Origin: Acidobacteriaceae bacterium
GTDB taxonomy: Bacteria; Acidobacteriota; Terriglobia; Terriglobales; Acidobacteriaceae
Assembly (NCBI GenBank): GCA_003152695.1
Contig: PMAT01000058.1
Location: 1 to 58,982, forward strand
DNA: 58,982 bases
Direction of reading: 5' to 3'
Numbering within the stretch: position 1 is the first letter of the stretch; each line of letters opens with the position of its first letter. The notes under the pieces are model-generated. The model was not told where the DNA came from. It made no database searches and was given only the letters and a program-made list of their open reading frames with translations. Positions 1 to 58,982 of the stretch are shown piece by piece. Made by a program: the position numbers and the translations under genes.

Positions 1-586
1 CTTCTAATTGTCGCCCGTCACTGACCTCTCCCTTGCGTTGAACCATGCCAACGACGGTAGTCTTACCGTGCCTGTCTCCGACCATTGGACGGCCAGCATT
101 GCCCTTGCGCTTTCCGCCGTAGAACATCTCGTCCATCTCGACTCTGCGATTGAATCCGCCAATCGGCCCGGCGCTCTCAGGGTTGAGCATGGAACGAATC
201 TGTTTGAATATGCGCCACGCCGTTTTGTACGTTACGCCCGTCTCGCGCTCGATTTGCTTCGCGGAGATTCCGCAGCGGGTGGCAGACATGAGGTACATCG
301 CATAGAACCAAGTTGTGAGCGGCGTTGGGCTCTTGTGAAAAATCGTGTTCGCCGTGGGGTGAACGTGATCGCCGCAATGCTCGCAGGAATAGGACGGACT
401 GCTCTTGAGGCGATAGTGCTTCGTGACCTGCTCGCAGTTCTTGCAGTAGATGCCGTCGGGATATAGGCGGTTCTTGAGCCACTCTAAACAGGTAGCTTCG
501 TCAGGGAACTGGCGATCAAAATCTTTCTTCGTGTAGCGTTCCATTTTCGGCTTTGGTTCTTGGCGATGATGGCTCTTGCTTTTCAT
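1..586 (-). CDS. IS1595-family (ISXO2-like) transposase, truncated by window edge
   Basis: The first 195 codons of a transposase that would cut and paste its own element. The N-terminus carries a zinc ribbon (CKNC ... CEHC, about residues 48-76), followed by a helix-turn-helix-like stretch and the start of the DDE catalytic domain: VEMDEMFYGGK matches the VEVDET-FGGK motif around the first catalytic Asp of ISXO2-like transposases. I chose the ATG at 586 because GGTAGG lies just upstream; an in-frame ATG at 544 has no ribosome site. The frame stays open to base 2, so the gene may be intact outside the window. Family call is firm; whether the element is active cannot be judged. Confidence 0.85.
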   Translation of the reverse strand, partial: MKSKSHHRQEPKPKMERYTKKDFDRQFPDEATCLEWLKNRLYPDGIYCKNCEQVTKHYRLKSSPSYSCEHCGDHVHPTANTIFHKSPTPLTTWFYAMYLMSATRCGISAKQIERETGVTYKTAWRIFKQIRSMLNPESAGPIGGFNRRVEMDEMFYGGKRKGNAGRPMVGDRHGKTTVVGMVQRKGEVSDGRQLE

Positions 587-609
587 GTGTTTACCTACCG
601 TCAAGAAAA

Positions 610-638
610 ACTGTAGCAGAATAGTTACGTATTGTCAA
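610..638 (-). promoter_or_regulatory. Sigma70-type promoter of the IS transposase
   Basis: On the minus strand a perfect -35 box TTGACA (633-638), a 17-nt spacer and a -10 box TACAGT (610-615) lie about 24 nt before the transposase start. Confidence 0.7.
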
Positions 639-650
639 GGGATAATTACC

Positions 651-722
651 TTTGCGAGGAAAAGTTTTCCCAGTTCCTTTGCTTTCAATATTTTGCGAGG
701 GTATGGGGGGAGGGGGGTACCA
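651..722. repeat. AT-rich/G-tract intergenic element
   Basis: A direct repeat TTTGCGAGG (651-659 and 692-700) brackets an AT-rich stretch containing CAATATTTTG, followed by a run of two G6 tracts ending in GGTACC (about 703-722). It contains no gene. It lies between the transposase promoter and the next gene and may include the IS end. Confidence 0.4.
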
Positions 723-833
723 TTCGGCTGCGAAGGTGAAGAGCGCCTTCCCGCTCAACCTCACCTGAACACCATTCGGCGCACACTGCCACAGGTTCGT
801 TGGGTAACACACGACCAGGCCTGTTCGCTTCTG

Positions 834-839
834 TATAGT
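834..839 (+). promoter_or_regulatory. -10 box of the hydrolase gene, leaderless spacing
   Basis: TATAGT ends 8 nt before the ATG at 848, so transcription would begin at or within 2 nt of the start codon. No clear -35 box and no Shine-Dalgarno sequence are visible. Confidence 0.45.
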
Positions 840-847
840 TTTTACAG

Positions 848-1966
848 ATGCGAGAACGTTACCGCCGCTGGATGCACGAGTGGGAAGCGCGCATGACCTC
901 GCGCGACAACAATCGCGTGGTGCGTCCCTTCGAATGGGGTCCGGAATGGGCGGCCCGCTGGCCTACGCTGGAGAACTTCCCTCCGCCGCAGGACCAGAGC
1001 GATAAAGCTGCGATGCTGGCCTACTGGTCGGCAGCCAACGACCACATCGTCGCCAACAGCGATCAGTTCTACGCTTACAAAGTGCCGTCGGACTTCCGCC
1101 TGGAAAAGCGCAAGGTGGAACTGTTCCACACCGGCAGCGCCGCTCCCAAGAAGCAGCCGAAAGATGAGCTGGGCACCTTCCTGCGCTTCACCTCGGCGGT
1201 GGAGTCGCCGTACCGCGAGAACAATTGCATGAACGCGCGCTGGTTTCCGGCGCGAGGACGGCGCGCGGTGATCGTCATTCCGCAGTGGAACGCCGACGGC
1301 GTAAGCCAGAACGCGCTGTGCCGCATCTTCAACTTGCTGGGCATCTCGGCGCTACGCATGAGCATGCCGTACCACGACATCCGCCGCCCGGCGGGACTGA
1401 CGCGCGCCGACTACGCAGTGTCCGCCAATATCGGGCGCACCATTGACGCCACGCGCCAGGGCATCATCGATATCCGTTGCTGCCTCGATTGGCTGCAGCA
1501 GCGCGGCTACACCCGGCTTGGCTTGGTGGGAACCAGCCTGGGTTCCTGTTATGCGTTTATCGCGGCGGCCCACGACGCGCGCATCAGCGTGAATGTGTTC
1601 AACCACGCTTCGACGTCGTTCGGCGACGTGACCTGGACGGGACAATCGACCCGCCACATCCGGCAGGGAATCGAGAGCGTGCTGACCCAGGACGAACTGC
1701 GCCAGGTGTGGCTGTCGATCAGTCCGATCGTGTACTTCGACAAGTTTGAGCGCTGGCCGAAGAAGTCGCTGATGATCTATGGCCGCTACGACCTGACGTT
1801 CCTGCCGGAATTTTCCGCCCAGGCGGCGGGCGAGTTCCTGCGCCGCGGGCTCGACACCACCATCAAGGCGCTGCCGTGCGGGCACTACTCGCTCGGCGAG
1901 AGCCCCTACAAGTACATGGACGCCTGGCATATCTCGCGCTTTCTGGCCAAGGCGTTTGCCGGGTAG
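848..1966 (+). CDS. Alpha/beta hydrolase (ABHD18-like)
   Basis: A 372-residue soluble protein with an alpha/beta-hydrolase catalytic set: nucleophile Ser230 in GTSLGS, Asp315 in YGRYD and His346 in CGHYSLGE. The first 130 residues are an N-terminal extension rich in W and P before the core sheet begins at RRAVIVIPQWN. The arrangement resembles the ABHD18 family of predicted serine hydrolases; the substrate is unknown. It has no signal peptide. It runs in the same direction as rpiB, 44 bp downstream. The start is supported by a -10 box immediately upstream rather than by a ribosome site. Confidence 0.75.
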   Translation: MRERYRRWMHEWEARMTSRDNNRVVRPFEWGPEWAARWPTLENFPPPQDQSDKAAMLAYWSAANDHIVANSDQFYAYKVPSDFRLEKRKVELFHTGSAAPKKQPKDELGTFLRFTSAVESPYRENNCMNARWFPARGRRAVIVIPQWNADGVSQNALCRIFNLLGISALRMSMPYHDIRRPAGLTRADYAVSANIGRTIDATRQGIIDIRCCLDWLQQRGYTRLGLVGTSLGSCYAFIAAAHDARISVNVFNHASTSFGDVTWTGQSTRHIRQGIESVLTQDELRQVWLSISPIVYFDKFERWPKKSLMIYGRYDLTFLPEFSAQAAGEFLRRGLDTTIKALPCGHYSLGESPYKYMDAWHISRFLAKAFAG

Positions 1967-2010
1967 AAGGTCACACCCTTATCTTCATTCCCCGCGCTAC
2001 AATGTTGGCG

Positions 2011-2475
2011 ATGAAGATTGCACTGGGATCGGACCACGCCGGCTTCGAGCTGAAAGAAAGAATCAAGCAGAGGCTGTCCGCGCAGGGCGTCGCAGTTGAC
2101 GATCGCGGCACCGACTCGACCGCCTCGTGCGACTATCCCGACTTCGCGCGCGCGGTAGCGGAAGAGGTCGCCGCGCACGGCGCCGATCTCGGCATCCTGG
2201 TGTGTAGCACCGGGATTGGCATGTCGATCGCCGCCAACAAAGTCCCCGGCATACGCGCCGCCAAGGTTGACACGGAGTTTGAAGCCGAGCGCTCGCGCGA
2301 ACACAATGACGCCAATGTGCTGACCCTGGGCGCCTCGGTCATCGACGAAGATGCAGCGTTCAAGATTGTGGACAAATGGCTGGCCACTTCTTTTGCGGGC
2401 GGGCGGCACGAGCGGCGCGTGGAAAAGATCGCGGCCATCGAGCGCGAAGACGAAGGACAGGCGGCGAAGGCGTGA
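2011..2475 (+). CDS. rpiB: Ribose-5-phosphate isomerase B
   Basis: A 154-residue enzyme that interconverts ribose 5-phosphate and ribulose 5-phosphate in the pentose phosphate pathway. Family motifs are all present: [10 protein letters not shown] at the N-terminus, the DYPDFA loop, the active-site region [15 protein letters not shown] with the catalytic Cys, and [12 protein letters not shown]. Length is typical. I start at the second of two in-frame ATGs (2002 and 2011) because the family begins [11 protein letters not shown]. The hexamer TACAAT (1998-2003) overlaps the first ATG and lies 7 nt before the second, which suggests a leaderless transcript. Confidence 0.95.
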
Positions 2476-2539
2476 TGCGTTGCCGAGCGCCGCGCTCGTT
2501 CAGCATCACAGATTGTTTGGAGAAGGAAGGAACGCAATC

Positions 2540-3829
2540 ATGAAATTAAGTGCAATGGAACGGCCGCTGGCAGAAGTTGATCCCGACATCGCGCAGGCGA
2601 TTGAGAATGAAGAACGCCGCCAACACGAAGGCCTGGAGCTGATCGCCTCGGAAAACTTTGTGAGCGAGGCCGTGCTGGAAGCGGCCGGCTCGGTCTTCAC
2701 CAACAAGTATGCCGAAGGCTATCCCGGCAAGCGCTATTACGGTGGATGCGAATTTACCGATGTGGTGGAGAACCTGGCGCGCGATCGCGCCAAGCAGCTT
2801 TTCGGCGCCGAGCACGCCAACGTGCAGCCGCACTCCGGCTCGACCGCCAACATGGCCGCCTACGCCGCGGTGATCAAGCCTGGGGACACCGTTCTCGGAT
2901 TGAACTTGGCGCATGGCGGGCACCTCTCGCACGGGCATCCGCTGAACTTTTCCGGCAAGACGTACAAGATCGTCCCTTACGGCGTGAACAAGGAAACCGA
3001 GGTCATCGATTACGACGATCTGGAGAAGATCGCGGAGCGCGAGCAGCCAAAGCTCATCATCGGCGGGGGCAGCGCCTATCCGCGGTTTATCGATTTCGCG
3101 CGCATGCGCCAAATCGCCGACAAAGTTGGCGCGATCTACCTGGTGGACATGGCGCACTTCGCCGGTTTGGTTGCCGGAGGCGCGCATCCGTCCCCCGTGC
3201 CGCACGCGCAGATTGTCACCAGCACCACGCACAAGACGCTGCGCGGTCCGCGCGCCGGATTGATTTTGTCGAAGGCGGAATATGCCGCACCCATCGACAA
3301 GGTCGTATTCCCCGGAGTTCAAGGCGGCCCGCTAGTGCACATCATCGCGGCCAAAGCAGTGTGCTTCCACGAGGCCCTGCAGCCCAGCTTCAAAGATTAC
3401 GCGCGGCAGATTGTGGCCAACGCCAAGGTCCTGGCGCAAACCCTGGCCGACGAGGGCTTCCACATTATTTCCGGTGGCACCGACACCCACCTCATGCTGG
3501 TGGATGTTTTCGCCAAGGGCATGCTGGGCAGCGAAGCCGAAAACGCGCTGCACGAGGCTGGCATCACGGTCAACAAGAATGCCATCCCGTTCGATACCAA
3601 CCCGCCGATGAAACCGAGCGGCATCCGCATCGGGAGTCCGGCGCTCACCACGCGCGGCATGAAAGAACCCGAGATGCGGCAGATCGGCAAGTGGATCTCC
3701 GAGGCGCTGCACAACCGCACCGACAAGAACCTGCTGGCGCGCATTCGCCGGGAAGTGCTGGAATTGGCGGAAGCATTCCCGCTGTACGCGTCGCGCAGGG
3801 CAAAACATGCGGAGGCAGTGAAGGCGTAA
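2540..3829 (+). CDS. glyA: Serine hydroxymethyltransferase
   Basis: A 429-residue PLP enzyme that interconverts serine and glycine and charges tetrahydrofolate with a one-carbon unit. Visible motifs are [14 protein letters not shown] near the N-terminus, [16 protein letters not shown], the [10 protein letters not shown] segment and the PLP-binding Lys232 in [10 protein letters not shown]. Length is normal for bacterial GlyA. The start has a strong ribosome site (AGAAGGAAGG, 2521-2530). It follows rpiB by 64 bp, and the pair may be co-transcribed, although glyA has its own leader. Confidence 0.97.
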
Positions 3830-3884
3830 GGGTGGCGCCAAGAAAGCTCTTCAGCGACTATGTCCGCGGTTTACACTTGAGTTA

Positions 3885-5021
3885 GTGCGAATCGCCATCG
3901 ACATCCGCCGCATCAACGAATTCGGTGTGGGGACCTACACCCGCAACGCCATTCGCACGCTCGCCCGTCTGGACCAGGAGAACGAATATTTCCTCATCGG
4001 CATTCCGGGAAAGCTTCCCGGGACCGAAGGATTGCCGGCGAACTTCAAAACGTTGCCGGCGCAGCCCAACGAGTTCTCGTTCTCCAGCTACTTCGAACTG
4101 CATCGGCTGCTGAAGCGCTTCCACTGCGACCTGTTGCATGTGCCGCATCTGTTCTGGAAACCGCAGGGCATTCCGTGTCCTTACGTGGTCACGGTACACG
4201 ATCTGTTCGACCACCTCTACCGGGTGAACAGCCATTCCATGCTGAAACGAGATCTGCATTTTAGGTTCACCAAGCGGGTGCTGCATCGCGCTGCGCGCAT
4301 CTTCGCCGTCTCCAATTTCTCCAAGAAAGACACCGAGCGCCTGTTTCGGGTCCCCCCCGAGAAGATCGAGGTCATCTACAACGCCATCGACGAGCGTTTC
4401 CGGCTGGGACACGCCAGCGTGGCGGAGCGCGAGTTCATCGCCGAGCGCTACCAGGTGAACTATCCCTTCCTGCTCTACGCCGGCCGCATCAGCCCGCACA
4501 AGAACGTGGTGCGCATCATCGAGGCTTTTTCCGCGCTCAAGACCGAGTTGGTCAAGGAGAAGCAGTTTGAGGACCTGAAGCTGATCATCATTGGCGATGA
4601 AGTCTCCAAGCATCCCGACCTGCGCCGCGCGGTCGTGAAGGGGCGGGTACAGAACGATGTGCGCTTCCTCGGCTTTGTGCCCATCGAGGTGCTGCGCATC
4701 TTCTACGATCAGGCAAAGATCTTCGTGTTTCCGTCGCTATATGAGGGATTCGGACTGCCGCCCCTGGAAGCCATGGCGCACGGCACCCCGGTGGTCACCA
4801 GCAACACTTCCTCCATTCCGGAAGTTGTGGGCAACGCCGCCATCATGGTGAATCCAGAGAACGTGTTCGAAATCATGAAAGCGCTACACCGCGTGCTGCT
4901 TGACCAGAGCGTCCGCGACAAGCTAAAGGCGCGCGGCCTGCAGCAGTGCGAAAAGTTTTCCTGGGAAGCCGGCGTGCGTCGCATGCTCCAGGTTTATGGC
5001 GAAGTGGCGCGACCAGCCTAG
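3885..5021 (+). CDS. GT4-family glycosyltransferase
   Basis: A 378-residue retaining glycosyltransferase of the GT-B fold. It begins MRIAIDIRRI and includes VGTYTRN, the YAGRISPHKN segment that opens the C-terminal Rossmann domain, and the GT4 donor-binding signature E-x7-E in LYEGFGLPPLEA. It probably transfers a sugar from a nucleotide-sugar to a lipid or polysaccharide acceptor; donor and acceptor cannot be read from sequence. The start is GTG; TACACT (3872-3877) lies 7 nt before it and no ribosome site is visible. No other polysaccharide genes are adjacent. Confidence 0.85.
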   Translation: MRIAIDIRRINEFGVGTYTRNAIRTLARLDQENEYFLIGIPGKLPGTEGLPANFKTLPAQPNEFSFSSYFELHRLLKRFHCDLLHVPHLFWKPQGIPCPYVVTVHDLFDHLYRVNSHSMLKRDLHFRFTKRVLHRAARIFAVSNFSKKDTERLFRVPPEKIEVIYNAIDERFRLGHASVAEREFIAERYQVNYPFLLYAGRISPHKNVVRIIEAFSALKTELVKEKQFEDLKLIIIGDEVSKHPDLRRAVVKGRVQNDVRFLGFVPIEVLRIFYDQAKIFVFPSLYEGFGLPPLEAMAHGTPVVTSNTSSIPEVVGNAAIMVNPENVFEIMKALHRVLLDQSVRDKLKARGLQQCEKFSWEAGVRRMLQVYGEVARPA

Positions 5022-5242
5022 CCGCTTCTCCGCGGTGTCACTAGAGCTATTGCGGAGTTTCCGGTATCCGGGAGCACGCCAGCGCTGTGTGGATGCCGCG
5101 TTAGCGCTCCAGCTTGCCGCCACCGGTGCGGATTCCCGTACAATGCCTTGTTGCCACCGCGAGACCATAGGTGCGAGGTGCGCGCAGTAGCTTTATGTGC
5201 GTACCGTAGCTTTTTCGGCCTCACCCCTAAAGGAGCCACGCC

Positions 5243-6013
5243 ATGAGCCACATTGAAAGCCAAAGCAACGGCGCCGTCCGGCGCATCACGATTAACCGCC
5301 CGGAAAAGAAGAATGCGCTGACCGCCGAGATGTACGAGGCGCTGGCCGACGAGTTGGAAAAGGCGGAGGCTGCTCCTGAGGTGCGCGTCGTGCTTTTGCA
5401 CGGCGCCGGCGAGGCGTTCACCGCGGGCAACGACCTGGTCGACTTTCTGCAAAGGCCGTGGAAGGGCCAAGATCTGCCGCCCGCAGTTCGTTTTATCCGC
5501 GCGGCGGTGAACGCAAGAAAGCCGATTGTCGCCGCCGTACACGGAGCGACGGTGGGAATCGGAACCACCATCCTGCTGCACTGCGACCTGGTCTATGCCG
5601 CCGACAACACGATGTTCCAGATGCCCTTTCTCAACCTCGGCATCGTTCCCGAAGCAGGTTCCAGCGTCCTTTTGCCTTTGCTCATGGGCCACCAGCGCGC
5701 TGCCGAATTGCTGATGCTGGCCGTGCCGTTCGCCGCACAACGAGCTTATGAATTAGGGCTGGTGAACGCCGTCGTCCCGCTTGGGGATCTGCTCACCACC
5801 GCGGCGAATGCGGCGCAAAAGCTGGCGGAAAAGCCTCCGGCAGCGCTGCGCACCTGCAAGGAGCTGCTGAGGCGCACCTTCAAAGCGGAAGTCGATCGCG
5901 CTATCCAGGAAGAAGTCGCCGTCATCTCGGGGCTATTGGATTCGCCAGAAAGCCGCGAAGCGCTCAGCGCTTTTGCGGAAAAGCGGCAGCCTGACTTCAG
6001 CAAGTTCGGGTGA
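5243..6013 (+). CDS. Crotonase-fold enzyme, probable delta3-delta2-enoyl-CoA isomerase
   Basis: A 256-residue member of the enoyl-CoA hydratase/isomerase superfamily with the CoA-binding NRPEKKNAL motif and two oxyanion-hole segments (GEAFTAGNDL and VHGATVGIGTT). The two catalytic glutamates of true hydratases appear absent: GCEL is replaced by GTTIL and PEI by PFL. Instead Glu occurs in GIVPEAGSS, the position used by delta3-delta2-enoyl-CoA isomerases. I therefore prefer an isomerase role in fatty-acid beta-oxidation over hydration. Ribosome site AAAGGAG precedes the ATG. It is a single-gene unit. Confidence 0.8.
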   Translation: MSHIESQSNGAVRRITINRPEKKNALTAEMYEALADELEKAEAAPEVRVVLLHGAGEAFTAGNDLVDFLQRPWKGQDLPPAVRFIRAAVNARKPIVAAVHGATVGIGTTILLHCDLVYAADNTMFQMPFLNLGIVPEAGSSVLLPLLMGHQRAAELLMLAVPFAAQRAYELGLVNAVVPLGDLLTTAANAAQKLAEKPPAALRTCKELLRRTFKAEVDRAIQEEVAVISGLLDSPESREALSAFAEKRQPDFSKFG

Positions 6014-6402
6014 ACCCGCGTCCCGCCGTCGAGTCACATCTTCTATGAAAATCAATATGGCTTGCGCTCAGATAATTCAGAATCTTGTAGCTCTACGGCC
6101 AGCGCTCTAAGCGAATGTACAACATTAAAAATGACTTAGCTTGGTCGTGACGGTTTGGCCAGCCGAATGCTCCTATCGGAGCCAATTCATATCCCGCTCC
6201 GACTTGGATTTGGGTTTTGCCGGAGCATTTTTACCGATGCCTAGGTTTCTATCGCTCGCCGTGTGAGCGAAGAGGCCGCGCTCTATCCCAGCGAGGCAAG
6301 CGAGGTTCTGTCGTTAGGATTCTCTTTCATGCGGCTTTTTCAAGCTTAGAATTCCGCGCAGTCAGATGTTAGACGCTAGTCAACTTCTGGAGGGAGAAAA
6401 AA
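6014..6402. other. Intergenic region before the TonB receptor
   Basis: About 390 bp without a gene. It contains a short hairpin (GCTCC-TATC-GGAGC near 6167-6180) and a related CGGAGC/GCTCCG pair further on, which could end the upstream transcript. The receptor's ribosome site GGAGGGAG (about 6390-6397) is at its right end. I see no convincing promoter hexamers. Confidence 0.4.
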
Positions 6403-9400
6403 ATGACACCACTTGGACGCCGTTCCCGTTGGTTATTTTCAACCTTAGTTCTGATGGTCACAATCCTGCTCCTGGCGAGCGCGGTGCCTGCAGGGGCACA
6501 GGTCGCTTCCGCCGGGCAAGTGAGTGGGGTGGTGACAGACAAAACCGGTGCGGTGGTGCCGGGTGCAACGGTCACACTGACCGACACGTCCACGCAGGTT
6601 GAGCGAACCAGCAGTTCCAACGCTGCGGGCCAGTACCTCTTCGTCAATGTACCCCCAGGGACATACAACATCACGGTTGTTAAGACAGGGTTCAGTAAGT
6701 CTGTTATTGCAGCCCAGACGGTGAATGTCGGCTCGCCGGTTACAGCCAATGTCACCCTGGAGGTGGGCGCGGCGACGCAGACGGTTGAAGTGGCAGCGAC
6801 CGGGGTCGAGTTGCAGACCATGAATGCCACCATCGGCAATACCGTCACCGGTGTAACGTTGGAATCACTCCCCAGCTTGGGACGCGACGTCAGCACCTTT
6901 ATCACCCTGCAACCGGGCATCAGTCCGGATGGCAGTGTGGCTGGGACCGTGGTGGACCAGAGCAGTTTCGTGCTGGATGGCGGAAATAACACCAACGACA
7001 TGGACGGCAGCATGAGCGTGTACACGCCCAGCTTTGCCGGTGACCCAACGGGAGGTGTTTCCAACCAAAGTAACGGCGTAGCTGCGGGACCCACAGGCGT
7101 CATGCCGACGCCGGCCGATAGCGTGGAGGAGTTCAAGGTCAGTGCCGCCCTGCAGGGCGCCGACTTCAACAGCTCATCGGGATCACAGGTGCAAGTCGTC
7201 ACCAAGCGCGGCACCAATACCTGGCACGGCACGGTTTACGAGTACTATCTGGACAACAACTTCAACGCCAATACCTGGGTGAATAACCTCAACGGATTGC
7301 CCAACGCCGACTATCATTACAACCGCTTTGGCGCGGCGGCTGGCGGCCCCATCCTGCCCAAAATGCTGGGGGGGAAGACTTACTTCTTCGCCAACTATCA
7401 AGGCTTCCGCTGGCCTAACGCCACCACCATCGAGAGAGCGGTTCCGTCGGCAGCCATGCGCGCCGGATTTCTTACCTTCAACGGGGTGCAGTACAACGTT
7501 GCCAACTTCGATCCGCTGGGCATTGGAATCAACCCCCTCGTCCAGCAGTTCTGGAACAAATACTTGCCGCCGTCGAATGAAGCGAGCTGCGGTCTCAGCC
7601 GCTGCGACGGCGTCAACATCCAGGGATTCACAGCGAATATGTCCACTCCCCAGAACGACAACTTCGGAGTGGCCCGACTGGACCACGACTTTGGCGACAA
7701 ATGGCACTTCATGTCCAGCTACCGCTACTACCACCTGACCCGCGCCACTGACAACCAGGTTGACATTGGTGGCTTCTTCCCCGGCGATACGCTGGGCACA
7801 CCGGCTGCCGTGTCTAACCGCCCACAGACCCCGTGGTACCTGGTGGCCGGGCTGACCACCAACATCAGTCCCAGCATCACCAACGATTTCCATTACAGCT
7901 TCCTGCGCAACTTTTGGCAGTATGGCTCGGCGGGAGCACCGCCGCAAATATCCGGTTTGGGAGGGGCGTTGGAACCGGGTGGCGAGTCGTTAACCCAAGC
8001 GCTCCTTCCCTTCAATGTGGATACCCAGGACACGCGTACCCGCTTCTGGGATGGAAAAGACCACATGTTCAAGGATGACTTGACTTGGCTGAAGGGCAAA
8101 CACATGTTCCAGTTCGGAGGTCAATACCAGCACAATTTTGACTACCACCAGCGCAGTGATAATGGCGGCGGTATCGACTACTTTCCGACCTATCAGCTGG
8201 GTACGAACTCCGGCGCCGGCTCGGGAGTTGACCTGACTGGCTTTACGCCGCCGGGCATTTCCGCGTCAGATCCAAACTGGGGCCGGGACTACGCAATGAT
8301 GCTGGGCATCGTCTCCGTCGCACAGGTTGCCTACACCCGTTCGGGATCGAACCTGACCTTGAACCCGCCGCTCACGCCTGCTTTTGACCAGAGCACCATT
8401 CCCTACTACAACCTGTACTTCAGTGATACCTGGCGCATGAAGCCAAGGTTTACTCTCACCTACGGTTTGGGCTGGACACTGGAGATGCCACCGACCGAAG
8501 CAAACGGGAAACAGGTCGAGTTGGTGGATTCCTCCGATCATCCGATTAGTCTGCAAAACTACATGAACAACCGGGAAACCGCCGCGCTGGCAGGACAGGT
8601 ATACAACCCCGAAATCGGGTTTGCCACGATTGGCAACGTGGCCGGCCATCCCAAATACCCCTACAATCCTTATTACAAGGAGTTTAGTCCCCGCGTGGCA
8701 GCCGCTTTTGACGTCTTTGGCAACGGCAACGATGTCGTCCGCGCCGGTTATAGCCGAATCTATGGGCGACTGAACGGAGTTGACTTGGTGCTCGTGCCCC
8801 TGCTCGGCGACGGCCTTATTCAGGCTGTACAGTGCGTGGGCGCCTTGGCCCCGGCCTATCAGACGGCGACGAACTTCGGGTGCGGCGGCAGTGGCGGCGC
8901 CACTCCCTTGACCGCTTTCCGTGTTGGCGTTAATGGCTTGGTAGCGCCGCTTGGACAGGCACCCAGTCAGACGCTGCCGCAGCCTATTTTCCCCGGCATT
9001 AACGGACCCGAGGCAGGAGCGGCCGAGTCTTTGGATCCCAACTTCCGGCCCAATGTCGTGGACTCGGTTGACCTCACCTATCAGCACCAAATTTCACGCA
9101 AGGTAAGCATGGAAATGGGCTACATTGGGCGTTGGATCAACAACGAGTACCTGCCGGTTAACATCAATGCGGTACCCTACATGATGACGCTGGGCGGCCA
9201 GCGCTTCGACAAAGCCTACGCCAACCTGGAAATACAATACTGCGGAAACGGAAGCGTCGCGGGGCTTGCTGGTGGCAGATGCGCGGGCAATGTCGCTGCG
9301 GTGACGCCGCAGCCGTTCTTTGAGGCGGCCTTGGCTGGCACCGGTTACTGCAATGGCTTCGCCAACTGCACCCAAGCCGTGGCGGTCAATGAAGGTAGTA

Positions 9401-10356
9401 ACCTCTCAGTCCAGAACGTATGGAACCTGTGGAGCGATCTGGACAACGGCGGCGGTCCGAACAGTATGGGATTCAACTTCCCGCATTCCATGCTAAACAC
9501 GAGCGGTCAGCTCAGTAGCGGTGTCGGAGTCAACGCCAGCATCGGCTACGGCAACTACAATGCTGGTTTCGTTAGCCTGAAGATGGCGGACTGGAGAGGC
9601 CTGACCATGCAGTCGAACCTCACTTGGTCCCGGGCGCTGGGCACGGGAGCCGAAGTTCAGGCAACCAGCGAGGCCACCCCACCCGATCCCTTCAACCTGC
9701 GCACCGGCTATGGCTTGCAGGCGTTTGACCGCCCGCTGGTCTTCAACACCTTCTTTGTGTATCAGCCGTCGTGGTATAAGGGGCAGCACGGCTTGGCCGG
9801 GCATCTCCTGGGCGGCTGGACATTTGCCCCGGTATTCACCGCTGGCAGCGGTCTGCCCATGACTCTGGGCACCGCCAACGGGGGCGGCCAGGCCTTCGGC
9901 GAAGGTGACTCCTCCAACTTCTTTGGCTATGGGATCTCGGAAAATGCGATTGTGATGGGACAGCTTCCCCAGGTTGGAGTGAATTACACCAAGGGGTCTA
10001 ACGGCATCGGCACCTCCGGTTACGGGGTCAACCTGTTCACCAACCCGGAAGCCGCCTGGAACGATATCCGGCAGCCCATTCTGGGTCTGGATACCCGTGA
10101 CGGCGGCTTCGGCGTGGCGCGCGGGCTCCCGTACTGGAACGTGGACTTCAGCATGAAGAAGCAGTTCGCGATTACCGAGCGGGTCAACTTTGAGGCGCAG
10201 TTCGTCGTCACCAACGTCTTTAACCATATGCAGTGGGATGATCCGGCTGGTGATTACATCGACACCAGCAATCCGTCGTCCTTCGGCACCTTGCCAGGGC
10301 AATTTAGTACTACTTCGCCCCGGCAGATGGAGTTCGGGTTCCGCGTCAACTTCTAA
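6403..10356 (+). CDS. Oar-like TonB-dependent outer-membrane receptor
   Basis: A 1317-residue outer-membrane protein. A signal peptide (LVLMVTILLLASAVPAGAQ, residues about 15-33) is followed by a carboxypeptidase-regulatory-like beta-sandwich (about 37-130: GQVSGVVTDKTGAVVPGATV ... PPGTYNITV), a plug domain (about 140-260) and a long beta-barrel that ends in Phe (FGFRVNF), as expected for insertion by the BAM complex. This architecture is expanded in Acidobacteriota and Bacteroidota; substrates are usually glycans, peptides or siderophores and cannot be told here. It is monocistronic: 389 bp of spacer upstream and a strong terminator downstream. No adjacent glycan-utilisation genes hint at the ligand. 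Confidence 0.9.
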   Translation: MTPLGRRSRWLFSTLVLMVTILLLASAVPAGAQVASAGQVSGVVTDKTGAVVPGATVTLTDTSTQVERTSSSNAAGQYLFVNVPPGTYNITVVKTGFSKSVIAAQTVNVGSPVTANVTLEVGAATQTVEVAATGVELQTMNATIGNTVTGVTLESLPSLGRDVSTFITLQPGISPDGSVAGTVVDQSSFVLDGGNNTNDMDGSMSVYTPSFAGDPTGGVSNQSNGVAAGPTGVMPTPADSVEEFKVSAALQGADFNSSSGSQVQVVTKRGTNTWHGTVYEYYLDNNFNANTWVNNLNGLPNADYHYNRFGAAAGGPILPKMLGGKTYFFANYQGFRWPNATTIERAVPSAAMRAGFLTFNGVQYNVANFDPLGIGINPLVQQFWNKYLPPSNEASCGLSRCDGVNIQGFTANMSTPQNDNFGVARLDHDFGDKWHFMSSYRYYHLTRATDNQVDIGGFFPGDTLGTPAAVSNRPQTPWYLVAGLTTNISPSITNDFHYSFLRNFWQYGSAGAPPQISGLGGALEPGGESLTQALLPFNVDTQDTRTRFWDGKDHMFKDDLTWLKGKHMFQFGGQYQHNFDYHQRSDNGGGIDYFPTYQLGTNSGAGSGVDLTGFTPPGISASDPNWGRDYAMMLGIVSVAQVAYTRSGSNLTLNPPLTPAFDQSTIPYYNLYFSDTWRMKPRFTLTYGLGWTLEMPPTEANGKQVELVDSSDHPISLQNYMNNRETAALAGQVYNPEIGFATIGNVAGHPKYPYNPYYKEFSPRVAAAFDVFGNGNDVVRAGYSRIYGRLNGVDLVLVPLLGDGLIQAVQCVGALAPAYQTATNFGCGGSGGATPLTAFRVGVNGLVAPLGQAPSQTLPQPIFPGINGPEAGAAESLDPNFRPNVVDSVDLTYQHQISRKVSMEMGYIGRWINNEYLPVNINAVPYMMTLGGQRFDKAYANLEIQYCGNGSVAGLAGGRCAGNVAAVTPQPFFEAALAGTGYCNGFANCTQAVAVNEGSNLSVQNVWNLWSDLDNGGGPNSMGFNFPHSMLNTSGQLSSGVGVNASIGYGNYNAGFVSLKMADWRGLTMQSNLTWSRALGTGAEVQATSEATPPDPFNLRTGYGLQAFDRPLVFNTFFVYQPSWYKGQHGLAGHLLGGWTFAPVFTAGSGLPMTLGTANGGGQAFGEGDSSNFFGYGISENAIVMGQLPQVGVNYTKGSNGIGTSGYGVNLFTNPEAAWNDIRQPILGLDTRDGGFGVARGLPYWNVDFSMKKQFAITERVNFEAQFVVTNVFNHMQWDDPAGDYIDTSNPSSFGTLPGQFSTTSPRQMEFGFRVNF

Positions 10357-10413
10357 CCCCGGGGTTTGAGGCGCGCGAGCGCTTCGAATCGACCGATAGC
10401 ACCGATTTACTCA

Positions 10414-10444
10414 GGCCGCACCTCTCCGGTGCGGCCTTCTTTTC
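10414..10444 (+). terminator. Intrinsic terminator of the TonB receptor gene
   Basis: A 9-bp GC-rich stem (GGCCGCACC / GGTGCGGCC, 10414-10422 with 10428-10436), loop of 5 nt, followed by TTCTTTTC. Confidence 0.85.
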
Positions 10445-10482
10445 GCCGAGAGCGCAACAAACTCGAATTGCGACGGTCCCCC

Positions 10483-10527
10483 CGTGACCGCCGTCACAGA
10501 CAGCAATCTTGTGCCGGTGGATACTGT
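10483..10527 (+). promoter_or_regulatory. CRP/FNR-like operator and -10 box for the small membrane gene
   Basis: The palindrome GTGAC-CGCC-GTCAC (10484-10497), flanked to read CGTGA-N6-TCACA, fits a CRP-type site. Its centre lies about 34 bp before the middle of a -10-like box TACTGT (10522-10527), and no good -35 box is present. That is the spacing of a class II activator site centred near -42. A GTG inside this palindrome could be mistaken for a start codon. Confidence 0.5.
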
Positions 10528-10588
10528 AGGGACAAACCTCGATCACAGGAAGCGAGTATTCTTCGCTTATTCTTCGCTCGTTACCATC

Positions 10589-10876
10589 ATGCTGCGGACC
10601 ATTGCCATGTCGGTCGCTCAAGCCGCGGCCATCCTGCTCGGCGCCTGGCTCTGTGTTTCCCTGACCCGCTATGTCTTCGAGAAGGATCCGTTCTATACGG
10701 GGCCGCTGCTCATCCTCCTGTTTTACTTCCTGCCGATCGGCGTGGCGGCGCTGCGCAAGCACAATTCCCTGCTGTCCATCATCGTGACCAACCTTTGGCT
10801 GGGCTGGACCGTCATCGGCTGGATCGTCGCCCTGATCTGGGCTTGCGACACGAATGTGGAAGCGGACTACGATTGA
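10589..10876 (+). CDS. Superinfection-immunity-family small membrane protein
   Basis: A 95-residue membrane protein with three hydrophobic segments (about 7-23, 34-50 and 66-86). The C-terminal part, RKHNSLLSIIVTNLWLGW followed by TVIGWIVALIWA, matches the superinfection immunity (Imm) family named after the phage T4 Imm protein, but bacterial chromosomal members have no established role. The open frame extends up to a GTG at 10484, but the CRP-like operator and -10 box there argue for a start at the ATG at 10589, which would also place the first helix at the N-terminus. No clear ribosome site decides it. Confidence 0.7.
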   Translation: MLRTIAMSVAQAAAILLGAWLCVSLTRYVFEKDPFYTGPLLILLFYFLPIGVAALRKHNSLLSIIVTNLWLGWTVIGWIVALIWACDTNVEADYD

Positions 10877-11096
10877 GCGTCCCCTCCTTCCCCCTGGATT
10901 CCGTTTCCACGCTGCCATGGGTGATTGTGGTTAATTCTGGTTCCTATGGGCGGCCCATAGGCCCATGCGACACTCATGATAAGAATCCTGGAACATTGCG
11001 ACGATTGGCTCGTAAAATACAACATAGGTGTGTGTTCTGATTTCGAGCGGATTCGTCTGGAACGCCTGCGTATCACGCAGCCGAGGAGTTGAACCC

Positions 11097-11594
11097 ATGC
11101 TTCATCGCGCGCCATGGCTGCTGGCAGCCGCTTTGCTGCTTCTCATCGTTACGCCTCAAACCCTTCACGCTCGCAATGGAGACCAGGTTCATATTGGCCA
11201 AAGCATTACCGTAGCCGAGAACGAAGATGTAGGGGACCTGGTTTGCATCGGCTGCTCGATTCGAGTGGCAGGCACATGCGGGGATGTGGTTGCCATTGGT
11301 GGAAGCATCGTTGTGGATGGCAAGGTGCGGGGGAGCGTGGTAGCAATCGGCGGAGGCGTCCTTTTGGGCGACAACGCGGCGGTCTCCGAGGACCTGGTCA
11401 CTGTCGGCGGCCATTTATCGCGGCATCCCAACGCGGTGGTGCAGGGCGATGTCAGTGTGCAGTCTGGAGCGTTCATTCTACTGGGAATATTCCTTGTTCC
11501 CCTGCTGCCGTTGATCCTGATCGTGGCGCTGATTGTCTGGCTGGTCAGGCGCAACCGCAGGCCGATGCCGGCGCCTGTCGGCCTGCACCCCTAA
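11097..11594 (+). CDS. Exported bactofilin-like (polymer-forming) protein with C-terminal anchor
   Basis: 165 residues. A signal peptide (LLAAALLLLIVTPQTLHA) precedes a repetitive stretch (about 30-130) of short beta-strands of the form GDVVAIGGSIVVDGKVRGS and GDNAAVSEDLVTVGGHL, typical of the right-handed beta-helix of bactofilins. A C-terminal transmembrane helix (ILLGIFLVPLLPLILIVALI) ends in a basic tail RRNRRP. Bactofilins are usually cytoplasmic; here the signal sequence puts the beta-helix in the periplasm, tethered to the inner membrane. Two cysteines (CIGC) could form a disulfide there. Start at 11097 is supported by GAGGAG about 9 nt upstream. Function unknown; a scaffold role is only an inference. 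Confidence 0.65.
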   Translation: MLHRAPWLLAAALLLLIVTPQTLHARNGDQVHIGQSITVAENEDVGDLVCIGCSIRVAGTCGDVVAIGGSIVVDGKVRGSVVAIGGGVLLGDNAAVSEDLVTVGGHLSRHPNAVVQGDVSVQSGAFILLGIFLVPLLPLILIVALIVWLVRRNRRPMPAPVGLHP

Positions 11595-11623
11595 TCTCAA
11601 TCCGGCCCAAAGCCGCCCGCGGA

Positions 11624-11629
11624 TATAAT
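11624..11629 (+). promoter_or_regulatory. -10 box TATAAT upstream of ntrY-like gene
   Basis: A perfect TATAAT 81 nt before the histidine-kinase start. The -35 region is poor (TCCGGC at the expected place), so it may need an activator. Confidence 0.4.
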
Positions 11630-11709
11630 GAAGCCACCTGCCGGGACCTGGAATCGGCTCGCGTAATCTTGCATTCCCTGATTCGGGAGCGGCAGATCCT
11701 GGGCTGTTC

Positions 11710-13959
11710 ATGTTGCCGTTTACGCCCCCAACTCGTCTGCAGAAGAAACGAAACCGCACCCCGGCTCTGGTCGCGCTCTCCATTTGTACTTTCTTTCTGT
11801 TTGCCGTTATTTTCGCGCAGGCCACTTTCAAGCTGACCTTTCTGCAGCCCGATACCAGCGAAGAGACGCTCATCTTCGCGGCCGTCTCAGCGCTGATTTT
11901 TCTGTTATTCGTGGCGCTCACCTTCGTTTTGCTGCGCACCCTGCTGCGGCTGTACGCGGAGCGCAAGACCGGGGTACTCGGCTCCAAGTTTCGCAGCCGG
12001 ATGGTCATGGGAGCGTTACTGCTTTCGCTGGGACCGGTGATCTTTCTGTTCCTGTTCTCCTACGGTCTGATCAATCGCTCCATCGAAAAATGGTTCTCCC
12101 GGCCGGTGGAGGAGGTGCAATACCGCACCAACGTCATCATTTCTCTGCTGACGGAATACGCCTCTACCAATGCCAAGGTCGAGGCGCAGCGCATTGCCGC
12201 GAGTCCCGACGCCCAGAAGTCGTTCCAGACGGGAAATTTCGGCCTGGTAATGGATGAATTTCGGCGCAGTGAAATCACTCTGCAAGGCGGTTTCGCCTTT
12301 GCCGTCGTGGATGATCGTGCTGAGGCCAGCTTCCACGCTCCCGAAGCCTGGCCCCTGCTGCGCCACAACCTGCCCCTGAAGACGACCTTGCCGGGTGAGG
12401 CAAAGTCGTTTGAGATCCTCGGCCAAACTTATGTCCTGGGCCGGGCCCGCGTGGGACCGAACGGACAAATCCTGGTAGCCATGCCCTTGCCGGAAAATTA
12501 TTCGGCCACGCTGCGTGACGTGGAACGCAGCCAGCAACAATACAGTGAGCTGCGCGTGCAGCGGCGGCGTCTGCGCCGCACCTATATGGGTTTTCTGTTG
12601 CTGCTTACCGTCGCCGTGCTGTTCGCCTCGACCTGGCTGGCTTTGTACATGTCGAAGATGGTGACCCGCCCCTTGGTCGCTCTGGCCGAAGCCACCCACG
12701 AAATTTCCCGCGGGCGCCTCGACTACCGGGTGGACGTGCAGGCGGGCAATGAAATCGGACAACTGGTGGAATCGTTCAACCGCATGGCTGCCGACCTGGA
12801 AGCCAGCCGGGGAAACATCGAGGCCTCGCGCCGCGACCTGGCCGACGTGAACGTGCAACTGGAGCAGCGCACCCGTCACATCGAGACCATTCTGGAGAGT
12901 GTTCCTTCCGCGGTGTTTTCGCTGGACGCCTCGCGCCACATTCTTCATGCCAACCAGGCGGCACGGCGTCTGCTCCGGCTGGCCGGCGACGCGCCTGATT
13001 CCGGACAAACTCTGCACGACCTGTTTCCCGCGGAAACCGTTTCCGATCTCGAGCACCTGCTGCGCAAAGCCGACCGCATGGGAACTACTACCAGCCAGAT
13101 GGAGATCGTCACGGCGCGCGTCAGCTTGAACGTGGCGGTGACGGTGGCCTCGCTCGATCCGCCGTCGTCGCCCGCCGGCGATGGTCACGGCCGGCGCATG
13201 GGATACGTCATGGTGTTTGAGGACCTGACCGATCTGTTACGCGCCCAGAAGCAGACCGCCTGGCGTGAGGTAGCCCGCCGCATTGCCCACGAAATCAAGA
13301 ACCCACTCACCCCGATTGCCTTGTCGGCCGAGCGCATTCGCCGCCACCTCGAACGCGGGACCCCTCCGGATGCGGCCTCGCTCAACGTGATTCGGCAATG
13401 CTCGGAAACCATCGGCTCGTCGGTGGAAACGGTCCGCACCCTGGTGGATGAGTTCTCCGCTCTCGCCCGCTTTCCGGCGTCGAAGCCGCAGCCCTCCCAC
13501 ATCAACAGCATCGTCGATCAGGCGCTGGCCATGTTCGATGGCAGACTCGATGGGATTCGAGTCGAGCGGTTCCTCGCGCCCGACTTGCCCCCGGTCCAGG
13601 CCGATCCCGATGCCGTGAAGCGCGCCATTGCCAACCTGGTGGACAACGCCGCCGAAGCCATGCAGAACTCGTTGCTCAAGGAAATCCACATCTCCACCGC
13701 CCTGGTTGGGGAGCGGGACTCGGTCGAAATCGTGGTCGCCGACACCGGACATGGCGTCACTTCCGAGGTGAAGGAGAAACTGTTTCTGCCGTATTTCTCT
13801 ACCAAGAGGCGCGGGACGGGACTCGGTCTCGCCATTGTCAGCCGCATCGTGGAAGATCATCACGGATCGATTCGCGTGGAAGAAAATTCTCCGGTCGGGA
13901 CCAGATTCATCGTAGAGTTGCCTTTGGCCCAGGACATGGTTGCGGCGGCGGGCCAGTGA
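11710..13959 (+). CDS. NtrY-like membrane sensor histidine kinase
   Basis: 749 residues. Two N-terminal helices (about 20-42 and 55-77) and a third (about 98-118) precede a periplasmic sensor stretch, then a further helix (about 296-313), a HAMP domain (about 315-370), a PAS-like domain (about 390-510), the dimerisation/phosphoacceptor domain with His527 in RRIAHEIKNPLTPI, and a HATPase domain with N box (LVDNAAEAMQ), G1 (DTGHGV) and G2 (GTGLGLAI). This order matches NtrY, which with NtrX tunes nitrogen or respiratory metabolism in other phyla. Its stop is followed after one base by the partner regulator, so the two are co-translated. The ligand is not evident; the weak ribosome site leaves the start somewhat open. 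Confidence 0.85.
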   Translation: MLPFTPPTRLQKKRNRTPALVALSICTFFLFAVIFAQATFKLTFLQPDTSEETLIFAAVSALIFLLFVALTFVLLRTLLRLYAERKTGVLGSKFRSRMVMGALLLSLGPVIFLFLFSYGLINRSIEKWFSRPVEEVQYRTNVIISLLTEYASTNAKVEAQRIAASPDAQKSFQTGNFGLVMDEFRRSEITLQGGFAFAVVDDRAEASFHAPEAWPLLRHNLPLKTTLPGEAKSFEILGQTYVLGRARVGPNGQILVAMPLPENYSATLRDVERSQQQYSELRVQRRRLRRTYMGFLLLLTVAVLFASTWLALYMSKMVTRPLVALAEATHEISRGRLDYRVDVQAGNEIGQLVESFNRMAADLEASRGNIEASRRDLADVNVQLEQRTRHIETILESVPSAVFSLDASRHILHANQAARRLLRLAGDAPDSGQTLHDLFPAETVSDLEHLLRKADRMGTTTSQMEIVTARVSLNVAVTVASLDPPSSPAGDGHGRRMGYVMVFEDLTDLLRAQKQTAWREVARRIAHEIKNPLTPIALSAERIRRHLERGTPPDAASLNVIRQCSETIGSSVETVRTLVDEFSALARFPASKPQPSHINSIVDQALAMFDGRLDGIRVERFLAPDLPPVQADPDAVKRAIANLVDNAAEAMQNSLLKEIHISTALVGERDSVEIVVADTGHGVTSEVKEKLFLPYFSTKRRGTGLGLAIVSRIVEDHHGSIRVEENSPVGTRFIVELPLAQDMVAAAGQ

Positions 13960-13960
13960 A

Positions 13961-15313
13961 ATGCAAACCATTCTGATCGTGGATGACGAGTCCCAAATCC
14001 GCAGCTCGCTGCAAGGCGTGCTCGAGGATGAGGGCTTCAAAACGCTACTGGCGGGAAGCGGCGAGGAGTGCATGGACACCCTACGCCACAAGTCGGTGGA
14101 TGTCGTGCTGCTCGATATCTGGCTGCCCGGCATTGACGGCCTGGAAACGCTGGAGAAGCTGGTCGAGCCCGAGGACCATCCTGAAATCATCATGATCTCC
14201 GGACATGGCAACATCGAGACCGCGGTGCGGGCCACCAAACTGGGCGCCTTCGATTTTCTCGAGAAGCCGCTGTCCATCGAGCGCACGTTGATCGTTCTGA
14301 AGAACGCCATCGAAGCCAAACGGTTGCGCAGCGAGAACCTGGAATACAAGAAACAGTTCCAGGTGCGCAGCGTCATTGTTGGCGACAGCATCCCCATGAA
14401 AGCGCTGCGCCAGCAGATCGCGCTGATGGCCCCGACCAACGGACGCGTGTTGATCTACGGCGAATCGGGCACCGGCAAGGAACTGGCGGCGCGCGCCATC
14501 CACGCCCAGAGCCTCCGCAAAGAGGCCATGTTCGTCGAGCTCAACTGCGCGGCGATTCCTGAAGATCTCATCGAGAGCGAGCTGTTCGGACATCGCAAGG
14601 GCGCATTCCCCGGCGCTGCCGCTGACAAAGAAGGCAAATTCCAGAAGGCCGACGGGGGAACGCTTTTCCTCGACGAGGTCGGCGACATGAGCCTGAAGAC
14701 GCAGTCGAAAGTGCTGCGCACACTCGATGAAGGGCGTTTTGCGCCCGTCGGCGAGGAAGAACTGATCACCGTGGATGCGCGCGTCATTGCGGCCACCAAC
14801 AAGGACCTGGAAGAGGAGATCTCCAAGGGAAACTTTCGCGAAGATCTTTTCTACCGGCTGAACGTGATCCCGTTCTATGTGCCGCCGCTGCGCGAACGCA
14901 AAGAGGACGTTCCGCTGATCGCCCGCTATTTTCTGAAGGAGTTTTCCCAGACCTACAACCGCCGTCCCAAGGAGATCGCCGACGACGCCCTCGATGCCCT
15001 CATGCGCTATTCGTGGCCGGGCAACGTTCGCGAGCTGCGCAACCTGATTGAGCGCATCGTAATCATGAATCCCACGGTGGTGAAACTGGAGCGCAAGCAC
15101 CTGCCCACCCTGGTTTACCGCGAGAGTGGCCGCCGCACCATGGGCGATTTCTCCAGCCTGCACCAGGCGCGTGCCGCCTACGAACGCGACTACATCCTGA
15201 AGAAGCTGGATGAGAACCATGGCAGCGTCAGCCGCACGGCCGAGGTGCTGGGACTGGAACGCAGCCACATGTATCGCAAGATGAAGGCGCTGGGGATTGC
15301 CGTGAAGGAGTAG
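13961..15313 (+). CDS. NtrX/NtrC-type response regulator with altered GAFTGA motif
   Basis: 450 residues in three domains: receiver (1-120, phospho-acceptor Asp in VVLLDIWLPG, conserved Lys in LEKPL), AAA+ domain (about 140-380, Walker A GESGTGKE, Walker B GGTLFLDEVGDM, sensor ATNKDLE) and a Fis-type helix-turn-helix (about 415-450, GSVSRTAEVLGLERSHMYRK). It is the cognate regulator of the adjacent kinase. The loop that contacts sigma54, normally GAFTGA, reads GAFPGA (residues 214-219). Because the Thr is the critical contact in NtrC and PspF, this protein may not activate sigma54 promoters in the usual way. Start at 13961, one base after the kinase stop. Confidence 0.88.
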   Translation: MQTILIVDDESQIRSSLQGVLEDEGFKTLLAGSGEECMDTLRHKSVDVVLLDIWLPGIDGLETLEKLVEPEDHPEIIMISGHGNIETAVRATKLGAFDFLEKPLSIERTLIVLKNAIEAKRLRSENLEYKKQFQVRSVIVGDSIPMKALRQQIALMAPTNGRVLIYGESGTGKELAARAIHAQSLRKEAMFVELNCAAIPEDLIESELFGHRKGAFPGAAADKEGKFQKADGGTLFLDEVGDMSLKTQSKVLRTLDEGRFAPVGEEELITVDARVIAATNKDLEEEISKGNFREDLFYRLNVIPFYVPPLRERKEDVPLIARYFLKEFSQTYNRRPKEIADDALDALMRYSWPGNVRELRNLIERIVIMNPTVVKLERKHLPTLVYRESGRRTMGDFSSLHQARAAYERDYILKKLDENHGSVSRTAEVLGLERSHMYRKMKALGIAVKE

Positions 15314-15324
15314 GGCTAGGATCA

Positions 15325-15338
15325 GTGGTTAGTGGCTA
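15325..15338 (+). repeat. Two tandem heptamers GTGGNNA
   Basis: GTGGTTA GTGGCTA directly after the regulator gene. The same heptamer family, on the other strand, forms five tandem copies at 36322-36356. Confidence 0.6.
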
Positions 15339-15370
15339 GAACTCCAACGCCAACAAACCTCTTTATCGAG

Positions 15371-16240
15371 ATGACATTGCCAATGCTGACGATCTTTAAG
15401 AACACCTTTGGTGTCGCGGCCAGTCGTCAATCCCGGCGCGGACGGGCGCGCTTCGCTCTCGCTTGCGTCGTTGCCTTCGCAATCGGCGCTTCCACACTGG
15501 CTTTCGCACAAGACAAATCGGCCGCAGAGGAAATCCGGGCCGGCATCCTCGCCTACCAATTCTCCAACTACCAGGGCGCCGCGGAGCACTTCCAGGCTGC
15601 GCTCAAGCTCGATCCGGCCTCTACCCAGGCGCGGGTGCTTCTGGCGAATTCCTACGCCCAGCAGTACATTCCCGGCGATGAATCGGCCGCCAACACCGAA
15701 CTGGCAACGCAGGCCATCGGCGAGTTCAAGACCGTTCTCAAGGATGACCCAACCGATCAGCAGCGCTACCGAAGCACGGTCTCCATCGCTTCCTTGAGCC
15801 TCAACCTGAAGCGCTGGGATGACGCTCGCGAGTACTACATGAAGGCCATCGAGCTGGACCCCGATGACGCCCATAATTATTTTTCGATGGGCATTATCGA
15901 CTGGACCCTGGCCTATCCGCCGCGCGTCAAGATGCGCGACGACATGCACTTGAACGATAGCGAAATGATTAGTGACCCCGCCGCCTGCGTTTCCCTGCGG
16001 ACGCAGAACCAGCATTACGTCGAGGATGGAATGCAATCGCTGGAGAAGGCGCTTCAGCTTCAGCCCGACGACGACGATGCCATGGTCTACATGAATCTGT
16101 TCTACCGCGAACGCGCCGAATATGAGTGCGACCAGCCCGACGCCCGCAAGGCTGACCTGAAAGCGGCCGACGAGTGGGTGGACAAAGCGATTGCAGCCAA
16201 GAAAGCCAAGGCCGAAAAGACGACCGAGCCGCCGCATTGA
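15371..16240 (+). CDS. Exported TPR-repeat protein
   Basis: 289 residues from the ATG at 15371. A basic N-terminus (SRQSRRGRARF) leads to a signal peptide (ALACVVAFAIGASTLAFA) and then tetratricopeptide-like helical hairpins, visible as AGILAYQFSNYQGAAEHFQ, ALKLDPASTQARVLLANSY, LNLKRWDDAREYYMKAIELD and AYLNLFY-type segments. The C-terminus is a Lys/Ala-rich tail. TPR proteins of this type act as periplasmic or outer-membrane-associated protein-protein adaptors; no partner is evident. An alternative GTG at 15332 lies inside a repeat and is less likely. Ribosome site is weak. Confidence 0.7.
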   Translation: MTLPMLTIFKNTFGVAASRQSRRGRARFALACVVAFAIGASTLAFAQDKSAAEEIRAGILAYQFSNYQGAAEHFQAALKLDPASTQARVLLANSYAQQYIPGDESAANTELATQAIGEFKTVLKDDPTDQQRYRSTVSIASLSLNLKRWDDAREYYMKAIELDPDDAHNYFSMGIIDWTLAYPPRVKMRDDMHLNDSEMISDPAACVSLRTQNQHYVEDGMQSLEKALQLQPDDDDAMVYMNLFYRERAEYECDQPDARKADLKAADEWVDKAIAAKKAKAEKTTEPPH

Positions 16241-16247
16241 GGATGCT

Positions 16248-16335
16248 CCGTCCAAGCTGGTTTTGCTTGGGCGGGGATTTTTTCTCAACACAACACAACC
16301 CCCAACTCGACCAAGGAAAGGTTGGGTGGGGCACC
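16248..16335. repeat. Long direct repeat, copy A
   Basis: An 88-bp sequence beginning CCGTCCAAGCTGG, with a central GGGCGGGGATTTTTTCTC, and ending GTGGGGCACC. Copy B is at 16881-16967. The two are highly similar at both ends and more diverged in the middle. The GC stretch followed by six T could act as part of a terminator for the TPR gene. Confidence 0.75.
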
Positions 16336-16339
16336 GGAG

Positions 16340-16747
16340 CTACCGCGTGCAACTGGAGCTCAGCACCTCCAACTCGGTGACGTCCAGCGTGAAGGTTTGC
16401 TCACCCTCTGGCTTCTGGCCCTGCTCGCTCTTCCCCTCTCGCATCTTCGACCCGCTCGACGGATGCCCGGAGACGCTCACCGTGTGAAACACCTGCTTTG
16501 CCAAGTCCACCTTCTTGCTGGTGAGCTCCCACGTCCGGCCATCCTGGCCGGCGACGTAATAGCCTCCCGACGTGCTGCTCTTCTTCAGGCAGCCGGTCAC
16601 GTTCACCAGCAGAGGCGTAGTGACCGTTCTCTGCTGGTTGGTCTGACTGTGCTGCGGGTTGTCCTGCGCGAACAGCAGCACCCCGCACAAACTCAGCAAA
16701 CCTAGGCTGGCCCAAGCTGACTCATATCGGATTCGATGTGACCACAT
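16340..16747 (-). CDS. Small exported protein (DUF5818-like)
   Basis: 135 residues. A signal peptide (SLGLLSLCGVLLFAQ) precedes a small all-beta domain with TVTTPLLVNVTGCLKK, GYYVAGQDGRTWELTSKKVDL and HTVSVSGHPSS, followed by a charged linker and a terminal strand TFTLDVTELEVLSSSC. The pattern resembles small OB-fold-like exported domains common in Acidobacteriota; I recall this as DUF5818 but could not check. Function unknown. The start has ribosome site GAAGGAA. It lies on the opposite strand to the TPR gene and is flanked on both sides by the 88-bp direct repeats. Confidence 0.6.
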   Translation of the reverse strand: MWSHRIRYESAWASLGLLSLCGVLLFAQDNPQHSQTNQQRTVTTPLLVNVTGCLKKSSTSGGYYVAGQDGRTWELTSKKVDLAKQVFHTVSVSGHPSSGSKMREGKSEQGQKPEGEQTFTLDVTELEVLSSSCTR

Positions 16748-16880
16748 GACTGCTATTCCTTCGGATCAATGATAGAGCAAGCGGCCGGCTGGCCCTCCCA
16801 TGCAGTCTGGGATTCGGGACGGGCGACCCACCCAACCAAATGGGGATGACCGTGGAATCGCTTGTACTCTCGATGGTACC

Positions 16881-16967
16881 CCGTCCAAGCCGGTTTTGCG
16901 TGGGCGGGGATTTTTTCTCGACGATCACAAAACCCACTCCAACCAAAGGACGGTTGAGTGGGGCACC
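16881..16967. repeat. Long direct repeat, copy B
   Basis: Same orientation as copy A at 16248-16335: CCGTCCAAGCCGG, GGGCGGGGATTTTTTCTC and GTGGGGCACC are all conserved, while the middle third differs. It ends 6 bp before the stop codon of the peptidase gene. Confidence 0.75.
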
Positions 16968-16972
16968 CAAGT

Positions 16973-17839
16973 TTACTTGACCTCGGGCTTCGGCTGACCG
17001 GGATTGCTGGTCGCAAGCTGCTGGTCCAGTACCGCGAGATAAGCCGCGATCAGCTTATAGGAATCGTAGTACAGGTTATCTTGGATTGCCTTGATGTTGT
17101 CGCCTTTGCTATGAAGCAAGGGCCATGTTTCCTGGGTAATCGAGTGAATGGTAATGCGCGGAATTTTGTAATGTGCAAACGATTCCGAATCGGTGGTGCC
17201 CACCTTCTCCACGTTGACGCCGCTCAAGGGTAACTGTAGCGATTGCGCCACACCCCACAGGATATTCATCAGCAAAGGTTCGGAATGGCTCACCCAGACC
17301 TTGGTTGGGGTCACTCCCAGGCATTCAAGATTGACCATGGCGACAATGTTTTTGCGCTGCTCCGGCGTCAACCTTTTCACATAAAACTCGGAGCCGACCA
17401 TTCCCTGCTCCTCTCCTCCAAATCCAACAAACACCAGGGTATGGGCTCGCGAAGTGCCGCCAAGACTCTGATAAAGAGAAGGCAAGAGCGAGACCCCGCT
17501 CCAGTCATCGATAATGCCATCGCCCTCATTTACATGATCAAAATGTGCGCCAACCAAGATGACTGAATCGGACGTGCCCCGCAGTATGCAGATAACATTT
17601 GGTTGCCGCAAGCCTTTCACGGGTTGTTCTGTGGGCTGGCATCCCACCGCGCGAAACATTTTGCCGAGCTCGACTTCGCGATCTGTGTCCTTCCGCGGAG
17701 CCTCTTGAAGACGGCCCAGAATCACTTCCTTATCCAACACAAAATACTGCGTACGGGTGGAAGCTCCTGTTGCGCACGACAGGATACAAAAGACGCAGGA
17801 CGAAATGAAGAACCGAGGTAAACGGTGACGGATAGGCAT
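16973..17839 (-). CDS. M28-family zinc peptidase, probable lipoprotein
   Basis: 288 residues from the ATG at 17839 (an upstream in-frame start at 17875 adds 12 residues before the signal). The N-terminus MPIRHRLPRFF plus a hydrophobic run ending ILSC-A looks like a lipoprotein signal. The catalytic domain has the M28 metal ligands in order: GAHFDHV, DDWSGVS, GGEEQGMVGS and a later His in ITIHSI. It would release N-terminal amino acids or dipeptides in the periplasm. Length and motif order fit aminopeptidase Y/S-type enzymes. It is convergent with the TPR gene and may share a transcript with nothing else. Confidence 0.8.
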   Translation of the reverse strand: MPIRHRLPRFFISSCVFCILSCATGASTRTQYFVLDKEVILGRLQEAPRKDTDREVELGKMFRAVGCQPTEQPVKGLRQPNVICILRGTSDSVILVGAHFDHVNEGDGIIDDWSGVSLLPSLYQSLGGTSRAHTLVFVGFGGEEQGMVGSEFYVKRLTPEQRKNIVAMVNLECLGVTPTKVWVSHSEPLLMNILWGVAQSLQLPLSGVNVEKVGTTDSESFAHYKIPRITIHSITQETWPLLHSKGDNIKAIQDNLYYDSYKLIAAYLAVLDQQLATSNPGQPKPEVK

Positions 17840-17888
17840 GGTAATTAAGGCCCAATGGCGCGCTAATAATCTCACGTTCGGACGACCC

Positions 17889-18845
17889 CTAACTCTCCGA
17901 ATCAGGCTCTTCCTTCTTTTCGGCCCTGGACATGTTCTGCATCTGAGTGCGCCAGTCGGTCTCTTGCACGAAGTCCCGCGAATCGCGCCAGCCGGCGCGC
18001 ACCTTCACGAAGAGTTCGAGAAAAACTTTGGTATTGAGCAGTCCCTGGATTTGCAGCCGCGCTGCCGTCCCGATTTTCTTCAACGTCGAGCCCTGCTTGC
18101 CAATCAGGATCGCCTTCTGCCCTTCACGCTCGCAGTAAATGGTGGCCGCGATGCGCGTGAGCCTAGCGCCCTCTTCGTACTGGTCGATCAGCACTGTCGT
18201 CGCATAGGGCACTTCCTGCTCGGTTGCCAGCAGCACCTGCTCGCGGATCAGTTCCGCCACCAGAAATCGTTCCGGCTGATCGGTGAGCTGGTCTTTGGGG
18301 AAATATCGCGGGCCCTCGGGAAGCGCCTTCATCACCGAAGCCAGCAATGCGTCGAGGCCTTCGCGCTTCATCGCCGAAATCGGGATCACCTCGGCGAATT
18401 CATGCCGCTCTTTGTATTCAGCAATGAGTGGCAGCAACCGTTGTTTGTCGAGCATATCGATCTTGTTCAGCAGCAGGAAGCAGGGCTGGCCGCCCTTCTT
18501 GACAATGTCGAGCACGAACTTGTCGCCGGCGCCGAACCTGGCCGTCGCATCCACGATCAGCAGCAGCAGATCGCAGCCTTCCAGCGCGTCATACACTTCC
18601 TTCATCATGCGCCGGTTCAGCGAGTTGATCGGCTTGTGCACTCCCGGAGTGTCCACCAGAACGATCTGTCCCGCGGGGCGCTTGCTCTTGCGCTCGACGT
18701 TGATGATTCCCTGAATGCGATTGCGGGTGGTTTGCGGCTTGCGCGTAACGATGGCGAGTTTTTCGCCGACCAGCGCGTTCAGCAGGGTAGACTTCCCCGC
18801 GTTGGGGCGTCCGATGATGGAGACGAAGCCGGATCGAAATGCCAT
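17889..18845 (-). CDS. era: GTPase Era
   Basis: 318 residues: a GTPase domain with G1 GRPNAGKS, G2 PQTTRNRI, G3 DTPGVHKP, G4 NKID and G5 SAMKR, followed by a KH RNA-binding domain containing ILIGKQGSTLKKIG. Era binds 16S rRNA and is needed for 30S subunit maturation. It is the last gene of the phoH-ybeY-corC-era cluster; its ATG overlaps the preceding stop by one base, implying translational coupling. Confidence 0.96.
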   Translation of the reverse strand: MAFRSGFVSIIGRPNAGKSTLLNALVGEKLAIVTRKPQTTRNRIQGIINVERKSKRPAGQIVLVDTPGVHKPINSLNRRMMKEVYDALEGCDLLLLIVDATARFGAGDKFVLDIVKKGGQPCFLLLNKIDMLDKQRLLPLIAEYKERHEFAEVIPISAMKREGLDALLASVMKALPEGPRYFPKDQLTDQPERFLVAELIREQVLLATEQEVPYATTVLIDQYEEGARLTRIAATIYCEREGQKAILIGKQGSTLKKIGTAARLQIQGLLNTKVFLELFVKVRAGWRDSRDFVQETDWRTQMQNMSRAEKKEEPDSES

Positions 18846-20116
18846 CAGCTTCGGACCTGGCTAGAGGCAGAACTGGTCTGCAGACTAACCCGCACGCGAT
18901 TGACGCGGCGTTCGGTGGATTCCAATACTTCGAAGCGCAATCCGTTCTCCTCGAAGACCTCACCCGCCTTGGGGATGTGTCCGGCGAGTTCGCTTACTAG
19001 CCCGGCAATCGTGGTCGCCTCTTTTTCATCGGGCCGCACGCCCAGCAATTTCTCCAGCAGGTCCACATCGGTGTTGCCGTTGAAGATGTACGAGGACTCG
19101 CTCTCCTTCACGATCTCAGCCTTTTCGTGCTCGTCGCGGATCTCGCCAACGATCTCTTCCACCAGGTCCTCGATGGTCACCAGGCCGGCGACTCCGCCGT
19201 ACTCGTCGATGACGATGGCCATGCGAATGTTGTCGCGCTGCATCTGGCGCATCAGCTCGCTGCCCAGCTTGGTTTCGGGGACAAAGTACACATCGGGCTT
19301 CATCAAGTCGCGCACGGTTTTGGTGCGCGCGTCCGTGTCGAGGACCTGCAAGAGGTCCTTTGCATTGACAATGCCTTTGATATGGTCGATATCGCCTTCA
19401 TAGACCGGTATGCGCGAATAGGGATGCCGCTTTACCAGTTCGGTGAAATCCTCGATGGTGGTGTTGATGGGGACCGCGACAACCTCGGGCCGGGGCCTCA
19501 TCACCTCCCGCACCGTCTTGTCGCCAAATTCCACGACCGACTGGATCAGATCGCGGTCGCCCTCCTCCAGGATGCCTTCTTCCTGACCGGCCTCGATCAG
19601 CGCGTCCACGGCCTCCGACGGATGCTCAGGCTGCTGTCCGGCATGTTCCTTGGAGAGCGACGCAACCGACAAGGCGAAGCTGAGGATCAGGGTCACCGGC
19701 ACCGCAAGATAGATTAGCGTCCGTAAAACCAGGACCCATCGCACCAGCCACTCGCCTCGGGTGCGCACGAAAAATAGATACGGCAGCAAACGGTTGAAGA
19801 TGACGATGATGAAGATGAGACTCACCGCCGCCTGCACCAAGTCGAGCACGACCCAGCGCTTTTCCATGAACAGCACGTAACCGATGAGGACGCCGATGCT
19901 GGCCATGCACATCTGGGTCAGCACCGCCATCGAGAGCGCAGCCCGTTCGCGGCTCACGTGCAGCCTGGGCTCGACATGCTGCTCGTACGCGTCTATGTTC
20001 TCCTGGAACTCGCGGCCCAAGAACTTTCCCATCTCCGTGTAAAGCCGGTCCACGTAGGACACCAGGGCCAGCAACGCCATCAAGACCACCAGCAGGATGG
20101 ATAACAGCAGGCTCAT
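18845..20116 (-). CDS. CBS-domain membrane protein, CorC/HlyC family
   Basis: 423 residues. Helices at about 2-22, 63-85, 92-113 and 128-150 form a membrane domain, followed by two CBS domains (VMRPRPEVVAVP ... IKGIVNAKDLL and MKPDVYFVPE ... VAGLVTIEDLVEEIVGEI) and the C-terminal CorC/HlyC domain (DVDLLEKLLG ... RVNRVRVS). Such proteins are implicated in Mg2+/Co2+ efflux or homeostasis. The position between ybeY and era is widely conserved. The start ATG overlaps the ybeY stop by 4 bp. Confidence 0.85.
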   Translation of the reverse strand: MSLLLSILLVVLMALLALVSYVDRLYTEMGKFLGREFQENIDAYEQHVEPRLHVSRERAALSMAVLTQMCMASIGVLIGYVLFMEKRWVVLDLVQAAVSLIFIIVIFNRLLPYLFFVRTRGEWLVRWVLVLRTLIYLAVPVTLILSFALSVASLSKEHAGQQPEHPSEAVDALIEAGQEEGILEEGDRDLIQSVVEFGDKTVREVMRPRPEVVAVPINTTIEDFTELVKRHPYSRIPVYEGDIDHIKGIVNAKDLLQVLDTDARTKTVRDLMKPDVYFVPETKLGSELMRQMQRDNIRMAIVIDEYGGVAGLVTIEDLVEEIVGEIRDEHEKAEIVKESESSYIFNGNTDVDLLEKLLGVRPDEKEATTIAGLVSELAGHIPKAGEVFEENGLRFEVLESTERRVNRVRVSLQTSSASSQVRS

Positions 20117-20616
20117 CTCCGGGCGCCTCCGCGATTTCTGGAGGGGGCAGACTTGGCGGATGGTTTTGGGCCACCGTGGCCCTCCCGGGAGCTGGCGTGG
20201 GCGCGCTCGATCAGTCCAACCGGCAAGCCGAGTTGGCGACGCAGGGTGGTTTCGCGAGTCTGCATCTCGCCAGCGTCGGTTTCGTGGTCGTAACCCGCGA
20301 GATGCAGTAATCCATGCAGGATAAGGACCTCCACTTCTGCTTCGGTGGAGTGGCCGAGTTCGGCGGCATTGGCGGCGGCAATCTCTACCGAAATGGCAAT
20401 GTCGCCGGCAAGCTTGGGCGTTTCCGATGGGAAAGACAGAACATCGGTGGGCTGGTTCTTCTTGCGAAAGCGGCGGTTCAATGCCTGCAATTCCCGGCTG
20501 GAGGCGACGCGAATGTTGACCTCACCGCGCAATCCGACCGCGCGCTGAGCTTTGGCGGCAAACAGGCTGAGCGCCCGCGCGCTGGTCCCTTCGGTTTCGT
20601 GCTCCAGAATGATCAC
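20113..20616 (-). CDS. ybeY: Endoribonuclease YbeY
   Basis: 167 residues with the zinc-binding signature HGLLHLAGYDHETD and the conserved NRRFRKKNQPTDVLSFP segment. YbeY takes part in 16S rRNA 3' processing and 70S quality control. A basic low-complexity tail (SAKSAPSRNRGGARR) extends beyond the usual end. Upstream lies phoH, separated by 61 bp that hold a strong hairpin. Confidence 0.95.
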   Translation of the reverse strand: MIILEHETEGTSARALSLFAAKAQRAVGLRGEVNIRVASSRELQALNRRFRKKNQPTDVLSFPSETPKLAGDIAISVEIAAANAAELGHSTEAEVEVLILHGLLHLAGYDHETDAGEMQTRETTLRRQLGLPVGLIERAHASSREGHGGPKPSAKSAPSRNRGGARR

Positions 20617-20633
20617 TTCCGTTTCAAGTACAA

Positions 20634-20660
20634 ATGGGAGGGCACGTTCAGCCCTCCCAT
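20634..20660 (-). terminator. Hairpin between phoH and ybeY (possible attenuator)
   Basis: A perfect 10-bp stem ATGGGAGGGC / GCCCTCCCAT with a 7-nt loop, read on the minus strand and followed only by a short TTTG. It sits inside the operon, so it may be a partial terminator or an RNA-stability element rather than a full stop. Confidence 0.6.
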
Positions 20661-20677
20661 ATCATGGTAGCAAGAAT

Positions 20678-21784
20678 CTACTCGGAAACGCGATTTTGTG
20701 CTGGGGAAGGTGCTTCGGCCGAAGGTGTCTCCGCCAGCGATGTCTCCGGCTCGACGCTAGCCGTAGCTACCCGCGCATCGCTGCTGCGCGCGGCGAAGCC
20801 GTTGCCATTCTTGACTTCCAGCGACAGCGACAACTGTTCGTTGCGCCCTTTGTAATCGTCGTACGCCCGGATGATTCGCTGTACCAGGTGATGGCGCACC
20901 ACATCGCCTTCATCGAAGTAGCAGAAGCGGATGCCTTCCACGTTGCGCAGGATCTCGATCGCCTCCACCATGCCGCTGCGGCTGGCGTTCGGCAGGTCGA
21001 TCTGGGTGATGTCGCCGGTGATGACCGCCTTGGAGTTGAAGCCGAGGCGGGTCACGAACATCTTCATCTGCTCCGACGTGGTGTTCTGCGCTTCATCCAG
21101 AATGACAAACGCGTCGTTGAGCGTACGCCCGCGCATGAACGCGATGGGAGCAATCTCAATGATGTTCTTCTCCAAGTAACGGTCCACCTTGTCGGGTTCG
21201 AGCATGTCGTACAGGGCGTCATACAGCGGACGCAGGTAGGGATCGACTTTTTCCTGCAAGGTCCCGGGCAGGAAGCCCAGGCGCTCGCCGGCTTCGACGG
21301 CGGGGCGCGCCAGCACAATGCGGTTCACCCGCTTCGACATCAGCGCCGCGATCCCCATCGCCACCGCGAGATACGTCTTGCCGGTCCCCGCCGGTCCGAC
21401 GCCGAACACCATGTCACTGTTTTCGATGGCCTCGAGGTAGCGCCGTTGGTTAATGCTCTTGGGCTGCACGCTGCGCTTGCCAAACGACCGCTGTTTGCCG
21501 GCTTCGGCGAGTCCGCGCAGGGTGGCCGTCGGGTCCGAGGTCAAGACGCGAATCATGGCGCCCAGATCGCCGTTCACGAAAGTGAAACCATTGCGTAGCA
21601 GGTGCTGGTAGTCGGTAAATACCTGCTGCGCCCGGCCCACGTCGCCCGCCGCTCCCTCAATCTCGATGGAATCGGGCCGCATGGCGATGGCGACATTCAA
21701 GCCATCTTCCAGCAGGCGCAGGTTTTCGTCGCGGGTACCAAATAGGGTTTCGATGTTCGGGCTTATTTCGATGTTCTTTTTCAT
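20678..21784 (-). CDS. PhoH-family ATPase
   Basis: 368 residues. An N-terminal KH-like region (IEGAAGDVGRAQQVF) precedes the PhoH ATPase core with Walker A GPAGTGKTYLA, FLPGTLQEK and Walker B FVILDEAQN, and TRLGFNSKAVITGD. The C-terminus is a variable acidic/Ser tail. PhoH proteins of this PhoH-L type are thought to act in RNA metabolism, consistent with ybeY and era downstream. First gene of the cluster. Confidence 0.93.
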   Translation of the reverse strand: MKKNIEISPNIETLFGTRDENLRLLEDGLNVAIAMRPDSIEIEGAAGDVGRAQQVFTDYQHLLRNGFTFVNGDLGAMIRVLTSDPTATLRGLAEAGKQRSFGKRSVQPKSINQRRYLEAIENSDMVFGVGPAGTGKTYLAVAMGIAALMSKRVNRIVLARPAVEAGERLGFLPGTLQEKVDPYLRPLYDALYDMLEPDKVDRYLEKNIIEIAPIAFMRGRTLNDAFVILDEAQNTTSEQMKMFVTRLGFNSKAVITGDITQIDLPNASRSGMVEAIEILRNVEGIRFCYFDEGDVVRHHLVQRIIRAYDDYKGRNEQLSLSLEVKNGNGFAARSSDARVATASVEPETSLAETPSAEAPSPAQNRVSE

Positions 21785-22249
21785 TTAGCGTCGGAAGTCA
21801 GCCTCCGTTTGTATCGCGACCCCAACTCGCGGTTGGGCGGATTGGAGCCTTGGATTCCGAAAGCGGGATGGGCTGGCGACAGTCCATCCGCTTCGGTCTG
21901 ACATTGGGATGCAGGGCAATGTTGTGCAGTGGTAGGGATTAAGCCCGGAAGATTGCCCAAGCGAAAAACAACTCTCATTGGCCGCTAGCGTATCCCTGAA
22001 CGGGGACAGAGTCAAATCAATAAAACGTAACTGGATAACGATCCGAATTCTCTCCATTTAGCCCAACCAGGCATCCATTTATTTAGATGGCGTCGTGAAG
22101 AAAAGGGAGCACCGTGCCGGGCAACTTGTATTATGGTCTGGTTCAGAATGATTGGTGGCACTTCAGTGGAGCGTCAGACTGCAAGTTCGAAGAGGCCATC
22201 CAGGGCGCTCGCTGCAGTTGGCCCGCTTCGGGGGGAGCTAAGCCGGTCA
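21785..22249. other. Divergent intergenic region, phoH / exported protein
   Basis: About 465 bp that must hold the promoters for phoH (minus) and the exported protein (plus). It is less GC-rich near 21960-22100. A GGGGGAG ribosome site (22231-22237) serves the plus gene. I see no confident promoter hexamers and no convincing small gene. Confidence 0.35.
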
Positions 22250-22924
22250 ATGGCTAGACGACGGTTCCTTTGCCGGTTACTGGTTTGGAGCGCGACGTTG
22301 TGCGTCACGACCGCTGTTTTCGCCGCGGCCGCCGTTCTGACAGCCAAAGTCGAGCGAATCGGCGCCTTAAGTGTGCCCGCAGCTTCTGACGCGCTGAAGC
22401 AGGCGGTCGAAGAAAAGGGATACCGGGTGACGCTCGATCACGACTGGACCGCGGAGTTCTGGTTTGCAAAGCAGCTCAAGACTGCGGCGAAAGATGTGCC
22501 CGGCGCGCTCTATTCGGAGTTGGCGAATGGGGAGTTCGTTGGCGTGGTCTACCTGCCCAAGGGCATGACCGATTTTCGCGGACAGGCAATTCCTGCCGGC
22601 GTGTACACCTTGCGTTATCAACTGCTGCCGCAGGACGGCAACCACCTCGGCGTCGCGCCTAATCCTGATTTCCTGTTGGCCATTCCAGTCGCCAGCGATC
22701 CGGATCCGGAACAAGGTTACCTTTACAAGAAGCTGGTTGCGCTGAGCGCCAAAACCACTGGCGCGAGCCATCCGGCAGTAATTGCGCTGGATACAGCGGG
22801 CGAGCCGAGTGATGCCGTCGGAGATAAGCAGGGAACGGTGGTGTTTACCGTAACTGTTCCATCCTCGGGTGCCATGGGAACTGAGAAACTTGGCATCGTG
22901 GTGAAGGGCACCGCCGGGCAGTAG
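22250..22924 (+). CDS. Exported protein of unknown function
   Basis: 224 residues. MARRRFLCRLLVWSA begins a signal peptide ending near VFAAA. The mature part contains the stretch DWTAEFWFAKQLKT, followed by GEFVGVVYLPKGMTDFRG and IPAGVYTLRYQLLPQDG, a pattern resembling DUF2911-like beta domains in which IPAG-YTL-Y occurs. No catalytic motif is visible. The ATG at 22250 is preferred over a possible start at 22133 because of the GGGGGAG sequence upstream and because it puts the signal peptide at the N-terminus. Confidence 0.6.
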   Translation: MARRRFLCRLLVWSATLCVTTAVFAAAAVLTAKVERIGALSVPAASDALKQAVEEKGYRVTLDHDWTAEFWFAKQLKTAAKDVPGALYSELANGEFVGVVYLPKGMTDFRGQAIPAGVYTLRYQLLPQDGNHLGVAPNPDFLLAIPVASDPDPEQGYLYKKLVALSAKTTGASHPAVIALDTAGEPSDAVGDKQGTVVFTVTVPSSGAMGTEKLGIVVKGTAGQ

Positions 22925-23453
22925 GGAGAAGAAGAGCGTTCCGATCCAGTAGATCTGTGCCACGGCAATGTTCAGGTTTCAACTGGCACGCGATTTTGAT
23001 CCCAAACTCACCTCCCAGTGATTCGCATCCACTTTTCCAGAAAATAAATGTCCTTAGGGCTGCTCTCGACCGCTGTTTTTCTCCGCTGCGGTGCTGCGGA
23101 GTGCATCACCACGATGAAAATCGCAACACCGCTCCTCGCGGGTCTCCGATACCAGCTAAGCCACTGGTTCCGCTGAGCATACAGAACGGGAGCGCTCGCT
23201 ACAGCTGGCAATTAACGGATTTCTAGTTGCAGAACGCAACGAATCACGTCGTTGAATAATGCAACTCGGGCACAGGGGCGATTCGCAACAGGACGCACAA
23301 GGCAAACAATCGTCGCCACTTGCACTCGCTCATCGCAACAATCTTCCTCATTTGCTCATTTGGTATGCCGAATGCCTTAAGAAAAGTGTCAAGCGCGAAG
23401 CATTCAAGCGCTGGCAGAGAAAAAAGCCCTCGGATGCGAGGCAGGAGGCGGTT
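22925..23453. other. 530-bp intergenic region
   Basis: No gene supported: short open frames on both strands lack ribosome sites and protein-like composition. The ribosome site of the following gene (AGGAGG, 23443-23448) is at its right end. Nothing else recognised. Confidence 0.4.
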
Positions 23454-24128
23454 ATGACAGTTCTTCTGGTTCTCATGATGTTCGCAATCTTCCTAACTAT
23501 TGATTTTTTCTACTCCAAAGCGAAACATCCCGTGCTTCAGGTAGCCCCGGCAATGCGCAAACAGGACGCGGCAGCGCGCTTGAGGCCCAGCCTGGTGGGC
23601 GGCTTCTCAGTCCCCGACAATCTCCGCTATCACCCCGGACACACCTGGGCGCTGAGCGAGAGTCCGAACCTGGTGCGAATCGGCATCGACGACTTCGCCT
23701 CCAAGCTGACCGGCAAGGTCGAGCACATCGTGCTTCCGCAGCGTGGGCAGTGGATCCGTCAGGGACAAAAGGTATGGAGCATAGTGCGCAACGGCGTCAA
23801 AGTTGACATGGTTTCGCCCATCGAAGGCAGCGTGGCCGACATCAACGAAGCCGTGGTCAACGATCCGGCGCTGGCGACAAAAGATCCCTACGGCGACGGC
23901 TGGCTGGTAACGGTGCAGTCTCCCGATGCCAAGACCAACTTCCGCAACCTGCTGGGTGGCGCACTGGCGCGGTGGTGGACGGAAGAGTCCTCGATGCGCT
24001 TGCAGCGCGTCGTGCCCAGCGCGCTCGGCGCCTTGGCCCAGGATGGCGGCGTGGCCATCGACGATCTGGCCAGCACAATGCCGGACGAGCAATGGACCAA
24101 GATCACGCGCGAGTTCTTCCTCACCTAG
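23454..24128 (+). CDS. Membrane-anchored GcvH-like (lipoyl-domain-like) protein
   Basis: 224 residues. An N-terminal transmembrane helix (VLLVLMMFAIFLTIDFFY) is followed by a GcvH-like beta-barrel: YHPGHTWALSESPNLVRIGIDDFASKLTGKV, then VWSIVRNGVKVDMVSPIEGSV and DPYGDGWLVTV, all recognisable glycine-cleavage H-protein segments. In GcvH the lipoylated Lys lies 8 residues before the SP pair; here the candidate Lys (NGVKVDMVSP) is closer, so lipoylation is uncertain. No gcvP or gcvT is nearby. Similar anchored H-like proteins accompany redox complexes in other bacteria; the role here is unknown. Start supported by AGGAGG. Confidence 0.75.
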   Translation: MTVLLVLMMFAIFLTIDFFYSKAKHPVLQVAPAMRKQDAAARLRPSLVGGFSVPDNLRYHPGHTWALSESPNLVRIGIDDFASKLTGKVEHIVLPQRGQWIRQGQKVWSIVRNGVKVDMVSPIEGSVADINEAVVNDPALATKDPYGDGWLVTVQSPDAKTNFRNLLGGALARWWTEESSMRLQRVVPSALGALAQDGGVAIDDLASTMPDEQWTKITREFFLT

Positions 24129-24150
24129 CCCCTCGCACGGATAGAATCAA

Positions 24151-24189
24151 CGCCCCGGAGTGCACCTCCTGCTCCGGGGCGTTTTTCTT
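24151..24189 (+). terminator. Intrinsic terminator of the GcvH-like gene
   Basis: A perfect 10-bp stem CGCCCCGGAG / CTCCGGGGCG (24151-24160 with 24172-24181) followed by TTTTTCTT. Confidence 0.9.
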
Positions 24190-24271
24190 GTTCCTGACGA
24201 CTGCGATGGGAAATGATCGTTTCAATTGATGTGCAGCCGTTATCATAAGAACCCAGAACCAGGAGCCACCC

Positions 24272-25105
24272 ATGAGCAAAGTTCTTCTTATCGGCAAAGA
24301 TTCGGAGGCGACCCGTTCCGTCGCGCAAGCTCTTCGCAACAAAGATTGCCCAAGTGAATGCGCGTACGGTGGGGCGGACGCCATCCGCCGCTTGCGTCAC
24401 GAGTCGTTCGACGTGCTCATCACCGACCCGGAAACCACCATTGAGGAAGACCTGGCACTGATCGAAGAGGTACGCCAAATCCGACCCGGAGTGAAGACCA
24501 TCGTTCTGGCTCCGCACGCCACGCCGGAGGAGGTCATTGCCACGTTGCGAGCGCGTGTCTTCGTCTGCATCGGCGCCCCGTTTGATGCAGGCGAGATTGC
24601 CAACTTTGCGCATGAGGCCCTCTCCGACGCCGACTGGCGCACCGACATTGAGGTTTTATCCGCGCAACCTCACTGGGTTTCGCTGCGCGCCAACTGCCGC
24701 ATGCTGACGGCCGAGCGTGTGGTGAGTTTTCTGCGCGAGTTGTGCTCGGAATTGTCGGAAGACACGCGCAACGACGTGATGTTGGCCTTCCGCGAGATTC
24801 TGCTGAATGCCATGGAACACGGCGCGGCGTTCAATCGGCATAAGGTGGTAGAGGTGTCGGCGGTGCGCACCGAGCGGACGATTGTCTTCTACATGCGCGA
24901 TCCCGGTGCAGGCTTCCGCCGCGACGCCATCGCTCACGCCGCGGTGGCGAACGCTCCTGAGGATCCTGCCGCTCATATCGAACACCGGGACGAAATGGGC
25001 ATGCGTCCCGGGGGATACGGCATCCTGCTGGCGCAGGGCGTCGTGGACGAATTGATCTACAGCGAAGCGGGCAACGAGGTCCTGCTCATCAAGCACACGA
25101 CATGA
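24272..25105 (+). CDS. Degenerate receiver domain fused to HATPase (anti-sigma-kinase-like)
   Basis: 277 residues. Residues 1-120 form a receiver fold (MSKVLLIGKDSE ... FDVLITDPETT), but the acidic pair is Lys-Asp and the conserved Lys of the KPF motif is replaced (CIGAPF), so phosphotransfer is doubtful. Residues about 135-277 form a GHKL ATPase of the RsbW type: FREILLNAMEHGA (N box), MRDPGAGF (G1) and GMRPGGYGILLAQ (G2); no histidine-phosphoacceptor domain is present. It may act as a serine kinase or anti-sigma-like switch controlled by a pseudo-receiver. Ribosome site AGGAG. Monocistronic as far as visible. Confidence 0.75.
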   Translation: MSKVLLIGKDSEATRSVAQALRNKDCPSECAYGGADAIRRLRHESFDVLITDPETTIEEDLALIEEVRQIRPGVKTIVLAPHATPEEVIATLRARVFVCIGAPFDAGEIANFAHEALSDADWRTDIEVLSAQPHWVSLRANCRMLTAERVVSFLRELCSELSEDTRNDVMLAFREILLNAMEHGAAFNRHKVVEVSAVRTERTIVFYMRDPGAGFRRDAIAHAAVANAPEDPAAHIEHRDEMGMRPGGYGILLAQGVVDELIYSEAGNEVLLIKHTT

Positions 25106-25139
25106 GAGATTAAATAGACGATGGCTGTCCGGCCGGCTT

Positions 25140-25766
25140 CTACAGCCAGCCCTTTGCGCGGGCGATGCGGGCTGCTTCGACGCGGTTGGCGGCGCCGAGT
25201 TTACTGATGGCTTCCGACAAATAGTTGCGCACCGTGCCCTCCGACAAATTCAATTCCGTTGCGATGTCGGAACTGGCTTTACCTTCTCCGGCGAGACGCA
25301 GCACCTGGCGCTCGCGCTCGGTGAGCGGATCGGCTTCGTCGGTCCAGGCCTCGGCGGCGAGTTGCGGATCGATGACGCGCAGTCCACGATGCACCCGGCG
25401 CACCGCCTCTGCGAGTTGTTCCGCGGGCATGTCTTTCAGGAGATACCCGGAAGCTCCGGCGTCGAGGGCGCGGCGCAGGTATCCAGCGCGGGCAAACGTG
25501 GTGAGAATGATGACGCGCACTGGGACGCCGCGGCGCTTCAGTTCGGCTGCGACTTCCAAGCCCGTCAGCGTGGGCATTTCGATATCGGTGATGAACACGT
25601 CGGGGCGGGTTTGCTGCACCATGCGCAGGGCTTCGTCGCCGGAGCCGGCGCGGGCGACGACCTCGATGTCGTCTTCCATCTCGAGCAGCGCGGCCAGCGC
25701 GCCCAGAACCATGGCCTGGTCTTCGGCGAGGACGACCCTGATTTTGTCGCGCTTGGCGACGGACAT
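25140..25766 (-). CDS. NarL/LuxR-family response regulator (DesR-like)
   Basis: 208 residues: receiver (1-120; acidic pair ED in VVLAEDQAM, Asp in VFITDIEMP, Lys in GYLLKDMP) and LuxR-type helix-turn-helix (about 145-205; LTERERQVLRLAGEGKAS, SEGTVRNYLSEAISKLG). It is the partner of the kinase encoded 4 bp upstream and would bind DNA as a phosphorylated dimer, most likely at the ABC transporter promoter. Confidence 0.92.
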   Translation of the reverse strand: MSVAKRDKIRVVLAEDQAMVLGALAALLEMEDDIEVVARAGSGDEALRMVQQTRPDVFITDIEMPTLTGLEVAAELKRRGVPVRVIILTTFARAGYLRRALDAGASGYLLKDMPAEQLAEAVRRVHRGLRVIDPQLAAEAWTDEADPLTERERQVLRLAGEGKASSDIATELNLSEGTVRNYLSEAISKLGAANRVEAARIARAKGWL

Positions 25767-25770
25767 GCCT

Positions 25771-26883
25771 TTAGTTTCGCAGAACCGAGGCCAAGGGCGC
25801 GAGAGGCAAATGAATCACCAGTCGGGTGCCGGCGGCGGTCTGGCGCTGCAGCGAGCCGCCGATCGCCTCCAGCCGTTCGCGCATGCCGCGCAGGCCGTTG
25901 CCCTCCGGAGTATCGGCGCCGCAACCGTTGTCGGCAATCTCCAGAGTGCATAGCCGTTCGTCGCGCGCGAGGCGAACACTGCAGGTTTGCGCCTGGGCGT
26001 GGCGCACCACGTTGGTCACGGCTTCACGAAGCGCCAGGGCAAGCACGGTTTCCTGCGCCGGGCTCAGGAGGACCTCCGAGGCTTCGCAGTCCACGGTGAT
26101 GCCCGCGGTTTCGAGCGTCTGGCGGGCGCGCAGGAGTTCGGCGGCGAGTCCCTGGCCACGATATCCGCTGATGGCTTCGCGCACGTCGGCCAGCGCGGCG
26201 CGCGAAGTGTGCTCTACGTCTTGCATTTCCTGCTTGGCGCGCTGCGGGTCGCGGTCCACCAACTTGCGCGCCAGCTCCGCCTTCAGGGTTATGAGCGACA
26301 GCGTGTGTCCCAGCAAATCGTGCAGGTCACGTGCAATGCGCTCCCGCTCGGCGACCTTGGCGAGATGTTCAATCTCGTCCTGCGCGAGTTGCAGCTTCTC
26401 CGACGCGCAGTGCGAGACCGCCCCGAAGTGGTTTCCCAGTCCCACCAGGATGATCAACAGCAGCATCGAACCCCAAAACTCCACGGGCAGATGCAGGCGG
26501 TGCACGTAAAAGGCAAGGATGACGACCTCGAGCGCGATGAGCCCAACTACGCGTCGAAGACTGGTGGTGAAACCGGCAGCCGCGCTCGCGTAGATGAGTA
26601 GGCCCACACCCCCACCATTGAAGGGAATAGCGATCGCTGCCATCGCGATCATCGCGGCAATCGCAAAAAGCCTGCGCGGTTCGGGGCGAGAGAACGAATA
26701 CAGATACAGGAATACGAAGAGAAGACCGTACAGGGTATTCCCGATCCACAGCAACGGCCCTGCATGTCGCCATATCGGGTCCACGAAGAACCAGATCATG
26801 AAGGGCAGCCATATGATTGGCATCCACCGATGGCGGGCATGGTTAGGATAGATTTTCCACCAGATTGTGCGAAGGTTAGCCAT
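25771..26883 (-). CDS. Membrane sensor histidine kinase (DesK-like, HisKA_3)
   Basis: 370 residues from the ATG at 26883. About five transmembrane helices (from about residue 21 to 150) are followed by a coiled linker, the HisKA_3 phosphoacceptor ERERIARDLHDLLGHTLS and a HATPase domain (REAVTNVVRHAQA; DNGCGADTPEGNGLRGM). The many-helix input domain without a periplasmic loop is that of DesK-type kinases that sense membrane state. Longer in-frame starts exist upstream, but that DNA encodes a separate small protein in another frame. The order ABC ATPase, permease, small protein, kinase, regulator recalls Bacillus yvfRSTU and bacitracin-type detoxification modules. Confidence 0.88.
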   Translation of the reverse strand: MANLRTIWWKIYPNHARHRWMPIIWLPFMIWFFVDPIWRHAGPLLWIGNTLYGLLFVFLYLYSFSRPEPRRLFAIAAMIAMAAIAIPFNGGGVGLLIYASAAAGFTTSLRRVVGLIALEVVILAFYVHRLHLPVEFWGSMLLLIILVGLGNHFGAVSHCASEKLQLAQDEIEHLAKVAERERIARDLHDLLGHTLSLITLKAELARKLVDRDPQRAKQEMQDVEHTSRAALADVREAISGYRGQGLAAELLRARQTLETAGITVDCEASEVLLSPAQETVLALALREAVTNVVRHAQAQTCSVRLARDERLCTLEIADNGCGADTPEGNGLRGMRERLEAIGGSLQRQTAAGTRLVIHLPLAPLASVLRN

Positions 26884-26897
26884 CGTCTGCTCGGTTC

Positions 26898-27059
26898 CTA
26901 TTGTTGTCTGGAATGGGTCTTGGGCACAACCGTGTACCAGATCACGGCCACCGCAGTAATCGCCGCGCTCAGCCAATTCCAGTGGCCACTGAGAGTGAGC
27001 GCCGTAAAGATGACCATGGCCACAGCCCAAACGATCCATTGCGCAGTTTTGCTTTTCAT
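26898..27059 (-). CDS. 53-residue two-helix membrane protein
   Basis: A small open frame starting MKSKTAQWIVWAVAMVIF and ending TVVPKTHSRQQ. It has an excellent ribosome site (GGAAGG, 7 nt upstream) and two hydrophobic segments (about 8-22 and 27-46) separated by SGHWNW, with basic residues at both ends, so both ends should be cytoplasmic. It stops 14 bp before the kinase start, so the two are likely co-translated. No family recognised. It could be an accessory subunit of the kinase or of the exporter, or a phospholipase_D-nuclease-N-like small anchor; none of this is shown. Confidence 0.75.
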   Translation of the reverse strand: MKSKTAQWIVWAVAMVIFTALTLSGHWNWLSAAITAVAVIWYTVVPKTHSRQQ

Positions 27060-27116
27060 GATCACCTTCCGGTTCGACTCTAGCGATCGCCTGTCAAATT
27101 CGATAACGGCCTACAT

Positions 27117-27143
27117 CAACTGGCAACTGATTACTGACAACTG
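27117..27143. repeat. Short degenerate repeat CAACTG
   Basis: Three copies of CAACTG (27117, 27124 and 27138) with an intervening TTACTGA, in the 89-bp gap between the permease gene and the small membrane protein gene. Confidence 0.5.
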
Positions 27144-27148
27144 CATTC

Positions 27149-27967
27149 TCACCCATACAACTTGCCTTCATCCCGCCAGTAGCCCCAGGCGGCCAGTCCC
27201 AGGCAGATCAGGCTGAACGACAGCAGACCCTCGACGTGCGGCCAAGTGGAAGCCGGTACCATCCCCATGCCGACCACATTCAGTGCAAGCTGGCTCATGT
27301 GGAAGGCAGGCAGGAAGTTGGCGAACACCCGCAATCCGTGGGGTAGCATGAAGAGCGGGATCCACAGCCCAGAGCAGAACGCCATCGGCAAGTAAATCAG
27401 ATTGACCACCGCGGGCGCGGAATTCGGTTTCGCGAAGTATCCGATGGCCAGCCCCATCGAGCTGAAGGGAATCGAACCTGCAACCAGAATGCCGACCAGG
27501 CGAGCGGCCGTCGCCAGTGGCAGGCGCACGCCACCAAAAGCCGTCCCAACGGCAAGCAGCAGAAGCATGATCACCGTACTGAATACGACGGCCGAGAAGA
27601 GCTTGGCAAAGAAATAGGCGGCAATCGGCATGGGCGAAGCGTGCTTCACTTGCAGCCAGCCCTGACCGCGCTCAATCGCCAGGCTCACGCCGAAACCGAA
27701 CAGCGAGACCGCCATCACCCCGAAGCATCCCATGGTCGCCAGCATGTAGACCGCGGTTTCATTGCGGTTTACAGGGTTTCCCGATCCCAGGACGATGCCA
27801 AACAATACGTAGAACATCAGCGGAAATGCGACCGTCGAAATCGCATACACCGGGATGCGTACATTCTTCAGTAACTCGTACTTCGCTTCCTTGTAGAAGA
27901 GCGCGATGGTTCTGGCCGGCGAGCGGCGGGTCACGGCAAGCGTGGCGGGAAACGTGGTGGCAGCCAT
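27149..27967 (-). CDS. ABC-2 type transporter permease
   Basis: 272 residues with six hydrophobic helices (about 45-63, 75-98, 118-140, 150-172, 180-200 and 237-258). Signature segments NPVNRNETAVYMLATMG and the LPHGLRVFANFLPAFH loop are typical of ABC-2 permeases that export drugs, peptides or lipids. It pairs with the ATPase gene immediately upstream (spacing of one base between stop and start). A half-size permease, so a dimer is expected. Confidence 0.88.
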   Translation of the reverse strand: MAATTFPATLAVTRRSPARTIALFYKEAKYELLKNVRIPVYAISTVAFPLMFYVLFGIVLGSGNPVNRNETAVYMLATMGCFGVMAVSLFGFGVSLAIERGQGWLQVKHASPMPIAAYFFAKLFSAVVFSTVIMLLLLAVGTAFGGVRLPLATAARLVGILVAGSIPFSSMGLAIGYFAKPNSAPAVVNLIYLPMAFCSGLWIPLFMLPHGLRVFANFLPAFHMSQLALNVVGMGMVPASTWPHVEGLLSFSLICLGLAAWGYWRDEGKLYG

Positions 27968-27968
27968 G

Positions 27969-28925
<957 letters not shown>

Positions 28926-29021
28926 GGTTCGCTCCCGTGGCGCCCGGTTTTCTTCGGCCCACGCTGGCGATCATCGGTCATGCCAAACTCTGGCGGTAGT
29001 GCGGATTGTCAGCGATGGAGG

Positions 29022-29035
29022 GTGACAAATGTCAT
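29022..29035. promoter_or_regulatory. CRP/FNR-like imperfect palindrome
   Basis: GTGAC-AAAT-GTCAT, related to the two sites at 29257-29292, about 100 bp upstream of the ABC ATPase start. Orientation of the controlled gene is not certain. Confidence 0.4.
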
Positions 29036-29256
29036 GGAGGCGGCTGTACGCGGTGGCTCTTTCAGCGGTGGCGATCAGCTATCAGCTTCAAGGGACAGCG
29101 GATAAAACCCAAGCTCTTAGGTTATGGCAAGATCAGTCTACTGCTGCCCTCAACAGAAAGCCTCGGGTCTAACACGCCAAGGCCTTTCTTTTCAGTTAAC
29201 TTGCTGGTTGCCCGATCAGGGTGCGATTCGCCGTCGCATCCAAAATAGTCCTCCGG

Positions 29257-29292
29257 GTGACCTCTGTCACATTTGCAAGTGATAGCAATCAC
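29257..29292 (+). promoter_or_regulatory. Tandem CRP/FNR-like operators
   Basis: Two perfect inverted repeats, GTGAC-CTCT-GTCAC (29257-29270) and GTGAT-AGCA-ATCAC (29279-29292). Both fit GTGA-N6-TCAC and their centres are 22 bp apart, about two helical turns, so two dimers would bind the same face of the DNA. Confidence 0.55.
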
Positions 29293-29319
29293 GGCTCGTG
29301 GGACACCCTAGAGGCGACA

Positions 29320-29331
29320 CTTACATGTAAG
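29320..29331. promoter_or_regulatory. 12-bp palindrome CTTACATGTAAG
   Basis: A perfect self-complementary dodecamer 72 bp before the first gene of the CoA-transferase/oxidoreductase operon, probably an operator for a second regulator or part of the leader RNA. Confidence 0.45.
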
Positions 29332-29403
29332 AGTGAGGGGCCCGGAGCCAAAGCGCCGCACCCTGCCTTATGCGACCGTCGGCCGAGGGGGGAGAGCTCT
29401 ACC

Positions 29404-29871
29404 ATGTTGCTTGCATACCGCCTAGTAAAGCTGATCGAGAGCCATTCCGACGGGTTGGCCCGCAGCCTGCATGACCGTTATCGCCAGTGCGATAAGTGCA
29501 CGGCCTATGCCAACGTGCCTGACAGCGAGCTCACCGAAAAAGTGTATGACGTGTATCGCCATCTGGGCGAATGGCTGCTGGGCAAGACCGAGGCCGATAT
29601 AGAAAGCCGTTACTTGGAAGTCGGCGCGCAGCGGGCGGCACAAGGCGTGCCCATTAGCCAAGTGGTCTGGATGATTTGCCTGGTCCGCGAGAACCTTTGG
29701 GACTACCTGCAAAAACACGCTGAACTGGAGCATCCGGCAGAAATCTTCGGCGAGATGGAACTGCTGGAGATGCTGGACAAATTCTTTCATCTTGCCATTT
29801 ACTACGCCGCGCTGGGGCACGAGCGTGCCAGCGCCGGCTACTCCGTGAAATCGGAAACGGTTTCGGCTTAA
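29404..29871 (+). CDS. RsbRD N-terminal-like regulatory protein
   Basis: 155 residues, all helical, without a signal peptide: MLLAYRLVKLIESHSDGLAR, then VYDVYRHLGEWLLGKTEADI, RYLEVGAQRAAQGVPISQV and VWMICLVRENLWDYL. This resembles the RsbRD N-terminal domain, a globin-fold-like sensory module normally fused to a STAS domain or kinase; here it stands alone. Two cysteines (CDKC) might bind metal. It opens the operon with the CoA-transferase (16-bp gap), so it may modulate or sense the state of that metabolism. The domain assignment is moderate. Confidence 0.6.
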   Translation: MLLAYRLVKLIESHSDGLARSLHDRYRQCDKCTAYANVPDSELTEKVYDVYRHLGEWLLGKTEADIESRYLEVGAQRAAQGVPISQVVWMICLVRENLWDYLQKHAELEHPAEIFGEMELLEMLDKFFHLAIYYAALGHERASAGYSVKSETVSA

Positions 29872-29887
29872 AAAAGGATTCGGGTCT

Positions 29888-31216
29888 ATGTCCTGGATTG
29901 ATCAATACCGCAGCAAGCTGGTTACGGCGCAGGAGGCGGTATCTTGCGTGGAGTCGGGAATGCGAGTGTACATCCACCCCGGCTGCGCCGAGCCGGAAGC
30001 CCTGGTCGAAGCCCTGATCGGCCGCGCTCCCTTCGTGAAGGACGTAGAGGTTATGCACCTGCTCACCATGGGTGCGTCACCCTATTGCGTGCCCGACATG
30101 GCGCCGCACTTTCGCCACAACGCACTGTTCGTCGGAGGCAATGTGCGCGAGGCGGTCAATGATGGCCGCGCTGACTACACTCCAATCTTCCTTGGCGAAG
30201 TGGAAGCCTTGTTTGAAAGCGGCGAGATGCCGATCGATGTCGCCTTCATCCAGGTATCGCCGCCCGATTCCCACGGCTACTGCAGCTTTGGCGTCGGAGT
30301 GGACTGCACGCTGACCGCCGCCAAGTGCGCCCGCTATGTGGTTGCCCAGGTCAATGGAAATATGCCTCGCACCTACGGCGACAGCTTCATCCACGTCAGT
30401 GAAATTGACGCCATCGTGGAGCTCTCGCGTCCGCTGTGCGAACTGAAGGTGCAACCCAGTTCGGAGCTGTTCCGGGCCATTGGCGGGCGGGTGGCATCGT
30501 TGATCGAAGACGGCGCTGTCCTACAATGTGGGATTGGCGGCATCCCCGACGCCGTCCTTCCCAACCTGATGGACCGCAAGGACCTCGGTGTGCACACCGA
30601 ACTGCTCTCCGACAATATTATTCCGCTGATCGAGGCGGGTGTTGTCAATGGGCAGCGCAAGAACTGGAAGCCGCGCAAGGTCATTCTCGGCTTTGTGCTG
30701 GGCACCCGGAAGCTATTCGAGTTCATCGACGAAAATCCCATCTTCGAGTTTCACCCCTCGGCCTACACCAACGATCCCTTCCGCATCGCGCAGAATGATC
30801 GCATGGTAGCCATCAACTCGGCCATCGAGGTGGATTTGACGGGGCAGGTGTGCGCCGAGTCGATCGGGTCGCACTTCTACAGCGGCTTTGGCGGGCAGCT
30901 TGATTTCATCCGCGGATCAGCGCGCTCGAAGTATGGCAAGCCGATTATCGCGCTGCCGGCGACCGCCAAGAACGACACCGTATCGCGGATCGTCCCGCGC
31001 CTGGCCGATGGCGCTGGCGTTCTGACTACGCGCGCCGACGTGCACTACGTGGTCACCGAATATGGAATTGCTTATCTCCATGGACGGACCATCCGCCAGC
31101 GGGCCGAGTCGCTGATTCAGGTAGCACATCCCAAGTTTCGTGACGAGCTTTACGACTATTGCGAGCGCCAGCGCTGGTTCCAGCGCAACGCTTGCGCAGC
31201 GGAAGTGAGAGGGTAA
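29888..31216 (+). CDS. Acyl-CoA:carboxylate CoA-transferase (Cat1/AbfT-like)
   Basis: 442 residues of the acetyl-CoA hydrolase/transferase family. The catalytic Glu238 in GVHTELLSD forms the glutamyl-CoA thioester, and the C-terminal domain has CAESIGSHFYSGFGGQ and TEYGIAYLHGRT. The protein most resembles 4-hydroxybutyrate or acetate/butyrate CoA-transferases. Next to a 2-oxoacid:ferredoxin oxidoreductase it could move CoA from the acyl-CoA product to acetate or succinate, conserving the thioester energy. Substrates cannot be read from sequence. Confidence 0.88.
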   Translation: MSWIDQYRSKLVTAQEAVSCVESGMRVYIHPGCAEPEALVEALIGRAPFVKDVEVMHLLTMGASPYCVPDMAPHFRHNALFVGGNVREAVNDGRADYTPIFLGEVEALFESGEMPIDVAFIQVSPPDSHGYCSFGVGVDCTLTAAKCARYVVAQVNGNMPRTYGDSFIHVSEIDAIVELSRPLCELKVQPSSELFRAIGGRVASLIEDGAVLQCGIGGIPDAVLPNLMDRKDLGVHTELLSDNIIPLIEAGVVNGQRKNWKPRKVILGFVLGTRKLFEFIDENPIFEFHPSAYTNDPFRIAQNDRMVAINSAIEVDLTGQVCAESIGSHFYSGFGGQLDFIRGSARSKYGKPIIALPATAKNDTVSRIVPRLADGAGVLTTRADVHYVVTEYGIAYLHGRTIRQRAESLIQVAHPKFRDELYDYCERQRWFQRNACAAEVRG

Positions 31217-31227
31217 GGAGCGCAACT

Positions 31228-31515
31228 ATGTCATCGCAACCGCGCGGTTATGTGATCATCGATGCGGAAGAATGCAAAGGGTGTGGCCTGTGTGTGGACT
31301 CGTGCCCGCCCGAGTGCCTGCTGCTGGCGCCGGAGCTGAGCAAGTATGGCGTGCATCCGGCGCAGTACACCGGCGAGGATTGCACGGCTTGCGGGGCTTG
31401 TTTTTACTGCTGCCCTGAGCCGGGAGCCATCACGGTGGAGCGGCTGATTCCGGTCAAAGCCGCAACCGCGGCCATCCCGAAAAACCAGGAGGTGACCCGT
31501 GAGGCAACTCTGTAA
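31228..31515 (+). CDS. 2-oxoacid:ferredoxin oxidoreductase, delta (ferredoxin) subunit
   Basis: 95 residues with two 4Fe-4S motifs: [15 protein letters not shown] and [15 protein letters not shown]. It passes electrons from the TPP site to external ferredoxin. Start at 31228 has ribosome site TAAGGAG. It overlaps the next gene by 17 bp. A short Ala/Thr-rich tail follows the second cluster. Confidence 0.9.
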
Positions 31516-32551
31516 GGGCAATGTGGCCATCGTCAAAGGCGCGGTGCTGGCGGGCTGCCGGGCTTTTTATGGATATCCCATCACTCCCGCCAGCGAAATC
31601 GCGGAGTACGCCGCACTTCTGATACCGGAAGTCGGCGGCACCTTCTTGCAGGCGGAGAGTGAAGTTTCGGCCATCAACATGGTGTACGGCGCATCGTCCG
31701 CCGGCATGAGGGTGATGAGCGCTTCGTCCGGTCCCGGACTGAGCCTGATGCAGGAAGGCATTTCCTACATCGCTGGATCCGAGTTGCCGTGCGTCATCGT
31801 TGACGTAGTGCGCGGCGGACCCGGCCTGGGCAACATTGCACCCGAGCAGAGCGACTACTTCTGCATCGTGAAGGGAGGCGGCCACGGTTGCTATCGCAAC
31901 ATCGTGCTCGCGCCCTCGTCAGTGCAGGAGATGTTCGATCTCACCATACTGGCCTTCGACCTTGCCGATCGCTACCGCAATCCGGTGATGATCATGACCG
32001 ATGGCTACGTCGGCCAGATGATGGAGCCGCTGGACATCAAGATGCGCAAGATTGAGCAGCCGGAAAAAGACTGGGCGGTCAAGGGCAACGCGGAGACGAA
32101 GAAGAACGTGATCACCTCGATCTTCCTCGAATCCGATGTGCTGGAAGCGCATGTTAACAAATTGGAAGCCAAGTACCAGCTGGCGCAGGAGCTGGAGACC
32201 CGCTGCGAAGAATATCTGACGGAAGATGCCGAGGTGTTGCTGATTGGGTTCGGCATCGTGTCGCGCGTGCTGCGTTCCACCGTGGACCAGTTGCGAGCCC
32301 AGGGGGTAAAGGCGGGCCTGTTCCGTCCCATCACGCTGTGGCCCTTCCCCTCACGCGAGCTCTGTAAAACGGCAGAGCATGTGAAGTCGGTGATGGTGGT
32401 CGAGTTGAACACCGGAATGATGGTGCAAGACGTGAAACTGACGCTCAACGGCACGGTGCCGGTAGAGTTCTATGGACGCACGGGCGGCAATGTTCCCGCG
32501 GCGGAAGAAGTTACCGCGCAGGTGTTTGCGCGCATGTCGGCCTTAGTGTAG
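31499..32551 (+). CDS. 2-oxoacid:ferredoxin oxidoreductase, alpha subunit
   Basis: 350 residues. The pyrimidine-binding domain carries [10 protein letters not shown] and [17 protein letters not shown]; the C-terminal domain II begins near [14 protein letters not shown]. Fits the alpha subunit of 2-oxoglutarate or 2-ketoisovalerate:ferredoxin oxidoreductase (KorA/VorB). GTG start with a perfect ribosome site AGGAGGTGA, inside the end of the delta gene, so translation is coupled. Oxidative decarboxylation of a 2-oxoacid to acyl-CoA with reduction of ferredoxin is expected. Confidence 0.9.
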
Positions 32552-32609
32552 GACGTTGGTCCCCCATTCTTCTGCCGCAGTTGCGGAAGGGTGGCTACGA
32601 GGAGGAATT

Positions 32610-34064
32610 GTGAACGGCTACGAAGTTATCCATGAGAAATCGCCAGCATTCTATGATCGCTACGAACGCAAAGGGGAGCTTCAGCAGCAGACACATTACT
32701 GCCCCGGTTGCGGACACGGCATCGTCCATAAGCTGATCGCCGAAGCGCTCACCGATCTTGGTCTTCAGGACCGAACCGTCCTGGTGAGTCCCGTTGGTTG
32801 CTCGGTCTTTGCCTACTACTACTTCGACGTGGGCAATGTGCAGGTGGCGCACGGACGCGCGCCCGCCGCAGCGACCGCGCTGAAGCGTTCGCATCCCGAG
32901 TCCATCGTGATTGCATACCAGGGCGACGGCGACCTGGCAGCCATCGGCACCGCGGAAATTGTGCATGCCGCCAATCGCGGCGAGAACATCTGCGTGTTTT
33001 TCGTCAACAACTCGGTCTATGGCATGACCGGCGGGCAAATGGCGCCGACTTCGCTGATCGGCGAGGTGACCACGACTTCGCCCTGGGGACGCCGTGCCAG
33101 CAACGAGGGCTTGCCGCTGCACGTGTGCGAACTGCTGGCCGCGCTGGAGACCCCAACCTACATTGAGCGGGTCGCGCTGAATGACATGAAGAACATCATG
33201 AAAGCCAAGCGCGCGGTGAAAAAGGCCCTGCAGATTCAGAAAGACGGCGGCGGCTTCTCGCTGGTGGAACTCCTTTCGCCGTGCCCGACCATCATGAAGA
33301 TGGATCCCGTAGTGGCGCGCAAATGGGTCGGCGAAACCCTGGTGAAGGCGTTTCCGCTGGGCGTATTCCGCGACCGCAAGCCGGAGTTGCCGCCCGATCC
33401 GAAGATCCCGGTGAAGACCGTCGCCGAAGCGCTGGAAGTGGAGGAGGGCGCTCCGGAAATCGCATCCCCACGCCGCCATCACACCCGCGACCTGACGGTG
33501 AAGATCGCCGGCTTCGGCGGGCAGGGCATCCTGCTGATGGGGCAGTTGCTGGCGGAAATGGCCCTGCGCGAGCACATGGAAGTAAGCTGGCTGCCATCGT
33601 ACGGTCCGGAGATGCGCAGCGGCAGCGCGCACTGTCACGTTTCGCTGTCGCACGAGCGCATCGGCTCGCCGGTCATCTCGCAACCCGAAGTGCTGGTTGC
33701 GATGAACGAACTCTCCCTGCATAAGTTCGCAGCCAGCGTGGTTTCGGGTGGACTGATCCTCTACAACCACACCGAGCTGCCCGTGGGCTTCAGTGCGCCA
33801 CAGGCGCGGATCGTGTGCGTGCCGGCGTCGGAGATTGCCGACCGCTTGGGTTCGGCCAAGGTGGCCAATGTGGTGATGCTGGCGGCGCTGCTGGAGGAGA
33901 CCGAGTGTTTGCCCGCCGAGTCAGCCATTTCGGTGCTGGAGGCGACGGTGAAGAATCCCAAGCTGCTCGAACTCGACCGCCAGGCCATGAAAGCGGGACG
34001 CGATTACGTGGACACGGAAATTGAAGTGGGCGCGGTCTCGCAGCCCGACGGGTACTCGTACTGA
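32610..34064 (+). CDS. 2-oxoacid:ferredoxin oxidoreductase, fused beta-gamma subunit
   Basis: 484 residues. Residues 1-290 are the TPP-binding beta subunit: HYCPGCGHGI (cluster ligands), GDGDLAAIG and the VNNSVYGMTGGQMAP TPP/Mg motif. After a linker (about 280-305), residues 305-484 are a complete gamma subunit: KIAGFGGQGILLMGQ, SYGPEMRSGSAHCHV. Beta and gamma are separate genes in most bacteria. The start is a GTG at 32610 with a strong ribosome site GAGGAGGAA; an upstream in-frame start is less likely. Substrate could be 2-oxoglutarate or a branched 2-oxoacid; the four-domain complement is then complete in three genes. Confidence 0.9.
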   Translation: MNGYEVIHEKSPAFYDRYERKGELQQQTHYCPGCGHGIVHKLIAEALTDLGLQDRTVLVSPVGCSVFAYYYFDVGNVQVAHGRAPAAATALKRSHPESIVIAYQGDGDLAAIGTAEIVHAANRGENICVFFVNNSVYGMTGGQMAPTSLIGEVTTTSPWGRRASNEGLPLHVCELLAALETPTYIERVALNDMKNIMKAKRAVKKALQIQKDGGGFSLVELLSPCPTIMKMDPVVARKWVGETLVKAFPLGVFRDRKPELPPDPKIPVKTVAEALEVEEGAPEIASPRRHHTRDLTVKIAGFGGQGILLMGQLLAEMALREHMEVSWLPSYGPEMRSGSAHCHVSLSHERIGSPVISQPEVLVAMNELSLHKFAASVVSGGLILYNHTELPVGFSAPQARIVCVPASEIADRLGSAKVANVVMLAALLEETECLPAESAISVLEATVKNPKLLELDRQAMKAGRDYVDTEIEVGAVSQPDGYSY

Positions 34065-34092
34065 AAAGCTCGCAGTGAGCAGTCAGCGAAAG

Positions 34093-34130
34093 CCGTCTCC
34101 GCTCGCCGTCCTAGGCGGAGACGGTTTTTT
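34093..34130 (+). terminator. Intrinsic terminator of the oxidoreductase operon
   Basis: A perfect 10-bp stem CCGTCTCCGC / GCGGAGACGG (34093-34102 with 34115-34124) followed by six T. The rest of the gap up to 34394 shows no supported gene. Confidence 0.9.
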
Positions 34131-34394
34131 GTGGGAGCCGACCAACGCTTCTGCAGTTCCGAAAATAGACGGTCCACTCGCACCTTGTAATTCCTTACAT
34201 CCCCACGCCAGCCCAGCGAATCCAATTTCAAGTCTGGAAGGCGACTCCTTTTCTCGATCGCTCGGGCACTGGCCTCGTCTCCGGGTAGGCGGCACGAGTG
34301 GTGGCGGGGGTTTTTACCGTTTCCTCCCCTTAAGTCCGGCCGAAGCAGAACGGTGTCAGGCAGGACTACATCACTCGTTTGTCCGCGCCAAAAC

Positions 34395-34697
34395 TCAACG
34401 CGCCAGCCCGCTCAGGAAAGCGGCCAGAAGGATCAGCACCATGACGGTGCGCCAGCGTCTGCCTTCGGGCAGCGGGCCGCCGCCGGAGACACGAGGCGGG
34501 ACCCAGAAAAGGGCCACCACCGCCAGAATCAGCGCGGGCACAAACAGGAATGCTAGCAAAGCATATTGCGCCTTGCTCTGCGAAAACAGCCCGCCTTGTC
34601 GCAAAGGCGATGCCAAGGTACTTCCCAAGAACCAACACAATATCGCGCTGCCCAGTTCTGCAACCGCGCCAAGAATGCGTAGTATGAGAGGCGTCAT
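34395..34697 (-). CDS. Small membrane protein of unknown function
   Basis: 100 residues with three hydrophobic helices (about 4-25, 44-67 and 82-97) and a loop PPRVSGGGPLPEGRRWR. No family recognised. It stands between two unrelated genes on the same strand. Composition is protein-like and helices are well formed, which is the main support. Confidence 0.5.
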   Translation of the reverse strand: MTPLILRILGAVAELGSAILCWFLGSTLASPLRQGGLFSQSKAQYALLAFLFVPALILAVVALFWVPPRVSGGGPLPEGRRWRTVMVLILLAAFLSGLAR

Positions 34698-34789
34698 CGT
34701 GATCGATAGCAGTGTAGCAGTTCGACTGCAGCCAGCCGAAGCACCCTACTGGGAGCAGACTCCAGGTCCGGCGGATGGTCGGCTGGGTT

Positions 34790-35290
34790 CTAGCGCGTCG
34801 CCGGTGGGCTCGGCGCCGCAACTCTCATCACCTTCCACGGTTTCAGCTTGGGCATCCCGGGAGGCATGGACATGGCGCTCATTCTGAGTTCGGCGGTGGT
34901 TTCGCCCGTCAGCCGCATGGTGAAGCGGTCCGTCTCGTTGGTGTCCGGGTTCTTCGTGGTCAACAGCAAGCCGTCATTGTTGAGGGCCGCCTCTTGGATG
35001 ACCTCGGTGACCTCAGTGTCGCCCACGCTCTTGAGTTCGCCCGCGTCGTTGAATTTGAGGTCATTCGCGCGGCGCAACGACCCGGAAAGCTGTTGGCCCT
35101 GCAACGCCAACTGCACGGTCAGCCACGGACGCTCCTCAAAAGTTCCAACCCAGGTGCCAGCGTAACCCGCCAAGGGCGACTTTTTCACGGGCTGGTTCGG
35201 TGTCGTCGGCCGTGGGGCGGTTTGCGACCAGCCGACACTACTGAGCGCAAGCACTATCATGATTGGAATCGCCAGACGCTTCATCGACAT
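34790..35290 (-). CDS. Exported protein of unknown function
   Basis: 166 residues from the ATG at 35290 (MSMKRLAIPIMIVLALSSVG, signal peptide, then SQTAPRPTTPNQP linker). The mature part begins PLAGYAGTWVGTFEERPWLTVQLALQGQQL and continues in alternating strands up to TTAELRMS, resembling small lipocalin-like or META-like beta-barrels that open with GTW-G. The C-terminus is PSPPATR. No catalytic residues recognised. An in-frame ATG two codons downstream is equally possible. Confidence 0.55.
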   Translation of the reverse strand: MSMKRLAIPIMIVLALSSVGWSQTAPRPTTPNQPVKKSPLAGYAGTWVGTFEERPWLTVQLALQGQQLSGSLRRANDLKFNDAGELKSVGDTEVTEVIQEAALNNDGLLLTTKNPDTNETDRFTMRLTGETTAELRMSAMSMPPGMPKLKPWKVMRVAAPSPPATR

Positions 35291-35425
35291 TCCCGCTACG
35301 GATTGTACTCTCACGTCACCTCCAGCGATGGCGCCGTGAAAGGCCAACGCGCGTTGACCTTATCGCAGTCCTGGTAATTGGGCAGGCAAGCCATCGGCGT
35401 CGTAGCAGCAGCAATAAGTAGCATT

Positions 35426-35457
35426 GAAAAAGAGGGGAACGGGAGCCGTTCCCCTCT
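35426..35457 (-). terminator. Strong intrinsic terminator of the Cys-rich protein gene
   Basis: On the minus strand: a perfect 12-bp stem AGAGGGGAACGG / CCGTTCCCCTCT with a 3-nt loop, then TTTTTC. Confidence 0.9.
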
Positions 35458-35473
35458 GCCGACGAGTGGCATC

Positions 35474-35496
35474 GCGGCAGGGGCCAATCCTGCCGC
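35474..35496. repeat. Second perfect hairpin before the terminator
   Basis: GCGGCAGG-GGCCAAT-CCTGCCGC, an 8-bp perfect stem between the gene end at 35522 and the terminator. It could be an RNA-stabilising 3' element or a dispersed repeat. Confidence 0.5.
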
Positions 35497-35521
35497 GCCT
35501 ACAACCAAGATCTCCAGCCCC

Positions 35522-36094
35522 TTATTCCCCGACTGCGGGGCTCCAACTGTGACGATCCCCTTTGAACAGCCGAGCCGGAGCGGCTTGCCGGGCGCGTTCT
35601 TCCTGATGGCAGTTCCAGCACAGCGGCCGCATGTGCTGCAGCGTCGACTGTAGCTCGTCGAGATGCATGTGACGCAACTCGAACAGTTTGTGCTGCTCGT
35701 TGAGCAGCGCCAGCCGGCTCCGTCTCCAATCCGACGGAGAAAGGCTGCGCTCGCAGATTGCACAGCTTTTGCCTTCATGCCATTTGCTCAGAAGGCGATT
35801 CACGTTCTCCGGAGAAGGATCGATTTGCGCCAGGCACTCCTGTCCGCAATCGCCTTTCTCCGGCCAGCGCGAGCACGACATCAGCCGCGAATGTTCCTTG
35901 CCCCGCAGAGCGGTCCAGAACGCGTATTCATGGTCAACTTCGATGTCCACCCGCTGCCCCGAGTCCGGGCAAAGTGCCGACTGCCGGCCGCGGTTCTGGT
36001 AGTAATTTTGAAGACTTAACGCCACCGGCAGACCGGTGACAAGAATTGCGCCAAGGAAGAATAGAACGATGGGAAACAAAGCGAAAGTCAACAT
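35522..36094 (-). CDS. Membrane-anchored cysteine-rich protein of unknown function
   Basis: 190 residues. An N-terminal helix (FPIVLFFLGAILVTGLPVAL) is followed by a soluble part with many Cys: CPDSGQ, MSCSRW, DCGQEC, CAICE and CWNCHQEE. The last is a CxxCH, but the segment after the helix is basic (QNRGRQ), which favours a cytoplasmic soluble part and so zinc rather than haem binding. CPDSG may itself be a metal or redox motif. No family recognised. Terminator immediately downstream; monocistronic. Confidence 0.6.
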   Translation of the reverse strand: MLTFALFPIVLFFLGAILVTGLPVALSLQNYYQNRGRQSALCPDSGQRVDIEVDHEYAFWTALRGKEHSRLMSCSRWPEKGDCGQECLAQIDPSPENVNRLLSKWHEGKSCAICERSLSPSDWRRSRLALLNEQHKLFELRHMHLDELQSTLQHMRPLCWNCHQEERARQAAPARLFKGDRHSWSPAVGE

Positions 36095-36146
36095 AACTCA
36101 CCTGCGGCAGGGAACCGGCCCAACAATATATTTGTAAGCCGCCTTA

Positions 36147-36284
36147 TCACCGGGAATCAGTGACGCGCCGCACATGCGCATGTGACGGATCGGAAATTGG
36201 GCGCCCGGGCCGTGCTTCTGGCGCGGGGACAATGATCTCCGACCGGATGAAATCTCCGGGATGAGGTGGGTTCTTCATCGGCAT
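36147..36284 (-). pseudogene. Remnant of a HigA-type antitoxin gene
   Basis: A 45-codon frame starts MPMKNPPHPGDFIRSEIIVPA, which matches the N-terminus of HigA antitoxins (HPGEFIREE-type motif), after a good ribosome site AAGGAG. The expected helix-turn-helix does not follow; the rest is unrelated and stops at 36147. No toxin partner is visible beside it. It is best read as a truncated relic whose translation start survives. Confidence 0.65.
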
Positions 36285-36321
36285 GGGGTCGTCTCCTTCC
36301 GTCCTAGTGGCCGCCACTAAC

Positions 36322-36356
36322 TATCCACTATCCACTATCCACTGACCACTAGCCAC
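36322..36356. repeat. Five tandem heptamers TNNCCAC
   Basis: TATCCAC three times, then TGACCAC and TAGCCAC. Complementary units (GTGGTTA, GTGGCTA) occur at 15325-15338. Confidence 0.75.
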
Positions 36357-36361
36357 CAAAT

Positions 36362-36389
36362 GCAAAAGGCCGGCATGCAGCCGGCCTTT
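36362..36389 (-). terminator. Intrinsic terminator of the HU gene
   Basis: On the minus strand AAAGGCCGGC-TGCAT-GCCGGCCTTT, with a 7-bp GC core stem flanked by A/T pairs and followed by TGCATTT. The A/T flanks make it usable from both directions. Confidence 0.75.
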
Positions 36390-36407
36390 GCATCGGAAAA
36401 CAGGAAG

Positions 36408-36701
36408 CTACTTCTTGGGGGCGATTGCGTCCTTCGCGGCCTTGGCCACGCGGAACTTCACCACGACTTTGGCAGGAATCTTGATCGCTTCGCCGGTTTG
36501 CGGATTGCGGCCCATGCGCGCCTTGCGATTCGACTTTACTAAACGGCCCAGACCCGGTACCACGAATACGCCGTTCTTCTTGGTCTCTTTGATTGCCACT
36601 TCCGCGAGCGACTCGAGAAATGCGGCAGCCTGTTTGTTGTTCAACTCGTGCTTCTCGGCCATGTGACGGACCAGTTGGGTCTTGGTCATGCCTGTTGCCA
36701 T
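36408..36701 (-). CDS. HU-family DNA-binding protein
   Basis: 97 residues: MTKTQLVRHMAEKHELNNK, then FVVPGLGRLVKSNRKARMGRNPQTGEAIKIPA, which is the DNA-binding beta-arm with the RNPQTGE-IKIPA signature. HU bends and compacts DNA. The C-terminal tail is Lys/Ala-rich. Start at 36701 has a perfect ribosome site AAGGAGG. Its leader holds three copies of a GCTCAA half-site able to form alternative hairpins. Longer upstream in-frame starts are rejected because the family begins at TKTQLV. Confidence 0.95.
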   Translation of the reverse strand: MATGMTKTQLVRHMAEKHELNNKQAAAFLESLAEVAIKETKKNGVFVVPGLGRLVKSNRKARMGRNPQTGEAIKIPAKVVVKFRVAKAAKDAIAPKK

Positions 36702-36721
36702 TAGTAATCCTCCTTGAAAAT

Positions 36722-36749
36722 TTGAGCAGTAAAAATGCTCAAGTTGAGC
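36722..36749 (-). promoter_or_regulatory. Alternating inverted repeats in the HU leader
   Basis: On the minus strand GCTCAA-C-TTGAGC is followed by ATTTTTACT and a further GCTCAA. The central TTGAGC can pair with either neighbour, giving two mutually exclusive stems just before the ribosome site. Confidence 0.45.
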
Positions 36750-36923
36750 GTATCTTACACCAACCTCATGGGAGTGGGGAACATTTTCGCCATATTCTAT
36801 GCGGTTTTTCCACAGGTCGTGCTCGCAAAGCCACTGCCCATGCGGGTCCGGCGGACCCGCGCTTGGGTGAAAGTGCCATAATGGGAGATTGGGGCCGATG
36901 AGCTGGCCCGTGGGGTACCACCT

Positions 36924-37580
36924 TTGAGCTGCGCCATTTGCAGTGACCGCAAGGAAAAACGCTTTTGCCTGGCAGTCCATGGACGCATCTGCCCGCAATG
37001 CTGTGGTGAACAGCGTGAGCTCACACTCGACTGTCCCTCCGAGTGTCCTTACCTGCAGCAAGCGCGCCAGCACCAGAAGCCGCGACAGCTGGAAGACGCT
37101 CCGCCGGAGGAAGTATTTCCCAGGATCGAACTCTCCGACGAATTTCTCCACGATCGCGAGCCGGTGGTTTCCGGGATTCTGCACAGGATTGGCAGGCTTT
37201 CACGCAGCGACCGCAGCTTGACTGACCGGGAAGTGATTGCCGCCCTAGCCAACCTGGCCACAAGCTACCATACACTGATCGGCTCGGGCCTGGTGTATGA
37301 GCAAGTGCCGACGGGCCTTGCGCAGCAGGCGCTCATCGAAGCGGTGCGTCAACTTCTGGAAGAATTTCGCCAACTGGAGCGAGAACACCTCGGACACACT
37401 ACGCTGAAGGATGCCGAGGTGTTGAAGGTGCTGGTGCTGGTGCTGCGGCTGGCGCACATCCACACTTCCGGGCGGCCGCGCTCGCGTGGATTTCTAGATT
37501 TCCTGCACCAACAATTCCAGCAGGCGCAATCCTCAATCGCCGCCGCGGACGAGCCGGGCAGCCGGATCATCATGCCGTGA
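36924..37580 (+). CDS. Zinc-ribbon-like protein of unknown function
   Basis: 218 residues. The N-terminus is cysteine-rich (CAICSDRKEKRFC, ICPQCCGEQRE, LDCPSECPYL) and likely binds two zinc ions; the rest is helical (SDEFLHDREPVVSGILHRI, VIAALANLATSYHTLIGSGL, EVLKVLVLVLRLAHIH). I recognise the pattern as recurring in Acidobacteriota but know no function. The start is probably TTG at 36924, because the first Cys pair follows directly and no ATG or GTG lies in frame upstream; the ribosome site is weak. Divergent from HU. Confidence 0.6.
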   Translation: MSCAICSDRKEKRFCLAVHGRICPQCCGEQRELTLDCPSECPYLQQARQHQKPRQLEDAPPEEVFPRIELSDEFLHDREPVVSGILHRIGRLSRSDRSLTDREVIAALANLATSYHTLIGSGLVYEQVPTGLAQQALIEAVRQLLEEFRQLEREHLGHTTLKDAEVLKVLVLVLRLAHIHTSGRPRSRGFLDFLHQQFQQAQSSIAAADEPGSRIIMP

Positions 37581-37629
37581 TCGCTTCCTGTTTCATCCCT
37601 GCGGCTGATACTATCGGTTTTCTTTGCGT

Positions 37630-38409
37630 ATGCACATCGCTCACGGGACCATTCTATTTTTCGCGGCCCTCCTCGCGGGAGCCATCAATTCGGTGGCTGG
37701 CGGCGGCAGCTTCGTTTCCTTTCCCACGCTGTTATTTGTCGGCATCCCGCCCATAAACGCCAACGCCACCAACACGGTCGCGCTCTGGCCGGGACAACCG
37801 GCCAGCGTCTGGGCCTATCGCACCGAGTTTCGCAGCCTGCCGCGGCGTGTCCTGGTGCCCCTCACGGTGACCGGCATTCTCGGAGGCTTTCTTGGCGCTT
37901 ATGTCCTGCTCATCACCCCGCCGGCAACCTTCATGAGGCTGGTGCCGTGGCTGCTTCTGATCGCCACCCTGATTTTCATGATGAGCGGAGGGATCACGCG
38001 CTGGGTACGACAGCGGGCCGAGCACGGAGAACATCACGAGTTCGCCACCGGCCGCGGGATTTTCCTGCAACTGTTCATCGCGTTTTATCTCGGCTACTTC
38101 GGCGCCGGCGCCGGCATCCTCATCCTCGCCATGCTGGCCCTTCTGGGCATGGACCACATCCACACCATGAATGCGCTCAAGGCCTGGCTGACCACGGTGT
38201 CCAACGGCGTGGCCACGGTCCTGTTTGTGGTGACGCCGCACGTCGTGTATTGGCCGCAAGCGATACTCATGATCATTGGCGCCATAACCGGTGGCTACTT
38301 CGGCGCCTTCTTCGCGCGTAAGACCAAGCCGGAGTACGTGCGCGCCATCGTCATCGTGATCGGTTTCACCTTGACCATCTACTTCTTCGCCAAGCAAATC
38401 TGGGGCTAG
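37630..38409 (+). CDS. TauE/SafE-family membrane transporter
   Basis: 259 residues with about eight hydrophobic helices. N-terminal signature AGAINSVAGGGSFVSFPTLL and the repeat-like ALKAWLTTVSNGVATVLF are typical of sulfite exporter TauE/SafE proteins. They carry sulfite, sulfoacetate or related organic anions across the inner membrane. No sulfur genes are adjacent. The ATG lacks a ribosome site; a TACTAT hexamer near 37606 suggests a very short leader. Confidence 0.85.
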   Translation: MHIAHGTILFFAALLAGAINSVAGGGSFVSFPTLLFVGIPPINANATNTVALWPGQPASVWAYRTEFRSLPRRVLVPLTVTGILGGFLGAYVLLITPPATFMRLVPWLLLIATLIFMMSGGITRWVRQRAEHGEHHEFATGRGIFLQLFIAFYLGYFGAGAGILILAMLALLGMDHIHTMNALKAWLTTVSNGVATVLFVVTPHVVYWPQAILMIIGAITGGYFGAFFARKTKPEYVRAIVIVIGFTLTIYFFAKQIWG

Positions 38410-38415
38410 GGCTGA

Positions 38416-38465
38416 GCACTTAGCTTTTGGCACTTAGCATTAAGCCGTCAGCACTCAGCCGTCAG
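38416..38465. repeat. Interspersed short repeats GCACTYAGC and GCCGTCAG
   Basis: GCACTTAGC at 38416 and 38430, GCACTCAGC at 38451, and GCCGTCAG at 38444 and 38458, immediately after the TauE gene. Confidence 0.6.
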
Positions 38466-38605
38466 TCTTCAGCCAGGACAGGCGACTTCCTTCTTGCATT
38501 GTCATCCCGACCGAGCCGTTTTCCAGTCACGGCATTTTAGATGCAGTATCCTTCCGTCGGCGGCTTGGGACAGAGAAAATCCGCGGAGACGGGGATGGAC
38601 TTCCC

Positions 38606-38634
38606 TTGACAGCGTATAGTGAAATCACTATATT
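38606..38634 (+). promoter_or_regulatory. Toxin-antitoxin promoter with overlapping operator
   Basis: TTGACA (38606-38611), a 17-nt spacer and TATATT (38629-38634): a near-perfect promoter. A palindrome of two 8-bp arms, TATAGTGA-AA-TCACTATA (38615-38632), fills the spacer and overlaps the -10 box, as expected for autoregulation by the antitoxin. The leader would be only about 6 nt. Confidence 0.8.
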
Positions 38635-38646
38635 GATGGCGCGCCA

Positions 38647-39014
38647 ATGACCGCTGAACCGTCTTTGAAGCCGGTGATCTGGGTGGGATCGAGCCGCAAA
38701 GACGTGCGCGAATTTCCCGAGCCCGTACAGGACCACATGGGCTATGCCTGTACGTCGCACAACGCGGCAACAAGCATCGCGACGCGAAGGCGCTGAGCGG
38801 CTTTGGCGGGGCAGGGGTCTTGGAAATCGTCAGTGACTACCGCGGCGACACGTTTCGCGCGGTGTACACCTTGCGATATGCCGGGACGGTATATGTCCTC
38901 CACGCCTTCCAGAAGAAATCGAAGACCGGACGGGAGACATCGCGGCGGGATATGGACTTGATCAAGCAACGACTTCGCGAAGCAGAACAGATTACCAGGG
39001 AGATGAAGCCATGA
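38647..39014 (+). pseudogene. RelE/HigB-like (Gp49 family) toxin gene, frameshifted
   Basis: The first frame reads MTAEPSLKPVIWVGSSRKDV to DHMGYA, then runs into a stop at 38797-38799. Shifting by one base at about 38748 restores the family sequence: LYVAQRGNKHRDAKALSGFG, VLEIVSDYRGDTFRAVYTL, TVYVLHAFQKKSK and MDLIKQRL to the stop at 39014. A single C appears lost where GCC-CTG would be expected. Otherwise it is full length (about 122 codons). The stop overlaps the antitoxin ATG. A sequencing error is possible; a programmed shift is unlikely because no slippery heptamer is present. Confidence 0.85.
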
Positions 39015-39334
39015 GCAATAGGAAGCGATATGAAACCGGAAGCAGGAATGTCTTCAAGGACATCGGCGTGCCGAATGCGGAAGAGCATTTGGTCAAGGCG
39101 CAGCTTGTATTCAAGATCGACACGATCATGAAAAATCGCGGCCTGAAACAGGTGGAGGCCGCTGAGTTGTTCGGAGTCCGCCAGCCCGATGTCTCGAAGA
39201 TGCTGCGCGGTGAGTTCCGGCAGTTTTCCGTTGAGCGCCTTCTGCGCTTCCTGGTGGCCCTCGATCAGGATGTGGAGATCGTGGTAAAGCCGCACGGTGA
39301 CAGGGAAAACGCTCCGGCCCTGCAAGTCTTCTGA
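39011..39334 (+). CDS. XRE-family (HigA-like) antitoxin
   Basis: 107 residues, intact. Helix-turn-helix at LKQVEAAELFGVRQPDVSKM, followed by LRGEFRQFSVERLLRFL, which is the typical end of HTH_37-type antitoxins. It would bind the palindrome at 38615-38632 and neutralise the toxin. ATGA overlap with the toxin frame. Toxin-first order is usual for HigBA. Confidence 0.9.
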   Translation: MSNRKRYETGSRNVFKDIGVPNAEEHLVKAQLVFKIDTIMKNRGLKQVEAAELFGVRQPDVSKMLRGEFRQFSVERLLRFLVALDQDVEIVVKPHGDRENAPALQVF

Positions 39335-39400
39335 CAGGGGCCTGTGCGGATGCAGGCCGATCCTGCGGAACCAACTCAGGGTTACAGCAATCGTGGAACT

Positions 39401-39703
39401 CTAACCTCGGCCGGTCTCGCCAGGGTTAACGCTCTCCCGATAGCGCAGCTTCATTATCAGCAAAGGCGCGCTGAGGAAGAAAGTCACCGCATTCGGCAAG
39501 ATGATGGGCAGCGAGTGGATCATGAAGCCATAGCTCACCCATAGCAGCAGCCCTGCGTTGAGGCTGATCAGCATCAGCAGCGAGAGATCGCGGACGGACT
39601 TGCTGCGGAAGGAGTGCAAGGCCTGAGGAAGATACGCCAGCGTGCACAGCGTGCCCGCGGCAAAGCCGGTTAGCGATGCGAGGAACATGTCCCAGCGTAC
39701 CAT
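39401..39703 (-). CDS. SemiSWEET-like sugar transporter
   Basis: 100 residues with three helices and the PQ-loop motif: TLAYLPQALHSFRSKSVRD, then LSLLMLISLNAGLLLW and LPIILPNAVTFFLSAPLL. Dimeric SemiSWEETs allow facilitated passage of sugars. Start at 39703 (a second ATG at 39688 is possible). It overlaps nothing and follows the quinone oxidoreductase gene by 29 bp. Confidence 0.85.
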   Translation of the reverse strand: MVRWDMFLASLTGFAAGTLCTLAYLPQALHSFRSKSVRDLSLLMLISLNAGLLLWVSYGFMIHSLPIILPNAVTFFLSAPLLIMKLRYRESVNPGETGRG

Positions 39704-39732
39704 CGCCGCGGGCTTGGCGACGCCCGCGAGAG

Positions 39733-40713
39733 CTAGCCGATCTTGAGCACGATCTTGCCGTAATTGGCGCGCTGCAGCATGAGGCGGTGGGCCTCGCCGG
39801 CTTGCTCCATCGGCAGGATGTGCCCGATCTCGGGATGCAGTTTGCCCTGTTCGATCCACGGTTGCATGGCTTGCAAACTGCGGCCGATCAGATCGTGATC
39901 CTTGGCCAGTATGCTGAGCCACAGGCCGTGCGCGCTGAGGCTCTTGGCCATCATGGCGCCGGTGTCGAACTGGTGGCGCTGTCCGGTCGCGGTGCCATAG
40001 ATGATGACCCGCCCAAAGGGCCGGCAGCAGCGCAGGCTTTTGGCGGTATGCTCGCCGCCCAGCATCTCGAAGACAGCGTCCACACCCTCGCCGTTGGTTA
40101 GCTCCTGGACGCGCTGCTCGTAATCCGTCTCCCGGTAGTTGATGCCGTGGTCAAGTCCGAGCTTTTTCACCCGGTCAAGTTTTTCTTGGGACGACGACGT
40201 TCCATAAGTTTCGATACTCAGCAACTGTCCGATCTGAACGGCGGCCGTGCCCACTCCCCCGGCGGCGGCATGGATCAGCACCCGACGCCGCTGCAGATCG
40301 TGGCGGAGGACCGGCTCGAAGGCGTCGGGCGTGAGTCCGGCCTTCCAATAGGCCAAATAAGCCGTCAGGAAATTCACCGGGAAGGCAGCCGACTGCTCCG
40401 AACTCCAGCCTTTCGGCTGGGGCCAAAGGAACTTGGGTTTCATGGCAATCTTCTCGGCGGCCGCGCCATATTGGGTGTAGCCCATTACGCGATCGCCGGT
40501 GGATTCGACCACTCCGGCGAACTCCCGCCCGGAAATAAACGGCGGCGGCGGAGTGCCGCTGTAAGTGCCGCGTGTCGAAAGCGTATCGGCAAAGTTGATG
40601 CCCACAGCTTCCACACGCACGATCACCTCGCCAGCTTTGGGTTGCGGATCGGGCATGTCGCGTACTTCGAGGACTTCGGGACCACCGGAACGAGTGACGA
40701 CGACGGCTTTCAT
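39733..40713 (-). CDS. NADPH:quinone oxidoreductase-like medium-chain dehydrogenase
   Basis: 326 residues of the zinc-independent MDR family: N-terminal MKAVVVTRSGGPEVLEV, GROES-like fold with SGREFAGVVES, and the nucleotide-binding HAAAGGVGTAAVQIGQL. Reduces quinones or enones with NADPH. TAGAAT lies 7 nt before the ATG with no ribosome site, suggesting a leaderless message. Confidence 0.88.
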   Translation of the reverse strand: MKAVVVTRSGGPEVLEVRDMPDPQPKAGEVIVRVEAVGINFADTLSTRGTYSGTPPPPFISGREFAGVVESTGDRVMGYTQYGAAAEKIAMKPKFLWPQPKGWSSEQSAAFPVNFLTAYLAYWKAGLTPDAFEPVLRHDLQRRRVLIHAAAGGVGTAAVQIGQLLSIETYGTSSSQEKLDRVKKLGLDHGINYRETDYEQRVQELTNGEGVDAVFEMLGGEHTAKSLRCCRPFGRVIIYGTATGQRHQFDTGAMMAKSLSAHGLWLSILAKDHDLIGRSLQAMQPWIEQGKLHPEIGHILPMEQAGEAHRLMLQRANYGKIVLKIG

Positions 40714-40771
40714 ACCTTTGATTCTACGACGCGGGCGGCACTGTTGGCGGTAACGAGGGAGGTAAACGTGG

Positions 40772-41623
40772 CTACGACGCCGGCACGGTCATGAACTCCA
40801 GCGCGCGCGCGATGTAGTTCTTCAGTTCGCGGCGATGCACCACGGCGTCGAGCATGCCGTGTTGCAGCAGGAATTCGCTGCGCTGGAAACCTTCGGGCAG
40901 CTTTTGGCGGATGGTCTGCTCAATGACGCGCGGCCCGGCAAAACCAATCAGGGCGCCGGGTTCGGCGATGTTCAGGTCGCCGAGCATGGCAAAGGAAGCG
41001 GTCACGCCGCCAGTGGTGGGGTCGGTCATCACGGAAATGTAAGGCACTTTGGCATCGTCCATGCGGGCCAGCGCGGCGGAGATTTTGGCCAACTGCATCA
41101 GACTCACAACGCCCTCCATCATGCGCGCGCCACCGGAGGCGGAAACTACGATCAGCGGTACCTTCTCCGAGGTGGCTTTTTCGATGGCGCGAGTGATCAT
41201 CTCGCCTACGACCGCGCCCATCGAGCCGCCTATGAAGGCATATTCCATCGCGCAGACAATGACCGGTTTGCCGTGGAGCGTGCCGCGGGCGTTGATGACA
41301 GCGTCATTGAGCCCGGTATCACGTTGCGAGCGTTGCAGGCGATCGGCGTAGGGCTTGAGGTCGGTAAACTTCAGCGGATCGGTGGAGACGATGTTGCCGT
41401 CTTCCGTCTGGTATTTGCCGTCGTCCAGCAGGTACGAGAGGCGGGTGCGCGCGTCGATGCGGAAGTGGCGCTCGCATTTCGGGCAGACATGCAGATTCTG
41501 GTCGAGATCCTTCTTCCAGATGATCTGGCGGCACTGGTCGCACTTGACCCAGAGGCCTTCGGTCTTTACCCGCTTCTCCCCCGAAGTGTCGAGCTCGCCG
41601 TGTTCCCGCTTGAACCATGCCAT
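40772..41623 (-). CDS. accD: Acetyl-CoA carboxylase carboxyltransferase beta subunit
   Basis: 283 residues. A zinc ribbon (CDQC ... CPKC, about residues 27-49) is followed by the carboxyltransferase domain with VVSASGGARMMEGVVSLMQ and PTTGGVTASFAMLGD. With AccA it transfers carboxyl from biotin to acetyl-CoA. Start MAWFKREHGEL at 41623 matches family length; an upstream start gives an atypical basic extension. 16 bp after the PH-like gene. Confidence 0.95.
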   Translation of the reverse strand: MAWFKREHGELDTSGEKRVKTEGLWVKCDQCRQIIWKKDLDQNLHVCPKCERHFRIDARTRLSYLLDDGKYQTEDGNIVSTDPLKFTDLKPYADRLQRSQRDTGLNDAVINARGTLHGKPVIVCAMEYAFIGGSMGAVVGEMITRAIEKATSEKVPLIVVSASGGARMMEGVVSLMQLAKISAALARMDDAKVPYISVMTDPTTGGVTASFAMLGDLNIAEPGALIGFAGPRVIEQTIRQKLPEGFQRSEFLLQHGMLDAVVHRRELKNYIARALEFMTVPAS

Positions 41624-41639
41624 AGGTAATCTTTGTATT

Positions 41640-42014
41640 TTATGATTTCGCTTCGTTACTGTTCGGCAACGCCGCCCTGACCTGTTCGACAATCAATTGA
41701 GGATCGGCGACCTCCACGATCAGCTCATCGTAGCGTTCGTCGCGCAACTCAATGACGACGGTATTCTCGGGATTATGCACATCCCAAAAGACCCGCTTGC
41801 CGTGCTGATAAAACGTGCCGGCGGTCAGCACCCCGGGGATGTTGGTTCCCGGCAGTCTAATGCCGTGCCACCAACCCCGAGCAACGGACGGGTCGGCCCG
41901 AATCCCGGCGACGTGTCGCAGCGGGATTTCGAGGGAACTCTTCAGCGCCCAGAGCTGGTCAGCTCCGCGGACGTGCAATTCGAGATTGCCACTCGCAATG
42001 GATAGATCAACCAT
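41640..42014 (-). CDS. PH-like domain protein of unknown function
   Basis: 124 residues, soluble, with beta-rich LELHVRGADQLWALKSSLEI, then HVAGIRADPSVARGWW and TFYQHGKRVFWDVHNPENTV followed by IVEVADPQLIVEQVRAAL, a fold resembling bacterial PH-like domains with a C-terminal helix. Function unknown. It precedes accD closely and may be transcribed with it. TACACT lies about 14 nt before its start. Confidence 0.65.
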   Translation of the reverse strand: MVDLSIASGNLELHVRGADQLWALKSSLEIPLRHVAGIRADPSVARGWWHGIRLPGTNIPGVLTAGTFYQHGKRVFWDVHNPENTVVIELRDERYDELIVEVADPQLIVEQVRAALPNSNEAKS

Positions 42015-42164
42015 TCAGGTAAGGATTCAGTGTAGCCGACGGGGAGAGAGGTTGTCGCGCCAGGAGACTTTGAACCAGCCGGGGCACGGCGGCGACACCG
42101 TCTTGAAAGGCCGGCCCTGCCCGCACAAGCCGGATACATTAGGCCTACGCGACAGCCCACGCGA

Positions 42165-44627
42165 CTACTCGTTGCGCAGGGTGACCATGGGATCCACCTG
42201 GGTTGCTCGGCGAGCCGGAATATACGACGCGGTAATGGCGATTGCCGCCAAAAAGGTGGCGATGGCGGCGAAGACGATCCAATCACCCAAGTCTATGCCG
42301 TAGAGCAGGCTCGCCATTACTCGCGTCGATGCCAATCCCGCGACCAGGCCGACACCCACTCCAATGCCGGTGGTGATCACTCCTTGACGAAGAATGAGCC
42401 GCAGAATGTCTTTACGTTGCGCACCCAATGCCAGGCGAATACCAATCTCGCGCGTGCGTCCCACGACCGCGTACGAAATCAAGCCGTACAAGCCAATCAT
42501 GGCGAGAACCAGGGCCAGGGTGGCGAAGGTTCCGATCAGATAAAACGGATAGCGTCGCAGGAACACAGCTGGAGACTGATTGACGATCTGCTCCATGGAA
42601 CGCGGTTCCACGATGGCGAGCTGCGGATCCAGTTCGCGCAGGATAGCCCGCGCTGAACCGATCAAGGCCGTGGGGTCCTGTCGGCTGCGAATCACATAGC
42701 CGAGGAAGATGGTGAACCCGGAATCCTGGTCCAGCGGGAGGTACATGGCGGGCGATGGCGGGGCCGCCAGGCTATCTTCAGCCACATCACCAATGACCCC
42801 GACGATCTGACGGAACGGTTCATTGGGCGAAAAGGTGAGCCGCAGGCGCCGCCCGATCGGATCCTGCCCACCGGCGTAACGCTTCACCCAAGCCTGGTTG
42901 ACGATGGCAACTGGGGGCGCGTCCACCCCGTCCGCCGGGGCGAAAACCCGGCCGGCGATGAGCGGGATTTTCATGACGGCAAAGTAGTCCGTTCCCACTC
43001 GCCTGCTCATGCAAGCCTCGTCTTGACCTTCCCGGCTGGGCCGACCTTCGACCGCGAACCGATTCCTGTTGAGGTTCTCGTTGGCCGGCAGCCCACTTAC
43101 TCCTGAGACCCCTTGCACGCCCGGCACATTGCGCAGACGCTCGACAAACTCATGCTCGAAGCGGAGGCCATTGGGATCGGCAAACGGCCAGACCTTGGCC
43201 CGCGGATAGGACACACCAGGGAGGTTGACGCCGAAGGTCAAGACATGTTGTGCACTGAATCCAGGGTCTTGCTTTAACAGTTTGCGCAGACTTTGCAGCA
43301 TCAAGCCTCCGCCAATCAGCAGCACCATGGAAATGGCGATTTCGCCGATAACCACCACATTGCGAAGCCGCACATGAGCGCCGCTGGTTCCACCTCGCGA
43401 TTCGTCCTTCAATACCTCGCTCAGCGGAGTTTGCGAAACGGCAAGACCCGGACCCACCCCGAACAAAATGGCCGTCAGAACGGTCATGCCACAGACAAAA
43501 GCCAGCACGGGAAAGTTAATGCCGGCGTCAGCCAGGAATGGCATCGATTGCAGCTGCTCCTCGGGGATTGCGCCGACCAGCAACCGCACCCCCACAACCG
43601 CTCCCAGCACGCCGAGGATTGCGCCCAGCGCCGAAAGCAGCAGACTTTCGGTGAGCAGTTGGGCCAGCAAATGGAGGCGGCTGGCGCCCAGGGCAGCACG
43701 CACCGCAAATTCCCTACGTCGATCGATGGAGCGGGTCATCAACAGATTGGCAACGTTGGCGCAGGCGATCAGCAGCACAAAGCTCACCGCTCCAAATAAG
43801 ATCAACAGCAAAGGCCGAACGTTGCCGACGATCTCGTCGCGCAAGCTTCCCACGGTAACGAAGACGGAAGCGTTTTCCCGGGAATATTCCTGCGCCAGTT
43901 GGGCAGCAATGCCTTGCATCTCTGCGCGCACCTGTTCCGGGCCAACGCCCGGCGCAAGACGTCCGATCGCGTTGAGCCAACGAAGGTTTCGAGCGGTTGC
44001 AGTATACGGGGTGGTGTACAGCGGAACCCAGAGTAGGGCCGCACCCTCGGGCGCAAATTCGAAGTCCCGCGGCAGAACGCCGACCACCGTGACCGGTTTG
44101 TTGTCCAGATGGATGGTGCGCCCGATGACATGTGGGTCGGCAGCAAAATCGCTTCGCCAGAAGTCGTAACGCAGGATGGCAACCGCCGGGCCACCTTCAT
44201 GCATGTCTTCACCGGCAACAAAATCGCGGCCCAGCAAGGGCCTCACACCCAGAGTGCCGAAAAAGTCCGGCGTTACCATGGCGCTATAAATGGTTTTGGG
44301 GTCGCCATTTCCGGTGAGGACAAAACTATCGTCGGCAAATCCGGCCAGCGAGGCGAAGCTTTTCGCGGTGCGCTTCCAGTCCAGGTAATCGGGGTATGAG
44401 GAAACATAGCTGCAACAAGGCAGCTGGGGGCGGTTCTCGCCGAGGGTCACCAACCGGTCGGGTTGTCGGTAGGGCAAAGGGCGCAACAGCGCCGGATACA
44501 GGGCCGAAAAGATGGCCGTATTGGCGCCGATCGCCAGGGCCAATGTGATCACCGCGACGGCGGTGAAGCCGCGGTTCTTGCGCAACATGCGAAGTCCGTA
44601 ACGGAAATCCTGCTTCAGCGTTCCCAT
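42165..44627 (-). CDS. MacB/FtsX-like permease, ADOP family
   Basis: 820 residues. Begins [20 protein letters not shown], an N-terminal helix ([20 protein letters not shown]), a large periplasmic MacB_PCD domain (about 50-240), three helices (about 275-410), then a second periplasmic domain and three C-terminal helices (about 690-805) with the FtsX motif [20 protein letters not shown]. The duplicated layout without a fused ATPase is that of acidobacterial duplicated orphan permeases. No ATPase gene is adjacent. Substrate unknown; tripartite macrolide or peptide export is possible. Divergent from the tricorn gene. Confidence 0.93.
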
Positions 44628-44865
44628 GGTTTACAAGCTCGTCGGCCTGCTTGGCCTTCCGGTCACGCAGAATCGCCACTTATGTACTTCACGTCTTTAA
44701 GGTATTGCCGGTTCCACTTCGATCTTGTGGCGCGTTCAAATCGTAGCAGAACTGGCATATCGCTCCTTGGTGACGAGGCGGACCTCACGCCTCCTTGCAC
44801 GCCGATTGGTTTTGGCGTGCGCCTTTCTATACAATTTGCGGTTCCCATGCATTGGAGGAAAGCTG

Positions 44866-47800
44866 ATGTCCTGGATGCGAAGCGCAATCATAACTCTTCT
44901 ACTCACATTGACCATACTTAGTGCCGCGCAGGCAATTCCTGAAGGCCGGCTAATGCGTTTTCCGGATGTCTACAAAGACAAAATCGCCTTCAGCTATGGA
45001 GGCGATATATGGCTGGTTGCCAAAGACGGCGGGGTTGCGCGCCGTGTGACCAGCCATCCCGGGCAGGAACTTTTTGCCAAGTTCTCGCCCGATGGCAAGT
45101 GGATCGCTTTTACCGCTCAGTACGACGGCAACTACAACGTCTATGTCATGCCCTCGGAAGGCGGTGAACCCAAACAATTGACCTTTAATCCCGGAGGCGG
45201 CCACCTCAACGAACGCATGGGCTTTCATAACCAGGTCATTACGTGGACGCCGGACGGCACACACATCGTCTTTCTCACCCGTCGCGACACCTTCAACGAC
45301 TGGTTCGGCCGGCTCTATAGCGTCAGCGTCGAGGGCGGACTTCCCGAGCCGTTGCCGCTCGATAAAGGCGGACTGACCTCGTATTCGCCGGACGGTAGTC
45401 GCATCGCCTATAACCGCATCTTCCGGAACTTCCGTACCTGGAAGCGTTACCAGGGAGGCATGGCCCAGGACATCACAATTTACGACCTCAAGAGCCACGC
45501 TATCGACGTTGTGCCGCACGAGGATTGGACTGACACCTTTCCCATGTGGCGCGGCGACACCATCTACTTCGATTCCGATCGTGGGCCCGAACATCGCCTG
45601 AACCTATACAGCTATAACCTGAACACGCGCGAGATCAAGCAACTGACGCACTTCACGGAGTTCGACGTGAACTGGCCCAGCCTTGGGCCCGACGAGATCG
45701 TGTTCGAGAACGGCGGGTTTCTGTTCCTCTTCGACCTGAATACACAACAGCCTCGCAAGCTGACAATCTATCTGCCGGGGGACCGCGAACAGGCCCGGCC
45801 CCATTGGGCGAACGTCAGCAAGCTGATCAGCGCTTTCGACATTTCACCTGACGGCAAGCGAGCGGTGTTCACCGCGCGGGGCGACGTCTTCACGGTTCCG
45901 GCCAAGGAAGGCAGCATCCGTAACCTGACGCGGACGCCGGGAATTCGCGAGAAGTACGCAGCTTGGTCGCCGGACGGACGTTGGGTGGCATACATCTCGG
46001 ACCGGACTGGCGAAGACGAGCTGTACATGACGCCGCAGGACGGTCTGGGTCAGGAGGTCAGGATCACGTCTGACGGCAAGATGTTTCGCCTGCCGCCGGT
46101 CTGGGCGCCCGACAGCCAGAAGCTGGTGTTTGCCGACAAGGAGGCGCGCCTCTTCTATGTTGACGTTCAGGAGAAGAAGCCGGTCCTCATTGACAAAGGG
46201 CTTTACGACGACATCAACGATTACGCATGGTCTCCCGACAGCCATTGGGTCACGTACGCCAAAACATCGGACAACCGCAATCATGTGATCTATCTCTACA
46301 GCGCGGATGACCGGAAGAGTACGCCGGTTACGACCAGCGCCAGCGACAGCTCGGCGCCTTACTTCGATCCCGAAGGCAAATATCTCTACTTCTTGTCCAA
46401 CCGCGACTTCAACGAAGTGCTGGGCGTCTTTGATATGGAGTTTGCCAACCCCAAAGCGGGACGGGTTTATATCGTCACCTTGCGCGCGGATGAGCCTTCA
46501 CCACTTCCGGTGTTGAGCGACGAGGTTACCAGCGCGCAGGCGCCTGATGTTCTGCTGACGCCGACCCCCGGCAACCAGAAGCCAACGGGACAACCGCCGC
46601 AAACCCCCAAGCCGAAGACGAAGCCTTCGGCGGCTCCGCAGCCGCAGACCGAGTCCAGCGACGACAAGAGAAAAGCCGAAACTGCCGCGGCCGAGCAGAA
46701 GCCTGGAACACGCCCTCCGCTGAAGAACTTCCGTGTGGACCTGGAGGGCATTCAGAATCGCATTGTGGCGCTGCCGATTCCGCCGGGCAATGTGCAAAAC
46801 CTGGCTGCCGCCAAGGGCCTCGTCTTCTATGTAGTGTCTCCCATCCAGGGCCTTTCGGGTCCGTTGCCGGGAGAACAACCTGCCCTGCACGCCTTCGACC
46901 TGAAGGAGCGCAAAGATCATGTGCTAGTGGAGGGCGCCGACCAGTACGTGTTGTCCTTTGACGGGAAGAGGATTCTCTATGCTGCTCCCAAGTCGGGGCC
47001 GCAAGAGGCAGAGTCGGAAGAGGGAGGCGGCGGCCCGCACATGTATGGCATCATCGATGCCAAGGTACCTTCCGGTGAAGGGGACGGTCACGGAGGCGCC
47101 GACAAGAGCTCGCTGGCGAAGGTTGGCGATGGGGTCCTTAAACTCGACAACCTGAGCATGGAGGTGGATCCGCGAGCCGAATGGAAGCAGATCTTTAACG
47201 AAGTGTGGCGCCAGCAACGCGACTATTTCTTCGAGGCCTCCATGAATGGCGTCAACTGGGAGCAGCAGCGCGATAAATATGCGCAACTCCTGCCTTATGT
47301 GGCTGATCGTCTGAGCCTGACTTACGTCCTTGGCGAAATGATTGGAGAGCTTTCCAACTCCCATACCTACGTGGGTGGGGGAGACTATCCCGAGATCGAC
47401 GGCGTCAATGTGGGATTGCTGGGCGCCGACTTTGCGCCCGATACAAGTAGTGGAAGGTACCGGATCGCCAAGATCTATCCGGGCGAGAACTGGAACGGCA
47501 ATCTGCGTTCGCCACTGACCGAGCCTGGGGTGTTGGTCAAAGAAGGCGACTACCTGCTGGCCGTCAATGGCCGTCAACTGCGGATCCCTCAGAACCCTGA
47601 CCAGTTGTTCATCAACACCGTCAATCAGGCGGTGACGCTCACGGTCAACAGCAAACCTACGGGGGAGGGCTCCCACAATGTGGTAGTGAGGCCGATTCCC
47701 AACGAGATCGGTCTGCATGAACTGAACTGGATTGAAACCAACCGGCGCAAGGTGGAACAAGCCAGCGGTGGCCGCATTGGATATGTCTATCTGCCTGACA

Positions 47801-48390
47801 TGAGTGCGGCCGGGTTAAACGCTTTCGTCAAGCAATATTTTCCGCAGATTCGCAAAGAGGGAATGATCTTCGACGTGCGTTACAACGGTGGCGGCTTCGT
47901 CGATCAGATTATCTTCGAGCGGCTGCGGCGCGTGCTCTCCGGCATGGATTCAGCCCGCAACTGGCAAGCCGACACCATTCCGTCAAATGTCTTTTATGGA
48001 CACATGGCTTGCATCACCAACCACTATGCGGCGTCCGACGGCGATTTCTTCAGCTACTATTTCAAGGTTTACAAGCTGGGTCCGCTTATCGGCGAGCGAA
48101 CCTGGGGCGGTGTGCGCGGGATTCGCGGGGAGATTGACCTGATTGACGGGGGATACATCACCCGTCCGGAGTTTTCGCTCTATGGACTCGATAGCAAATG
48201 GCTCATTGAGAACCGCGGCGTGGAACCGGACATTGTGATCGACAATCGGCCCGACCTGGTCATGGCCGGACATGATCCCCAGTTGGAAAAGGCGATTGAT
48301 GTGGTGACGCAGGAGATGAATGCGCACCCGATGAAGTTGCCGCCAAGGCCACCGGACCTGCCCGCCTATCCGACGGGACCGGGCTTCTAG
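44866..48390 (+). CDS. Tricorn-like protease (S41 family), exported
   Basis: 1174 residues. Signal peptide (AIITLLLTLTILSAAQA) followed by six- and seven-bladed beta-propellers (about 25-640, with DIWLVAKDGG, FSPDGKWIAF, WSPDGRWVAY), a Pro/Lys/Thr linker (about 560-625), the core peptidase domain and a PDZ domain (about 860-960). Catalytic residues are visible: SH at 832-833 in SNSHTYVGG and nucleophile Ser1057 in YAASDGDFF. Tricorn degrades oligopeptides made by larger proteases. Unlike archaeal tricorn it should be periplasmic. Ribosome site TGGAGGAAAG supports the start. Confidence 0.92.
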   Translation: MSWMRSAIITLLLTLTILSAAQAIPEGRLMRFPDVYKDKIAFSYGGDIWLVAKDGGVARRVTSHPGQELFAKFSPDGKWIAFTAQYDGNYNVYVMPSEGGEPKQLTFNPGGGHLNERMGFHNQVITWTPDGTHIVFLTRRDTFNDWFGRLYSVSVEGGLPEPLPLDKGGLTSYSPDGSRIAYNRIFRNFRTWKRYQGGMAQDITIYDLKSHAIDVVPHEDWTDTFPMWRGDTIYFDSDRGPEHRLNLYSYNLNTREIKQLTHFTEFDVNWPSLGPDEIVFENGGFLFLFDLNTQQPRKLTIYLPGDREQARPHWANVSKLISAFDISPDGKRAVFTARGDVFTVPAKEGSIRNLTRTPGIREKYAAWSPDGRWVAYISDRTGEDELYMTPQDGLGQEVRITSDGKMFRLPPVWAPDSQKLVFADKEARLFYVDVQEKKPVLIDKGLYDDINDYAWSPDSHWVTYAKTSDNRNHVIYLYSADDRKSTPVTTSASDSSAPYFDPEGKYLYFLSNRDFNEVLGVFDMEFANPKAGRVYIVTLRADEPSPLPVLSDEVTSAQAPDVLLTPTPGNQKPTGQPPQTPKPKTKPSAAPQPQTESSDDKRKAETAAAEQKPGTRPPLKNFRVDLEGIQNRIVALPIPPGNVQNLAAAKGLVFYVVSPIQGLSGPLPGEQPALHAFDLKERKDHVLVEGADQYVLSFDGKRILYAAPKSGPQEAESEEGGGGPHMYGIIDAKVPSGEGDGHGGADKSSLAKVGDGVLKLDNLSMEVDPRAEWKQIFNEVWRQQRDYFFEASMNGVNWEQQRDKYAQLLPYVADRLSLTYVLGEMIGELSNSHTYVGGGDYPEIDGVNVGLLGADFAPDTSSGRYRIAKIYPGENWNGNLRSPLTEPGVLVKEGDYLLAVNGRQLRIPQNPDQLFINTVNQAVTLTVNSKPTGEGSHNVVVRPIPNEIGLHELNWIETNRRKVEQASGGRIGYVYLPDMSAAGLNAFVKQYFPQIRKEGMIFDVRYNGGGFVDQIIFERLRRVLSGMDSARNWQADTIPSNVFYGHMACITNHYAASDGDFFSYYFKVYKLGPLIGERTWGGVRGIRGEIDLIDGGYITRPEFSLYGLDSKWLIENRGVEPDIVIDNRPDLVMAGHDPQLEKAIDVVTQEMNAHPMKLPPRPPDLPAYPTGPGF

Positions 48391-48481
48391 AGCAGTTCCA
48401 GAACGCATCTGAGGTTGTCTTAACGCAAGCGGGACAAGTCTGCTTGCTTGACTCCCCTTTTTACTGTCCGAGTTGCCCGGA

Positions 48482-48494
48482 GTGACAACGTCAC
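48482..48494. promoter_or_regulatory. Weak CRP/FNR-like palindrome before cytochrome operon
   Basis: GTGAC-AAC-GTCAC, perfect arms but one base shorter in the centre than the sites at 10484 and 29257. A half-site TGTGTGACC follows at about 48501. It lies 170-180 bp upstream of the cytochrome gene. Confidence 0.35.
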
Positions 48495-48665
48495 AACCCT
48501 GTGTGACCTGGAACACGGCGGCCTGGGACCCTTCTCATCTCATATATCTACTAAGCAGCTCACGAAACCGCCCAGCCCAGGGACACTTATGAAGAAGGCA
48601 GAAATGCATCGAGTTAGCCATACAATCAGCCACGATTGCCGGAATGGATGGTTGCAAATCCGGCT

Positions 48666-49145
48666 ATGAAAGCGTTCAAAGATGCAGGTCACCTCTTCCG
48701 TTTGGCATCGGTCTTCCTGGTGGGGGGCGTTTTGTTCCTGGCGTTCCGGGGGGTCCTTGTCCCGCGCAGTTTTGGGCAGTACGGACATTATCGGGGCAAT
48801 GCAATCAAGGAGACCGCAGCGCTGCCGATTTCCTATGCCGGCCATCAAGTATGTGAAAGCTGCCACGCCGATCTCCTGGAAGTGAAGAGCAAGGGCGTGC
48901 ATAAGCGAGTTGCCTGCGAGGCGTGTCATGGGCCGCTGGCGACACACGCCGATGATCCGGCCTCGGTACAGCCAGCGAAGCTGGACACCGCCGTGCTGTG
49001 CGTCCGTTGTCACGAGGCAAACCTGGCCAAGCCGAAGAACTTTCCCCAGGTCGTCTCTGCCGAGCATTCAGGCGGGGCGCCTTGCGAAACCTGCCACCAG
49101 CCCCACAGTCCCGCCATCGTTGCGGTTGCGGGAGGCAGCCAATGA
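48666..49145 (+). CDS. Tetraheme cytochrome c, membrane-anchored
   Basis: 159 residues. An N-terminal helix (FRLASVFLVGGVLFLAF) acts as signal anchor, then a periplasmic domain with four haem c motifs: CESCH, CEACH, CVRCH and CETCH. Its stop overlaps the Fe-S gene start. It likely accepts electrons from the ferredoxin/NrfD pair. Start at 48666 is the ATG nearest the anchor; a second ATG at 48648 is possible. No ribosome site is clear. Confidence 0.88.
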   Translation: MKAFKDAGHLFRLASVFLVGGVLFLAFRGVLVPRSFGQYGHYRGNAIKETAALPISYAGHQVCESCHADLLEVKSKGVHKRVACEACHGPLATHADDPASVQPAKLDTAVLCVRCHEANLAKPKNFPQVVSAEHSGGAPCETCHQPHSPAIVAVAGGSQ

Positions 49146-49873
49146 GTATCACTCGCCGTCAACTGCTTATTCTGTTACCTGCTGCCGCGGTTGCGTGGAA
49201 GAGCATCCTGGCGGGAACGCCTGAGGCTTCACCCAACTACAACATGACGGAGCACTGGTGGGGAATGTTGGTGGACATCACCAAGTGTATTGGCTGCGGC
49301 AGTTGCGTCCGGGCTTGCCAGATGGAGAACCAAGTTCCTGACGGCTATTTCCGTACCTGGGTCGAACGCTATCACGTCTCCGACTATGACATTGAAAACC
49401 CCAAGGTGGATTCGCCCGATGGCGGCAAGAACGGATTTCTGCCGACTTCGGTAAGCGACGGGAAGAATTTCTTCGTTCCCAAGATGTGCAATCACTGCGC
49501 CGACTCACCTTGCACTCAGGTGTGCCCGGTGGGCGCAACCTTTGTCAGTCCTGATGGCGTGGTGCTGGTGGACCAAAAATACTGCCTGGGCTGCCGCTAT
49601 TGCGTGCAAGCATGTCCGTACGGCTGCCGTTTCGTCGATCCGAAGAAGAAAACCGCCCAGAAATGTACGCTCTGCTATCACCGCATTACGAAAGGGCTCA
49701 CGACCGCCTGCTGCGAAAACTGCCCGACGGGCGCGCGCCAGCTTGCTGACTTGAAAAATCCCAACGATCCGATTCATGAGTTTTTGAAAACTCATAGCGT
49801 GCAAGTTCTAAAACCTTACCTGGCCACCCGCTCGAAGCTGTTTTACAACGGCTTGGATGGCTCGGTGCGATAA
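49142..49873 (+). CDS. Periplasmic 4Fe-4S ferredoxin subunit (NrfC/HybA-like)
   Basis: 243 residues. An RR-containing signal (SITRRQLLILLPAAAVAW) suggests Tat export. Four cluster motifs: CIGCGSCVRACQ, CNHCADSPCTQVCP, CLGCRYCVQACPYGC and CTLCYHRI ... CCENCPTG, giving the four [4Fe-4S] clusters expected of NrfC, PsrB and HybA. It would link the membrane quinone-reactive subunit NrfD to the cytochrome. ATG overlaps the cytochrome stop. Confidence 0.93.
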   Translation: MSITRRQLLILLPAAAVAWKSILAGTPEASPNYNMTEHWWGMLVDITKCIGCGSCVRACQMENQVPDGYFRTWVERYHVSDYDIENPKVDSPDGGKNGFLPTSVSDGKNFFVPKMCNHCADSPCTQVCPVGATFVSPDGVVLVDQKYCLGCRYCVQACPYGCRFVDPKKKTAQKCTLCYHRITKGLTTACCENCPTGARQLADLKNPNDPIHEFLKTHSVQVLKPYLATRSKLFYNGLDGSVR

Positions 49874-49883
49874 GGAGCTCCTG

Positions 49884-51083
49884 TTGCAGATTCCGGTTGA
49901 AGGCTTCATGTACCCGAACGAAGTGGAGCTCCAATGGAGCGTACTGATCGTGCTTTATCCGTTCCTTACGGGACTGGTAGCCGGCGCGTTCATTCTGGCG
50001 TCGCTGGAACGCGTGTTCATGGTGAAGGCGGTAAAGCCCACCTATCGGCTGGCCCTGCTGACGGCGCTTGCTTTCCTGATCGTCGCTCCTCTGCCCTTGC
50101 AGCTGCATCTGGGACATCCGGAGCGTTCGTTCGAAATGTACCTGACGCCCCACCGATCGTCCGCGATGGCGATGTTTGGCTTCGTGTACCTGTGGTATCT
50201 GCTGGCTGTGCTGGTGGTGGAGATCTGGCTCGACTACCGGCGCGACATCGTGGTGATGTCGCAATGCACAACCGGTTGGAAGCGATTGGTATACCGAGTG
50301 CTGACGCTGGGATCCACCAACATCAGCGAGCGTTCGCTGCATATCGACGAGCGAGTGGGTTGGCTGGTCACCGTGATCGGCATCCCCTCCGCGTTCCTGC
50401 TGCATGGCTATGTCGGCTTTATTTTTGGCTCGGTGAAGGCGAACCCGTGGTGGTCCTCGCCGCTGATGCCTGTGGTGTTCCTTTTCTCCGCCATGGTATC
50501 GGGCATTGCCATCGTGATGTTGCTTTATATGCTCATGTGCCGGCTCCGCCGGGAGCCGATTGATATGGACTGCGTGGACACGGTGGCAAAATACCTGTTC
50601 TACACCTTCATCATCGACTTCAGCCTGGAGATGCTGGACCTGATCCACCGCATCTACGAAGCCGACGAATCGTTCCGCAGCCTCGATTTCATGGTCCACA
50701 CGCGTTTGTTCTTGTCGCAAGTGGTAATTCAAATCCTGTTAGGCACGGTCCTTCCGATCTTACTGATTGGCCTGACCCAGGTGGTGAAGCTGGCGGCCAA
50801 GCAGCGCAAACGAATTTATGTGGTTGCCGGATGTTTGACCATGATCGGCATCTTCGCCATGCGCTGGAATGTCGTTATTGGCGGCCAGCTATTCTCCAAG
50901 AGCTTTCTCGGCTACACCACTTACAAGATGGCTTTTGCGACTCGCGAAGGATTGTTGACGGCGATCGTGCTGACCGTCCTGCCCTTCGTCATCCTGGGGG
51001 TTTTGGTGAAGCTCCTGCCGCCCTGGCCAGAGAAGAAGTCGGCGATATCGTCGGTCGCGGTTGCGGCCTACGGAGCCGATTAG
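49884..51083 (+). CDS. NrfD-family quinol-interacting membrane subunit
   Basis: 399 residues with about nine transmembrane helices (first at LIVLYPFLTGLVAGAFIL, last at LTAIVLTVLPFVILGVLV). NrfD/PsrC subunits oxidise or reduce menaquinone. Start is a TTG at 49884 with ribosome site TAAGGAGCTCC; the next in-frame start would lose the N-terminal segment. Together with the two preceding genes it makes a complete electron-transfer module, but no molybdopterin, nitrite-reductase or hydrogenase catalytic subunit follows. It overlaps the convergent methyltransferase gene by 4 bp. Confidence 0.92.
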   Translation: MQIPVEGFMYPNEVELQWSVLIVLYPFLTGLVAGAFILASLERVFMVKAVKPTYRLALLTALAFLIVAPLPLQLHLGHPERSFEMYLTPHRSSAMAMFGFVYLWYLLAVLVVEIWLDYRRDIVVMSQCTTGWKRLVYRVLTLGSTNISERSLHIDERVGWLVTVIGIPSAFLLHGYVGFIFGSVKANPWWSSPLMPVVFLFSAMVSGIAIVMLLYMLMCRLRREPIDMDCVDTVAKYLFYTFIIDFSLEMLDLIHRIYEADESFRSLDFMVHTRLFLSQVVIQILLGTVLPILLIGLTQVVKLAAKQRKRIYVVAGCLTMIGIFAMRWNVVIGGQLFSKSFLGYTTYKMAFATREGLLTAIVLTVLPFVILGVLVKLLPPWPEKKSAISSVAVAAYGAD

Positions 51084-51826
51084 AGATCGCGGACCGCCGC
51101 TTCAAAGATGGCAAACTGGTGCGTGCGCTGGACAGGGCGCAACCATGCTTGTTCGTCGAAGACATTTTCGTGCATCAGGTTGTGATAAATGACATATACC
51201 TCGCGCGGAAAAGCCATCACAGAACCATGCAGGTTGGCCAGCACCTCGCGCAGCACATATTCGGGAAAAGGGTTGAATAGGTAAAGCACAACGGCTTCGC
51301 GAGGAAATTCAAAAGAGCGAGCATCGCCGGTGTGCGACTCAATGGCGCAACACTTCTGCCGCTCGCTGTGATACCGCGCAATGTTCTGCTGCGCGACCTC
51401 ATTTAATTCCGCAAGCAATTCCACGCCGATGATTCGCCGGAAGAGGTACTCCGATGCCATCAGCAGGGTCCGTCCCTTACCGGAGCCGAGATCGATGAAT
51501 GTGAAGCCATCCACAGCGACCGGCAGGGAATTAAGGATCTCCTGAAACAGCGCGGGTTCCGAAGGTTGATACTGGCCTCCTGAAAGCAGCTCGCGAAGAC
51601 GAGTTCGCAGGCTTACGTTGGCCCACGTCGTGTCGACGCCATGCTCGAAGTCATAATCGATGTCGCCATAGCGCGATTTGCGACGCGCGGGCGTGAGGTC
51701 CCGCAACAACTCAATTGCGCCAGCCGCATACCAGCGCACAGCGCCAGATAGGCCGCGACGGCGAAATGTGTCGCTGAGCCAAGCCAGCGCACCAGATTTG
51801 TTGTGAGGTGGTTTACGCTCCGCCAC
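51080..51826 (-). CDS. Class I SAM-dependent methyltransferase-like protein
   Basis: 248 residues. The SAM-binding motif I is FIDLGSGKGRTLLMAS, followed by VELLAELNEVA and a motif IV-like VVLYLFNPF. The N-terminal 90 residues (YGDIDYDFEHGVDTTWANV) are family-specific. Substrate unknown. Convergent with nrfD, sharing 4 bp. Confidence 0.8.
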   Translation of the reverse strand: MAERKPPHNKSGALAWLSDTFRRRGLSGAVRWYAAGAIELLRDLTPARRKSRYGDIDYDFEHGVDTTWANVSLRTRLRELLSGGQYQPSEPALFQEILNSLPVAVDGFTFIDLGSGKGRTLLMASEYLFRRIIGVELLAELNEVAQQNIARYHSERQKCCAIESHTGDARSFEFPREAVVLYLFNPFPEYVLREVLANLHGSVMAFPREVYVIYHNLMHENVFDEQAWLRPVQRTHQFAIFEAAVRDL

Positions 51827-51889
51827 AGGAAGATAGTAATTGGGAGCGGCGCCATACGACAGTTTCGCCGCATAGCGTCGCCGCCGGAA

Positions 51890-52594
51890 TTACGCCAGAT
51901 CGAACAGCAGGAATTCCGCCTCGCCATTGGATGCCGCGCTGGTCAGTTGCAGCTTGGTTTCGCCGCTGATCGCCGCGCCATCGCCTTCGGCCAACCTGCT
52001 GCCGTTTACGTCAAGCTCTCCCTTGACCAACTGCACCCAGGCATGACGGCCAGGCGGCAATGCGAGCTCAACTTTCTTGCCAGCTTCGAGCAGCGAAGCG
52101 TACACGCTGGTGTCCTGATGGATGGCGGTTGAGCCGTCGCGCCCGTCGTGTGACGCGATCAGCCGCAGCCGGTTCCGTTTCTCTTCGGCCGGGAAGGTGC
52201 GGTCCCCGTAGCTGGGCTTCAGACCTTCCGCCTCCGGCAAAATCCATATCTGCAGCAGGTGGACCGGCTTCTTGGACTGATTGACCTCGCTGTGCATGAC
52301 GCCGGTGCCGGCCGACATGCGTTGCACGTCATTCTGCTTGATAGCGGCTCCGCGCCCGGTGCTGTCGCGATGGTTCAGCTCGCCCTCGATGATGTAGGTG
52401 ATGATTTCCATATCGCGGTGGGGATGCATCCCGAAGCCCTTACTGGCACTGATCCAGTCCTCGTTAATGACGCGCAAGTCGCGAAAACCCATGTACTTGG
52501 GATCGAAGTAATCGGCGAATGAAAAGGTGAAATGCGTATCCAACCAGCCGTGGTTGTTATGCCCGCGCTCTTCGGATGGCCTGATGGTGATCAT
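51890..52594 (-). CDS. Pirin-family protein (YhhW-like)
   Basis: 234 residues with a bicupin fold. Metal ligands are visible in MHPHRDMEII and HSEVNQ, matching the His-His-His-Glu set of pirins with quercetin 2,3-dioxygenase activity. Ribosome site GGGAGGA supports the start. The promoter region holds a palindrome shared with the neighbouring marR gene, so regulation by that MarR is likely. Confidence 0.92.
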   Translation of the reverse strand: MITIRPSEERGHNNHGWLDTHFTFSFADYFDPKYMGFRDLRVINEDWISASKGFGMHPHRDMEIITYIIEGELNHRDSTGRGAAIKQNDVQRMSAGTGVMHSEVNQSKKPVHLLQIWILPEAEGLKPSYGDRTFPAEEKRNRLRLIASHDGRDGSTAIHQDTSVYASLLEAGKKVELALPPGRHAWVQLVKGELDVNGSRLAEGDGAAISGETKLQLTSAASNGEAEFLLFDLA

Positions 52595-52625
52595 GATGTT
52601 CCTCCCGAACCGCTATCAATAAGAT

Positions 52626-52640
52626 GCTTTAATGTTAAAG
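52626..52640. promoter_or_regulatory. MarR operator upstream of pirin
   Basis: Perfect palindrome CTTTAA-TG-TTAAAG (52627-52640), 32 bp before the pirin start. The core GCTTTAATGTT (52626-52636) recurs at the marR promoter. Confidence 0.7.
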
Positions 52641-52665
52641 AAAGATTCAAGGCCACCGAAGTACG

Positions 52666-53124
52666 TCAAACGGAGAATTTCGGTTGTTTCCCCAGCTTCC
52701 GGCAGAGATCGCCCAGCCGCTCCTGCTCTTGTGGGCTAAGCACATTGAGGAATTCCACAATGGCGGCGGCGTGCATGGGGAAGATGTCGCGCAGCAGGGT
52801 CTTGCCCTTGGGAGTTAGCGCCACGATCAACACGCGCCTGTCCTCCGGACAGCTCTGCCGGCGCGCCAAACCTAGCTTCTCGAGATTGCCGACTACCATG
52901 GTTAAGTTTCCTCCCGTGGTCAGGACTTTCCGGGCGATGTCCGACAGTGACATGGGCCCCAAATGATAAAGCGCTTCCAGGACAGCGAATTGGGTCAGGG
53001 TCAAATTGGCGCCAGCGAGGCTGTGCGAAGCATAGTTGCGGGCCGAGTTGGCGGCGCGCATTAACTTGACATAGGTGCTCAGCGCCTGACGTTGCTGCGC
53101 TCGATGAGACTGGATTCGGGTCAC
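52666..53124 (-). CDS. MarR-family transcriptional regulator
   Basis: 152 residues with a winged helix: LTLTQFAVLEALYHLGPM, LSDIARKVLTTGGNLTMVV and the wing RRQSCPEDRRVLIVALT. GTG start with ribosome site AGAGGC. Shares an operator core with the pirin gene and its own promoter, consistent with autoregulation and release by an aromatic or oxidative signal. Confidence 0.92.
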   Translation of the reverse strand: MTRIQSHRAQQRQALSTYVKLMRAANSARNYASHSLAGANLTLTQFAVLEALYHLGPMSLSDIARKVLTTGGNLTMVVGNLEKLGLARRQSCPEDRRVLIVALTPKGKTLLRDIFPMHAAAIVEFLNVLSPQEQERLGDLCRKLGKQPKFSV

Positions 53125-53147
53125 GATTGCCTCTACTAAGATAGTAC

Positions 53148-53158
53148 AACATTAAAGC
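53148..53158 (-). promoter_or_regulatory. MarR operator core at its own promoter
   Basis: On the minus strand GCTTTAATGTT, identical to 52626-52636, followed by a TACTAT -10-like hexamer. Confidence 0.65.
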
Positions 53159-53186
53159 AATCAGCTCACCCAATCCGTCCCGGCAA

Positions 53187-54068
53187 TCACTTCAGCCCGG
53201 CATTTTCCGCCGCCAGCTTTGCCGTCGAACTCCAATCCATGTCCTCCATGCCATGGCCAATGGCGGTCAGCATGTGATCGCGCACTACACTGGCGAAGGG
53301 CAGAGGTGCATCGACAGCTTCGGCCGCGGCCAGGGCAAGCCGGACATCCTTCAGCCCGAGTCGCAGCTTGAAGCCCGCCGGCTGATATTTTTCCTCGGCA
53401 ATGATGCCGCCGTACGTCTTATATACCGGGGCGGCGAACAGAGAATTAGTCAGAAACTCTACATAGGCGTGCGGATCGATGCCGTACTTGCGCGTGAGCG
53501 CAATCGCTTCTCCCAACGACTCGATCACCGAAGCAATCAGGAAGTTGCCGCTCAGCTTTACCACGTTCGCCATTTCCGGCTTATCGCCGATGACGAACAC
53601 ACGTTGCGCCAACACCTCCAGTAGCGGCTTGCAGCGTTCCACAGCCGACTTGTCGCCCGCCGCCACTACAAACAGCTTTCCCGCCTCCGCCGCTTCGGGA
53701 CGACCAAACACCGGGGCCGCGATGTACTGCTGCCCGCGCTTGCCATGCTCTTCGGCCAGCTTCTGAGACAGTGCGACGCTAATGGTGCTCATCGAGATGT
53801 GCACCGCACCTCGTGGCAGATGGTCCAGTACTCCTCCCGAATGCAATACTGCCGATTCAACCGCGTGATCATCGGCCAGCATGGTGATGACGGCCTCCGC
53901 GTCTTTCACGGTCTCGCCGGTCGATTTGCCTACCTTGGCGCCTTGGGCGCGTAGTCCGTCCGCTTTCGATAGAGTTCGATTCCACACCGTGACGTCATGC
54001 CCGGCGTGATGCAGATGACCAGCCATGTGGCTTCCCATGTTGCCTAATCCCAAAAATGCGATCTTCAT
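53187..54068 (-). CDS. Beta-hydroxyacid dehydrogenase (3-hydroxyisobutyrate dehydrogenase-like)
   Basis: 293 residues. NAD(P)-binding FLGLGNMGSHMA at the N-terminus, substrate segment VHISMSTISVALS, catalytic Lys in NVVKLSGNFLIAS and the C-terminal LGLKDVRLALAAA. Could reduce or oxidise 3-hydroxyisobutyrate, glyoxylate or tartronate semialdehyde. GAGG ribosome site. Single gene. Confidence 0.88.
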   Translation of the reverse strand: MKIAFLGLGNMGSHMAGHLHHAGHDVTVWNRTLSKADGLRAQGAKVGKSTGETVKDAEAVITMLADDHAVESAVLHSGGVLDHLPRGAVHISMSTISVALSQKLAEEHGKRGQQYIAAPVFGRPEAAEAGKLFVVAAGDKSAVERCKPLLEVLAQRVFVIGDKPEMANVVKLSGNFLIASVIESLGEAIALTRKYGIDPHAYVEFLTNSLFAAPVYKTYGGIIAEEKYQPAGFKLRLGLKDVRLALAAAEAVDAPLPFASVVRDHMLTAIGHGMEDMDWSSTAKLAAENAGLK

Positions 54069-54223
54069 TGCGAACCTCTTTCATGTTGACGTGCAGGTTG
54101 CACAGATGCAGTGAAGGCACCGTTGGCTGCGGAGAAAAGTCACGGCAGACCGCCCAACTTGGGAGCGCCGATCCCTTGCATCCGCGGCAGTTGCGCAATT
54201 TCGCGGTATGATGCAACAGTTCC

Positions 54224-55597
54224 ATGCCCGCGAAGCCAGCCCAATTATCCACCCACGAGGAACGGCGCAAGTTCGGCCAGTCTCGCCGCGACGAGGTCAG
54301 CCGCGTCAGCCAAGGCGACTGGACTCCCAAGCACCGCGACTTTGGCGTTGTCGATTTGCTTCGCAAAGCGCAGCGCGGTCGTATCCCCAAGCTCTTGCCC
54401 ATCAAGTTTGCACGCATGGCGGCTTCGCCCTTCGGGTTCTATCGCGGGGCCGTTCCGGTAATGGCCGCGGACCTTGCCAAGCTGCCGAACACCGGCATTC
54501 ACTCGCAAATCTGTGGCGACGCGCACGTTCGCAACCTGGGAGCTTATGCCGGCCCGGACGGACGGCTCATCTTCGACATCAACGACTTCGACGAAACGAT
54601 CCGCGGACCTTGGGAATGGGACGTGAAGCGCATGGCTGCGAGCCTGATGCTGGCTGGCCGCGAAGCCAACAATACCGAGAAGCAGTGCAAGGAGGCTGTG
54701 CTCGATTTCGCGCGCAGCTATCGTGAGTCAATGCGCACCTTCTGCGAGATGACGGTACTCGAACTGGCCCGCTATCAGGTGTTCCGCCACTTGAATATCT
54801 CGCCGGTGCTCGCCGTGTTGCGTAAGGCTGAACGGTCAACGCCCAGGCACAACCTCGATCAGTTGACTGTGCGTCACGATGGTAAGTATCGCTTCCGCGA
54901 GCACAAGTCCTTGCAATATCACCTGCCGCGCCGGACCGCGGCCGAGGTCATCGCCGGATTGCGCCGCTATATCGCGACGCTCTTGCCCGAAAGACAACGC
55001 TGGTTTGCGGAATACCATATTGAGGATGTCGCGTTTCGGGTTGTGGGAATCGGTAGCGTCGGCGTACGCGACTACGTTGTCCTCCTGTTCGGGCGCACCC
55101 TCAACGATCCGCTCTTCATCCAGATCAAGGAAGAAGACGCCTCGGCGTATGCACCTTACGTTCCGCAGAGCCGCGTTCTCATGAACCAAGGGCAGCGGAC
55201 GGCCCAGGGACAGCGCGCCATGCAGGTGCAATCCGACATCTTTCTGGGGTGGACGGCCATTGCCGGCCGCGACTATCTGGTTCGCCAGTTGCGCGATCAC
55301 AAGGGCGTCATCGAGAACGAAGATCTCGAAGGCAACGGACTGGTGCAGTACGGGCGCGTTTGCGGCGAAATGCTTTCCAAGGGACACGCTCGCTCGGGCG
55401 ATTCCTGCGCCATCTCCGGATATCTCGGCAACAGCGACAAGTTCGATAAGGCCATGGTTGCTTTCGGCGTCGCCTACGCCGACCAGAGCACCAAAGACTT
55501 CGACGAGTTTACGCGAGCGATTCGCCTCGGCAAAATTCCCACCGCGCCTTCGCCGCTATCCCCAGCCAAACCAAGCCACGCCAGAACAAGAAGGTAG
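54224..55597 (+). CDS. DUF2252-family protein
   Basis: 457 residues. Kinase-like motifs GDAHVRNLGAY and IFDINDFDETIRG with WEWDVKRMAAS are the hallmark of DUF2252; a later GRDYLVRQLRDHKG also fits. The family is thought to have an aminoglycoside-phosphotransferase-like fold but has no proven function. A basic C-terminal tail. TATGAT lies 11 nt before the ATG, suggesting a very short leader. Confidence 0.85.
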   Translation: MPAKPAQLSTHEERRKFGQSRRDEVSRVSQGDWTPKHRDFGVVDLLRKAQRGRIPKLLPIKFARMAASPFGFYRGAVPVMAADLAKLPNTGIHSQICGDAHVRNLGAYAGPDGRLIFDINDFDETIRGPWEWDVKRMAASLMLAGREANNTEKQCKEAVLDFARSYRESMRTFCEMTVLELARYQVFRHLNISPVLAVLRKAERSTPRHNLDQLTVRHDGKYRFREHKSLQYHLPRRTAAEVIAGLRRYIATLLPERQRWFAEYHIEDVAFRVVGIGSVGVRDYVVLLFGRTLNDPLFIQIKEEDASAYAPYVPQSRVLMNQGQRTAQGQRAMQVQSDIFLGWTAIAGRDYLVRQLRDHKGVIENEDLEGNGLVQYGRVCGEMLSKGHARSGDSCAISGYLGNSDKFDKAMVAFGVAYADQSTKDFDEFTRAIRLGKIPTAPSPLSPAKPSHARTRR

Positions 55598-55661
55598 TTC
55601 CGGGAAAACGGGATTCCTTCGACTCCGCGCTGCAAGCCAAGCTTGACGCTAACCGCTTCGC

Positions 55662-56600
55662 CTAGCTGCCTAGGAGTTCATCATTTCGTGGCCGATACCC
55701 ATTGATGAAGTCGTGGGCGCTCATTCGCTTCTTGCCTTCGACTTGCAGTTCCCGAACCTCGAGGGCCGTACCGTGCGCAAAGCCCATCAGCAAACGACCG
55801 CTATCGATTGCGAAGTGACCCGCTGGCACGATGCCAACTGTGGAAACCGGTATTGCCGAGTGGACGTGCAGCATTTTGCTGCGAAAGCTGGTGAATGCTC
55901 CCGGCCATGGTTGAAATCCGCGCAAGCGGTTCCAGGCATCCAGCGCGCTGCGCGAGAAATCGATGAGCCCGTCTTCCCGCTTGAGGATGGGAGCGAGCGT
56001 GGCTTTGGCATTGTCCTGCGGACGCGGTGTTATGGTTCCGTTCTTCAGGCCGGCAAGGGTTGCGATCATGAGCTCGGCGCCCATCTGTGCCAGCCGCGAA
56101 GCCAGCGTGAGCGCAGTATCTTCAGGCGAGATTCGTTCTTCAGTCTGCAGCAGAATGTCCCCAGTGTCGAGGCCGGCGTCGATGCGCATGGTAGTCACGC
56201 CGGTGACACCTTCTCCCGCCGCAATCGCCCACTGAATCGGCGCGGCCCCACGGTACTTGGGCAGCAGCGACGCATGAAGATTAATGTTGCCGAGCTTCGG
56301 CAGATCGATCATCCACTGTGGGATGATGCGGCCATAGCCGACCACTACGATTGCTTCCGGCGCAATGCTTTCCACTTGCGTGCGAAGTTCATCGTTGTGC
56401 TTAATCTTCTCCGGTTGGACGACCGGGAGGCCGAGCGCGAGCGCAGCTCGTTTCACCGGCGACTCCGCCAGCGTCATGCCGCGTCCGCTGGGGCGATCAG
56501 GCTGGGTTGCGACCAGCTTCACGCGGAAGCCGACGGCCAGCAGCCTTTCCAGGGTGGGCACCGCGAATTGCGGCGTTCCGCAGAACACCAAGTCCATCAT
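55662..56600 (-). CDS. fmt: Methionyl-tRNA formyltransferase
   Basis: 312 residues. N-terminal MMDLVFCGTPQFAVPTL, catalytic NINLHASLLPKYRGAAPI with Asn-His and the later Asp in RIDAGLDTGDIL, and the C-terminal OB-like domain. Formylates initiator Met-tRNA. I start at the ATG at 56600, 7 bp after def; a GTG at 56618 overlapping def is less likely. Confidence 0.95.
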   Translation of the reverse strand: MMDLVFCGTPQFAVPTLERLLAVGFRVKLVATQPDRPSGRGMTLAESPVKRAALALGLPVVQPEKIKHNDELRTQVESIAPEAIVVVGYGRIIPQWMIDLPKLGNINLHASLLPKYRGAAPIQWAIAAGEGVTGVTTMRIDAGLDTGDILLQTEERISPEDTALTLASRLAQMGAELMIATLAGLKNGTITPRPQDNAKATLAPILKREDGLIDFSRSALDAWNRLRGFQPWPGAFTSFRSKMLHVHSAIPVSTVGIVPAGHFAIDSGRLLMGFAHGTALEVRELQVEGKKRMSAHDFINGYRPRNDELLGS

Positions 56601-56607
56601 GGGCGCG

Positions 56608-57117
56608 TTACCATTCACCCTGCTTGACCAGTTTGCGGATCTTGCGCTTCATAATGTCTCGTTTCAGAGCGCTGATGTGGCTGATATAGAGCTTGCCGTT
56701 GAGATGGTCGGTTTCGTGCACCAGGGCGCGCGCCAGCAATTCTTCTCCGCTTACCTCGATGGTTTCACCTTCCACGTTTTGCGCGCGCGCCGTAACCGAA
56801 CGTGGCCGCGTCACCTTCTCGCGGAATTCGGGCAGGCTCAGGCAGCCTTCGTTGGAAGTGAGACGCCCTTCGGTGTGGATGATCTCGGGATTTATCAGCA
56901 CGATCTTGGCATTGGGATCTTCCTTGAAGCTGACATCAATCACCGCAACGCGCTTGCTGATGCCGATCTGCGGCGCTGCCAGACCGACGCCGTGGGCGGC
57001 GTACATGCTCTCGAACATGTCTTCGACAAGCTTGCGCAACTCGTCGTCGAATACGGTGATGGGGGCTGCCGGTTTCTCCAACACCGGGTCCCCGAATTTC
57101 ACGATTGGGTAGACCAT
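56608..57117 (-). CDS. def: Peptide deformylase
   Basis: 169 residues with all three motifs: GVGLAAPQIG, EGCLSLP and HETDHLNG (zinc/iron ligands Cys, His, His and catalytic Glu). Removes the N-formyl group added through Fmt. Its start follows the aroC stop directly. Typical def-fmt pairing. Confidence 0.97.
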   Translation of the reverse strand: MVYPIVKFGDPVLEKPAAPITVFDDELRKLVEDMFESMYAAHGVGLAAPQIGISKRVAVIDVSFKEDPNAKIVLINPEIIHTEGRLTSNEGCLSLPEFREKVTRPRSVTARAQNVEGETIEVSGEELLARALVHETDHLNGKLYISHISALKRDIMKRKIRKLVKQGEW

Positions 57118-58296
57118 TTAAAAGTTTCGCAACTGTTGGCAGTAGCCTTCGAAATTCCGTTGCACTTCCAGCAGCGAATCGCCGCCGAACTTCTCCAGCG
57201 CGCACCGCGCCAGGATCAGCGCAACCATCGCTTCCCCCGCGACTCCGGCGGCGGGAACGACACACACGTCCGATCGCTCATAGGCGGCCTTCACCGGCTC
57301 GCGAGTGGCGAAGTCCACTGAGCCCAAGGGACGCCGCAACGTCGAAATCGGCTTCAGGTAGCCGCGCACGCGAATCTCTTCGCCGTTGGAAACTCCGCCC
57401 TCCAGGCCTCCGGCATGATTCGACCGCCGCGTGAAGCCGGTGAACGGGCCCTTCTGCTCGCGCTCGTACCCTATTTCATCATGCACTGTCGAACCCAGGG
57501 AAGCTGCGCCGCGGACCGCATCACCAATCTCCACCGCCTTTACCGCCTGCAGCGACATCACGGCGGCGGCGAGTTGCGCATCCAGGCGCTCGTCCCAATT
57601 CGCATAGGTGCCAAGTCCGGGCGGCACGTTGCGGGCCACCACTTCAAAGATCCCGCCGACAGAATCTCCGGTGCGCAGCGCAACGTCCACTTGCTCCTTC
57701 ATGAGCGTTTCGATTACAGGGTCTGCGCAACTGAGCAGTATCTCTTCCTTCGCTGCCAGAGCGCGGATTGCCTCCCAATCGACGGGCGCTTCCAGACGGG
57801 CGCCGCCGACGGCGATCACATGACTCAGCACTTCAATGCCCAGCTCGCGCAGCAGGAGTTTAGCGATAGCTCCGGCAGCGACTCGCGCCGCCGACTCGCG
57901 GGCCGAGGCCCGCTCCAGCACATAGCGCGCTTCGGAGAAGTTGTACTTCACAGCCCCGGCAAGATCGGCGTGCCCCGGCCGAGGCGAAGCCACGCGCTTG
58001 TGCTTGGCCGGATCGCCCTCCTCCACCGGGAGCGCCTCCGTCCAGTTCTGCCAATCCTTGTTGGCCAGCAGCATGGCAATCGGCGAGCCGATCGTCTTGC
58101 CGTGACGCACTCCGCTGAGTATGTGTGCCTGGTCGCGCTCGATGCGCATGCGTCCGCCGCGACCATACCCCTGCTGCCGCCTCCATAGCTCGCGGTTCAC
58201 GAATTCCAGATCGACCGCGACTCCGGCGGGCATGCCCGAGAGCAGCGCTACCAGAGCTTCTCCATGCGACTCACCGGCTGTCGAAAAGCGCAACAT
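57118..58296 (-). CDS. aroC: Chorismate synthase
   Basis: 392 residues. Begins MLRFSTAGESHGEALVALL and has GGRMRIERDQA and SARESAARVAAGA, all AroC signatures. Converts EPSP to chorismate, end of the shikimate pathway, using reduced FMN. TACAAT lies about 17 nt upstream of the start. Confidence 0.97.
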   Translation of the reverse strand: MLRFSTAGESHGEALVALLSGMPAGVAVDLEFVNRELWRRQQGYGRGGRMRIERDQAHILSGVRHGKTIGSPIAMLLANKDWQNWTEALPVEEGDPAKHKRVASPRPGHADLAGAVKYNFSEARYVLERASARESAARVAAGAIAKLLLRELGIEVLSHVIAVGGARLEAPVDWEAIRALAAKEEILLSCADPVIETLMKEQVDVALRTGDSVGGIFEVVARNVPPGLGTYANWDERLDAQLAAAVMSLQAVKAVEIGDAVRGAASLGSTVHDEIGYEREQKGPFTGFTRRSNHAGGLEGGVSNGEEIRVRGYLKPISTLRRPLGSVDFATREPVKAAYERSDVCVVPAAGVAGEAMVALILARCALEKFGGDSLLEVQRNFEGYCQQLRNF

Positions 58297-58407
58297 GGCA
58301 ATAGGAAAGGCTGATTGTAGCTGATGGCGTCGGGATTTAGCAGGGGGCCGTTGGAGTGGGTTCGTGAAGTGCAGACGGGTGAGTGCTTTCGCACGGGCTG
58401 CGGAGAA

Positions 58408-58803
58408 TCAGGCTTTCACGACTTCGTCAGATTCGAGGATGACTTGGGCCATTGCCTGGCGCTCGGTATGCGTGATCGAAAGATGGGCGCGGACTGCCCC
58501 AAGTTTCTGGAAGAATTCCGCCGCGTTGCCGTGAAAGGCCATCGTGGGCCGGCCACCAGGGAAGCGCTTGACTTCGACATCGTGCCAGGTGACGCCTCGA
58601 CTCCAGCCGGTTCCGATGGCCTTCATGGCCGCTTCCTTGGCGGCAAATCGTCCGGCGTAGCGCTCTGCCTTATTGGCTTTCGACTCGCAGTAGTGAATTT
58701 CGTCGGAGGTAAATACCCGCTCCAGAAAACGCCGGCCAAAGCGCTCCATGGTCGCCTTGATACGATCCACCTCCGCAATGTCGATGCCGGTTCCTACAAT
58801 CAT
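58408..58803 (-). CDS. acpS: Holo-[acyl-carrier-protein] synthase
   Basis: 131 residues: GTGIDIAEVDRIK, FTSDEIHYCESK, RFAAKEAAMKAIGTG and SITHTERQAMA, the complete AcpS set with Mg2+ ligands Asp and Glu. Transfers phosphopantetheine to ACP. Separated from aroC by about 110 bp. The last 180 bp of the window (58804-58982) show no supported feature. Confidence 0.95.
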   Translation of the reverse strand: MIVGTGIDIAEVDRIKATMERFGRRFLERVFTSDEIHYCESKANKAERYAGRFAAKEAAMKAIGTGWSRGVTWHDVEVKRFPGGRPTMAFHGNAAEFFQKLGAVRAHLSITHTERQAMAQVILESDEVVKA

Positions 58804-58982
58804 TCAGCCACTATCTCAATCCGCCAACGGATCAATTCCAACAAGGTAACATATTGAGAATAGTGGTTTTTGTCATACCCCAGACGACTCACCACGCGTC
58901 AGCAGGCAGGAATTGCTTTGGCTTTGCCGCATAGGCTGATATGATGAAGTTGCTCGATTGATCGACGTTGTACGCAGCAGTT

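Follow-up and report, generated by a model that had tools for sequence, protein, structure and literature searches.

The window, a stretch of 58,982 nucleotides from an Acidobacteriaceae genome (4.5 Mb, 141 contigs, 99% complete), carries on its minus strand what appears to be an operon in the order ABC ATPase, ABC-2 permease, small frame, HisKA_3 kinase and LuxR-type regulator. The ATPase gene (27969..28925, minus strand) encodes a PF00005 domain, and its best NCBIfam models, DrrA and NodI, fell below their cut-offs. The ABC-2 type permease (ABC2_membrane; 27149..27967, minus strand) matched PF01061 above cut-off. Downstream, a membrane histidine kinase (25771..26883, minus strand) combines HisKA_3 (PF07730) and HATPase_c domains with a hydrophobic N-terminal part, in which about six hydrophobic stretches can be counted by eye and no sensor domain was recognized. 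An earlier reading of the DNA letters (hereafter the sequence-only reading) had called this kinase DesK-like; its HisKA_3 domain is present, and the label rests on that domain. The response regulator (25140..25766, minus strand) joins a receiver domain (PF00072) to a LuxR/GerE DNA-binding domain (PF00196). With this layout, the small frame would be co-transcribed with the exporter and two-component genes. Promoter and terminator scans stayed at chance level, Rfam gave no match in 25000-29500, and PADLOC (E 0.01) returned matches for the ATPase and the regulator and none for the small protein, kinase or permease.

A small gene between permease and kinase

The small ORF (26898..27059, minus strand) runs from an ATG at 27059 to a stop at 26898 and translates as MKSKTAQWIVWAVAMVIFTALTLSGHWNWLSAAITAVAVIWYTVVPKTHSRQQ followed by the stop, a 53-aa protein that frame conservation and predicted helices mark as a putative two-helix membrane hairpin. 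Its stop lies 14 bp (bases 26884-26897) before the kinase ATG (26883). Directly adjoining its own ATG is a ribosome-binding site, GGAAGGTGATC (27060..27070, minus strand), with a pairing energy of −9.0 against the typed anti-SD string; among 1932 other ATGs of the operon regions retrieved, 5.3% paired as strongly. The hidden 53-residue frame 14 bp upstream of the kinase gene that had been claimed from sequence was confirmed in coordinates and translation, and its strong ribosome site was likewise borne out. Across the related hairpin starts described below, median pairing was −7.5 vs. −3.6 for the 1932 other ATGs, the weakest few (−3.1) being no better than other ATGs. The frame is short enough for usual gene finding to overlook. 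Because 153 ORFs of at least 40 aa overlap a 17-kb stretch of the window, the mere presence of an ORF this long says little; what lifts it above chance is the conservation of the frame across the copies in its genus.

All nine genomes of the genus (9/9) contained a hairpin match, the copy in G200 being cut by a contig end. The frame lay directly upstream of the kinase in seven of the nine, at a spacing of 10-33 bp (14 bp in three); in G173, hairpin and kinase sit on separate contigs, each at a contig end, and a search of G200 at E 1e-20 returned no kinase. Four named relatives are Acidobacteriaceae metagenome bins, with palsa and bog as the samples. All eight uncut copies align over 159 bases with zero indels, and two of them end two codons early (51 aa). 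The spacer from the permease stop to the hairpin measured 56-171 bp in the six genus copies with the permease in hand.

The check for synonymous substitution bias in relatives that the sequence-only reading had suggested came out in its favor. Among the eight uncut copies, dN/dS was 0.11-0.44 in the 26 pairs (of 28) whose dS was finite, and mean pN/pS was 0.33 in the hairpin frame vs. 1.19, 1.46, 1.03, 0.50, and 1.51 in the five other frames. Because one antisense frame also reached 0.50, this frame contrast is strong but not uniform. The small frame is a real gene under purifying selection in the genus.

Diverged hairpins across the family

Weak matches in another genus (g7) turned out to occupy the same slot as the window hairpin. 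A survey of 300 family genomes yielded 124 kinase places in 118 genomes, and we examined 90 of these (30 loci and 60 regions, taken mainly from the head of the list). In five of the 90 the stretch lacked a permease, two of these lying at contig ends, which leaves 85 operons. A hairpin filled the slot in the order ATPase, permease, hairpin, and HisKA_3 kinase in 39 of the 85, across 14 genera; these frames are hydrophobic, 42-75 residues long, and lie in the permease-kinase gap. None of the remaining 46 operons held a small frame that qualified as hydrophobic, where gaps shorter than 400 bases were scored; frames in their gaps of at least 400 bases had been listed earlier, outside the random-gap scoring. 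When gaps were resampled under a first-order Markov model, such a hydrophobic ORF arose in 1 of 7600, compared with 36 of 38 real gaps (38 of the 39 hairpin operons, with the operon L072 excluded).

The 34 members that were aligned share a common pattern of W, L, G, L, (I/V)P and WY or YG, with no invariant column. Outside the genus, identity to the window protein is 8-36%, and the hairpin pattern is still kept. For the most diverged members, the case for homology rests on the slot and the hairpin form more than on sequence. In three of the 39 members, two of them from one genus, the hairpin start overlaps the permease stop. In L072, the hairpin begins 13 bases past the permease stop, and a 360-aa ORF sits between hairpin and kinase. 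This intervening ORF (bases 177-1259 past the permease stop) is hydrophobic, has no Pfam match, and overlaps the hairpin end with its start.

In the permease tree (84 rows, midpoint-rooted, L072 left out for its cut permease), a fully supported branch separates 45 rows, 38 of them with a hairpin, from 39 rows with none, although the rows are not independent. The hairpin label requires five changes on this tree (three to five in bootstraps) vs. ~28 when shuffled, and at least two changes are forced by well-supported branches. This distribution would fit a single origin followed by a few losses (in g11, g52, g72, and the g22/g51/g30 group), with the single losses unsure because of long branches in the tree.

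A few copies deviate from the usual form. In the genome G216 (L044/L080), an in-frame TGA truncates the hairpin after WY, leaving 42 aa. In G285 (L048/L081), the ATG that follows the ribosome site starts a different frame, and a 45-aa reading starts from an inner ATG. Both look damaged, which could reflect decay, assembly error or something else. The G236 hairpin also ends early, at 48 aa. Together, the seven clade operons without a hairpin and the damaged copies suggest that the hairpin is dispensable in some lineages. Disruption of the frame in related genomes had been named in advance as evidence against the gene. On this count the gene stands: the frame is kept under purifying selection in the genus and the same slot is filled in 13 other genera, with two damaged-looking copies there and 7 of 45 clade operons lacking the hairpin.

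By eye, no kinase-hairpin fusion was seen in the operons without a hairpin. In operons without the hairpin, such as those of the other clade at L108, L109, L113 and L117, there is often space at the kinase N terminus for a soluble extension of roughly 40-60 residues that reaches back to the permease stop. Within that hairpin-less clade, the slot in two of the five g35 operons (L111 and L125) is filled by a 260-aa CPBP/Rce1-type membrane protein, assigned in L111 by PF02517 (E 8.2e-18) and alike by eye in L125.

Beyond the family, no convincing hairpin was found in 249 genomes of the order or 347 of the phylum, in searches of limited sensitivity for so short a protein. One weak match there, a 78-aa protein (G313, L165), was rejected, as no permease or kinase adjoins it (best tblastn E for these 0.059); by eye it reads like an AtpZ/AtpI-type protein, and it has a twin in G307. 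Weak matches within frames of ~700-850 aa in other genomes were also taken as unrelated. Recurrent frames of ~720-760 aa in several family genomes contain a short segment that weakly resembles the hairpin profile (best E 7e-5) and is probably unrelated as well.

Predicted structure and family searches

AlphaFold2 placed helices at residues 2-23 and 27-44, joined by a turn of about three residues, in a model of moderate confidence (mean pLDDT 72.5, pTM 0.41) built on a shallow five-sequence alignment. The two helices that had been read from the sequence are thus predicted at modest confidence. A model of the kinase was poor (pLDDT 56.5) and was set aside. By a crude cut, 36 of the 39 members have a C-terminal tail with a net positive charge; the N-terminal stretch carries such a charge in 17 of 39 and a net negative one in none (0/39). 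Under the positive-inside rule, positively charged ends stay cytoplasmic, so these charges suggest that both ends of the hairpin probably face the cytoplasm. The model would be consistent with an inner-membrane protein of two short transmembrane helices and a tight turn.

Searches with the hairpin returned weak matches only, the best being E 0.0019 in Pfam (YtpI, in 2 of 34 members), E 0.0059 in NCBIfam, and E 0.078 in the PDB. In open-access full-text literature, we found no title or abstract opening on the hairpin protein, which is not proof of absence. We take a hairpin with a short turn to resemble the LiaI-LiaF-like TM1 domain. This candidate (PF18917) was rejected: its profile, run with E up to 10 against eight hairpin-carrying genomes, matched 40 times and never at the hairpin. 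The window's own genome has three LiaI-LiaF-like TM1 matches clustered elsewhere (G000:C89:69850-70625), and similar clusters occur in other family genomes.

Comparison with known systems

VraH, from the VraDEH exporter of Staphylococcus aureus, is the closest functional precedent. It resembles our protein as a two-helix membrane protein with cytoplasmic ends (probable in our case) and serves an ABC exporter, as ours may. Passages of the published work describe VraH as a two-TMH protein with cytoplasmic ends that interacts with VraE and raises resistance (PMC5985334). VraH differs in that its partner is a BceAB homologue, whereas the permease here is of the ABC-2 type (PF01061), and in that it comes from a different phylum; the likeness drawn here is one of description. 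VraH already provides an example of this kind, a small hairpin that serves an ABC exporter next to a two-component system; what sets the present case apart is its phylum, its ABC-2/HisKA_3 setting, and the set of sequences.

LnrJK consists of a HisKA_3 kinase and a LuxR-type regulator, and the window module has the same pairing beside an ABC exporter (PF07730, PF00072 with PF00196, PF00005, and PF01061). The LnrJK-LnrLMN locus of Bacillus subtilis is similar in uniting an ABC transporter and a two-component system but comprises three transporter genes, compared with one ATPase and one permease here. In excerpts of the work on this locus, LnrLMN inhibits LnrJK signaling by a mechanism whose molecular nature was still to be uncovered, and no hairpin gene is mentioned (PMC7472640). 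A further comparison is with MgrB, SafA, and UgtL, which act on PhoQ, a kinase with a periplasmic sensor domain, and have no exporter link. MgrB is single-pass and, like SafA, has one membrane helix, in contrast to the two predicted helices and short turn of the hairpin. Passages of a review present them as small membrane proteins acting on a sensor kinase, SafA as single-pass and UgtL with two TM helices, and add that such kinases are often repressed by accessory proteins of the membrane, transporters among them (PMC8534201).

Function of the hairpin

We consider it somewhat probable that the hairpin serves the exporter as an additional subunit, whether or not it also feeds back to the kinase. 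In favor of this reading stand the shared slot in 39 of 85 operons, its restriction to one permease clade, purifying selection, the hairpin pattern retained at low identity, the charge of the two ends and, as a second precedent beside VraH, the inhibition of LnrJK signaling by LnrLMN. Because the protein leaves little room for catalysis, it should act by binding. Its helices would attach to the permease, and perhaps also to the membrane part of the kinase, and the protein, itself non-catalytic, would adjust the activity of the exporter or the feedback that the exporter exerts on the kinase, as VraH does for VraDE. Membrane insertion, topology, binding, and effect on activity are all properties that we infer. 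Its constant neighbors are the permease and the kinase. Pointing to the permease as partner are the three start-stop overlaps, the L072 hairpin staying with the permease, and the VraH precedent; pointing to the kinase are the small gap between the two genes within the genus, the absence of a recognized sensor domain from the kinase, and the small PhoQ regulators. The seven hairpin-less rows of the clade (7/45) and two damaged-looking copies count against a subunit role and indicate that exporter and kinase apparently manage without the hairpin in some lineages. The sequence-only reading had proposed an accessory protein tuning the kinase or the ABC exporter, which would fit the position, size, predicted hairpin, and precedent and is still the preferred interpretation.

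Alternatively, the hairpin might bind to the kinase at its membrane helices and thereby set the kinase/phosphatase balance, as MgrB and UgtL do on PhoQ, leaving the exporter a mere operon neighbor. This seems to us possible but unlikely. Besides the evidence for a kinase partner given above, the CPBP-type protein occupying the slot in two of five g35 operons is consistent with it. However, the other clade's kinases manage without it, as do those of seven operons in the hairpin's own clade, and in L072 it has remained beside the permease rather than the kinase. Mirror-tree comparisons in the 25 of 39 hairpin operons with full kinase and permease in hand gave correlations of 0.76 with the permease, 0.68 with the membrane part of the kinase, and 0.87 with its catalytic part. 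Controlling for the kinase membrane part left a partial correlation of 0.49 with the permease, and controlling for the permease left a weak 0.11 with the kinase membrane part; both vanished given the catalytic part (0.01 for the permease and −0.11 for the kinase membrane part). The correlations follow overall divergence and single out neither partner.

Other explanations fare worse against the conservation data. The hairpin might itself be what the ABC-2 exporter carries, a cationic, membrane-active, leaderless peptide whose accumulation the kinase would sense; its size, hydrophobicity, positive tail, and exporter-side position would match leaderless bacteriocins. We judge this improbable, as the permease-kinase slot is fixed, the hairpin pattern is kept over deep divergence, each genome has a single strong copy among the matches listed, and diversifying selection, a possible trait of a weapon, was not seen in the genus. 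The frame, short, just upstream of the kinase and equipped with its own ribosome site, could instead be a translated leader, in which ribosome passage sets kinase expression and the product is inert. Yet selection here acts on the amino-acid sequence, the two hydrophobic helices are kept, and the hairpin-kinase distance varies, with a whole ORF intervening in L072, making a leader quite improbable. Finally, ORFs of such length abound by chance in the window, but frame, slot, and hydropathy are all conserved, purifying selection is evident, and resampled gaps almost never yield such an ORF; we regard an intergenic reading frame that merely opened by chance as extremely improbable.

In a further reading, the hairpin could be a dedicated membrane coupler that rides on the exporter and relays its working state to the sensorless-looking kinase, so that pump load sets pump expression. 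We offer this reading tentatively and think it rather unlikely. If it were true, the permease-kinase slot would be a plug-in site for interchangeable couplers, with the hairpin in one clade and the CPBP-type protein in some g35 genomes.

Gene slot and permease phylogeny can detect sequence-poor hairpins where single-sequence searches yield few. To a widespread kind of exporter/sensor operon, the hairpin adds a family of small membrane proteins for which Pfam and NCBIfam have no model. In a layout similar to that of LnrJK-LnrLMN, such a small subunit would be a testable answer to how LnrLMN inhibits LnrJK.
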